Positions 1 through 39,723 of a DNA stretch of 39,723 bases are shown here, one piece after another. The stretch spans positions 1 to 39,723 of the forward strand of contig NZ_JAGPBB010000019.1 in NCBI RefSeq assembly GCF_018063565.1, in the 5' to 3' direction. Positions within the stretch are counted from its first letter, which is position 1. Every line of letters starts with the position of its first letter. This DNA is from Rhodoferax sp. (GTDB taxonomy: Bacteria; Pseudomonadota; Gammaproteobacteria; Burkholderiales; Burkholderiaceae_C). Under the pieces are notes generated by a model. The model saw only the letters and a program-made list of their open reading frames with translations. It was not told the origin of the DNA and searched no databases. A program made the position numbers and the translations under genes.

Positions 1-1207
1 ACATCTCAGGGGCAAAGAACGGCAGGCCGGTAAACAGCAGGTTCACCGAGCCGTCGGTGATGGTGTCGCCCAATTGCACCCCGCCGTGGGTGGTAAAGCC
101 CACAATGTCGCCGGCGTAGGCCTCTTCCACGGCTTCACGGCGTTGGCTCATGAAGGTTACCACGCTGGTCGGGCGCAGTTCTTTGCCGGTGCGCATCACC
201 TTGAGCTTCATGCCCGGGCTGTATTTGCCGCTGGCCATGCGCACAAAGGCAATGCGGTCGCGGTGATTGGCATCCATATTGGCCTGCACCTTGAACACCA
301 CGCCACTGAAGGCGTCGTCTTCGGGCTGCACCTGCTTGATCACCGGCTGCTTGTTGACCACAAAACTGCTGGTGCGTGGGCCGGGCGAAGGGGCCAGGTC
401 AATCAGCGCGTCGAGCACTTCCATCACACCAAAGTTGTTCACGCCTGAACCAAAAAACACCGGGGTTTGCTTGCCGGCCAAAAAGGCGTTGGCATCGAAG
501 GTGGGTGAGGCACCGGTGGCGAGCTCCATGCTCTCGAACGCGGCATCAATCTCGAAACCAAAGCGTTGGGTCAGTGTCTCGGTGTCCGTGATGGGAATCG
601 ACTCAAAATCTTGCGGCCGGCGTTCACTGCCTGACTCAAACACCGTCATGGTGCGGCTGCGCAAATTGATGATGCCACCAAAGCTCTTGCCCTGGCCGAC
701 CGGCCAGGTCATGGGCACGCAGGGCATGCCAAGTTCGCGCTCGACCTCGTCGAGGATGTCGAGCGGGTCACGCACCTCGCGGTCCATCTTGTTGACAAAG
801 GTGATGATCGGTGTGTCGCGCTGCCGGCAGACTTCAATCAGGCGTCGGGTCTGGCTTTCCACGCCGTTGGCCGCGTCGATCACCATCAGCGCCGAATCGA
901 CGGCGGTCAACACGCGGTAGGTGTCTTCAGAAAAGTCCTTGTGACCGGGGGTGTCAAGCAGGTTGATGACGTGGTCGCGATAGACCATTTGCATGACGCT
1001 CGATGCCACCGAGATACCGCGCTGCTTTTCGATCTCCATCCAGTCGCTCGTGGCGTGGCGCGTGGCTTTGCGCGCCTTGACGCTGCCGGCAATCTGGATG
1101 GCGCCCGAGAACAGCAACAGCTTTTCCGTCAACGTGGTTTTACCCGCGTCGGGGTGACTGATGATGGCAAAGGTGCGGCGGCGGCGGGTTTCAAAGGCGT
1201 AAGTCAC
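1..1207 (-). CDS. prfC: Peptide chain release factor 3 (5' part, cut by left window edge)
   Basis: This is the N-terminal roughly 400 residues of RF3, the translational GTPase that recycles RF1/RF2 from the ribosome after peptide release. Reverse-strand translation gives an uninterrupted frame with the G1 P-loop (SHPDAGKT, about 20 residues in), the switch II/G3 motif DTPGHKDFS, and G4 NKMD in the context FVNKMDREVRDPL. These are typical of RF3 rather than EF-G or LepA. RF3 is normally about 530 residues, so some 130 residues lie beyond position 1. The GTG at 1207 is chosen because it yields the usual MTYA...RRRRTFAIISHP start. A more distal GTG near 1249 is also in frame, and neither has a clear ribosome binding site. 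The gene is divergent from pgm and has no functional link to the glycogen genes. Confidence 0.95.
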   Translation of the reverse strand, partial: MTYAFETRRRRTFAIISHPDAGKTTLTEKLLLFSGAIQIAGSVKARKATRHATSDWMEIEKQRGISVASSVMQMVYRDHVINLLDTPGHKDFSEDTYRVLTAVDSALMVIDAANGVESQTRRLIEVCRQRDTPIITFVNKMDREVRDPLDILDEVERELGMPCVPMTWPVGQGKSFGGIINLRSRTMTVFESGSERRPQDFESIPITDTETLTQRFGFEIDAAFESMELATGASPTFDANAFLAGKQTPVFFGSGVNNFGVMEVLDALIDLAPSPGPRTSSFVVNKQPVIKQVQPEDDAFSGVVFKVQANMDANHRDRIAFVRMASGKYSPGMKLKVMRTGKELRPTSVVTFMSQRREAVEEAYAGDIVGFTTHGGVQLGDTITDGSVNLLFTGLPFFAPEM

Positions 1208-1285
1208 AAAGGCGTCTTCGGTCTGGAAATGGGAGCGATCGCATCGTGCATGCACAGGAGGCTGCACGCGGCGCAAAGCGTCTTA

Positions 1286-1299
1286 TTGAGCTAGGTCAA
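1286..1299 (+). promoter_or_regulatory. FNR/Anr-type box upstream of the pgm-glgC-glgA-malQ operon
   Basis: TTGAGCTAGGTCAA has the TTGA-N6-TCAA half-sites of FNR/Anr boxes (consensus TTGATNNNNATCAA), with mismatches only at the two inner positions. An AT-rich -10-like stretch (TTTAAT, 1319-1324) follows. This puts the box centre about 39-41 bp before the expected start site near 1331-1334, the usual class II activator spacing. In the opposite direction no -10-like sequence is seen at a matching distance for prfC. This is a prediction from sequence alone. Confidence 0.55.
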
Positions 1300-1323
1300 T
1301 ATTGGGGTAAGTAGGTATTTTAA

Positions 1324-3054
<1,731 letters not shown>

Positions 3055-3120
3055 GCGGTTGGACACAACAGCAAGCCCTGAGCCCATCCATTTCAAACTG
3101 CCAACGAGGAGAACACCGTC

Positions 3121-4392
3121 ATGCATGTCATCGAAAAAACACCAACCACCCATCAACTGGTGCGGCACACCGTGGCGCTGGTGCTCGCGGGTGGCCGCGG
3201 TAGTCGGCTCAAGCAGCTGACCGATACCCGTGCCAAACCGGCCGTCTATTTTGGCGGCAAGTTCCGCATCATCGACTTTGCCTTGTCGAATTGCCTGAAT
3301 TCAGGCATCCGGCGCATGGCGGTGGTGACACAGTACAAGTCGCACTCGCTGATGCGACATCTGCAACGTGGCTGGAGTTTCCTGCGCGCCGAACTCAATG
3401 AAATGGTGGATCTGCTGCCGGCGCAGCAACGCGCTGGCGAAGAGCATTGGTACCGCGGCACGGCCGACGCCATCTTTCAGAACATGGACATCATTCAGTC
3501 CAGTCACCCGCAGTACATCGTGATCCTGGCGGGTGACCACATTTACAAAATGGACTATTCGATCATGCTCAAGGACCACGCCGTGCATGGTGCTGGCTGT
3601 ACCGTGGGTTGTATCGAGGTGCCACGCGCTGAGGCGAGCGCCTTTGGTGTCATGGCCATAGACGAGCAGCGCAACATCACCGCCTTTGTGGAAAAACCTG
3701 CCAATCCGCCAGCCATGCCGGGCAACGATGCCGTCTCGCTGGCGAGCATGGGCATTTACGTGTTCAATGCCGATTATTTGTACCAACTGCTCGAAGAAGA
3801 CTTGGCCAACCCCGATTCCGAGCACGACTTTGGCAAAAACGTCATTCCACGGGCGGTGTCCGAGGGGCGGGCGCTGGCCCATCCGTTTGGCTTGTCGTGT
3901 GTGTCGCGCATCCCGGATGCTGAGCCCTATTGGCGTGATGTCGGCACGATTGATGCTTTCTGGTCCGCCAATCTTGACTTGGCATCCACCGTGCCTGAAC
4001 TCGACATTTATGACACCGAATGGCCCATCTGGACCTATCAGCGCCAGTTGCCGCCTGCCAAATTTGTGCCCGACACCATTGGGCAGAACGGGGTGGCGGT
4101 GAACACGCTGGTGTCAGGCGGCTGCATCGTGTCGGGGTCTTACGTGGCGCATTCGGTGCTGTTTTCCGAGGTACGGATACATTCGTTCTGTCGCATCGAG
4201 GAGGCTGTGCTGTTGCCCGATGTCACCGTCAACCGGCATTGCCGCTTGTCCCGGGTGGTGGTCGATCGGGGTTGTGTGGTGCCCGAGGGGCTGGTGGTAG
4301 GTGAGGATCCGGTGCTGGATGCCCAGCGGTTTGAGCGGACCGAGACCGGCGTGGTGCTGATCACCCGCGAAATGCTGGAAAAATTGACTTGA
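3121..4392 (+). CDS. glgC: Glucose-1-phosphate adenylyltransferase (ADP-glucose pyrophosphorylase)
   Basis: Makes ADP-glucose from ATP and glucose-1-phosphate, the committed step of bacterial glycogen synthesis. The 423 residues include the nucleotidyltransferase signature LAGGRGSR (22-29), the ATP-site Tyr111 in [18 protein letters not shown] (137-146) and the sugar-phosphate Lys192 in FVEKP. A C-terminal left-handed beta-helix region follows. A ribosome binding site (gaggag, near 3106) precedes ATG 3121. The position matching the E. coli fructose-1,6-bisphosphate-site Lys39 is Thr36 here (TDTRAKPAV). The offset of three is confirmed by E. coli Tyr114 and Lys195 falling on Tyr111 and Lys192. 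Activator response may therefore differ from the enteric enzyme. Only 19 bp separate it from glgA. Confidence 0.96.
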
Positions 4393-4411
4393 GCCAGGAA
4401 ATGGAACATTC

Positions 4412-5878
4412 ATGAAAGTATTGCAGGTCAGCGCTGAGATATTCCCGCTGCTCAAGACCGGCGGGTTGGCCGACATTGCAGGTGCGTTGCCCGCTGCGTT
4501 GCAACGGGCCGGCTGTGACGCGCGTGTTTTGTTGCCAGGCTTCTCGCCCATCATGGCTGATCTGCAAAACAGCAGCTTGTTGACCGAACTGCACGCCCCT
4601 TGGGGTGAGCGGGTGGCCGTGCGTCTGGGTCTGTTGGCCAGTGTGGGTGTGATGGCGTATGTGATCGATGCGCCAGCGCTGTATTGGCGCCATGGCACAC
4701 CTTATGAAGACGCACAGCGCAAACCCTACGCCGACAACTACCGGCGTTTTGCGCTGCTGGGCTGGGTCGGGGCACGGCTGGCCAACGGGCTTGACCACCA
4801 GTGGCAACCGCAAGTGGTGCACAGTCATGACTGGCATGCTGCATTGACCAGTGCGTACATGGCCTTTACTTCGGCACAGCAGATGTATGTGGCCAGTGTC
4901 TACACCGTGCACAACCTGGCCTACCAGGGCTTGTTTGCACCGCGGCACTTTTTTGAGCTGGGTCTGCCAGCGTCAGCCTTTTCAGTGGACGGGCTGGAGT
5001 TTCATGGTCAGTTGTCGTTTATGAAAGCGGGTCTGTTTTATGCAGACCACATCACAACGGTGAGTCCGACCTACGCCCGGGAGATACAAACCGCGGAGCA
5101 AGGTTGCGGGCTTGACGGGCTGCTGCGAGCGCGTTCACACGATCTCACGGGCGTGCTCAACGGTGTCGATGAGACGGTTTGGGATCCGGCCACCGATCCG
5201 GCCATTGCCTATGGATTTGACGCCGACAAACCGGCTGGAAAGGCACGTTGCAAAACGGTTTTGCAGCAGGAACTCGGGCTGACGGTGCAATCCGAGGCGC
5301 CTTTGTTTGGTGTGGTCAGTCGGCTGACCGAGCAAAAAGGCTTGCATCTGGTGCTGGCAGCGCTGGACGCATTGCTGGCAGAGGGCGGGCAATTGGTGTT
5401 GCTGGGTGCAGGGGACCCCACTCTGGAAGCCGCATTCCGGGAGCGTGCGGCGTCCAGACCGCAGTCAGTATCGGTGCATATTGGTTACGACGAGGCGTAC
5501 GCGCACCGGATTTTTGCTGCCACCGACGTGACCTTGGTGCCGTCGCGTTTTGAGCCCTGCGGTCTGACGCAAATGTATGGTTTGCGCTATGGCAGTCTGC
5601 CCTTGGTGCACCATGTTGGCGGCCTGGCCGACACGGTGGTCGATTGCACACTGGAGGATCTGGCCGGAGAAACCGCCAACGGTTTTGTGTTTCACCATTT
5701 TGAGACCCCGAGCCTGTTGCGTGCCATACGTCGCGCGTTTGCCTTGTATGCACGCAAGGCCGAGTGGCGTGCCGTTCGCAGTCGGGCGATGCGACAGCCT
5801 TTGGGTTGGGGCAATGCGGCTGCCCGGTATGTTGAACTTTACCGTCAGGTTTGCCCTGGCAATGAAGGCTTTCTATGA
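4412..5878 (+). CDS. glgA: Glycogen synthase (ADP-glucose-specific, GT5)
   Basis: Transfers glucose from ADP-glucose to the non-reducing end of alpha-1,4-glucan. The 488 residues match the family. The ADP-glucose motif KTGGLAD begins at Lys15. The C-terminal GT-B domain carries VSRLTEQKG (302-310, Arg304 and Lys309) and the SRFEPCGLTQ retaining-GT motif with Glu381. These sit at constant offset from E. coli Arg300, Lys305 and Glu377. ATG 4412 is preceded by an AGGA-type site and follows the glgC stop by 19 bp, so the two are very probably co-transcribed. No internal defect is seen. Confidence 0.96.
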   Translation: MKVLQVSAEIFPLLKTGGLADIAGALPAALQRAGCDARVLLPGFSPIMADLQNSSLLTELHAPWGERVAVRLGLLASVGVMAYVIDAPALYWRHGTPYEDAQRKPYADNYRRFALLGWVGARLANGLDHQWQPQVVHSHDWHAALTSAYMAFTSAQQMYVASVYTVHNLAYQGLFAPRHFFELGLPASAFSVDGLEFHGQLSFMKAGLFYADHITTVSPTYAREIQTAEQGCGLDGLLRARSHDLTGVLNGVDETVWDPATDPAIAYGFDADKPAGKARCKTVLQQELGLTVQSEAPLFGVVSRLTEQKGLHLVLAALDALLAEGGQLVLLGAGDPTLEAAFRERAASRPQSVSVHIGYDEAYAHRIFAATDVTLVPSRFEPCGLTQMYGLRYGSLPLVHHVGGLADTVVDCTLEDLAGETANGFVFHHFETPSLLRAIRRAFALYARKAEWRAVRSRAMRQPLGWGNAAARYVELYRQVCPGNEGFL

Positions 5879-5919
5879 GTGTTTCACTGGTTCGTCGGCT
5901 CGGAGGGTGTTGCTAACCC

Positions 5920-7416
5920 ATGACACATCCTTTGTTGTTGCAGCGTCGAGCCGGGGTGGTGCTCCACCCGACTTCACTGCCCGGCCCACACGGGTCGGGT
6001 GACTTTGGCCCCGATGCCTACCGATTTGTCGACTGGCTGCAGTCGGCCGGGCAGACACTTTGGCAGACCTTGCCGCTCGGCCCGGTGGGACCAGGTTACT
6101 CGCCGTATATGGGCAGCTCAGCGTTTGCGGGCAATCCTGCGCTGGTGGCATTTGAGCCGATGCGCGAGCGCGGCTGGTTGACGGCCAGGAGTCTGCAAGC
6201 CAGCTTTGATCCGCTCAGGGTCGACTACCCGAGCGTGAGCGCATGGCGTTTGCAAAAGCTTCGGGAGGCATTTGCCGGTTTTGGCAAACGTGCCAAGGCG
6301 ACGGAGAAAAATGCGCTGCACGCATGGGTGCAATCGCAGTTGTTGTGGCTGGATGACTACGCCTTGTTCATGGCGTTGGACACCCATTTCAGTGGAGCCA
6401 TCTGGCCGGACTGGCCAACCGGGCTGGCCCGGCGGGCGCCTGAGGCAATGGCTCAGGCGCGTTCTGAGTTCGCGCACGAAATTGCATTCTGGTGTTTTGT
6501 TCAATGGCAGTTTGATGTTCAGTGGCAGGCCATTCGGACGTATGCGCACGACAGGCAGGTATTGGTGGTGGGGGATCTGCCCATTTTTGTCGCGCATCAC
6601 AGTGCTGATTGTTGGGCACGGCCTGACCTGTATCTGCTCGACGACGCAGGTCATCCGAAAGTTGTGGCTGGCGTGCCCCCCGACTTTTTTTCCGAAACCG
6701 GCCAGCGGTGGGGGAACCCGCTGTACGACTGGGCCGCGATGAAGTCTGACGGCTATCGCTGGTGGATCGAGCGCATGCGTCGACAGTTAAGTTTGGCTGA
6801 TATTGTCAGAATCGACCATTTCCGGGGTTTTGCCGACTACTGGGAAATTCCGGCCGACGAACCGACCGCTATCCACGGGCGCTGGCAAGCCGGCCCGGGT
6901 GATGATCTGTTTGTCGCATTGGCCAGTGCCATGGGCGAGCTGCCCATCATTGCCGAGGATCTGGGCATCATCACGCCGGAAGTGACGGCGCTGCGTTTGC
7001 GCGTCGGATTTCCGGGCATGAAAATCCTCCAGTTTGGCTTTTCGGGCGACGAAGGCCATGTGTTTCTGCCGCCCAACTATGAGCCTGGAACGGTGGTGTA
7101 TACCGGCACGCACGACAACGACACGGTGCGCGGCTGGTGGGCCAGTTGTACCGAGCACGAGCGGTATTTTGCGGGACGATACCTCAACACCGGGGCGCAG
7201 GATGTGCATTGGGCCATGTTGGGTGCCACCAACCGGTCGGTGGCCGGTATCGCGCTGTGCCAGTTGCAGGATGCACTGGGGCTCGACGGCAGCCATCGTA
7301 TGAATACACCTGGTTCAATGGGTTGTTGGACCTGGCGTTTCAGCTGGGACTGGTTTGACCCTTCGGTCAGCCAGAAAATGGCGCAACTAGCCCGCGAATC
7401 CAGTCGTTTGCCCTGA
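5920..7416 (+). CDS. malQ: 4-alpha-glucanotransferase (amylomaltase, GH77)
   Basis: Disproportionates alpha-1,4-glucans, transferring maltosyl or longer units between chains and releasing glucose. At 498 residues it is the compact bacterial/plant D-enzyme form without the extended E. coli N-terminus. It opens with the family block around LHPTSLPGPHGSGDFG. GH77 catalytic residues are visible: Asp299 in RIDHFRGF, Glu346 in IAEDLG and Asp399 in THDND. A GGAGGG site (5902-5907) precedes ATG 5920. It is the last gene of the plus-strand glycogen operon. Its stop is 5 bp from the convergent glgX stop, leaving no room for a separate terminator between them. In this setting it probably trims or recycles short maltodextrins left by GlgP and GlgX. 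Confidence 0.95.
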   Translation: MTHPLLLQRRAGVVLHPTSLPGPHGSGDFGPDAYRFVDWLQSAGQTLWQTLPLGPVGPGYSPYMGSSAFAGNPALVAFEPMRERGWLTARSLQASFDPLRVDYPSVSAWRLQKLREAFAGFGKRAKATEKNALHAWVQSQLLWLDDYALFMALDTHFSGAIWPDWPTGLARRAPEAMAQARSEFAHEIAFWCFVQWQFDVQWQAIRTYAHDRQVLVVGDLPIFVAHHSADCWARPDLYLLDDAGHPKVVAGVPPDFFSETGQRWGNPLYDWAAMKSDGYRWWIERMRRQLSLADIVRIDHFRGFADYWEIPADEPTAIHGRWQAGPGDDLFVALASAMGELPIIAEDLGIITPEVTALRLRVGFPGMKILQFGFSGDEGHVFLPPNYEPGTVVYTGTHDNDTVRGWWASCTEHERYFAGRYLNTGAQDVHWAMLGATNRSVAGIALCQLQDALGLDGSHRMNTPGSMGCWTWRFSWDWFDPSVSQKMAQLARESSRLP

Positions 7417-7421
7417 TCGTC

Positions 7422-9542
7422 TTACCGCTGGAACTGCCGCACCGTCGCCTGCTGCAGCAGCACGATGCTGTGGGCCACCACCGGCACCGGCGTCGAACCG
7501 GCAGCGCGCCACACGGCCAGACCACGCGGATGGCTGGTGTCAAGCAAGGCCTGCCACTGTCCGCGCGGCAGAGAAAAGGTCTTCGGGCTGGCACCGCTGT
7601 TGATCAGCAACAGAACCGGCGAACGTGAACGACCGGGTTTGCCGATCAGGCACGCCAGGCTGCGATGCACCGGCTGATGCCACACATCGCCCTGCAAGGC
7701 CGTTCCGTCGGCGTTCCACCACGACAGATCGTAGTTGCCTTCGGCATCCGCCACGCCGCTGTACCACTGATTGGCGAAGGGGCGCAACTGGTGCCGCAAG
7801 GCGATCAGGTATTGGGTGAACGCCAGCAGGTCGGCATCATGTTCTTCCCAATTCAGCCAGGTGGTCGGGCCATCCTGGCAATACGGGTTGTTGTTGCCAC
7901 CCTGGGTGTGCCCCATTTCGTCACCTGCACACAGCATGGGTGTACCTTGCGCGAGCAGCAGCGTGGTGAGCAGGGCACGTTGCAGGCGGCCTCGCATGCG
8001 GTTGACGGTGGGAGCCTCGGTTGGCCCCTCCGCACCGCAGTTGAAATTGAGGCTATTGCCCTGGCCGTCGCGGTTTTCTTCGCCATTGGCCAGGTTGTTG
8101 CGCTGGTTGTAGCTCAGCAGGTCGCGCAGCGTGAAGCCATCGTGGGATATCACATAGTTGAGTGATTCAGCAGGCGCGCGCCGGCGGAACTGGTACAAGT
8201 CAGACGAGCCACACAGACGCATGGCAAAGTCACCGCGCGTTCCGCCCTGTGCGGCAGACTGGGGCGCGGCAGCACTTTGCACCCAGAAGCGCCGCACGCT
8301 GTCGCGGAACTTGTCATTCCATTCCAGCCAACCCCGAGGAAATTGGCCCACCTGGTAACCTCCCGGGCCGATGTCCCAGGGTTCCGCAATCATCTTGACG
8401 CGGCACAAAACCGGGTCTTGCGCCACCGCAGCAAAAAATGCGGCTTGCTGCGAAAAACCTTGATCCGTGCGGCCGAGCACGGTCGCCAGATCAAAACGAA
8501 AGCCATCCACATGCATTTCGGTGACCCAATAGCGCAGGCTGTCCATCACCAGTTGCAGTACACGGGCTTGTTGCACGTCCAGCGTGTTGCCGCAACCGCT
8601 GTAGTTCTCATAACGACTGAGGTCGCCTGGCGTCAGTCGGTAGTAACTGGCGTTGTCAAGCCCGCGAAAACTGATGGTAGGACCTGATTGGTCTGCTTCA
8701 GCGGTGTGGTTGTAGACCACATCCAGAATCACCTCGATGTCCGCTGCGTGCAGGTCGCGCACCATGGTGCGGAACTCGTCGCGCGGCGACAAACCGTCAG
8801 TGCCGCTGCACAGTCGGGGGTTGACACAAAAAAAACCGATGGTGTTGTAGCCCCAGTAATTGCTCAGGCCCATGCCAACCAGGCGCTCCTCGCTCAGGCT
8901 GTAATGCACCGGCAACAGGTTCACGGCGGTGACGCCAAGTGCCTTCAGGTGACTGATGGATGCGCTGTGCCCCAGACCGGCGAAGGTGCCACGCAGTTCA
9001 GTTGGGACCAGCGGGTTACGCTTGGAGAAGCCCTTGACGTGGCACTCGTAGATGACCGACGCTGCCAGCGGGATGGATGGAGCGTGGTCGCGATCCCAGT
9101 CGAACTGGTCGTGCACCACCCGTGCCTTGAGTGCCAGACGGGCATTGTCGTGTGTTTCCAGGTGACGCGGGTGCTGCCGGTCGGGTGCAAAGTGCTCAGC
9201 CCGCCAAATGAACTCGCCCACAATGTCGCGCGCATAGGGGTCAAGCAGCAGTTTGGATGCGTCAAAACGGTGGCCACGATCCGGTCGCCACGGGCCATGG
9301 ACCCGCAAGCCATAAACCGTGCCGGGTTTCGCGCTGGGCAAATAACCATGCCAGATGTCCCCGGTGCGGCCGGGCAGCCGCAGGCGTGCCAGTTCATGGT
9401 TGGCACTGCCGTCAAACACGCACAGGTCAACGGCCTGCGCATGGGCCGAGAACACGGCAAAGTTGGTGCCATGACCGTCAAAGTGGGCACCGAGCGGCCA
9501 CGGGCAGCCCGTTTGTAATGCGGCAGCGCTCAGTTCGTCCAT
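7422..9542 (-). CDS. glgX: Glycogen debranching enzyme (isoamylase-type, GH13)
   Basis: Hydrolyses alpha-1,6 branch stubs of four or so glucose units left by phosphorylase. The 706-residue product has an N-terminal CBM48 region (about 10-110) and a GH13 barrel with DVVYNHT (274-280), nucleophile Asp351 in DGFRFD, acid/base Glu387 in IAEPWD and Asp468 in SHDGFT. ATG 9542 is chosen over an upstream in-frame start at 9665, because the extra residues would be glgB antisense-like sequence and the CBM48 domain begins directly after MDELSAAAL. The start overlaps the end of glgB by 13 bases, which suggests translational coupling. It is slightly longer than E. coli GlgX (657 residues). Confidence 0.94.
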
Positions 9543-11707
9543 TCGATGAAGACGCTGGCCAGCGGTGGCAGGGTGATGCTGATCGAGTGGCTGCGCCCGT
9601 TCCAGGGCAGATCGGTGGCAGCGACCTGGCCGTCGATGGCGCGCACATGACTGCCGCCGTAACAATCAGAGTCGGTGTTGAGCAGCTCCCGGTAGCGGCC
9701 CGGTTGCGGCACACCCAGACGGTAGTCGTTCCAGACGCTGGGGGTAAAGTTACACACGATCAGGATGAAGCTCCCGTCGCTACCACGCCGCACAAAACTC
9801 AGGGTTGAACGCTGGGTGTCGTTGTGTTCGATCCACTCAAAACCGGCAGGCACAAAGTCCTGGCTGTACAGGGCCGGTGTGGCGCGGTAGACGCGATTGA
9901 GGTCGCGCACCAGACGCTGCACGCCGGCGTGCGCCGGTTGCTCCAGCAGATGCCAGTCGAGGCTCTGGTCATGGTTCCATTCACGCTCCTGGGCAAATTC
10001 GCAACCCATGAACAGCAGTTTTTTGCCCGGATGGCCAAACATGTAGCCCAGAAACACCCGCAGATTGGCCAGTTTTTGCCAGCGATCCCCTGGCATTTTG
10101 TTGAGCAGTGAACCTTTGCCGTGAACCACTTCATCGTGCGAGATCGGCAAGACAAAGTTTTCATTGAAGGCATACACCATGCTGAAGGTCAGCTCCCCTT
10201 GATGGTGTTGCCGGTAAATCGGGTCACGGGCCATATAGGTCAGGGTGTCGTGCATCCAGCCCATGTTCCACTTGTAGTGAAAACCCAAGCCGCCGGCAAA
10301 GGTCGGTCGCGAGACCGCCGGGTAAGCGGTGGACTCTTCGGCCAGCGTGATGGCCGATTCGCGTTCCACCCCCACCACTTCATTCATGCGCTTCAGAAAG
10401 GCAATGGCTTCAAGGTTCTCGCGGCCGCCATAGGCATTCGGGATCCACTCCCCCGCCTTGCGGCTGTAGTCTTTGTAGAGCATGGAGGCCACGGCATCCA
10501 CACGCAAGCCATCCACGCCAAAACGTTCAAGCCAGTACAGTGCGTTGCCGACCAGAAAGTTGCGGACTTCGGTGCGACCGAGGTTGTAGATGAGCGTGTT
10601 CCAGTCGTTGTGGAAACCCTCGCGGGGGTCGGCATACTCGTAGAGCTTTGTGCCATCAAAATTGGCAAGCCCGTGGGCATCGGTGGGAAAGTGGGCTGGC
10701 ACCCAATCCAGAATCAATCCGATGCCCGCAGCGTGACAGCGCTGCACCAGCCGGCCAAAACCCGCCGGGTCACCAAAGCGGGAGGTGGGCGCGTACAGGC
10801 CGATGGGCTGGTAGCCCCAGGAGCCGTCAAACGGGTGCTCGCTGACCGGCATCAGCTCGATGTGGGTAAAGCCCATCTCCTGCACATACGGGATCAAGGT
10901 GTCGGCCAACTCATCCCAGTTGAGCCACCGGTTGCCGTCCGCGGCGACACGGCGCCACGAGCCCAGGTGCACCTCGTAAATGCTGACCGGTGCCGTCAGC
11001 GCATTGGCCTGCTGGCGTTGTGTTGAAGAGGCCTGCAGCGGTGGCAGGGCGCCGACCACACTGGCCGTGGCCGGGCGTAACTCTGACTGAAGGGCATAGG
11101 GGTCGGCGTGTTGCGGCAGCACCTGTCCGTGGCGGCTGCGCAATTCAAATTTATAGCGTGCACCCTGGTGTACCCCTGGCAAAAAAAGCTCCCAGACACC
11201 GCACTCGCGGCGTAGCCGCATCGGATGGCGCCGTCCGTCCCACAGGTTGAAGTCACCTACCACACTGACTCGGGAGGCGTTGGGTGCCCACACGGCAAAG
11301 CGGGTGCCGACAACGCCCAGCATGGTGCTGATTTGTGCGCCCAGCACCTCGAATGGGCGCAAGTGGGTGCCCTCACCCAGTAGCCAGACGTCCATTTGAC
11401 CCAGTACCAGCGGGAACCGGTAGGGATCATCCAGCGTGTCTTGCTGGCCGCTTTGCCAGCGCACCCGAAACTGATAGGCGGCCCCAGCAGCCAGGTCGAC
11501 CACGCCTTCGTAAAACCCGTCGGAATGGATGCGTGTCAGTTCACCCAGTACCGTGGCGTCGGCCGACAGAACTTCGACCAGGCTGGCACCCGGCAAAAAG
11601 CAGCGGATGGACTGTTGCCCTGGGGCCACTTGATGAGGCCCCAGGCTTGCAAACGGGTCGCCATGGCTGGCCTGGCAAATGGATTCAATTTCAGAAGCAT
11701 GCAGCAT
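9530..11707 (-). CDS. glgB: 1,4-alpha-glucan branching enzyme (GH13)
   Basis: Introduces alpha-1,6 branches by cutting and re-attaching alpha-1,4 chains. The 725-residue protein has the long N-terminal region, a CBM48 domain and a GH13 barrel. Asp404 in [11 protein letters not shown], Glu457 in AEEST and Asp525 in SHDEVVHGK fall one residue before E. coli Asp405, Glu458 and Asp526, so the alignment is nearly gap-free. ATG 11707 is preferred to a TTG at 11737, as the sequence from [10 protein letters not shown] matches where the family starts. It lies 41 bp after glgP and overlaps glgX by 13 bp, forming the middle of a three-gene minus-strand operon. Confidence 0.96.
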
Positions 11708-11748
11708 GACCGACCTAAGGGGTTGTAATTTATGCAAAACGTGCGCCC

Positions 11749-14184
11749 TCAGCGGCGGCTGACGGGCGCGACATGCCAGATCTGCCTGGCGTACTCACCG
11801 ATGGTGCGGTCTGACGAAAACACACCCATGCCCGCCACGTTGGCAATGGCATGTTCGCACCACTGCGCCGGCTTGCGGTATAGCGCATCAACCTTGGCTT
11901 GTGCACCGATATAAGCCTCAAAGTCGGCCAACAGCATATAGTGGTCGCCACCCCAAAGCAGGGAGTCGACCAGCGGGCGATAGCGTCCCGGTTCATCCGG
12001 CGAAAAGCCGCCACCAGCGATTGCATCGAGCACGGATTTAAGGGCGGGAAGCTTCTCGTAATAGCGCATCGGCTGGTAACCACTGTGGCGCAAGGCTTTG
12101 ACCTCGGGCGTCTTGAGCCCGAAGATAAAGATGTTGTCGTCACCCACGTTCTGGCGGATTTCGATATTGGCACCGTCGTCGGTGCCGATGGTCAGCGCAC
12201 CATTGAGTGCCAGTTTCATGTTGCCAGTGCCGGAAGCCTCGGTTCCGGCGGTCGAGATCTGCTCGGACAAGTCAGCGCCAGGCATGATCACCTCGGCAAC
12301 CGAGACCCCATAGTTGGGGATGAACACCACTTTGAGCTTGTCGCCGATACGGGGGTCGCGATTGATGATGTTGCCCACGTCGTGGATCAGATGGATGATC
12401 GACTTGGCTGAGACATAGCTTGACGCCGCCTTGCCGGCGAAGATCACGGTGCGAGGCACCCAATGCGCGTGCGGTTCCGCTAGGATGGCCTGATAGCGCC
12501 ACACCACGTGCAACACATTGAGTAACTGGCGCTTGTATTCATGGATGCGTTTGACCTGCACGTCAAACAGGCTGTCGGGGCTGACGACGATACCGGTGGT
12601 GTGTTCGATCAATTTGGCCAGGCGCACCTTGTTGGCACGTTTGACCGCCATGAAGGATTGCTGGAACGTGGCGTCAGCCTTTTTGGCCTTCAGCTGCTGC
12701 AACTGATCCAGATCGAGCCGCCAGCCTTTGCCCAAGGTCTGGTCCAGCAAGCCGGCCAATCCCGGGTTGGCTTGCGCCAGCCAGCGCCTGGGAGTGACTC
12801 CGTTGGTCATGTTGGTGAAGCGCTCAGGCCACAGGGCGGCAAAGTCGGCAAAGATGGTTTCTACCAACAAGTCAGAGTGCAGCGCCGAGACGCCGTTGAC
12901 CTTGTGGCTGCCCACAATGGAAAGATGGGCCATGCGCACCCTGCGCTCGCCCTGCTCGCCGATCAGTGACAGGCGTGCCAGGAACTGGTCATCACCCGGG
13001 CGCTTGGCTGCAGCAAACTCCAGAAATTCCTTGTTGATGCGAAAGATGATTTCCAGGTGACGTGGCAACACATGCTGCATCAGGCTCACCGGCCAGGTTT
13101 CCAGAGCCTCCGGCATGAGCGTGTGGTTGGTGTAGGAGAAAGTGGCACAGCACAGCTTCCAGGCGTCGGCCCAGGGCATGTCGTGCTCGTCGCACAAAAT
13201 GCGCATCAACTCGGCCACACCAATCGCAGGGTGGGTGTCGTTGAGGTGAATGGCCACATGTTCCGCCAGATTGACCAGGCTGGGGTGTTCATCCAGATGA
13301 CGCTTGATCAAATCCTGCATCGACGCCGCAACAAAGAAATACTCCTGCTTGAGTCGCAGTTCGCGTCCGGCGGGCGTGCTGTCGTTGGGGTACAACACCC
13401 ACGAAATGTTCTCAAACTCGTTTTTGGCACTGGCGGCACGGTGATAGTCGCCCGTGTTGAACGCTCCCAGGTCGAAATGGGCAGGTGCCACTGCTTTCCA
13501 CAGCCGCAGCGTGCTGACTTTTTGGGTCCCATGGCCAGGCACCACCATGTCGTAGGCCTTGGCCGCCACTTCACCTGAATTGCGCCAGAACGCCTGGCCA
13601 TCCACATGTTCGACCCAGCCGCCGAACCGGACCGGGTAGGTGATGTCGGCACGCGGAAACTCCCACGGTGTGCCGTCGAGCAGCCACGGGTCGGGGTATT
13701 CCTGTTGTGAGCCACCCGCAATGTGCTGGGCAAACATGCCGTACTCATAGCGGATCCCGTAGCCCCACGAGGGCAGCCCCAATGTGGCCATCGAATCCAG
13801 AAAACAGGCCGCCAGCCGACCCAGGCCGCCGTTGCCCAAAGCCGCATCAGGTTCGTGGTCGGCAATGTCTTCGAGCTGCTGGGCGTGTTGCTTGACGCCG
13901 CGCGCCGCCTCTTCGGTCAGCTCCAGCGCGCCCAGCGCGTTGGACAGGGTGCGCCCCATCAGGAATTCCATCGACAGATACACCACCCGGCGCGCCTTGT
14001 TCTGGCGTTCCACGGCCTGGGTTTCAACCCATCGCTCCGAGAGTTGGGTACGTGCCATTTGAGAGACGGCCAGCATCAGGTCACTATGAGAGGCCTGGGC
14101 TGGGTCCACGCCGATGGTGTGCAGCAAATGGGCATCAATCAGTGCGCCGGATTCAGTGGGCAGGTGCTTGGTATTCAAGGGCAT
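11749..14184 (-). CDS. glgP: Glycogen/maltodextrin phosphorylase (GT35)
   Basis: Releases glucose-1-phosphate from alpha-glucan ends using phosphate and pyridoxal phosphate. The 811 residues are close to E. coli GlgP (815). Visible marks are [10 protein letters not shown] near the N-terminus, the PLP-binding Lys657 in [14 protein letters not shown], and [12 protein letters not shown] after it. Start choice: ATG 14184 gives a family-like [10 protein letters not shown] start. In-frame alternatives (ATG 14235, GTG 14250) would add 17-22 residues, and the ribosome binding site does not decide between them. It is the first gene of glgP-glgB-glgX. Its product re-enters metabolism through Pgm, encoded at the far end of the convergent partner operon. 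Confidence 0.95.
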
Positions 14185-14254
14185 TCCTTTGGAAGGTGGG
14201 CGATGCGACGCAAAGATGGCGTATTTTGCACCCATGATTGCAGCGAACACGGCA

Positions 14255-14274
14255 AATAGTTACTGAATAGTTAC
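14255..14274. repeat. Tandem 9-bp direct repeat upstream of glgP
   Basis: AATAGTTAC occurs at 14255-14263 and again at 14266-14274, an 11-bp period or about one helical turn. It lies 70-90 bp before the chosen glgP start and next to the alternative starts. The spacing is typical of tandem half-sites for a dimeric regulator, but no regulator can be named. The remaining bases from 14275 to 14357 show nothing further that I can support. Confidence 0.45.
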
Positions 14275-14357
14275 AAAATCAGCACAGCGGCAACACGGGT
14301 GTCATCGAAACCCGGTACGCACGGGCGCGGGAGTCTGCATGGATGAGGGCTCTCGCC

Positions 14358-14363
14358 TATAAT
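14358..14363 (+). promoter_or_regulatory. -10 element of the ahcY operon promoter
   Basis: A perfect TATAAT lies at 14358-14363, and transcription is expected to start near 14370, just ahead of the SAH aptamer at 14373. The -35 region is poor (TCTGCA, 14334-14339, 18-bp spacer). The position directly before the riboswitch is the main support. Confidence 0.7.
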
Positions 14364-14372
14364 CCGCGGCTT

Positions 14373-14478
14373 CCGAGGAGCGTTGCAACCCGCATCCTGA
14401 CCCGATAAGGTCAGGTGTCGCGTGAGGCTCGGAGCCCGCCCAAGCGCCCTGCTTGGGCGACTTTCAACGGCGCTCACC
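14373..14478 (+). ncRNA. S-adenosylhomocysteine (SAH) riboswitch
   Basis: The conserved core is present: CGAGGAGCGTTGCAAC (14374-14389), the GAGGCTCGG segment (14424-14432) and AACGGCGCTCAC near the 3' end (14466-14477). Between them are two perfect variable hairpins: CCTGACC/GGTCAGG (14396-14402 with 14409-14415) and CGCCCAAGC/GCTTGGGCG (14437-14445 with 14451-14459). This RNA class senses SAH and activates ahcY, which removes SAH. The gene directly downstream is ahcY, as expected. The GAGCG at 14378-14382 can pair with CGCTC at 14471-14475 to form the closing stem. Confidence 0.95.
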
Positions 14479-14508
14479 CACTGATTGTGTGCGGTGAGCC
14501 TCTTTTTT
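14472..14508 (+). terminator. Riboswitch-controlled intrinsic terminator before ahcY
   Basis: GCTCACC (14472-14478) pairs perfectly with GGTGAGC (14493-14499). The stem can extend by CAC (14479-14481) with GTG (14489-14491) past one bulged C, and it is followed by TCTTTTTT (14501-14508). The left arm reuses the bases that form the 3' strand of the aptamer closing stem. Aptamer and terminator should therefore exclude each other: SAH bound gives read-through, SAH absent gives termination. The structure is seen directly in the sequence, while the direction of control is inferred from the known class behaviour. Confidence 0.85.
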
Positions 14509-14556
14509 CAGCCGCCGCCACACAGTGTTGATTCAAACTTAACCACTGGAGTGAAC

Positions 14557-16008
14557 ATGGGCGCAGCATCCAAACCCGAAAATTTTACCGATTACCACAT
14601 CGCCGACCTCAGTCTGGCGGATTGGGGGCGCAAAGAACTCAACATTGCCGAGACCGAAATGCCAGGCCTAATGGCCATCCGCAGTGAATTTGCCAAGGAC
14701 CAGCCGCTCAAAGGCGCACGCATCACGGGCAGCCTGCACATGACGATCCAGACCGCCGTGCTGGTCGAAACCTTGCAAGCGCTGGGCGCGCAGGTGCGCT
14801 GGGCCTCGTGCAACATCTTCTCGACGCAAGACCATGCCGCTGCCGCCTTGGTGGCGCAGGGTACGCCGGTATTCGCCTACAAGGGTGAATCGCTCACCGA
14901 CTACTGGGACTACACGCACCGTATCTTTGAATTTGGTGGCAAGAAAGGCAGCGCTGCTGAAGGTCCGAACATGATCCTGGACGACGGTGGCGACGCCACG
15001 CTGCTGATGCACCTGGGCAGCCGCGCCGAAAAAGACGCCAGTCTGCTTGACAACCCGGGCAGCGAAGAAGAAGTGTGCCTGTACGCTGCCATCAAGGCCA
15101 AACTTGCGGTGGACCCCACTTGGTACAGCCGCCGCCTGAAAAATATCATCGGTGTGACCGAAGAAACCACCACCGGCGTGCATCGCCTGAACGAGATGAG
15201 CAGCAAAGGCACGCTGATGATGCGCGCCATCAATGTCAACGACTCGGTGACCAAAAGCAAGTTCGATAACCTGTACGGCTGCCGCGAGAGTCTGGTGGAC
15301 GCCATCAAGCGCGCCACCGACGTGATGGTGGCCGGCAAGGTGGCCTGCGTGGCGGGCTACGGCGATGTGGGCAAGGGCAGCGCCCAGGCCTTGCGCGCCC
15401 TCAGCGCCCAGGTGTGGGTGACCGAGATCGACCCGATCAACGCCTTGCAAGCCGCCATGGAAGGCTACAAGGTTGTGACCATGGAATACGCCGCTGACAA
15501 GTGCGACATCTTTGTGACGGCCACCGGCAACAAGAATGTGATCGCGTACGAGCACATGGCGGCCATGAAAGACCAGGCCATCGTCTGCAACATTGGCCAC
15601 TTTGACAACGAGATCGACGTGGCCTCCTTGGCCAAATGCAAGTGGGAAGAGATCAAACCGCAGGTGGACCATGTGATCTTCCCGGCCAAAGGCAAGAAAC
15701 CATCCAAGCGCATCATTTTGCTGGCCAAGGGCCGCCTGGTGAACCTGGGCTGCGGCACCGGCCACCCGAGTTTTGTGATGAGCTCCAGCTTTGCCAACCA
15801 GACGCTGGCGCAGATCGAGCTGTTCACCAAGCCCAAAGCCTACAAGTCCGGTCAGGTCTATGTGCTGCCCAAGCATCTGGACGAGAAAGTGGCGCGCCTG
15901 CACCTGATGAAGGTGGGGGCCATGCTCAGCACCCTGACGGCAGAACAGGCGGCCTACATCGGTGTGTCGGTGGACGGCCCCTATAAAGCCGACACCTACC
16001 GGTATTGA
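14557..16008 (+). CDS. ahcY: Adenosylhomocysteinase (SAH hydrolase)
   Basis: Splits S-adenosylhomocysteine into adenosine and homocysteine, relieving product inhibition of methyltransferases and feeding methionine regeneration. The 483-residue product is of proteobacterial AhcY size. It has the NAD-binding motif GYGDVGKG (267-274) and the C-terminal KADTYRY end typical of the family. The true start is ATG 14557, preceded by GGAG (14548-14551). An in-frame ATG at 14485 lies inside the terminator region and would add 24 unrelated residues. It is the first gene downstream of the SAH riboswitch. It is followed 12 bp later by tlyA. Confidence 0.97.
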
Positions 16009-16020
16009 GCGCGAAAAGCA

Positions 16021-16866
16021 GTGCGCATTGACCAATTGCTGGTGCAGCGCCAGCTCGCCAGCACGCGATCGCAGGCGCAGCGCCTGATCGCGGCGGGCGT
16101 GCAGTGGCTGCAGGGTGAGGCATGGCGCCGCGTCGCGAAAAACGGCGACGAGGTGCCCGCAGATGCGCAGGTTCGTCTGCTCGACAACGCCGAGGCGCGA
16201 TATGTGTCACGTGGCGGGCTCAAACTGGAAGCCGCGTTGAGGCAGTTGGGCCTCAATCCGGCTGGCTGGCAGTGTCTGGATGTGGGGCAAAGCACCGGTG
16301 GATTTACCGACTGCCTGCTGCAACATGGCGCATCGCTGGTGGTTGGCGTCGACGTGGGCAGTGCCCAGTTGCACCCGAGCCTGCGGGCCGATCCGCGCGT
16401 ACTGTGCGTTGAAGGGTGTAACGCCCGCACCTTAAACGCCTCTGATTTAGTAGCTGCTTACCAAGACAGAATAAGCGCTACAGGTCAATTTGATCTTGAA
16501 AACGAGGCGAGTAGCGCCGGAACAGCCGAAGACGATTTTGTACCCGAGTTTGAGCTGATTGTGGCCGACCTGTCGTTCATCTCGCAAACCCTGGTGCTGC
16601 CTGCCTTGCTGCCCTTGCTCAGGCCAGGTGGTACCTTGCTGACGCTGGTCAAGCCACAGTTTGAGCTGCAACCCGGCCAGGTCGGCAAAGGTGGCATCGT
16701 CAAGGATGTGGCGCTCTATGCGGTGGTCGAGCAGCGCCTGCGCCAGGCCTGTGCCGGGCTGGGGTTGCGGGTGACCCACTGGCTGGATTCACCCATCGCG
16801 GGTGGTGATGGCAACCGCGAGTTTTTTATCACGGCGAACAAACCCCGGATACCGGAGAGTGAATGA
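16021..16866 (+). CDS. tlyA: TlyA-family rRNA 2'-O-methyltransferase (S4 plus FtsJ-like domain)
   Basis: A SAM-dependent methyltransferase predicted to act on ribosomal RNA. It has an N-terminal S4 RNA-binding domain (about 1-60, RIDQLLVQRQLASTRSQAQRLI), a SAM-binding segment CLDVGQSTGGFTDCLL, then ADLSFIS and LVKPQFE motifs. TlyA was first named a hemolysin, but the family members studied methylate 16S/23S rRNA, so that name should be avoided. The start is GTG 16021. The linker between NARTL and ELIVADLSFIS is about 25 residues longer than in typical TlyA. It is encoded by an AT-richer stretch that resembles an interspersed repeat (see 16447-16497). The stop overlaps the metF start as ATGA. 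Confidence 0.9.
   Translation: MRIDQLLVQRQLASTRSQAQRLIAAGVQWLQGEAWRRVAKNGDEVPADAQVRLLDNAEARYVSRGGLKLEAALRQLGLNPAGWQCLDVGQSTGGFTDCLLQHGASLVVGVDVGSAQLHPSLRADPRVLCVEGCNARTLNASDLVAAYQDRISATGQFDLENEASSAGTAEDDFVPEFELIVADLSFISQTLVLPALLPLLRPGGTLLTLVKPQFELQPGQVGKGGIVKDVALYAVVEQRLRQACAGLGLRVTHWLDSPIAGGDGNREFFITANKPRIPESE
16447..16497 (+). repeat. Intragenic interspersed repeat-like element inside tlyA
   Basis: The stretch contains TTAGTAGCTGCTTACC (16447-16462) and AATAAGCGCTACAGG (16470-16484), followed by TCAATTTGAT (16485-16494). These fragments resemble a short interspersed repeat found in many copies in Comamonadaceae genomes, with core words like TAGCTGCT and AAGCGCTA. It keeps the tlyA frame open and encodes part of the extra linker. 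Its base composition is visibly lower in GC than the flanking gene. Assignment rests on remembered pattern, not on a search. Confidence 0.6.
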
Positions 16867-17711
16867 TGGACCCAAAACCTTTTCCCCTGAGCGTCGAGTT
16901 TTTTCCACCCAAGACCCCGGAGGGTGCGGCCAAGCTGCGCTTGGTACGCCAGCAACTGTATGCCCTGAAGCCGGAGTTCTGTTCCGTGACCTTTGGTGCT
17001 GGAGGCTCGACGCAGGAGGGCACCTTCAGTACGGTGCGCGACATTCTGGCCGATGGTGTGACGGCAGCGTCGCACTTTTCATGCGTTGGAGCCACTCACC
17101 AGCGGGTGCGAGAGCAGCTTGCCACGCTCAAGGCCATGGGGGTGAAGCGGCTGGTGGCGCTGCGCGGGGATTTGCCCAGCGGTTACGGTGCCGGGGGTGA
17201 GTTTCAGCACGCCAGCGACCTGGTGGCCTTTGTTCGTGCCGAGACCGGTGATGATTTCCACATCGAAGTGGCGGCTTACCCCGAGATTCACCCACAGGCC
17301 CGATCGGCTGACAGCGACATCAAAGCCTTTGTCACCAAGGTGCGGGCAGGGGCCAACTCGGCCATCACCCAGTATTTTTACAACGCCGATGCTTATTTCA
17401 GTTTTGTTGAAGACGCCCACGCGATGGGTGTGACGGTGCCGGTGATTCCGGGCATCATGCCCATTGTCAGCTCGACGCAATTGATGCGATTCAGCGATGC
17501 CTGCGGTGCCGAGATCCCGCGCTGGATCCGGCTGCGGCTGCAGGGCTTTGGCGACGACAGTGCCTCCATCAAGGCGTTTGGGCTGGATGTGGTGACACGT
17601 TTGTGTGAGCAACTGCGCAGCGGTGGTGCGCCGGGCCTGCACTTTTACAGCCTGAACCAGAGCGCTGCCACGCTGCAGATTTGCCAGCGGCTGGGGCTGG
17701 GTGGCCTCTGA
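16863..17711 (+). CDS. metF: 5,10-methylenetetrahydrofolate reductase
   Basis: Reduces methylene-THF to 5-methyl-THF, the methyl donor for remaking methionine from the homocysteine that AhcY releases. The 282 residues match bacterial MetF. Near the N-terminus is SVEFFPPKT with the catalytic Glu12, then VTFGAGGS, RGDLP, ITQYFYNADAYF and PGIMPI, all family blocks. ATG 16863 overlaps the tlyA stop by ATGA. A second ATG follows immediately at 16866, and the two cannot be told apart. The overlap implies co-transcription from the riboswitch-controlled promoter, so methyl-THF supply is tied to SAH level. Confidence 0.96.
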   Translation: MMDPKPFPLSVEFFPPKTPEGAAKLRLVRQQLYALKPEFCSVTFGAGGSTQEGTFSTVRDILADGVTAASHFSCVGATHQRVREQLATLKAMGVKRLVALRGDLPSGYGAGGEFQHASDLVAFVRAETGDDFHIEVAAYPEIHPQARSADSDIKAFVTKVRAGANSAITQYFYNADAYFSFVEDAHAMGVTVPVIPGIMPIVSSTQLMRFSDACGAEIPRWIRLRLQGFGDDSASIKAFGLDVVTRLCEQLRSGGAPGLHFYSLNQSAATLQICQRLGLGGL

Positions 17712-17723
17712 AGTGCGTGCGCC

Positions 17724-18218
17724 ATGCAGCCCCGTGCGCGCGAACTGATCGACACCCTGCAACTGCAGCCGCATCCCGAGGGCGGCTGGTATGCCGAAGT
17801 GTTTCGCTCAGCCGAGTGGGTACAGCCGCAGGACGCGCGCCCTTTGCGCTGCGCCATGACCAGCATTTACTTTCTGCTTGAGGCCCACCAGCATTCGAGC
17901 TGGCACCGGGTGCGCTCGGACGAGGTGTGGGTGCATCTGGAGGGGGACGCACTGCATTTGTGGCACTGGAACGGAAGGGGCGAAACCGCCACCTGCATGC
18001 TGTTGGGGCCGGTGGAGGTCGATCGGGCGCAGCGCCCGCAACACACCATCGCTGCCGGCCACTGGCAGGCCGCACGACCGGTCAGCCTTGCCTTGACGTC
18101 GTCAAAAGGCTACTCACTGGTGGCGTGCATGGTAGGGCCAGGGTTTGACTTTGCGGATTTCACCCTGTTGCAAGAGGCAAGCCCTGAGGCCGGGTACTTG
18201 AACAAGATAAGCCTCTAG
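17724..18218 (+). CDS. DUF985/cupin-5 family protein
   Basis: A 164-residue single-domain cupin of the DUF985 type. Marks are HPEGGWYAE near residue 15, a first cupin motif region HSSWHRVRSDEVWVH and a second conserved strand set LGPVEVDRAQRPQHTIAAGHWQAA. Family members are small dimeric barrels of unsettled function, sometimes likened to sugar epimerases. It follows metF by 12 bp on the same strand and is probably the last gene of the ahcY operon. Whether it belongs to methyl metabolism is not shown by the sequence. Confidence 0.85.
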   Translation: MQPRARELIDTLQLQPHPEGGWYAEVFRSAEWVQPQDARPLRCAMTSIYFLLEAHQHSSWHRVRSDEVWVHLEGDALHLWHWNGRGETATCMLLGPVEVDRAQRPQHTIAAGHWQAARPVSLALTSSKGYSLVACMVGPGFDFADFTLLQEASPEAGYLNKISL

Positions 18219-18286
18219 CCCAATATATATCTAGGTTTTAAGCTACAAAAATAACAGTGAATGCTGCCGTTTCGCCAGGCTTCGTT
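18219..18286. other. Convergent intergenic segment with AT-rich repeat remnant
   Basis: The gap lies between the cupin stop and the manC-type stop. It is unusually AT-rich (AATATATATCTAGG near 18222, then TTTTAAGCTACAAAAATAAC). The AAGCTACAAAA word recalls Comamonadaceae interspersed repeats. No clear hairpin followed by a T-tract is seen in either direction. Confidence 0.4.
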
Positions 18287-19762
18287 TCAGCGCCCGTAAA
18301 CATCCTCAAACCGCACAATGTCATCCTCACCCAGATAGCTGCCCGACTGCACCTCAATCATCTCCAGCGCCACACGCCCCGGGTTCTCCAGCCGGTGCGT
18401 GGTGCCCAGCGGGATAAAGGTCGACTGGTTCTCTGACAGCAAAAACGTCTCGTCGCCCTTGGTGACCTTGGCCGTGCCGCTGACCACAATCCAGTGCTCG
18501 GCACGGTGGTGGTGCATCTGCAGGCTCAAGGTGCCCCCGGGCTTGACCACAATACGTTTGACCTGAAAGCGCTCACCCGCATCCACCCCGTCGTACCAGC
18601 CCCAGGGCCTAAACACCTTGCGGTGAATGCTGCCCTCAGCACGCTTCTGACTTTTGAGCCGGTCCACAATTTTCTTGACGTCCTGCGTCTTGTCCTTGTG
18701 CGACACCAGAATGGCGTCGGCCGTCTCCACCACCACCAGGTCGCTCACCCCGACACAGGCCACCAGCCGGCCTTCGGACAGGGCCAGCGTGTTGGCACAG
18801 TCCTGCAGCAGCACATCACCCTGCGCCACATTGCCGTGGTCATCTTTGGGCAGCACCTGCCACAGCGCGTCCCAGGCACCCACATCGGACCAGCCCGCAT
18901 CCAGAGGCAGCACCACACCGGGGGGCAGGGCACCCGCATGGCTGGCCCCTTGTGTCTGTGCCGCAATACGTTCCATCACTGCGTAATCGATCGAGTCACT
19001 CGGACAGGCAGCAAAGGCGTCACGTCCCACACGCACAAACTCGCCGTCGGTCTTGCCCGCATCCCAGGCACTCTGGCAGGCCGCCAGAATGTCGGCGCGG
19101 CAATTGCCCAGAGCGGCCAGCCAGACGCTGGCGCGCATCATGAACAGGCCACTGTTCCAACCATAGTTGCCCTCGGCCAGGTAGCCTTGTGCGGTGGCCA
19201 GATCGGGTTTTTCAACAAAGCGGGCAATGGTCCTGGCCGATGCGTCCGCCGCTGCGTCATAGAGTTCACCGGCCTGGATGTAGCCGTAACCGGTCTCGGG
19301 CAGATCGGGCGTGATGCCAAAGGTGACTACCGCGCCATTGGCGGCCAGAGCCGCTCCGCGGCTCACCACATCCTGAAACGCCGCAGTTTGCGTGATCACA
19401 TGGTCAGCTGGCATCACCAGCAGCACCGGATCTGCTGCGTTTTGCAGAGCTGCCAGTGCAGCCAGGGTAAGCGCTGGGGCGGTATTTCTGCCAAAAGGCT
19501 CAAGCACCACGGTGCCCTCGGTGCCGAGCAGGCGCAACTGCTCGGCAATGACAAAGCGGTACTCTTCGTTGCATACCACCATCGGTGCGGTCAGCGTCAC
19601 ACCGGGTGTGCCCATCACTCGGCGCACCGTGGCCTGCAACAGCGAGTCGTCGCCCACCAGGCTGAGCAGTTGTTTGGGGTATTTCTCGCGTGACAGTGGC
19701 CACAGACGGGTGCCGGAGCCGCCGGACAGGACGACGGGCTGGATCAGGATGGGAGTGGTCAT
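18287..19762 (-). CDS. manC: Bifunctional mannose-1-phosphate guanylyltransferase / mannose-6-phosphate isomerase (type II)
   Basis: Predicted to make GDP-mannose from mannose-1-phosphate and GTP and, through its C-terminal cupin, to isomerise fructose-6-phosphate to mannose-6-phosphate. At 491 residues it matches AlgA/XanB/ManC bifunctional enzymes. The N-terminus has LSGGSGTRLWPLSR (12-25) and YPKQ. The C-terminal cupin has RPWGWYDGV and QMHHHRAEHW, the type II isomerase metal-site signature. ATG 19762 is preferred to GTG 19804. No clear ribosome binding site is seen. It is the last of three minus-strand nucleotide-sugar genes. The exact polysaccharide served cannot be told here. Confidence 0.93.
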   Translation of the reverse strand: MTTPILIQPVVLSGGSGTRLWPLSREKYPKQLLSLVGDDSLLQATVRRVMGTPGVTLTAPMVVCNEEYRFVIAEQLRLLGTEGTVVLEPFGRNTAPALTLAALAALQNAADPVLLVMPADHVITQTAAFQDVVSRGAALAANGAVVTFGITPDLPETGYGYIQAGELYDAAADASARTIARFVEKPDLATAQGYLAEGNYGWNSGLFMMRASVWLAALGNCRADILAACQSAWDAGKTDGEFVRVGRDAFAACPSDSIDYAVMERIAAQTQGASHAGALPPGVVLPLDAGWSDVGAWDALWQVLPKDDHGNVAQGDVLLQDCANTLALSEGRLVACVGVSDLVVVETADAILVSHKDKTQDVKKIVDRLKSQKRAEGSIHRKVFRPWGWYDGVDAGERFQVKRIVVKPGGTLSLQMHHHRAEHWIVVSGTAKVTKGDETFLLSENQSTFIPLGTTHRLENPGRVALEMIEVQSGSYLGEDDIVRFEDVYGR

Positions 19763-19831
19763 GCTGAAAATAAGGAAAGAGCGGGAAAAAACAGTGCCGG
19801 CCACCGGTCGGCGCCAGCACGGTCAAAAGTC

Positions 19832-20935
19832 TCAGGCGCGCGAGTCACCCCAGCGCAGTTGGGCTGTCTCGTCACCCCGGTACAGGGCGTCACCGGCGTG
19901 ATCAACGCAATAGGTGGGTGAAACGATCATGTCCTTGAACTGCATGTCGGCGGCAATCCGGGTGTACTCAAACAGGATGCTGCGAATCACCCGTGCGCCA
20001 GAGCGGATGTGGCAGCCATGCCCAATCCAGCTCGGGCCAATGATGCTGGCACCGGGCTCGACCCGCACACTTGAGCCAAGGTAGACCGGCCCCTCGATGG
20101 TGACCTGATCCCAGGGGATGTTGGTGTTGAGTCCAACCCAGATGCCGGGCCGGATCTCGCGCCCCGGCATGTTCATTTGCGCCACTTCACCGCGCAGCAC
20201 CCGTTGCAACACCGCCCAGTAGTCACTGACCCGGCCGATGTCGATCCAGTTGAAGAATCGTTTTTGGGCAAAAAATGGCAGCTTGTTTTCCACCAGCTGC
20301 GGGAACAGCTGCGAGCCAATGTCGTACACCTTGCCCGGCGGAATGAGCTTGAGCACTTCGGGCTCGAAGATATAAATGCCGGTACTGGCCAGCGTCGACC
20401 GGGCTTCAGCCGGTTTGGGCTTTTCCTGAAACGACTGGATCTGGCCTTGATCGTCGGCGACCACGATGCCGTAACTTTGCACATCGGCCAGCGGTACATC
20501 CAGCGCCACCACACTCGCAATGGCACCTTTGGTCTTGTGCTCATGCAGGGCCGCGCCGATATCGAGGTCGATCAGCGCATCACCACACAACACCAGCGTG
20601 GTTTCGTCAAAAAAACCGCTGAAGTCCTGGATGCGGCGCATACCACCGGCCGAACCAAATGGCTTGGGCACGATCTCGCCCTGTTCGCGCACCCCTTCGT
20701 AGGCATAGCCAATCTGCACACCCCAGCGGTGACCGTCACCGAAATACTGCTCGATCTTGTGGTGGTTGAACGCCACGTTCACCATGATCTCGGTGATGCC
20801 GTAGCTGGCCAGATGCTCGATCAGGTACTCCATCACCGGCTTGCCCAGAATCGGGATCATCGGCTTGGGAAGGTCCTTGGTCAAAGGCCGCACCCGTGTG
20901 CCTTGGCCGGCCGCCAGAATCATGCCTTTAGCCAT
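19832..20935 (-). CDS. Sugar-phosphate nucleotidyltransferase with left-handed beta-helix tail
   Basis: A 367-residue GT-A-type nucleotidyltransferase. The N-terminus shows LAAGQGTRVRPLT (7-19) and DLPKPMIPI, then LCGDALIDLD as metal-binding site and SFQEKPKPAEA around the sugar-phosphate lysine. The C-terminal third (VYLGSSVRVEPGASIIGPSWIGHGC) has hexapeptide repeats. It resembles mannose-1-phosphate guanylyltransferase or glucose-1-phosphate nucleotidyltransferase types, and sequence alone does not fix the nucleotide or sugar. ATG 20935 has a GGAG site. It sits between galE (43 bp upstream) and manC on the same strand. Confidence 0.85.
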   Translation of the reverse strand: MAKGMILAAGQGTRVRPLTKDLPKPMIPILGKPVMEYLIEHLASYGITEIMVNVAFNHHKIEQYFGDGHRWGVQIGYAYEGVREQGEIVPKPFGSAGGMRRIQDFSGFFDETTLVLCGDALIDLDIGAALHEHKTKGAIASVVALDVPLADVQSYGIVVADDQGQIQSFQEKPKPAEARSTLASTGIYIFEPEVLKLIPPGKVYDIGSQLFPQLVENKLPFFAQKRFFNWIDIGRVSDYWAVLQRVLRGEVAQMNMPGREIRPGIWVGLNTNIPWDQVTIEGPVYLGSSVRVEPGASIIGPSWIGHGCHIRSGARVIRSILFEYTRIAADMQFKDMIVSPTYCVDHAGDALYRGDETAQLRWGDSRA

Positions 20936-20978
20936 GCGGTGCTCCGTGTTGTTGTGTCATCTTCACTCCCCCTGTCCA

Positions 20979-22001
20979 TCATGTCAGGTCCGTACTATAG
21001 CCGTTGGGGTTGCCGCTTTGCCAGCGCCAGCTGTCCTCACACATGGTTTTCAGGTTGCGCAGTGCCCGCCAGCCAAGCATCTGGTGCGCCAGCGCTGGGT
21101 CGGCATAGCAGGCGGCCACATCACCGGCACGCCGAGGCGAAATTTTGTATGCGATCAGTCTGCCGCTGGCCTGCTCGAAGGCGCGCACCATGTCGAGCAC
21201 ACTGTAGCCGGTACCGGTGCCCAGATTGACTGCAAAGCTGCAAGCGGGGTCTTTCTGCAAGGTGTTGAGTGCTGCCAGGTGCCCAAGCGCCAGATCCACC
21301 ACATGGATGTAATCGCGCACGCCGGTACCGTCGGGCGTGGCGTAATCAGCACCCCAGACGTTGAGAAAGGCGCGTCGCCCCACCGCCACCTGCGCCACAA
21401 AGGGCAGCAGGTTGTTGGGCACACCCTGTGGGTCTTCTCCGATCAGACCACTGGCGTGGGCGCCCACCGGATTGAAATAACGCAGAATGCCAACCCGCCA
21501 GGCCGGATCACTGGCGCAGAGGTCGCGCAGCATGTTTTCAATCACCAGCTTGGTCTGGCCGTAGGGGTTGGTGGCTGACAGCGGGTGGTCTTCGGTCAGC
21601 GGCAGGCGCTGCGGGTCACCGTACACCGTGGCCGAGGAGCTGAAAACCAGGGTTTTCACGCCACAGGTTTGCATGGCCTGCAGCAACTTGACTGTGCCCA
21701 GCACATTGTTGTCGTAGTACTTGAGCGGTTCAGCCACCGACTCGCCCACGGCTTTAAGCCCGGCAAAGTGGATCACTGCGCTGGGTTGACTGCGTTGCAG
21801 CGCCGCCGCCAGTGCGGCCTGATCCCGAATGTCGCCTTCGATCAACTGAATTTTCTTGCCGGTGATGCGTTCGACCCGCGTCAGCGATTCGGGCTGGCTG
21901 TTGCAGAAATTGTCGAACACGGTCACGTCGTGACCCGCGTTGAGCAGTTCAACGCAGGTGTGCGAGCCGATGTAGCCGGCACCGCCGGTGATAAAGATCA
22001 T
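20979..22001 (-). CDS. galE: UDP-glucose 4-epimerase
   Basis: Interconverts UDP-glucose and UDP-galactose. The 340-residue extended short-chain dehydrogenase starts with the Rossmann motif [11 protein letters not shown] (4-14). It has catalytic Ser122 in SSATVYGDP and Tyr147/Lys151 in NPYGQTK, matching E. coli Ser124, Tyr149 and Lys153. ATG 22001 gives the family start MIFITGG. The longer frame from 22130 is rejected because its 43 extra residues precede the Rossmann fold and have no family match. It is the first gene of galE-nucleotidyltransferase-manC and is divergent from the amidohydrolase gene. Confidence 0.95.
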
Positions 22002-22129
22002 AGGATGGGCCTGTTGGCAGAGGGTGAGCCGAAGTTTAAGCGTAGTCGCTTGCACCAAAATTGCCGCGGCTTGCGCTACGCTATGGGCTTTGCCACCGCC
22101 ATGCTGGTCTGGCGGCACTGGAGTTGACA

Positions 22130-23344
22130 ATGGGCTTGATGGTTCATGGCCGTGCCTTTGCGCACATTGCGGCGTTTCATCCCGAAATCACCGCGCTGCG
22201 GCGCGACCTGCATGCGCATCCCGAGTTGGGATTTGAAGAGCGGTATACCGCGGCGCGGGTGAAACAGGCCCTCGAAGTGTGTGGCGTCGACGAAATTCAC
22301 ACCGGTCTTGGCAAAACCGGTGTGGTGGCGCTGATCAAGGGCCAAGCGCAAGCCAGCGGCAAAATGATCGGGCTGCGGGCCGACATGGATGCGCTGCCCA
22401 TGACCGAGCACAACCAGTTTGCCTGGAAGTCGCAAACACCAGGTCTCATGCACGGCTGTGGTCACGACGGGCACACCGCCATGCTGGTGGGTGCCGCACG
22501 TTACCTGGCTGAAACCCGCAACTTTGACGGCACGGCCGTGCTGATCTTCCAGCCGGGCGAAGAGGGTTTTGCCGGCGCGCAGGCGATGATTGACGATGGC
22601 TTGTTCGAGCGTTTTCCGGTGCAGTCGGTGTATGGCATGCACAACTGGCCGGCCATGCGACCCGGCACCATTGGGCTGAATTCAGGGCCGATGATGGCCG
22701 CAGCCGACCATATCCGCATCGACATCACCGGCCAGGGCGGCCATGGTGCCCATGCCTACCAGACGGTTGACCCGGTGCTGGTGGCCGGGCACATCATCAC
22801 CGCCGTGCAAAGCATTGTGTCGCGCAACGTCAAGCCGGTCGACAGCGCAGTGATCAGTCTGTGCGGCTTGCAGGCAGGAGACCTGTCCGCCATGAGTGTC
22901 ATTCCCGGCAGCGCCACTTTGGTCGGTACGGTGCGCACCTTCAGCCCCACAGTGCAGTCACTGGTGGAGCGGCGACTCAACGCGTTATGCAGCGCCATCG
23001 CCCAGGGTTTTGGCGCGACGGCCATGGTGACCTACACGCGCATGTACCCGGCCACCATCAATACCGCGGCTGAGGCGCTGCTTGCCGGCGATGTGGCTGA
23101 GCGCCTGGTGGGGGCTGCCAACGTGGTGCGCGACCTCGAACCCAGCATGGGCGCCGAAGATTTTTCTTTCATGTTGCGGGTTAAACCCGGGGCTTACATG
23201 CGACTGGGCCAGGGAAGTGAAAACGGACTGGGTAGCTGCCATTTGCACAACAGCCTGTATGACTTTAACGACGAGGTGCTGCCGCTGGGTGCTGCGCTGC
23301 ACGCCAGTCTGGCCGAGCACCTGATGCCAATGCAAGGTGCATGA
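22130..23344 (+). CDS. M20-family amidohydrolase (hippurate hydrolase / N-acyl-amino-acid hydrolase type)
   Basis: A 404-residue cytoplasmic metallo-amidase of peptidase family M20D, which cleaves N-acyl or N-aryl groups from amino acids. Visible marks are [14 protein letters not shown] (24-37), LRADMDALP, the metal ligands Cys110 and His112 in [12 protein letters not shown] (143-146), and MGAEDFSFM near the C-terminus. ATG 22130 is chosen for its GGAG site (22120-22123). An upstream in-frame ATG at 22061 adds 23 residues without family match. The substrate is not predictable. It stands alone on the plus strand between nucleotide-sugar genes and hexR. Confidence 0.88.
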
Positions 23345-23400
23345 TTGCTACTGATAAAAGTGCAATCAAATGAATCCAGATATGCGCTGGAAGGTCAAAA
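23343..23400. repeat. Interspersed repeat-like element with bulged hairpin
   Basis: GATTGCTACT (23343-23352) pairs with AGTGCAATC (23359-23367) save for one bulged base. It is followed by TATGCGCTGGAAGGTC (23381-23396). Words such as ATTGCTACTGAT and GCGCTgGA(a)GG resemble a Comamonadaceae short repeat. It fills the 65-bp gap between two convergent genes. There is no T-tract after the hairpin on either strand, so it is not a clear intrinsic terminator. Confidence 0.5.
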
Positions 23401-23409
23401 CATCAAGAA

Positions 23410-24258
23410 TCAGGTGTAACGTTTGTTGCGCAGGTTGTTTTTCATCTCACGCAGCAAGGGTTGCAGTTTCTCGCTGCCAATGCGCAGCGCCACACAGGTC
23501 GCGACGATGTCGACGATCATCAGATGCAGCAGGCGCGACACCATCGGGCTGTAACGCTCGTAACCCTCGGGGTGGTCGGCGGCCAGGTGGATGTCGCCCG
23601 CCGAGGCCAGCGGCGAACCGCTGGCGGTGATCACCACGGTGGTGGCACCGTTTTTTCGCGCAATGTCACACGAGTCCATCAGGTCACGCGTACGCCCCGA
23701 GTTGCTTATCACAATCACGCAGTCACCCGCTTGCAGCAAAGAAGCGCTCATCACCTGCATATGGCCATCGCTATAAGCCACGCCATTGATCCCCAGTCTG
23801 AAGAACTTGTGTTGCGCGTCCTGCGCAACCACGCCTGAGTTGCCGACGCCAAAAAATTCGATGCGACGCCCGGCATGGTAAGCCGCGGTGAGGGCCGTTA
23901 CCGCTTTGTCAATGGCGCTGGCCGAGGCCTCGTTGCGGTATTTGAGAAACGCCGCCACCGTGTTGTCGATCACCTTGACCATGATGTCGCTGGTCTTGTC
24001 GTCCACGTCCACGCTGCGGTGGATGAAGGGCACGCCCTCGCTTACAGTGCCAGCCAGCTTGAGCTTGAAGTCTGACAGTCCGTCGTAACCCACACTGCGG
24101 CAAAAGCGCACCACGGTGGGCTTGCTGACGTGGGCACGGTCAGCCAACTCGCTGACCGGCATCAATGCAAACGAGCGCGGGTCACTCAGCACGAGTTTGC
24201 CCACCCGCTGCTCCGCCGGAGCCAGTGAGGGCAGGGAAGCTTTGATTCGGTCAAGCAT
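23410..24258 (-). CDS. hexR: RpiR-family transcriptional regulator, HexR-like
   Basis: A 282-residue regulator with an N-terminal RpiR helix-turn-helix (about 1-77, recognition region VSKPTVVRFCRSVGYDG at 44-60) and a C-terminal SIS sugar-phosphate-binding domain (about 125-255: FFGVGNSGVVAQDAQ, VISNSGRTRDLMD). HexR proteins repress zwf and other glucose-catabolic genes and are released by KDPG in pseudomonads. The effector here is unknown. ATG 24258 has a GGAG site. The gene lies 27 bp after zwf on the same strand, so it is probably co-transcribed and self-regulated through the site before zwf (25775-25789). Confidence 0.9.
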   Translation of the reverse strand: MLDRIKASLPSLAPAEQRVGKLVLSDPRSFALMPVSELADRAHVSKPTVVRFCRSVGYDGLSDFKLKLAGTVSEGVPFIHRSVDVDDKTSDIMVKVIDNTVAAFLKYRNEASASAIDKAVTALTAAYHAGRRIEFFGVGNSGVVAQDAQHKFFRLGINGVAYSDGHMQVMSASLLQAGDCVIVISNSGRTRDLMDSCDIARKNGATTVVITASGSPLASAGDIHLAADHPEGYERYSPMVSRLLHLMIVDIVATCVALRIGSEKLQPLLREMKNNLRNKRYT

Positions 24259-24285
24259 GGCGGTCGCTCCGAAAATGGGTCGGTT

Positions 24286-25740
24286 TCATGCTTCTTCGCT
24301 CCAGCAAAAACCATCCCGCGCAATCATGGCGCTGGTGGCACTCGGCCCCCAACTGCCCGACGCATAGGGCCGCGGCCCCTGCGGGTCGGCGCCCCAATGC
24401 TTCAAAATGGGTTCGACCCAGCGCCAGGCTTCGATCTGCTCGTCGCTGCGCACGAACAGGTTGAGTCGGCCGTCAATCACGTCCAGCAGCAGGCGCTCGT
24501 AAGCACCGACCCGCTCGGCACCAAAGCGTTTGTCAAAATCCAGGTCCAGTTGCACTGGTGCCAGAATGCTGGAGTGCTGGCGTTTGTCCTGGGCCTGGGC
24601 CAGCAGATGCAGCTCCAGCCCGTCTTTGGGCTGCAGGTTGATGATCAGGCGGTTGGCCATGCCAATCTGGGAGTTGAAAATGGCGTGCGGTGTGGGCCGG
24701 AAGTTCACCACGATACGCGCATCACGCCCGGCCAGGCGTTTGCCGGTGCGGATGTAAAACGGCACGCCGGCCCAGCGCCAGTTGGAAATCTCGGTGCGCA
24801 GCGCGACAAAGGTTTCGGTGCGGCTGTCGGGACTCACGCCGAGTTCTTCGCGATACCCCGGCACAGCCTGACCGTTGATCGAGCCCGCGGCGTACTGGCC
24901 ACGGATGACATCCTGTGCCAGCGACTCCGGCGTCCAGGGCTTGAGCGAACGCAGCACCTTGAGCTTTTCGTCGCGGATGGCGTCGGCGTGCGAGTTGATG
25001 GGCGGCTCCATGCCGATGGCGCACAGCAGTTGCAAGGCGTGGTTTTGCACCATGTCGCGCAACGCGCCGGTGGTTTCGTAAAACGCGCCGCGTTTCTCCA
25101 CACCCAGCTCTTCGGCCATGGTGATCTGGATGTTGGCAATGTGCTCGCGTCGCCACAGTGGCTCAAACAACGCGTTGCCAAAACGCAGCGCAAACAGGTT
25201 TTGCACCGAGGGCTTGCCCAGGTAGTGGTCGATGCGGTAGATCTGGTGCTCGGTAAACACCTGACCCACCGCCTGGTTGATGGCGCGGTTGCTGGCAAGG
25301 TCGTGGCCCAGCGGCTTTTCCAGCACCACGCGGGTGTGCTGCGTGTTCAGGCCAGCAGCGGCGAGCTGCTCACAAATGGTGGTGAACAGGCTCGGGGCGG
25401 TGGCCAGGTACATCACCACGGTGTCGACCTGACGCTGCGCCAGTTTGTCACGCAGGTAGACATAATGGTCCGGCTTGGAGAGGTCCATGCGGACAAATTC
25501 AAGCAACTGGCAAAAGCGGGCAAATTCGTCTGGCGTCGGGCGCTTGGCCAGATCCACCTGGGCGAAACGGCCATGAATCAGCTCACGGTACTGTTCGTCA
25601 CTCAGGTCGTCGCGTCCCACGCCAATGATGCGTGCACCTTGCGGCAGGGTGCCGTGTTTGAAGGCCTGGAACAAGGCGGGCATCAGTTTGCGCCAGGTCA
25701 GGTCGCCGGTGCCGCCAAATAGGACAAGATCAAAACTCAT
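24286..25740 (-). CDS. zwf: Glucose-6-phosphate 1-dehydrogenase
   Basis: Oxidises glucose-6-phosphate to 6-phosphogluconolactone with NAD(P). The 484 residues match bacterial Zwf. The coenzyme motif GGTGDLTWRKL starts at residue 9, EKPLGHD is at 141-147 and the active-site RIDHYLGKP is at 169-177 with His172. ATG 25740 has no visible Shine-Dalgarno sequence. A HexR-like palindrome lies 35 bp upstream. No pgl, edd or eda follow within the window, unlike the common zwf-pgl-edd order. The gene is divergent from the ABC importer. Confidence 0.96.
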   Translation of the reverse strand: MSFDLVLFGGTGDLTWRKLMPALFQAFKHGTLPQGARIIGVGRDDLSDEQYRELIHGRFAQVDLAKRPTPDEFARFCQLLEFVRMDLSKPDHYVYLRDKLAQRQVDTVVMYLATAPSLFTTICEQLAAAGLNTQHTRVVLEKPLGHDLASNRAINQAVGQVFTEHQIYRIDHYLGKPSVQNLFALRFGNALFEPLWRREHIANIQITMAEELGVEKRGAFYETTGALRDMVQNHALQLLCAIGMEPPINSHADAIRDEKLKVLRSLKPWTPESLAQDVIRGQYAAGSINGQAVPGYREELGVSPDSRTETFVALRTEISNWRWAGVPFYIRTGKRLAGRDARIVVNFRPTPHAIFNSQIGMANRLIINLQPKDGLELHLLAQAQDKRQHSSILAPVQLDLDFDKRFGAERVGAYERLLLDVIDGRLNLFVRSDEQIEAWRWVEPILKHWGADPQGPRPYASGSWGPSATSAMIARDGFCWSEEA

Positions 25741-25774
25741 GGGTGAAGGTGACGGAGGTTAAAACGGGCGTAAC

Positions 25775-25789
25775 TGTAACTTAGTTTCA
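25775..25789. promoter_or_regulatory. HexR-like operator before zwf
   Basis: TGTAACTTAGTTTCA is an imperfect palindrome (TGTAAC against the reverse complement TGAAAC) resembling the HexR consensus TGTARTWWWAYTACA. It lies 35 bp before the zwf ATG in the zwf/afuA divergent region. The hexR-like gene is in the same operon as zwf. Further TGTAAY words occur at 25798 and 25807. No binding data can be claimed. Confidence 0.5.
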
Positions 25790-25809
25790 CAATTGTGTGT
25801 AATCTGTGT

Positions 25810-25837
25810 AACTTTCTGACTGTTCAGTCAAAAAGTT
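25810..25837. promoter_or_regulatory. 28-bp near-perfect palindrome in the zwf/afuA intergenic region
   Basis: The left arm is AACTTTCTGACTG and the right arm CAGTCAAAAAGTT, around a TT centre. Twelve of thirteen arm pairs match, with the single C/A mismatch at 25816/25831. It lies roughly midway between the two divergent start codons, 70 bp from zwf and 142 bp from the importer gene. No T-tract follows, so an operator is likelier than a terminator. On the minus strand it also contains TTGACT, a possible -35 for zwf. Confidence 0.6.
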
Positions 25838-25928
25838 GGCGTTTCCCCGGTGTTTTGAGGCGTGATTTCGCAGTACAGTCATATCACTGACATATTTCGT
25901 AGCGCGATCGCGATGGTGCGTAGGCGTC

Positions 25929-25960
25929 GGTGCAGTTTTGCACCATGTCGGTGGTTTTTT
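25929..25960 (+). promoter_or_regulatory. Leader hairpin and T-tract upstream of afuA
   Basis: GGTGCA (25929-25934) and TGCACC (25939-25944) form a perfect hairpin with a GTTT loop. A weaker alternative pairs CACC (25941-25944) with GGTG (25950-25953), followed directly by GTTTTTT (25954-25960). The two share bases, as in an attenuator, but the second stem is only 4 bp, so this is tentative. Confidence 0.35.
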
Positions 25961-25978
25961 GTATTTACAGGAGTCTCT

Positions 25979-26989
25979 ATGAAGAAGGTGTTGGTAGTTT
26001 CGGCACTGGCTCTGGCCAGCGGCTTGGTGCAGGCACAGACGGTGAACGTGATTTGCTCGGTGCAGGCCGAGTGGTGCAACATGATTGGCACGGTCTACGC
26101 CAAGACCACCGGCACCAAGATCAATATCTCGATGAAGGGCTCGGGCGAGGCGCTGGCCCAGTTGATCGCCGAAAAAGACAATCCCAAGACCGACATCTGG
26201 TTTGGTGGCACTGGTGACCCGCACTTGCAGGCGGCCGAATCGGGTTTGTCCATGGAGTACAAGTCCGCCACCTTGCCGCAGTTACAGGGTTGGGCGCAAC
26301 AGCAAGCCCAGCAGTCTGGCTATAGAACGGTCGGCATTTATTCCGGCCCTTTGGGTTTTGGTTACAACACGGAACTGTTGGCGAAGAAAAAATTGCCAGT
26401 GCCGAAAACCTGGAATGACTTGCTCAATCCGGCTCTCAAAGGCGAGATCCAGGTGGCCAATCCGGCATCCAGCGGAACCGCCTACACCATGGTGGCCACG
26501 CTGGTGCAGATGATGGGTGAAGACAAGGCGTTCGAGTACATGAAAAAGCTGCACAAGAACATCAGCCAGTACACCCGCAGCGGCACCGGTCCGATCAAGG
26601 CCGCCGCGCGCGGCGAGACCACGGTGTCGATCAGCTTTGTGCATGACGCGCCGGGTGAAAAACTCAACGGGTTCCCGGTGGAGGCAGTTACCCCCACCGA
26701 CGGCACGGGTGCCGAAATCGGCTCCATGAGCATCATCAAGGGTGCGCGCAACCTGGAAGCTGCCAAGAAGTTCTACGAGTGGGCCTTGACCCCGGCAGCG
26801 CAGGAAATGGCCGCTGCGGCCAAGCAGTTCCAGGTGCCGTCCAACAAGGCGGCCAAGGTTGATCCGAATGTTCCGGATTTCAAGAAAATCAAGTTCATCA
26901 ACTATGACTATGCCAAGTACGGTGCTTCGGCCGAGCGCAAGCGCCTGATCGCCAAGTGGGAAAAAGACGTCAATTCGCTCCCCCGTTAA
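25979..26989 (+). CDS. afuA: ABC importer periplasmic binding protein, AfuA-like (probable hexose-phosphate binder)
   Basis: A 336-residue class F/D-type solute-binding protein with a clear signal peptide (MKKVLVVSALALASGLVQA, cut near 19-20). It would usually be named an Fe(III)-binding protein. However, the segment where FbpA-type iron binders carry a Tyr-Tyr pair reads FVHD here (His222, Asp223), with Glu246 farther on. As I recall, AfuA of Actinobacillus pleuropneumoniae binds glucose-6-phosphate and related sugar phosphates through His205, Asp206 and Glu229, the same 1 and 23 spacing. The neighbours zwf, tal and pgi fit sugar phosphate. ATG 25979 has AGGAG at 25969-25973. An upstream in-frame ATG (25862) is rejected because it would bury the signal peptide. 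Confidence 0.8.
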   Translation: MKKVLVVSALALASGLVQAQTVNVICSVQAEWCNMIGTVYAKTTGTKINISMKGSGEALAQLIAEKDNPKTDIWFGGTGDPHLQAAESGLSMEYKSATLPQLQGWAQQQAQQSGYRTVGIYSGPLGFGYNTELLAKKKLPVPKTWNDLLNPALKGEIQVANPASSGTAYTMVATLVQMMGEDKAFEYMKKLHKNISQYTRSGTGPIKAAARGETTVSISFVHDAPGEKLNGFPVEAVTPTDGTGAEIGSMSIIKGARNLEAAKKFYEWALTPAAQEMAAAAKQFQVPSNKAAKVDPNVPDFKKIKFINYDYAKYGASAERKRLIAKWEKDVNSLPR

Positions 26990-27002
26990 GTTTGTCTGGC
27001 CG

Positions 27003-27039
27003 GCCTGAGCACGGACGGATGTCCGGGCTCAGGCATTTT
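27003..27039 (+). terminator. Strong intra-operon hairpin between afuA and afuB
   Basis: GCCTGAGC-A-CGGAC (27003-27016) pairs with GTCCG-G-GCTCAGGC (27021-27034) around a GGAT tetraloop: 13 base pairs and one A/G mismatch. Only four Ts follow (27036-27039). It sits 13 bp after the binding-protein stop and 16 bp before the permease start. Such hairpins commonly give partial termination or protect the 5' message, so binding protein is made in excess over permease. Confidence 0.75.
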
Positions 27040-27050
27040 GAATACCTCAA

Positions 27051-29261
27051 GTGAACCAAAACCCTAATTTGGCGATCCGCCTCTGGCTCATCACTGGCTT
27101 GCTGGCCTACGTTTTGCTGCCTTGGTACGCCATTCAGGACACCGCCTGGTACAGCGTGCTGCCGCAGATTTTTGGCGGTGCGGAAACGGCCAGCGGACTG
27201 GTTCAGATGCTGGCGCATGGGCGCGTCTGGCTCGGCCTGGGCTTGCTTGGGCTGCTGCTGGCTGCCGTGGGCCTGCTGGTACCACCCGGTCGGCCGCAGA
27301 GCACCTGGTTGCTGGCGGGCGGCCTGGTCGGATTTATCGGTTTGCTGGCCAGTGGGTTCATGATTGGAGCACGCGGCTGGTCGTTTGCGGTGCTGAACAG
27401 CAGCCTGGGTGAACTGGCGGTGAATCAGTATGGCATTGGCATGGGGGCGTTCATCGCCTTGCTGTCTCTGGTCATGCTGACGGCCTTTGGGGTGGCGCGC
27501 CGGGGTTATTTCAAGGGCGACTTGTTCATTGCATCGAGTGTGCTCGGCTGCTCGGTGCTGCTGTTGCTGTTTATTGCTTTTCCGGTGACCAAGGCACTTT
27601 ACGGTGCTTTTTTGAATGAAGAAGGCCACTGGGCCCTGTCGGCGATTTTTGAGCGCATTGGCCATGAACGGGTCTGGGGCTTGAGCTGTCTGGCCGGTGG
27701 AGTGCGTTGCGGTGTGGCCTGGAACACCTTGTTTCTGGCGCTGCTGACCGCCACCGGCACGGTCATCATGGGCACCATGATGGCTTTGCTGGCCGAGCGC
27801 AGTGCCGGACCACGGGTGCAAACGCCGCTTCGGGTGATTGCCCTGTTGCCCATCATCACGCCGCCCTTTGTGGTCGGGTTGGGTCTGATTTTGCTGTTTG
27901 GCCGCGCCGGGGTGGTGAACCAATTTTTGGAATACGCGTTTGGTATGCCGCCCACGCGCTGGTTTTATGGCTTGTTTGGCATCTGGATTGCGCAACTGTT
28001 TGCCTTTACCCCGATCGCCTTCATGATCATGCGCGGCGTGGTGCAGGGGGTGGCCCCGAGTATGGAAGAGGCGGCGCAAACCCTGCGCGCCAGCCGCAGC
28101 AAAACCTTTTTTACCGTGACGCTGCCGCTACTCAAGCCGGGTCTGGCCAATGCCTTTCTGGTCGGATTTATCGAGAGCATTGCGGACTTTGGCAACCCGA
28201 TTGTGGTGGGTGGACAATATTCGGTGCTGTCCACCGACATCTTTTTTGCCATCGTCGGGGCGCAATACGACCAGGGCAAGGCTGCCTCTTTGGCGTGGAT
28301 CTTGACGATGTTTGCGCTGGCGGTGTTTGCCTTGCAGCGCGGCCTGCTGGGCAAGCAAAACTACACCACTGTGAGCGGCAAGGGCGATGCCGGCATCCCG
28401 ATGGCGCTGCCCGACGGTGTGCGCCGGGTGCTCAACACCGTGGTCTACCCTTGGCTGGCGTTCACCGTGGTGGTGTATCTGTTTGCTTTTGCCGGTGGTT
28501 TTGTGCAAACCTGGGGGCGCGACTACACGCTGACTTTCGCCCACTTCAAGACGGCTTTCGGGCTGGAGTGGGGCCAGTTTGGCCTGGTGTGGGCGGGCAC
28601 GGCGTGGAATTCGTTTTTCACCACGGTCAAGCTCGCCGGTCTGGCTGCCCCCATGACGGCGGCCGTGGGTTTGCTGATTGCCTACCTGCTGGCGCGCACC
28701 GAGTTTCGCGGGCAGGGCTGGTTCGAGTTTGTCGCCCTGCTGGCGTTTGCCATTCCCGGCACGGTGCTGGGGGTCAGCTACATTCTGGCCTTCAACGTGC
28801 CGCCGGTGGAACTGACGGGCACCGGGCTGATCATTGTGCTGTCGTTCATGTTCCGCAACCTGCCGGTGGGGGTGCGGGCTGGCACGGCCGCATTCAAGCA
28901 GCTTGACAGGTCGCTCGATGAGGCCTCGGTCATGTTGCGTGCCAGCACCTTCCAGACCTTGCGCCATGTGGTGTTGCCGCTCCTGAAACCGGCGCTGGTG
29001 GCAGCGCTGGTGTACAGCTTTGTGCGCGCCATGACCACGGTGAGCGCGGTGATCTTTCTGGTCACCGCTGAAAACGAACTCGCCACCTCCTACATCATCG
29101 GCCGGGTTGGCAACGGCGACTACGGCGTTGCCCTGGCCTATTGCACGGTGCTGATCATCCTGATGTCGGCGGCGATTGCGCTGATCCAGTTTCTGGTGGG
29201 AGAGCGCAAGCTGGGCCGGCGCAAAGCGGGCCTCAAACTCAACACCATCGCGGCCCATTGA
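27051..29261 (+). CDS. afuB: ABC importer permease, fused double-domain (AfuB/FbpB type)
   Basis: A 736-residue inner-membrane protein with two BPD-type permease halves fused in one chain. Each half has an EAA loop: EEAAQTLRASRSKTF in the first and LDEASVMLRASTFQTL in the second, each followed by LPLLKP. An N-terminal hydrophobic block of about 150 residues (several predicted membrane segments) precedes the first permease domain, making it longer than FbpB (about 500-550) and nearer AfuB (about 690). The start is GTG 27051, with a poor ribosome binding site. The upstream hairpin and weak start both point to lower expression than the binding protein. It follows afuA by 61 bp and precedes afuC by 16 bp. 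Confidence 0.88.
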   Translation: MNQNPNLAIRLWLITGLLAYVLLPWYAIQDTAWYSVLPQIFGGAETASGLVQMLAHGRVWLGLGLLGLLLAAVGLLVPPGRPQSTWLLAGGLVGFIGLLASGFMIGARGWSFAVLNSSLGELAVNQYGIGMGAFIALLSLVMLTAFGVARRGYFKGDLFIASSVLGCSVLLLLFIAFPVTKALYGAFLNEEGHWALSAIFERIGHERVWGLSCLAGGVRCGVAWNTLFLALLTATGTVIMGTMMALLAERSAGPRVQTPLRVIALLPIITPPFVVGLGLILLFGRAGVVNQFLEYAFGMPPTRWFYGLFGIWIAQLFAFTPIAFMIMRGVVQGVAPSMEEAAQTLRASRSKTFFTVTLPLLKPGLANAFLVGFIESIADFGNPIVVGGQYSVLSTDIFFAIVGAQYDQGKAASLAWILTMFALAVFALQRGLLGKQNYTTVSGKGDAGIPMALPDGVRRVLNTVVYPWLAFTVVVYLFAFAGGFVQTWGRDYTLTFAHFKTAFGLEWGQFGLVWAGTAWNSFFTTVKLAGLAAPMTAAVGLLIAYLLARTEFRGQGWFEFVALLAFAIPGTVLGVSYILAFNVPPVELTGTGLIIVLSFMFRNLPVGVRAGTAAFKQLDRSLDEASVMLRASTFQTLRHVVLPLLKPALVAALVYSFVRAMTTVSAVIFLVTAENELATSYIIGRVGNGDYGVALAYCTVLIILMSAAIALIQFLVGERKLGRRKAGLKLNTIAAH

Positions 29262-29277
29262 CAGGAACCTACTCACC

Positions 29278-30324
29278 ATGAGCTACGGCGTTGAATTCAA
29301 GAACATCACCAAACGGTACGGCATCGACAAAAGCGCGCCATTGGTGATCAAGGGGGTGAATTTCGAGATCGAGCAGGGTTCGCTCACCACCATCCTCGGG
29401 CCGTCGGGTTGTGGCAAAACCACCGTGCTGCGGATGATTGCCGGGCTGGAAACCCCCACCGACGGGCAGATTCTGATGCAGGGCAAAGACGTGACCACGC
29501 TGGGGCCCGCCGACCGCAACGTGAGCATGATGTTTCAGAGCTACGCGCTGTTTCCGCACATGAACGTGGTGGAGAACGTGATGTACGGCCTGAAAATGTC
29601 GGGCGTTGAAAAGAGCGAAGCGTCGCGTCGTGCGGTGGAAACCCTGGGCAATGTGGGACTGGTGGGTTACGACGACCGCCTGCCCAGTGAACTCTCGGGT
29701 GGGCAGCAGCAGCGGGTGGCCTTGGCGCGGGCACTGGTGCTGGAGCCTGGCGTGCTGCTTTTCGATGAGCCGCTGAGCAATCTGGATGCGCGCCTGCGCC
29801 GCGATATGCGCGAAGAAATCCGCAGCCTGCAGCAGCGCCTGAAACTCACTGTGGCCTACGTGACCCACGACCAAAGCGAAGCACTGGCGGTGAGCGACCA
29901 GATCATCGTCATGAACGACGGCCTGATTGCCCAGCGCGGCACGCCGCAAGACATGTACGAGCGCCCAGGCAGCGAGTTTGTCGCCGGTTTCATGGGCGAG
30001 GCCATGTTGTTTCCGGGGGTGGCAGATGCGACCGGCGGCGTGCAACTCGGGCCATTGCAGATCAATTCCCGAACACCGGTGGCGGCGGGTAAGGTCAAGG
30101 TTGCCGTGCGCCCCGAGGCCTGGCATATTCACCGCGATGGCATGGGACTGCCCGCCAAGCTGCTCAAACTGGCGTATCTGGGGAGTTTTTTTGAATACAC
30201 CTTTGAGACTACTTTGGGGCCGATTTTTGTCGTATCACCCGACCTCACCGATGTGCTGGCACTGGGAAGCCAGGTCGGCTTGACGCTGGCAGACCATGGC
30301 GTGTCGGTGGTGGCGGCGATTTGA
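29278..30324 (+). CDS. afuC: ABC importer ATPase (AfuC/FbpC type)
   Basis: The 348-residue energising subunit has Walker A GPSGCGKTT (41-49), the ABC signature LSGGQQQ (139-145), Walker B VLLFDEP (159-165), a switch histidine in VTHDQ and a C-terminal TOBE-like region (about 240-348). It is a typical CUT2/Fe-type importer ATPase, and specificity is set by the binding protein. ATG 29278 follows an AGGA site 16 bp after afuB. It is the last gene of the importer. The next gene, tal, starts 57 bp later and may share the message. Confidence 0.92.
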   Translation: MSYGVEFKNITKRYGIDKSAPLVIKGVNFEIEQGSLTTILGPSGCGKTTVLRMIAGLETPTDGQILMQGKDVTTLGPADRNVSMMFQSYALFPHMNVVENVMYGLKMSGVEKSEASRRAVETLGNVGLVGYDDRLPSELSGGQQQRVALARALVLEPGVLLFDEPLSNLDARLRRDMREEIRSLQQRLKLTVAYVTHDQSEALAVSDQIIVMNDGLIAQRGTPQDMYERPGSEFVAGFMGEAMLFPGVADATGGVQLGPLQINSRTPVAAGKVKVAVRPEAWHIHRDGMGLPAKLLKLAYLGSFFEYTFETTLGPIFVVSPDLTDVLALGSQVGLTLADHGVSVVAAI

Positions 30325-30363
30325 GCTGACACGGTAACCGCCTGGTATTTGTCTGCATCGCCA

Positions 30364-30380
30364 CCGCCGGATAATGGCGG
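30364..30380 (+). promoter_or_regulatory. Start-proximal hairpin and possible -10 element of tal
   Basis: CCGCC (30364-30368) pairs with GGCGG (30376-30380), one base before the tal ATG. The loop region holds GATAAT (30370-30375), a good -10 match. If used, transcription would start at about 30382, the A of the ATG, giving a leaderless message. A -35 match is poor (TTGTCT, 30349-30354, 15-bp spacer). Confidence 0.3.
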
Positions 30381-30381
30381 C

Positions 30382-31329
30382 ATGAACCAACTTGATGCAC
30401 TCAAACAATTCACCACTGTGGTGGCGGATACCGGAGACTTTTTGCAAATGGCGGCCTTCAAGCCACAGGACGCCACCACCAATCCGTCACTGATTCTCAA
30501 GGCTGTCCAAAAGGCTGAATACCGGTCCTTGATGACGGAGACCGTGTCCCAGTTCAGGGCGCGCGCGCTGGATGAGCAGATGGATCGTCTGCTGGTGCGT
30601 TTTGGCTGCGAGATTCTGGCCATCATTCCCGGGCGGGTGTCGACGGAAGTCGATGCGCGCCTGAGTTTTGATGCCAGTGCCACCATCACCCGGGCCGAAA
30701 GGCTGATTGAACTGTACCAGGCGCAAGGCATACACATTGATCGGGTGCTGATCAAGGTGGCCGCCACCTGGGAGGGAATTCAAGCCGCTGCCGAACTGGA
30801 GCGCCGCGGTGTGCATACCAACCTGACGCTGCTGTTTTCTTTTGTGCAGGCCGTGGCTTGCGCCCAGGCCAGGGTGCAACTGATTTCTCCGTTCGTTGGA
30901 CGTATTTACGACTGGTACAAAAAATCGGCAGGAAGCCAATGGGTGGAAGCGGATCATGCCGGCGTCAACGACCCCGGTGTGGCATCGGTCAGGCAAATTT
31001 TCAACTATTACAAGAAGTTTGGCATTGCCACCGAGGTGATGGGTGCCAGTTTTCGCAACATTGCACAGGTGACCGCATTGGCCGGCTGCGATCTGCTCAC
31101 CATCAGCCCGGATTTGCTGGCACAACTCGCCCAAAATGACGCGCCGTTGCAGCGGGCCCTGGGTGGCGAGGCCAACCGGACGCAGGACATTGCCCATGTG
31201 ACTTTTGATGAAGCGGGTTTTCGCTTTGCCCTCAATCAGGATGCCATGGCGACAGAAAAACTGGCCGAGGGCATTCGCGCCTTTTGTGCTGATGCCCAAA
31301 AGCTGGACCAACTTTTGCTAGGAGTCTGA
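30382..31329 (+). CDS. tal: Transaldolase
   Basis: Transfers dihydroxyacetone units between sedoheptulose-7-phosphate/glyceraldehyde-3-phosphate and erythrose-4-phosphate/fructose-6-phosphate in the non-oxidative pentose phosphate pathway. The 315 residues match E. coli TalB (317). The Schiff-base Lys125 lies in [12 protein letters not shown], with DTGDF near residue 16 and TTNPSLI at 32-38. The ATG at 30382 gives the family start [10 protein letters not shown]. An in-frame start 33 bp earlier adds a proline-rich stretch with no match. It is followed directly by pgi (1-bp gap), so both products share the fructose-6-phosphate node. Confidence 0.96.
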
Positions 31330-31330
31330 T

Positions 31331-32899
31331 ATGCATACGACCCGCTGTGACCACACCCCTGCCTGGGGACAACTGAAACAACTCTATGCCCGGACGGGGC
31401 AGAGCTTCGATTTGCGCGCCGCATTCGCGGCAGACGCCGAGCGTTTTGCTGCCTTCAGCCAATCGGCACCGCATGTGTTTGCCGACCTGTCGAAGAACCT
31501 GATCGACGCTGCTACCGAGCAGCAACTGCTGGCGCTGGCGCAGCAAAGCGGCCTCGAGCAGCACCGCGAGGCCATGTTTGCGGGTGACAAGATCAATACC
31601 ACCGAAGCGCGTCAGGTGATGCACTGGTTATTGAGAAATCCGCCTCTGGCGCAATCCCAAAAAGAGAATGAAGCTATCGTTTGTGTAGCTAATGAATTGA
31701 CCGATGTGCACTGCACCCTGGATGCCATGCTCACTTATGCCGAGCAGGTGCGCCGTGATGAGAGCATCACGGACGTGGTCAATATCGGCATTGGCGGCTC
31801 TGACCTGGGGCCGCAAATGGCGGTGTTGGCACTGGAGGCGTATGCCACACCCGACAAGCGGTTTCACTTTGTCTCCAACGTGGATGGCCATGAACTGGCG
31901 GCGGTGCTGAAAAAACTCAAGGTTGAGAACACCTTGTTCCTGATTGCCAGCAAAACCTTCACCACCATAGAGACCATGACCAACGCGCACAGCGCCAAAG
32001 CCTGGTTCGAAGCGCAGGGCGGGCGTCAGATTGCGCGACACTTTGCCGCATTGACCACCAACGTGGCGGCTGCAAACGCCTTTGGCATCAGCACCACTTT
32101 TGGTTTCTGGGACTGGGTGGGTGGGCGTTATTCGGTTTGGTCGGCGATTGGTTTGCCGCTGGCCGTGGCCATTGGTGCACAGGGTTTCAAGGACTTCCTG
32201 GCCGGTGCGCATGCCATGGACGAACACTTCCGGCTTGCACCGCTGGCACAGAACCTGCCGGTGCGTCTGGGTATGCTGGATGTCTGGTACCGCAATTTTC
32301 ACGGCTTCACCAGCCGTTCGGTCGCGCCCTACCACAGTGCGCTCAAGCGATACCCAGCGTATCTGCAGCAATTGGAGATGGAAAGCAACGGCAAGGGTGT
32401 CGATGCCCAGGGTGTTGCATTGCCTTTTGCCAGTTCCCCAGTGGTTTGGGGCGAGCCCGGTACCAACGGGCAGCATGCTTATTTTCAGATGCTGCACCAA
32501 GGCACCGATGTGGTGCCGGTGGAGTTTGTGGCGGTCAGAAAACCCCGACATGATTTGCCGGGGCATCAGGGTTTATTGCTGGCCAATGTGCTGGCGCAGG
32601 CGCAGGCGCTGATGCTGGGCAAGGCAGATGCCGGCGGGCACAAAAACTTCCGGGGCAACCGGCCCAGCAGCTTCTTGCTGCTCGACGAACTCAGCCCTGC
32701 CAGCCTGGGGGCCCTGATTGCTTTGCAAGAACATCGGGTGTTTGTCTCGGGCAGTCTGTGGGGCATCAACAGTTTTGACCAATGGGGCGTCGAACTGGGC
32801 AAGGTACTGGCCAAAGATGTGGAAGCGCGCCTGAAAAGCGGTGACGCCACCGGGCTGGATGGCTCCACGGCCGGCCTGCTGGCAAAACTGCGCGCCTGA
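31331..32899 (+). CDS. pgi: Glucose-6-phosphate isomerase
   Basis: Interconverts glucose-6-phosphate and fructose-6-phosphate. The 522-residue protein shows NIGIGGSDLGP (151-161), SKTFTTIETM, the catalytic glutamate region GEPGTNGQHA and the lysine region INSFDQWGVELGK. ATG 31331 follows the tal stop by one base, and AGGAG lies just inside the tal end. Residues about 104-123 (NPPLAQSQKENEAIVCVANE) fall where the family is variable and are encoded by an AT-richer patch (31655-31700). That patch contains AGCTA...TAGCT, perhaps a repeat remnant. With tal, zwf and the importer it completes a glucose-6-phosphate-centred neighbourhood. Confidence 0.96.
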   Translation: MHTTRCDHTPAWGQLKQLYARTGQSFDLRAAFAADAERFAAFSQSAPHVFADLSKNLIDAATEQQLLALAQQSGLEQHREAMFAGDKINTTEARQVMHWLLRNPPLAQSQKENEAIVCVANELTDVHCTLDAMLTYAEQVRRDESITDVVNIGIGGSDLGPQMAVLALEAYATPDKRFHFVSNVDGHELAAVLKKLKVENTLFLIASKTFTTIETMTNAHSAKAWFEAQGGRQIARHFAALTTNVAAANAFGISTTFGFWDWVGGRYSVWSAIGLPLAVAIGAQGFKDFLAGAHAMDEHFRLAPLAQNLPVRLGMLDVWYRNFHGFTSRSVAPYHSALKRYPAYLQQLEMESNGKGVDAQGVALPFASSPVVWGEPGTNGQHAYFQMLHQGTDVVPVEFVAVRKPRHDLPGHQGLLLANVLAQAQALMLGKADAGGHKNFRGNRPSSFLLLDELSPASLGALIALQEHRVFVSGSLWGINSFDQWGVELGKVLAKDVEARLKSGDATGLDGSTAGLLAKLRA

Positions 32900-32925
32900 T
32901 TGACGGATCCATTTGCAAAACTGCC

Positions 32926-33549
32926 ATGAATATTGTGTTTGACTTTGGTGCTGTGGTGTTCACCTGGCAACCGGCGGTGCTGATACAGCAGGTGTTTACC
33001 CAGCGGGCGGGCGATGTGGATGCCGCCAAACAGCTGGCCCATCAGGTGTTTGGCCATGCCGACTGGCACGCCTTTGATCAGGGGCTGCTGACCGACGATG
33101 AGGTGGTGCAGCGCACTGCCATGCGTCTTGATTTGCCGCTGGAGGCGGTGCATCAACTGGTATTTGGCATCGGTGAGCGGCTGATGCCCATGGAAGGAAC
33201 CCTGGCACTGCTCGATCAACTGCGCATGCGCCGTGATGCCGGTACTGGCGTGACAGGTTTGTACTACCTGTCCAATATGCCGGTGCCCTATGCCCGGATG
33301 CTGGAGCAGCGATTTGCCTTTTTGCAGTGGTTTGACGGTGGCGTGTTTTCGGGGGATGTCAAACACATCAAGCCCGATCCGACCATTTATCGCTTGTTAC
33401 AAGACCGATATCAACTTGTTGGGGAACAGACGGTTTTTGTGGATGATCTTAAAGGCAACGTCAGTGTGGCGCAGGCCCTCGGCTGGAATGGCATCCACTT
33501 CGAGTCGCCACAGCAGTTGCAGGCAGAGCTGGCTTTACTGGGGGTTTGA
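32926..33549 (+). CDS. HAD-superfamily phosphatase, YihX-like
   Basis: A 207-residue HAD hydrolase. Motif I is FDFGAVVF with nucleophile Asp6, and the usual second Asp is Gly8, as in the YihX branch (FDLGNV). Motif II is YLSNMP, motif III is the lysine in HIKPDP, and motif IV is FVDDLKGN. E. coli YihX dephosphorylates alpha-glucose-1-phosphate. Position next to pgi supports a sugar-phosphate substrate, but the true substrate is inference only. It starts 26 bp after pgi. The 3' end overlaps the convergent hydrolase gene by 15 bp. Confidence 0.85.
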   Translation: MNIVFDFGAVVFTWQPAVLIQQVFTQRAGDVDAAKQLAHQVFGHADWHAFDQGLLTDDEVVQRTAMRLDLPLEAVHQLVFGIGERLMPMEGTLALLDQLRMRRDAGTGVTGLYYLSNMPVPYARMLEQRFAFLQWFDGGVFSGDVKHIKPDPTIYRLLQDRYQLVGEQTVFVDDLKGNVSVAQALGWNGIHFESPQQLQAELALLGV

Positions 33550-34425
33550 CAGGTAATCGGCCTTGAATCTGGCGATAGCGGCCTGGTAGGCGGCGTGCCC
33601 GACCCGTTGCAGGTCGCTGTGTTGCGCCTCGCGGATCTGCACCCATTGTTTGGGTGCGTTGGCAGCAGCAAATAGCCGCTCCCCCAGCACCATGGGTACG
33701 GTGTGATCTTGCTCACCATGCAACATCAGCAAGGGTGCCCGAATCTGGGTAATCCTGTCGATCGAGGCAAAACGTTCATTGTTCAAACGAATCGCCAGAC
33801 TGGCCCAAAAACCGGCCTCGGTCGCAATGTCGGTGAAACTGGTGAAGGCCGACTCGAGGATCAAGCCTGCAAAGTCTGCCGGATGCGACAGCCGACTGGC
33901 CAGCGCAACCGCCACACCGGTACCCATTGAATGCCCGTAAATGACGCGCCGCGCTGGACGCGACTCACGTCGTAGCAACTCGTCCCAAGCCAGTTGCGCG
34001 TCCTGGACGATGCTGGTCTCTGACGGTGTGATGGCCGTGCTTTGGCCCCAGCCCCGGTAGTCCACTGCCAGCACTGAAAAACCGGCTTGACGCAGCGCCT
34101 CGATTTTGGGCTTATTGCCGACCAGATGGCGAAACGTGCCATGCAGATACAACAGGGTTGGTGCCCGGGGATCAGAGTGGGGTAACCACCACAGCGCCAC
34201 CCGCTGGGGTGGGGTTGATCCGGGAACTTCCAGAAAAAACGCCTCATCGCCATAGCGCCAGAAAGAGGTGTCCTGGCTAGGATCCAAAGCGGGAGCGGGG
34301 GTTGGGCGGTAAATGATTTGCCGCTGCTTGGCATCCAGCCAGGCGCAGCCGCTGCTCATCAACAAAAGTGTCAGTGCCAGCAGCCACGGGAAAAGCACTG
34401 CCGTTACACTGCGGCCCTTATGCAT
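33535..34425 (-). CDS. Alpha/beta hydrolase, predicted lipoprotein
   Basis: A 296-residue serine hydrolase of the BAAT/YfhR-like group. The oxyanion segment is LLYLHGTF, the nucleophile Ser166 lies in GHSMGTG, the acid is the Asp in HGEQDHTVP and the base the His in EAQHSD. The N-terminus has a charged start, a hydrophobic stretch and SSGC with Cys27, a plausible lipobox, so it is probably anchored in the membrane facing the periplasm. ATG 34425 is preferred to a GTG at 34446. The substrate is unknown. It is divergent from the next small gene by 38 bp and its end overlaps the HAD gene. Confidence 0.8.
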   Translation of the reverse strand: MHKGRSVTAVLFPWLLALTLLLMSSGCAWLDAKQRQIIYRPTPAPALDPSQDTSFWRYGDEAFFLEVPGSTPPQRVALWWLPHSDPRAPTLLYLHGTFRHLVGNKPKIEALRQAGFSVLAVDYRGWGQSTAITPSETSIVQDAQLAWDELLRRESRPARRVIYGHSMGTGVAVALASRLSHPADFAGLILESAFTSFTDIATEAGFWASLAIRLNNERFASIDRITQIRAPLLMLHGEQDHTVPMVLGERLFAAANAPKQWVQIREAQHSDLQRVGHAAYQAAIARFKADYLSNPQ

Positions 34426-34463
34426 GGCCGTGACCCAGCATGACACTCATCCAGTCGACCACT

Positions 34464-34964
34464 ATGAAGAAAATACGTGTACTGTTCATCAGCCTGATTG
34501 TGGCGCAGCTGGCCACTCCCGCTTTGGCGCAAGTGCCCGAATCCTGGGCTGACCAGGGCATTCAGCTGCGCTTTCAGGCCAGCCCGTTTACGCTGCATTT
34601 TTCGCCCAAGACCGACCACGAAAACGTGGTCATGGTGGGCATGGAGCGGGAACACAAAAACGGCAAGCTCGATGGCTTTACCCTGTTCAGCAATTCGTTT
34701 GGTCAGGAGAGTGTTTTTATTTACCCTTGGGGCGGCGTGTACCACAACATCTGGGACGTGAACAAACTGTCCTTCAAATGGACCGCTGGTTTGCTATATG
34801 GCTACAAGGCCCCGTATGAGAACAAGGTGCCACTCAATCACAATGGTTTTTCGCCAGGGGTGATTGCCGCGCTGGCGTATGAGTTCAAACCCGGCTGGTC
34901 TGCCCAGGTCGACCTGCTGGGTACGGCAGGGCTGATGTTCCAGATTAACATGCCGCTGAACTGA
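34464..34964 (+). CDS. Small exported protein, possible outer-membrane beta-barrel, function unknown
   Basis: A 166-residue protein with a signal peptide (MKKIRVLFISLIVAQLATPALA, cut near 22-23). The rest alternates polar and aromatic residues, with repeated strand-like segments (LRFQASPFTLHFS, FKWTAGLLYGYKAP, GVIAALAYEFKPGW, AQVDLLGTAGLMFQINM), and ends near a hydrophobic stretch, as small outer-membrane barrels do. I do not recognise a characterised family. I see no PagL-type His/Ser motif. ATG 34464 is chosen for the signal peptide, though an in-frame ATG at 34440 is possible. No ribosome binding site is clear for either. Confidence 0.65.
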   Translation: MKKIRVLFISLIVAQLATPALAQVPESWADQGIQLRFQASPFTLHFSPKTDHENVVMVGMEREHKNGKLDGFTLFSNSFGQESVFIYPWGGVYHNIWDVNKLSFKWTAGLLYGYKAPYENKVPLNHNGFSPGVIAALAYEFKPGWSAQVDLLGTAGLMFQINMPLN

Positions 34965-35018
34965 AAGGAGTTGAGTTGGGGCGCACCGGGCTCCTGACCC
35001 GGCACGTCAAGCGATTGT

Positions 35019-36302
35019 TTACTTGAGCAACAGTTCGGGTAGCCACAATGACAACGCGGGCACATAAGTGACCGCCATCAGTACGGCAAACAGCGCGAGA
35101 AAGAACGGGTAGAGTGATTTCACCACCTGCTCAATCGGCAGTTTGGCGACCGCTGCGCCGACAAAAAGTACACCACCCACTGGTGGGGTGATCAGGCCCA
35201 TGGCCAGATTGAGCATCATGATCATGCCGAAGTGCACTGAATCCACACCCAGCCCGGTCACGATAGGCAGCAGGATCGGGGTCATGATCAGGATCAGCGG
35301 TGCCATGTCCATCAGCGTGCCCAAGAGCAGCAGCAGGATGTTGATCATCAATAAAATCACATACTTGTCGTTCGAGACGCTGGTAAACAAGCCGGTGATC
35401 TGCTGTGGAATCTGCATCAGGGTCATGATGTAACCAAAACTGGCGGCAAAACCAATCAGAATCATCACAATTGCCAGCGTCTTGACGGTGCGGTGCACCA
35501 GTTTGGGCAACTCGCGCCACTTGTAGTCGCGGTAAACAAACATGGTGACCGTGAAGGCCCAGATTACCGCCACTGCCGCCGACTCGGTCGCGGTGAAGAC
35601 GCCACTCAGGATACCGCCCAGGATGATGAAGATGGTCATCAAGCCCCACAAGGCATCGACGACAATCTTCAGTGCTTCTTTCATCGGAATCACGCGGCCC
35701 TTGGGAAAATTGCGTTTCTTGGCGATGAACAGGCACATGATGGCCAGTGTCAGCCCGAGCAACAAGCCGGGCAACACGCCGGCCAGAAAAAGCGCCGCAA
35801 TCGACACCGAGCCACCCGCGGCCAGCGAATAAATCACCGCATTGTGGCTGGGTGGAATCAGTATGGCCTGCACCGAACCGCTGATGGTGACCGCCGTCGC
35901 AAAGTCACGTGGGTAGCCTTTTTTCTCCATTTCCGGGATCAGGACCGAGCCAATCGAGGCAGTGTCGGCCATCGACGAACCCGAGATCGCGCCAAAAAAA
36001 GTCGAGGCCAGAATGTTCACAATCGACAAGCCGCCACGCACAAAGCCCACCAGCACACTGGCAAAGGCTACCAGGCGGTGCGCCATGCCACCTTCGGCCA
36101 TGATGGCGCCGGCAAGTACAAAGAAAGGAATGGCCAGCAGCGAGAACTTGTTCACCCCGCCGGCAATGGCGATCATGATGGCATCGGGTGGAATATCGAT
36201 GTACCAGCCACCAATCAGCGCTGACAGGCCCATGGCATAGGCCACCGGCATGCCCATCAATATGAGCAGCATGAACGAGCCCAGTAATACAAGTGCGTCC
36301 AT
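35019..36302 (-). CDS. dctM: TRAP transporter large membrane subunit (DctM family)
   Basis: A 427-residue integral membrane protein with about 12 hydrophobic segments, the ion-coupled translocation subunit of a TRAP importer. Family marks include FFGAISGSSMADTASIGSVLIPEM (quoted in part: SGSSMADTASIG), the PPSHNAVIYS loop and LITPPVGGVLFV near the end. ATG 36302 shares one base with the stop of dctQ (TGATG), so translation is coupled. Together with dctQ and dctP it forms a complete tripartite system. The substrate is inferred from uxuA/uxuB upstream as a hexuronate. Confidence 0.95.
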   Translation of the reverse strand: MDALVLLGSFMLLILMGMPVAYAMGLSALIGGWYIDIPPDAIMIAIAGGVNKFSLLAIPFFVLAGAIMAEGGMAHRLVAFASVLVGFVRGGLSIVNILASTFFGAISGSSMADTASIGSVLIPEMEKKGYPRDFATAVTISGSVQAILIPPSHNAVIYSLAAGGSVSIAALFLAGVLPGLLLGLTLAIMCLFIAKKRNFPKGRVIPMKEALKIVVDALWGLMTIFIILGGILSGVFTATESAAVAVIWAFTVTMFVYRDYKWRELPKLVHRTVKTLAIVMILIGFAASFGYIMTLMQIPQQITGLFTSVSNDKYVILLMINILLLLLGTLMDMAPLILIMTPILLPIVTGLGVDSVHFGMIMMLNLAMGLITPPVGGVLFVGAAVAKLPIEQVVKSLYPFFLALFAVLMAVTYVPALSLWLPELLLK

Positions 36303-36826
36303 CAGACCACCTCTTCTTTCTTTTCATGATCAAACGTCACCACAGCTCGGTTGCCTTGCGGGCCAAAAATGATGTGTTCAAGTACAAAAATCAGTGTGGT
36401 CAAACCGCCCAGCGGCACCGGCAAATAGGTTACGCCGACGGGCATCCAGGGCAATTGCCCAATGACCTGATGCATGGTCTCCAGACACAGCTTGGTACCA
36501 TAGACCAGTGTGAACAAGGACACGATCAGCATCAACACGTCGATCAGACTGGCCAGCGGGCGCTGCAGCTTTTTCGGCAGACGCTCAGTCACCATGGCGA
36601 CCGCAATATGTCCCTGGGCGCGGTAAGCGGCCGAGGCACCAAAAAAGGTGAACACCACCATCAGCATCACGGCCACGGGCTCGGGCCAGGGCGAGCCGGT
36701 GCCCAGCACATAGCGGGTAAAAATGCCCCAGGGAACGATCAACGACATGATCAGCACCGAGATACCTGACGTCCAGATACAGGTCAGATAAATCTGGTCG
36801 TTAAAGTGCAGAATTTTGTTTTTCAT
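36302..36826 (-). CDS. dctQ: TRAP transporter small membrane subunit (DctQ family)
   Basis: A 174-residue protein with four hydrophobic segments, the small membrane partner of DctM. The conserved RYVLGTGSPWPEPVA region and GASAAYRAQGHIAV match the family. ATG 36826 gives the usual short N-terminus (MKNKILHFND). The longer frame from 36868 adds 14 residues without a match. Its stop overlaps the dctM start. It lies 64 bp after dctP on the same strand. Confidence 0.9.
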   Translation of the reverse strand: MKNKILHFNDQIYLTCIWTSGISVLIMSLIVPWGIFTRYVLGTGSPWPEPVAVMLMVVFTFFGASAAYRAQGHIAVAMVTERLPKKLQRPLASLIDVLMLIVSLFTLVYGTKLCLETMHQVIGQLPWMPVGVTYLPVPLGGLTTLIFVLEHIIFGPQGNRAVVTFDHEKKEEVV

Positions 36827-36890
36827 GGCAATGCCTGGCAGTGTTCGCCAGGCCCGCTGCGTCCGCATCGGGCCTGGATAGACCCAAAAT

Positions 36891-37874
36891 TTACTTGACG
36901 TCGCCGATGCGTTTCATCAGGTCAGTGAACTTGGCACCGTATTTGGCACGCACGGGCGCGGTGGCGTCAAAAAACAGCTTTTGGTCCACCGGGACAAATT
37001 CCACACCCGCGGCCTTGAGCTTGGCTGAGTAGTCGGCCACGCTCTTGTCCCAGAGCTGACGCTGATCCATCTGCGCTTCACGGGCGATCTTTTTCACCAG
37101 GGCTTTGTCAGCATCAGCGAGTTTGTCCCAGGTGACCTTGGACATCACCAGAATCTCGGGAATGATCAGGTGGTTGGTCTGCGCGTAAAACTTGGTACCG
37201 GCGGTGTAGTGGTTGGAGGTGAACAGGCTGGGTGGGTTGTTTTCGGCGCCGTCAATCACGTTGGTTTGCAGGGCGCTGAACACCTCGCCATAACCCATCG
37301 AAATGCCGTTGCCGCCCATGGCGTTCATGGTGTCCACAAACAGCGGATTGCCCATCATGCGAACCTTCAGACCTTTGAGGTCAGCCGGGGTTTGCACCTT
37401 CTTCTTGGTGTACAGGCTGCGGGCGCCACCGTCCATCCAGGCCAGGCCGACCATGCGGGCTGCACTGTTACTGACCTTGTCCAGAAGTTCTGCACCAATG
37501 GGGCCGTCGATCACCGCACGCATGTGGGCAATGTCACGGAACACAAAGGGCATGTTGAACACATCCACTTCCGGCACGATCGGCCCGATCACGCCCAGGG
37601 AAATGCGGGCCATCTGGATGGCGCCGATCTGTACTTGCTCGACCACAGCTTTCTCTTCACCCAGCACAGCACCAGGGAACATCTTCACCGTGAGGCGACC
37701 GCTGGTGGCGGCATCAAGTTTTTTACCAAAGTTTTCGACGGCAACCACGGTCGGGTAACCCGCCGGGTGGGTGTCGGAGGATTTGAGCACTACGTTTTGA
37801 GCGCTGGCGGCAAAACTGGCCGATAGTGTGACAACAGCAACGGTGGCTGCGAGAAGGGTTCTGCGAAAGGTCAT
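36891..37874 (-). CDS. dctP: TRAP transporter solute-binding protein (DctP family), probable hexuronate binder
   Basis: A 327-residue periplasmic binding protein with a Sec signal peptide (about 1-25, ending ASA). The DctP core includes SSDTHPAGYPTVVA, GRLTVKMFPGAVLGEE and LKGLKVRMMGNP, with the conserved arginine that binds the substrate carboxylate. Also typical is YGEVFSALQTNVIDGAENN. ATG 37874 has AAGGAG upstream. TRAP binding proteins from Comamonadaceae (Polaromonas) are known to bind D-glucuronate or D-galacturonate. With uxuA and uxuB just upstream, a hexuronate is the best guess. Confidence 0.92.
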   Translation of the reverse strand: MTFRRTLLAATVAVVTLSASFAASAQNVVLKSSDTHPAGYPTVVAVENFGKKLDAATSGRLTVKMFPGAVLGEEKAVVEQVQIGAIQMARISLGVIGPIVPEVDVFNMPFVFRDIAHMRAVIDGPIGAELLDKVSNSAARMVGLAWMDGGARSLYTKKKVQTPADLKGLKVRMMGNPLFVDTMNAMGGNGISMGYGEVFSALQTNVIDGAENNPPSLFTSNHYTAGTKFYAQTNHLIIPEILVMSKVTWDKLADADKALVKKIAREAQMDQRQLWDKSVADYSAKLKAAGVEFVPVDQKLFFDATAPVRAKYGAKFTDLMKRIGDVK

Positions 37875-37920
37875 GATGATCTCCTTATTAGACCGGGTTA
37901 AGAAAACTGACAGAGACAGG

Positions 37921-37947
37921 AAAAAACCTCGGCTCCAAGAAGCCGAG
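37921..37947 (-). terminator. Intrinsic terminator after uxuA
   Basis: On the minus strand CTCGGCT pairs perfectly with AGCCGAG around a 6-base loop (37928-37947) and is followed by GG then six Ts (37926-37921 read in reverse). It lies 36 bp after the uxuA stop and 47 bp before dctP. It should cut most transcription between the catabolic and transport genes, or allow partial read-through. Confidence 0.85.
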
Positions 37948-37982
37948 CTACGGGAAACGTGTTGCTTCGGGTCACACTGGCC

Positions 37983-39062
37983 TCAGTTGTGCGGATGTGA
38001 TGGTCGTTCAGCGGGTGCGGTAGGGGCATATTTGCTGACAGCTTCCCACAAACCATTCAGGTACACCGCCCCCAGCGCGCGGTCGTACAGGCCATAACCG
38101 GGCTTGCCGGTTTCGCCCCAGATCATGCGACCGTGGTCGGGGCGCACATAACCTTCAAAACCGACGTCATAGTAAGCCTTGACGATGGCCGCCATGTCGA
38201 GTGAACCGTCGCAGGAGTTGTGGGTGGACTCGTAAAAGGTGCCATCCTCTTCGACCTTGACGTTGCGCAAATGGCCAAAGTGGATGCGGCCCTGGCCACC
38301 AAACTCGCGCACCAGCGACGGGATGTTGTTGCACAGATCCGCCCCCAAAGAACCCGAACACAGGGTCAGGCCATTGGCCTTGGAGTCCACGATTTTGACC
38401 AGACGGGCGAGGTCGTCGCGATTTTTGACGATGCGTGGCAGGCCAAAGATGGGGCGCGGCGGATCGTCGGGGTGCATGGCCATCTTGATACCCGCCTCTT
38501 CGGCCACCGGGATGATGGCTTTCAGGAAGTATTCGAGGTTGGTCCACAAGGTTTCTTCGCTGACGCCCTTGTACTCGGCCAGCAGATTCTTGAGCTCTTC
38601 GGGTTTGTAGCTGGCGTCCCAGCCGGGCAGGGATATACCTTGCTCGGGATCAATTTCAGCCACCGACGCGGCATCAAAGGCCAAGGTGGTGCTGCCGTCG
38701 GGCAAGACCTTCGCCATTTCGGTGCGGGTCCAGTCAAACACGGGCATGAAGTTGTAGCAAATCACCTTGACACCCACGGCGGCACAGTTGCGGATGTTTT
38801 GCTGGAAGTTGGCGATCAACCGGTCACGCGTAGGCTTGCCCAGTTTGATGTCTTCGTGCATCGGCACGCTTTCCACCACCTCAAACTTCAGCCCGACGCC
38901 TTCAATGCGCCCACGCAGGGCTTGCAACTTGTCCAGTGGCCAGACTTCACCCACCGGCACGTCATAGATGGCCGAAACAATGCCGTACATGCCGGGAATC
39001 TGGCGGATGTATTCGAGCTTGACGGGGTCGGATTCGCCATACCAGCGGAAGGTCATTTTCAT
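37983..39062 (-). CDS. uxuA: Mannonate dehydratase
   Basis: Dehydrates D-mannonate to 2-keto-3-deoxygluconate in hexuronate breakdown. The 359-residue length matches the shorter UxuA form (Bacillus type, about 360) rather than the E. coli 394. Family blocks visible are TFRWYGE at the start, [30 protein letters not shown] and [10 protein letters not shown], with metal-binding His and Cys residues in these. ATG 39062 has GAGGAA upstream. It is 68 bp downstream of uxuB. The product would pass to a KDG kinase and KDPG aldolase that are not in this window. Confidence 0.95.
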
Positions 39063-39130
39063 GGAGTCAATTCCTCAAGGGGGTGAAGGTGGACGTTGAG
39101 TCAGAAAGAGCGCTATTCGATTAGAGTCGA

Positions 39131-39723
39131 TCACAAGGCGATTTGCGTCGCAGTGGCCACTTCAGGATGGCGCGCCAGATCGCAGAAGGCATTCTGCAGC
39201 TCGGCCACAAAACCACGATGGGCCATCAGATCGGTACCGAATATTTTCTGGATTGATAGCAAGTTAAGCACAATTTCATTGGGCTGGAGGCTGATTCTCG
39301 CCTGAAACAGAATGTCGTCAGACAGCGGATCGTTGAGTTTGCCACCGGGGGTGTGGGCGGTTTTCACCGCAAAGTGCATCCAGGCGGCAATCGCTGTGGC
39401 CATACTGGGTGAGGTCAGACCGGCGGCGATGCGCTCACGCAGGGTCGCCAGCAAACGCTGCGGCAACTTTTGTGAACCATCCATGGCGATCTGAGCGGTG
39501 CGGTGCTTGATGGCGGGGTTGCAAAAACGCTGCTTCAAGCTCTCCACATAAGCGGCTGCATCCACGCCCTTGGGTGCCACCAGCACCTCGCGGATCTCCA
39601 CCCATAGTGGATCGAGCAAGGCGGTGATGAGCGGCAACTGCATTGCCTCGGCCACGGTTTCGCGACCCGTGAGCTGACCCAGGTAGGCCAGGGTGGAATG
39701 GGCACCATTGAGACAGCGCAATT
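39131..39723 (-). CDS. uxuB: Mannitol/fructuronate dehydrogenase family, C-terminal part (cut by right edge)
   Basis: The visible 196 residues are the C-terminal domain of the polyol-dehydrogenase family (mannitol dehydrogenase, fructuronate reductase UxuB). LNGAHSTLAYLG, FCNPAIKHRTAQIAMDGSQKLPQR and the HRGF(VAEL) end region match. The methionine at the very edge is internal to the family block, so the real start lies beyond the window. Next to uxuA, fructuronate reductase (giving mannonate) is the likely role. A mannitol or arabinitol dehydrogenase cannot be excluded without the N-terminal half. Confidence 0.88.
   Translation of the reverse strand, partial: LRCLNGAHSTLAYLGQLTGRETVAEAMQLPLITALLDPLWVEIREVLVAPKGVDAAAYVESLKQRFCNPAIKHRTAQIAMDGSQKLPQRLLATLRERIAAGLTSPSMATAIAAWMHFAVKTAHTPGGKLNDPLSDDILFQARISLQPNEIVLNLLSIQKIFGTDLMAHRGFVAELQNAFCDLARHPEVATATQIAL

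What the first reader, a model, noticed from the sequence alone, without database searches (positions are those of the whole stretch)
25979..30324. ABC importer likely takes up hexose phosphates, not iron
The binding protein has FVHD (His222, Asp223) where iron binders carry Tyr-Tyr, plus Glu246 with the same spacing as the recalled sugar-phosphate ligands of AfuA (His205, Asp206, Glu229). The operon lies between zwf-hexR and tal-pgi, all genes of glucose-6-phosphate metabolism. The permease is a long fused form like AfuB. Sugar-phosphate uptake by ABC importers is little known outside a few Pasteurellaceae.
Basis: partly seen in the sequence, partly recalled or inferred. Interest (0 to 1): 0.75.

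Follow-up and report, generated by a model that had tools for sequence, protein, structure and literature searches.

The report
Sugar-phosphate importer beside glucose-6-phosphate genes
A Rhodoferax-like bacterium carries an uptake pump, of a kind often labelled an iron transporter, that very probably imports ready-phosphorylated sugars such as glucose-6-phosphate, and its genes sit in one block with the enzymes that use those sugars; the kind of pump is already known.

Summary
The binding protein (25979-26989) has His222, Asp223 and Glu246 where AfuA has His205, Asp206 and Glu229; 17 of 19 AfuA contact positions are identical. Nearest solved structures are the glucose-6-phosphate binders AfuA and VcA0625. 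Phe220-Val221 stand in the iron-type Tyr-Tyr columns, and the genome has a separate FbpA. It keeps the Asp and Glu that P5PA (pyridoxal phosphate) lacks.

In many Comamonadaceae the series SBP-permease-ATPase-tal-pgi diverges from zwf-hexR across a HexR-like box; such boxes also precede edd here and pyruvate kinase in two relatives. AfuA's ligands (G6P, F6P, S7P) are substrates of the three neighbouring enzymes. In five same-genus genomes without a close AfuA, zwf faces tal and/or pgi directly. Against: 21 of 52 testable loci have none of these neighbours, and a quick tree joins AfuA with P5PA rather than with this protein. Ligand, co-transcription and HexR control are inferred, not measured. 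New member of a known kind.

The parts
23410..24258 (-). hexR-like regulator gene (RpiR family)
   Evidence: best hits are the bifunctional HexR/glucokinase model and PRK11302 HexR, both below their cut-offs; beside zwf in relatives
24286..25740 (-). zwf, glucose-6-phosphate dehydrogenase
   Evidence: TIGR00871 556 bits, cut-off 400.6
25775..25789 (.). HexR-like box TGTAACTTAGTTTCA, 34 nt upstream of the zwf start codon and 189 nt before the binding-protein gene
   Evidence: kept in 14 of 15 aligned zwf-SBP intergenic regions; 3 places with at most 1 mismatch in the own genome (reversed-pattern control 0), one of the others just before edd
25979..26989 (+). AfuA-like periplasmic binding protein (336 aa); ligand residues Ser55, Tyr121, Thr167, His222, Asp223, Glu246, Gln285
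27051..29261 (+). AfuB-like fused two-domain permease (736 aa; GTG start not verified)
29278..30324 (+). AfuC-like ATPase (348 aa) with TOBE domain
30349..31329 (+). tal, transaldolase (listed from TTG 30349; the ATG at 30382, MNQLDALKQ, is likelier)
   Evidence: TIGR00874 440.2 bits, cut-off 396.2
31331..32899 (+). pgi, glucose-6-phosphate isomerase; starts 2 nt after the last base of tal
   Evidence: PRK00179 698.8 bits, cut-off 492

Best explanation
[quoted passage not shown] The periplasmic protein holds the sugar ring with His222, Asp223 and Glu246 and the phosphate with Ser55, Thr167 and neighbouring residues, closes, and hands the ligand to the fused permease, which the ATPase drives. 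The sugars enter already phosphorylated and can be used at once by the enzymes encoded beside the importer: Zwf (G6P), Pgi (G6P/F6P) and Tal (S7P/F6P). The gene series runs on into tal and pgi and faces zwf-hexR across a HexR-like box, so it probably belongs to a HexR-type regulon and is switched on when Entner-Doudoroff intermediates rise. Shown here: residues, fold, gene order, its conservation, and the box by sequence statistics. Inferred: ligand, transport, co-transcription, HexR binding and its effector.
For: 17 of 19 AfuA contact positions identical, including all three residues whose Ala mutants lose binding (PMC4546632, PMC8427247). Closest solved structures by sequence and fold are AfuA and VcA0625, titled a G6P binder. 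In 17 same-genus loci zwf lies divergent upstream in 14 of 16 that can be judged, tal and/or pgi downstream in 13 of 15 (my count). Of 52 genome-contig loci with enough flank 31 have at least one of zwf/hexR/tal/pgi and 27 have both sides. Short gaps through the + strand series. Box: 26 exact sites in 24 of 40 same-genus genomes, 1 for the reversed pattern; 24 of 26 beside zwf or hexR-zwf (partly by construction, as the pattern came from there), 2 before pyruvate kinase; own genome also before edd with 1 mismatch. 32 of 101 SBP upstream regions have a box with at most 2 mismatches, 0.1% of 1000 base shuffles; five of them have one 10-30 nt before the SBP.
Against: No binding or transport data for any betaproteobacterial member were seen. 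Two contact positions differ (Thr11 is Gln29, Ile186 is Thr203), and P5PA also has Gln at the first. On the quick tree AfuA, VcA0625 and P5PA form one starred group apart from the window protein, so the tree alone does not say AfuA rather than P5PA; the residues do. 21 of 52 loci have none of the four genes nearby, and among 30 loci from a phylum sample only L210 (same family) has the set; the 13 same-class loci of other families have none of them, some with short flanks. 69 of 101 SBP upstream regions have no box within 2 mismatches, and 16 of 40 same-genus genomes have no exact site. The window's box is nearer zwf than the SBP and differs from the Vibrio HexR consensus at 4 of 15 positions. 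The regulator is below the HexR cut-offs. No promoter-like site was found upstream.
Confidence: 0.83

Rival explanations
1. AfuABC-like importer with a shifted specificity: another phosphorylated metabolite (for example glucosamine-6-phosphate, mannose-6-phosphate, 6-phosphogluconate or pyridoxal phosphate).
For: P5PA shows that this subfamily can change ligand (PMC8427247), and AfuA and P5PA group together apart from the window protein on the quick tree. Gln29 is shared with P5PA and Thr203 differs from AfuA. Same-genus relatives carry altered sets (His-Glu-Glu, Phe-Gly-Glu, Ala-Leu-Glu).
Against: Asp223 and Glu246, which P5PA lacks and which AfuA needs, are present; the neighbours act on G6P, F6P and S7P (enzymology recalled).
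Confidence: 0.13
2. Ferric-iron importer (FbpABC), as such genes are commonly annotated.
Against: Phe220-Val221 stand in the Tyr-Tyr columns; 15-22% identity to the iron binders listed; the genome has a separate FbpA.
Confidence: 0.01
3. Phosphonate (2-aminoethylphosphonate) importer.
For: Best NCBIfam hits of SBP and permease are phnS2 and PhnU2.
Against: Scores lie far below the curated cut-offs (208.6 against 392.75; 265.8 against 593.25); the match to AfuA is far better than to the putative phosphonate binder 4r6y.
Confidence: 0.01
4. The transporter is as supposed, but its place among zwf, hexR, tal and pgi has no functional or regulatory meaning.
For: 21 of 52 loci lack the neighbours; the 13 same-class loci of other families lack them; the box may serve zwf alone.
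Against: The same order is kept in Rhodoferax, Variovorax, Ramlibacter, Polaromonas, Limnohabitans, Acidovorax and Xenophilus loci at 70-93% SBP identity, although other Variovorax and Limnohabitans loci lack it.
Confidence: 0.1

Closest known systems
AfuABC of Actinobacillus pleuropneumoniae (Sit et al. 2015, PMC4546632)
   Same: Sugar- and phosphate-site residues, fold, fused permease plus one ATPase, gene order SBP-permease-ATPase
   Different: 48% SBP and 43% permease identity; permease about 50 residues longer by the starts listed; no zwf/hexR/tal/pgi beside the AfuA-like loci of other same-class families examined
VcA0625 of Vibrio cholerae (PDB 8x1a, titled periplasmic G6P binding protein)
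   Different: 45.5% identity; no paper on it was seen, only the PDB title (organism read from the gene name, recalled)
P5PA (pyridoxal-5-phosphate binder, PMC8427247)
   Same: Same subfamily, 43.5% identity, similar phosphate site
   Different: Ala at the Asp and Glu positions; found only in Pasteurellaceae according to its authors
HptA of Staphylococcus aureus (PDB 6lkg)
   Different: 19% identity; titled a two-component-system protein, a sensor and not an importer (recalled)
FbpA / HitA ferric-binding proteins
   Different: Tyr-Tyr iron ligands, absent here

Membership tests
AfuABC (hexose/heptose-phosphate importer) | His205, Asp206, Glu229 motif used by Sit et al. to pick members | tested here: met
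   His222, Asp223, Glu246 in the aligned columns
AfuABC (hexose/heptose-phosphate importer) | Phosphate-site residues Ser37, Gly38, Thr60, Ser148-Gly149-Thr150, Gly185 | tested here: met
   All identical: Ser55, Gly56, Thr78, Ser165-Gly166-Thr167, Gly202
AfuABC (hexose/heptose-phosphate importer) | Fused two-domain permease and one ATPase encoded beside the SBP | tested here: met
AfuABC (hexose/heptose-phosphate importer) | Groups with AfuA to the exclusion of P5PA on a tree | tested here: not met
   Quick tree of 69 of 159 SBPs: AfuA, VcA0625 and P5PA in one starred group without the window protein. His-Asp-Glu occurs on both sides, so it is probably the older state, lost in P5PA (inference). 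I did not take this as a defining feature, since Sit et al. define members by the residues
AfuABC (hexose/heptose-phosphate importer) | Nanomolar binding of G6P, F6P, S7P and uptake that rescues a uhpT mutant | not testable with these tools
   Needs purified protein and a growth assay
P5PA (pyridoxal phosphate) | Ala at the Asp206 and Glu229 positions; 65% or more identity to P5PA | tested here: not met
   Asp223, Glu246; 43.5% identity
FbpA (ferric iron) | Adjacent Tyr-Tyr iron ligands | tested here: not met
   Phe220-Val221 in those columns against the own-genome FbpA
PhnS2 (2-aminoethylphosphonate, TIGR03261) | Score above the curated cut-off | tested here: not met
   208.6 bits against 392.75
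HexR regulon | HexR-type palindrome (TGTAATTAAATTACA in Vibrio) in the promoter region | tested here: inconclusive
   Conserved TGTAACTTAGTTTCA at 25775-25789 agrees with the Vibrio consensus (passage of PMC11906056) at 11 of 15 positions; its other places (edd, pyruvate kinase) fit HexR targets in gammaproteobacteria (passage of PMC5343134)
HexR regulon | The regulator binds the site and controls the genes | not testable with these tools
   Needs gel shift or expression data
HexR regulator | Score above an NCBIfam HexR cut-off | tested here: not met
   PRK11302 248.5 bits, cut-off 296; PRK14101 281.5, cut-off 920. I therefore write HexR-like

The most novel reading that the evidence does not exclude
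In Comamonadaceae sugar-phosphate import is wired into central metabolism: an AfuABC cassette sits inside a HexR-controlled zwf-hexR / tal-pgi divergon, so that imported G6P, turned by Zwf and Edd into the HexR effector, derepresses its own importer. Extracellular sugar phosphates, for instance from lysed cells, would then be a regular carbon and phosphorus source for free-living bacteria, not only in animal hosts. Sister binding proteins with changed ligand residues (His-Glu-Glu in tandem, Phe-Gly-Glu and Ala-Leu-Glu orphans, one beside a two-component system) would extend the set to further phosphorylated ligands and to sensing.
Probability: 0.5. Interest if true: 0.5.

Novelty: new member of a known kind. 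Interest (0 to 1): 0.38.

Why it matters
If the reading is right, a transporter type prone to be annotated as an iron importer brings phosphorylated sugars into many Comamonadaceae, which changes predictions of what these bacteria eat. The neighbouring enzymes point, independently of the binding-site residues, to the same three ligands found for AfuA. The genus offers genomes with and without the cassette, and sister proteins with changed ligand residues, as ready test pairs.

Tried and rejected
Iron: rejected on the Tyr-Tyr columns, on 15-22% identity to the iron binders listed, and on a separate FbpA at G000:C21. Phosphonate: rejected on NCBIfam cut-offs. Pyridoxal phosphate: judged unlikely on Asp223 and Glu246 alone; the tree does not help, since AfuA and P5PA group together apart from the window protein (quick tree of 69 of 159 rows after thinning at 84% identity, many open forks, several long branches). 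A first, stricter HexR pattern (TGTARTTNNANTACA, up to 2 mismatches) found no site in the intergenic region, only 3 elsewhere in the window with 1.57 expected. The box was seen only after aligning 15 orthologous intergenic regions, so its form was chosen after looking, and its presence beside zwf in relatives is partly by construction. More independent are the edd and pyruvate kinase sites, the genomes without the cassette, and the genome-contig loci. Of the three own-genome sites the one at G000:C91 has no recognisable target nearby. Idea that the importer replaces glucokinase: G000 has no PF02685 match, but it has two ROK kinases, and 6 of the 7 same-genus genomes with PF02685 (of 40) also carry the cassette; dropped. 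UhpT family: 8 hits in G000, all below the cut-off. Promoter/terminator scan: no upstream promoter-like site, no terminator-like site between ATPase and tal. No docking was possible. Literature: eight searches; others (AfuA with Variovorax; hexose phosphate, ABC transporter, Burkholderiales) gave 0 papers; in the listings of the others I saw no title or abstract start on this operon or on a HexR-afuABC link. Subscription journals are mostly not held, so absence from print is not shown.

Full report
WHAT IS THERE. On the + strand lie a periplasmic binding protein (25979-26989, 336 aa), a permease ORF (27051-29261, 736 aa), an ATPase (29278-30324, 348 aa), tal (listed 30349-31329; an ATG at 30382 is likelier) and pgi (31331-32899). 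On the - strand are zwf (24286-25740) and a HexR-like regulator (23410-24258). The gaps along the + strand series are 61, 16, 57 (to the ATG at 30382) and 1 nt, so one operon of five genes is likely (co-transcription is inferred). The window lies in a 4.13-Mb genome of 196 contigs. The nearest loci with names are Rhodoferax at 93% SBP identity, so I call the organism Rhodoferax-like; its name is not known.

NOT IRON. The same genome encodes an FbpA (G000:C21; best PDB hit an Fe(3+) binder, 7li0, E 1.1e-119). Its TYYFG stands over the window's SFVHD in two MAFFT modes (160 rows) and in hhalign, so Phe220-Val221 occupy the Tyr-Tyr columns. NCBIfam phosphonate models score far below their cut-offs.

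DISTRIBUTION. Of 60 relatives searched (own genome included), 49 have some match at E 0.001; 17 same-genus genomes besides the own one have a full-length SBP at 82-96% identity (its match list is cut). In a phylum sample 28 of 398 genomes, own included, match at E 1e-60. In 30 loci fetched from these, 28 of 34 SBPs keep His-Asp-Glu, most same-phylum ones at 50-57% identity to the window protein and AfuA-like same-class ones at 42-48% (genomes unnamed). So the subfamily is broad, as Sit et al. reported.

TREE. On a quick tree of 69 of 159 SBPs, AfuA, VcA0625 and P5PA with some same-class relatives form one starred group, and the window protein lies outside it in a weakly resolved group of the rest. 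The window protein is thus not closer to AfuA than to P5PA by descent; His-Asp-Glu is found on both sides and is probably the older state (inference).

CONTEXT. In 17 same-genus loci (L036-L052) zwf lies divergent upstream in 14 of 16 that can be judged (not in L039 and L048; L038 too short), and tal and/or pgi downstream in 13 of 15 (not in L043 and L044 as far as held; L037 and L047 too short) (my count). Of the 80 genome-contig loci 52 have at least 2.5 kb upstream and 8 kb downstream held: 31 have at least one of zwf, hexR, tal, pgi in the expected place, 27 have both sides, 21 have none. Variovorax, Ramlibacter, Polaromonas, Limnohabitans, Acidovorax and Xenophilus loci are among those with it; other Variovorax and Limnohabitans loci are among those without. 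Of the 30 phylum-sample loci only L210 (same family) has the set; L238 has zwf upstream on the same strand; the 13 same-class loci of other families (L219, L225-L236) have none, two of them with short flanks. AfuA's ligands G6P, F6P and S7P are the substrates of Zwf, Pgi and Tal (enzymology recalled), which supports the specificity independently of the residues. In same-genus genomes G002, G004, G012, G014 and G032, without a close AfuA, the box and zwf face tal and/or pgi directly (G014 shows pgi only). The transporter is therefore a cassette gained or lost between the box and tal-pgi; which of the two is not settled.

BOX. Aligning 15 zwf-SBP intergenic regions shows TGTAACTTRGTTTCA or a truer palindrome (TGTAACTTAATTACA, TGTAACATAGTTACA; L042 has one further change) in 14 of 15; L052 has only the first half. 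The window copy is 25775-25789. The own genome has 3 places with at most 1 mismatch and 0 for the reversed pattern; one lies just before edd (TIGR01196 above its cut-off), one has no recognisable target. In 40 same-genus genomes there are 26 exact sites in 24 genomes and 1 for the reversed pattern: 24 beside zwf or hexR-zwf, 2 before pyruvate kinase. HexR of gammaproteobacteria is reported to control zwf, edd and pyruvate kinase (passage of PMC5343134); the Vibrio HexR consensus is TGTAATTAAATTACA (passage of PMC11906056), which the window site matches at 11 of 15 positions. Of 101 SBP upstream regions 32 have a box with at most 2 mismatches, against 0.1% of 1000 base shuffles, and 69 have none; five have one 10-30 nt before the SBP. 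In the window no such near box is seen. KDPG as HexR effector rests on recall and on the title of PMC5489143 in a search listing.

SISTERS. Same-genus SBPs with changed residues: a tandem copy with His-Glu-Glu (L040; outside the genus sample also L123), SBPs with Phe-Gly-Glu (L060-L067) without an AfuB-like permease nearby (weak hits to other ABC ATPases in L060 and L067; some flanks short), SBPs with Ala-Leu-Glu (L056, L057), the L056 one beside a 7TMR-DISM sensor kinase and an OmpR-type regulator, and a second full operon (L053-L055, His-Asp-Glu, 69-72% identity) with an extra ATPase upstream and, in L053 and L055, a histidine kinase. On the tree the four Phe-Gly-Glu rows form one starred branch.

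VERDICT. It is a well-supported new member of AfuABC by residues and fold, in a lineage for which I saw no experiment, with a metabolic and probably regulatory setting that I did not see described in the searches made. It is not a new kind of transporter. A preprint of July 2026 (PMC13419708, passages) found only HptA and AfuA when it surveyed structures for G6P binders, so functional data on this family are still scarce.

Noticed in passing
window 14369-14482, + strand: SAH riboswitch (Rfam RF01057, 45.4 bits) directly before an ORF at 14485-16008 that reads like S-adenosylhomocysteinase (named by eye); ordinary.
   Followed up: partly
L060-L067 (same-genus genomes), e.g. L060:3672-4715: AfuA-like binding proteins, 47-49% identical, with Phe-Gly-Glu in place of His-Asp-Glu and no AfuB-like permease nearby; in L060 between a pseudouridine synthase and an alpha/beta hydrolase gene. 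Ligand unknown.
   Followed up: partly
L056:1754-5413: Orphan AfuA-like binding protein with Ala-Leu-Glu beside a 7TMR-DISM sensor histidine kinase and an OmpR-type response regulator; may be a sensor part.
   Followed up: partly
L053:1302-7873, L055:4266-11877, L054: Second AfuABC operon in some same-genus genomes, His-Asp-Glu kept, with an extra ATPase upstream of the binding protein and, in L053 and L055, a histidine kinase (in L055 also a response regulator).
   Followed up: partly
L040:8012-10073; L123:7949-10000; L221; L222: Tandem binding-protein genes in front of one permease/ATPase; in L040 and L123 the first copy has His-Glu-Glu and the second His-Asp-Glu.
   Followed up: no
G000 whole genome: No PF02685 glucokinase match and no UhpT-family protein above cut-off in a genome listed as 93% complete; two ROK-family proteins are present.
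   Followed up: partly
window 32926-33549, + strand: HAD-family hydrolase gene after pgi; in relatives such as Variovorax a homologue lies between ATPase and tal. Possibly a sugar phosphatase, not tested.
   Followed up: no
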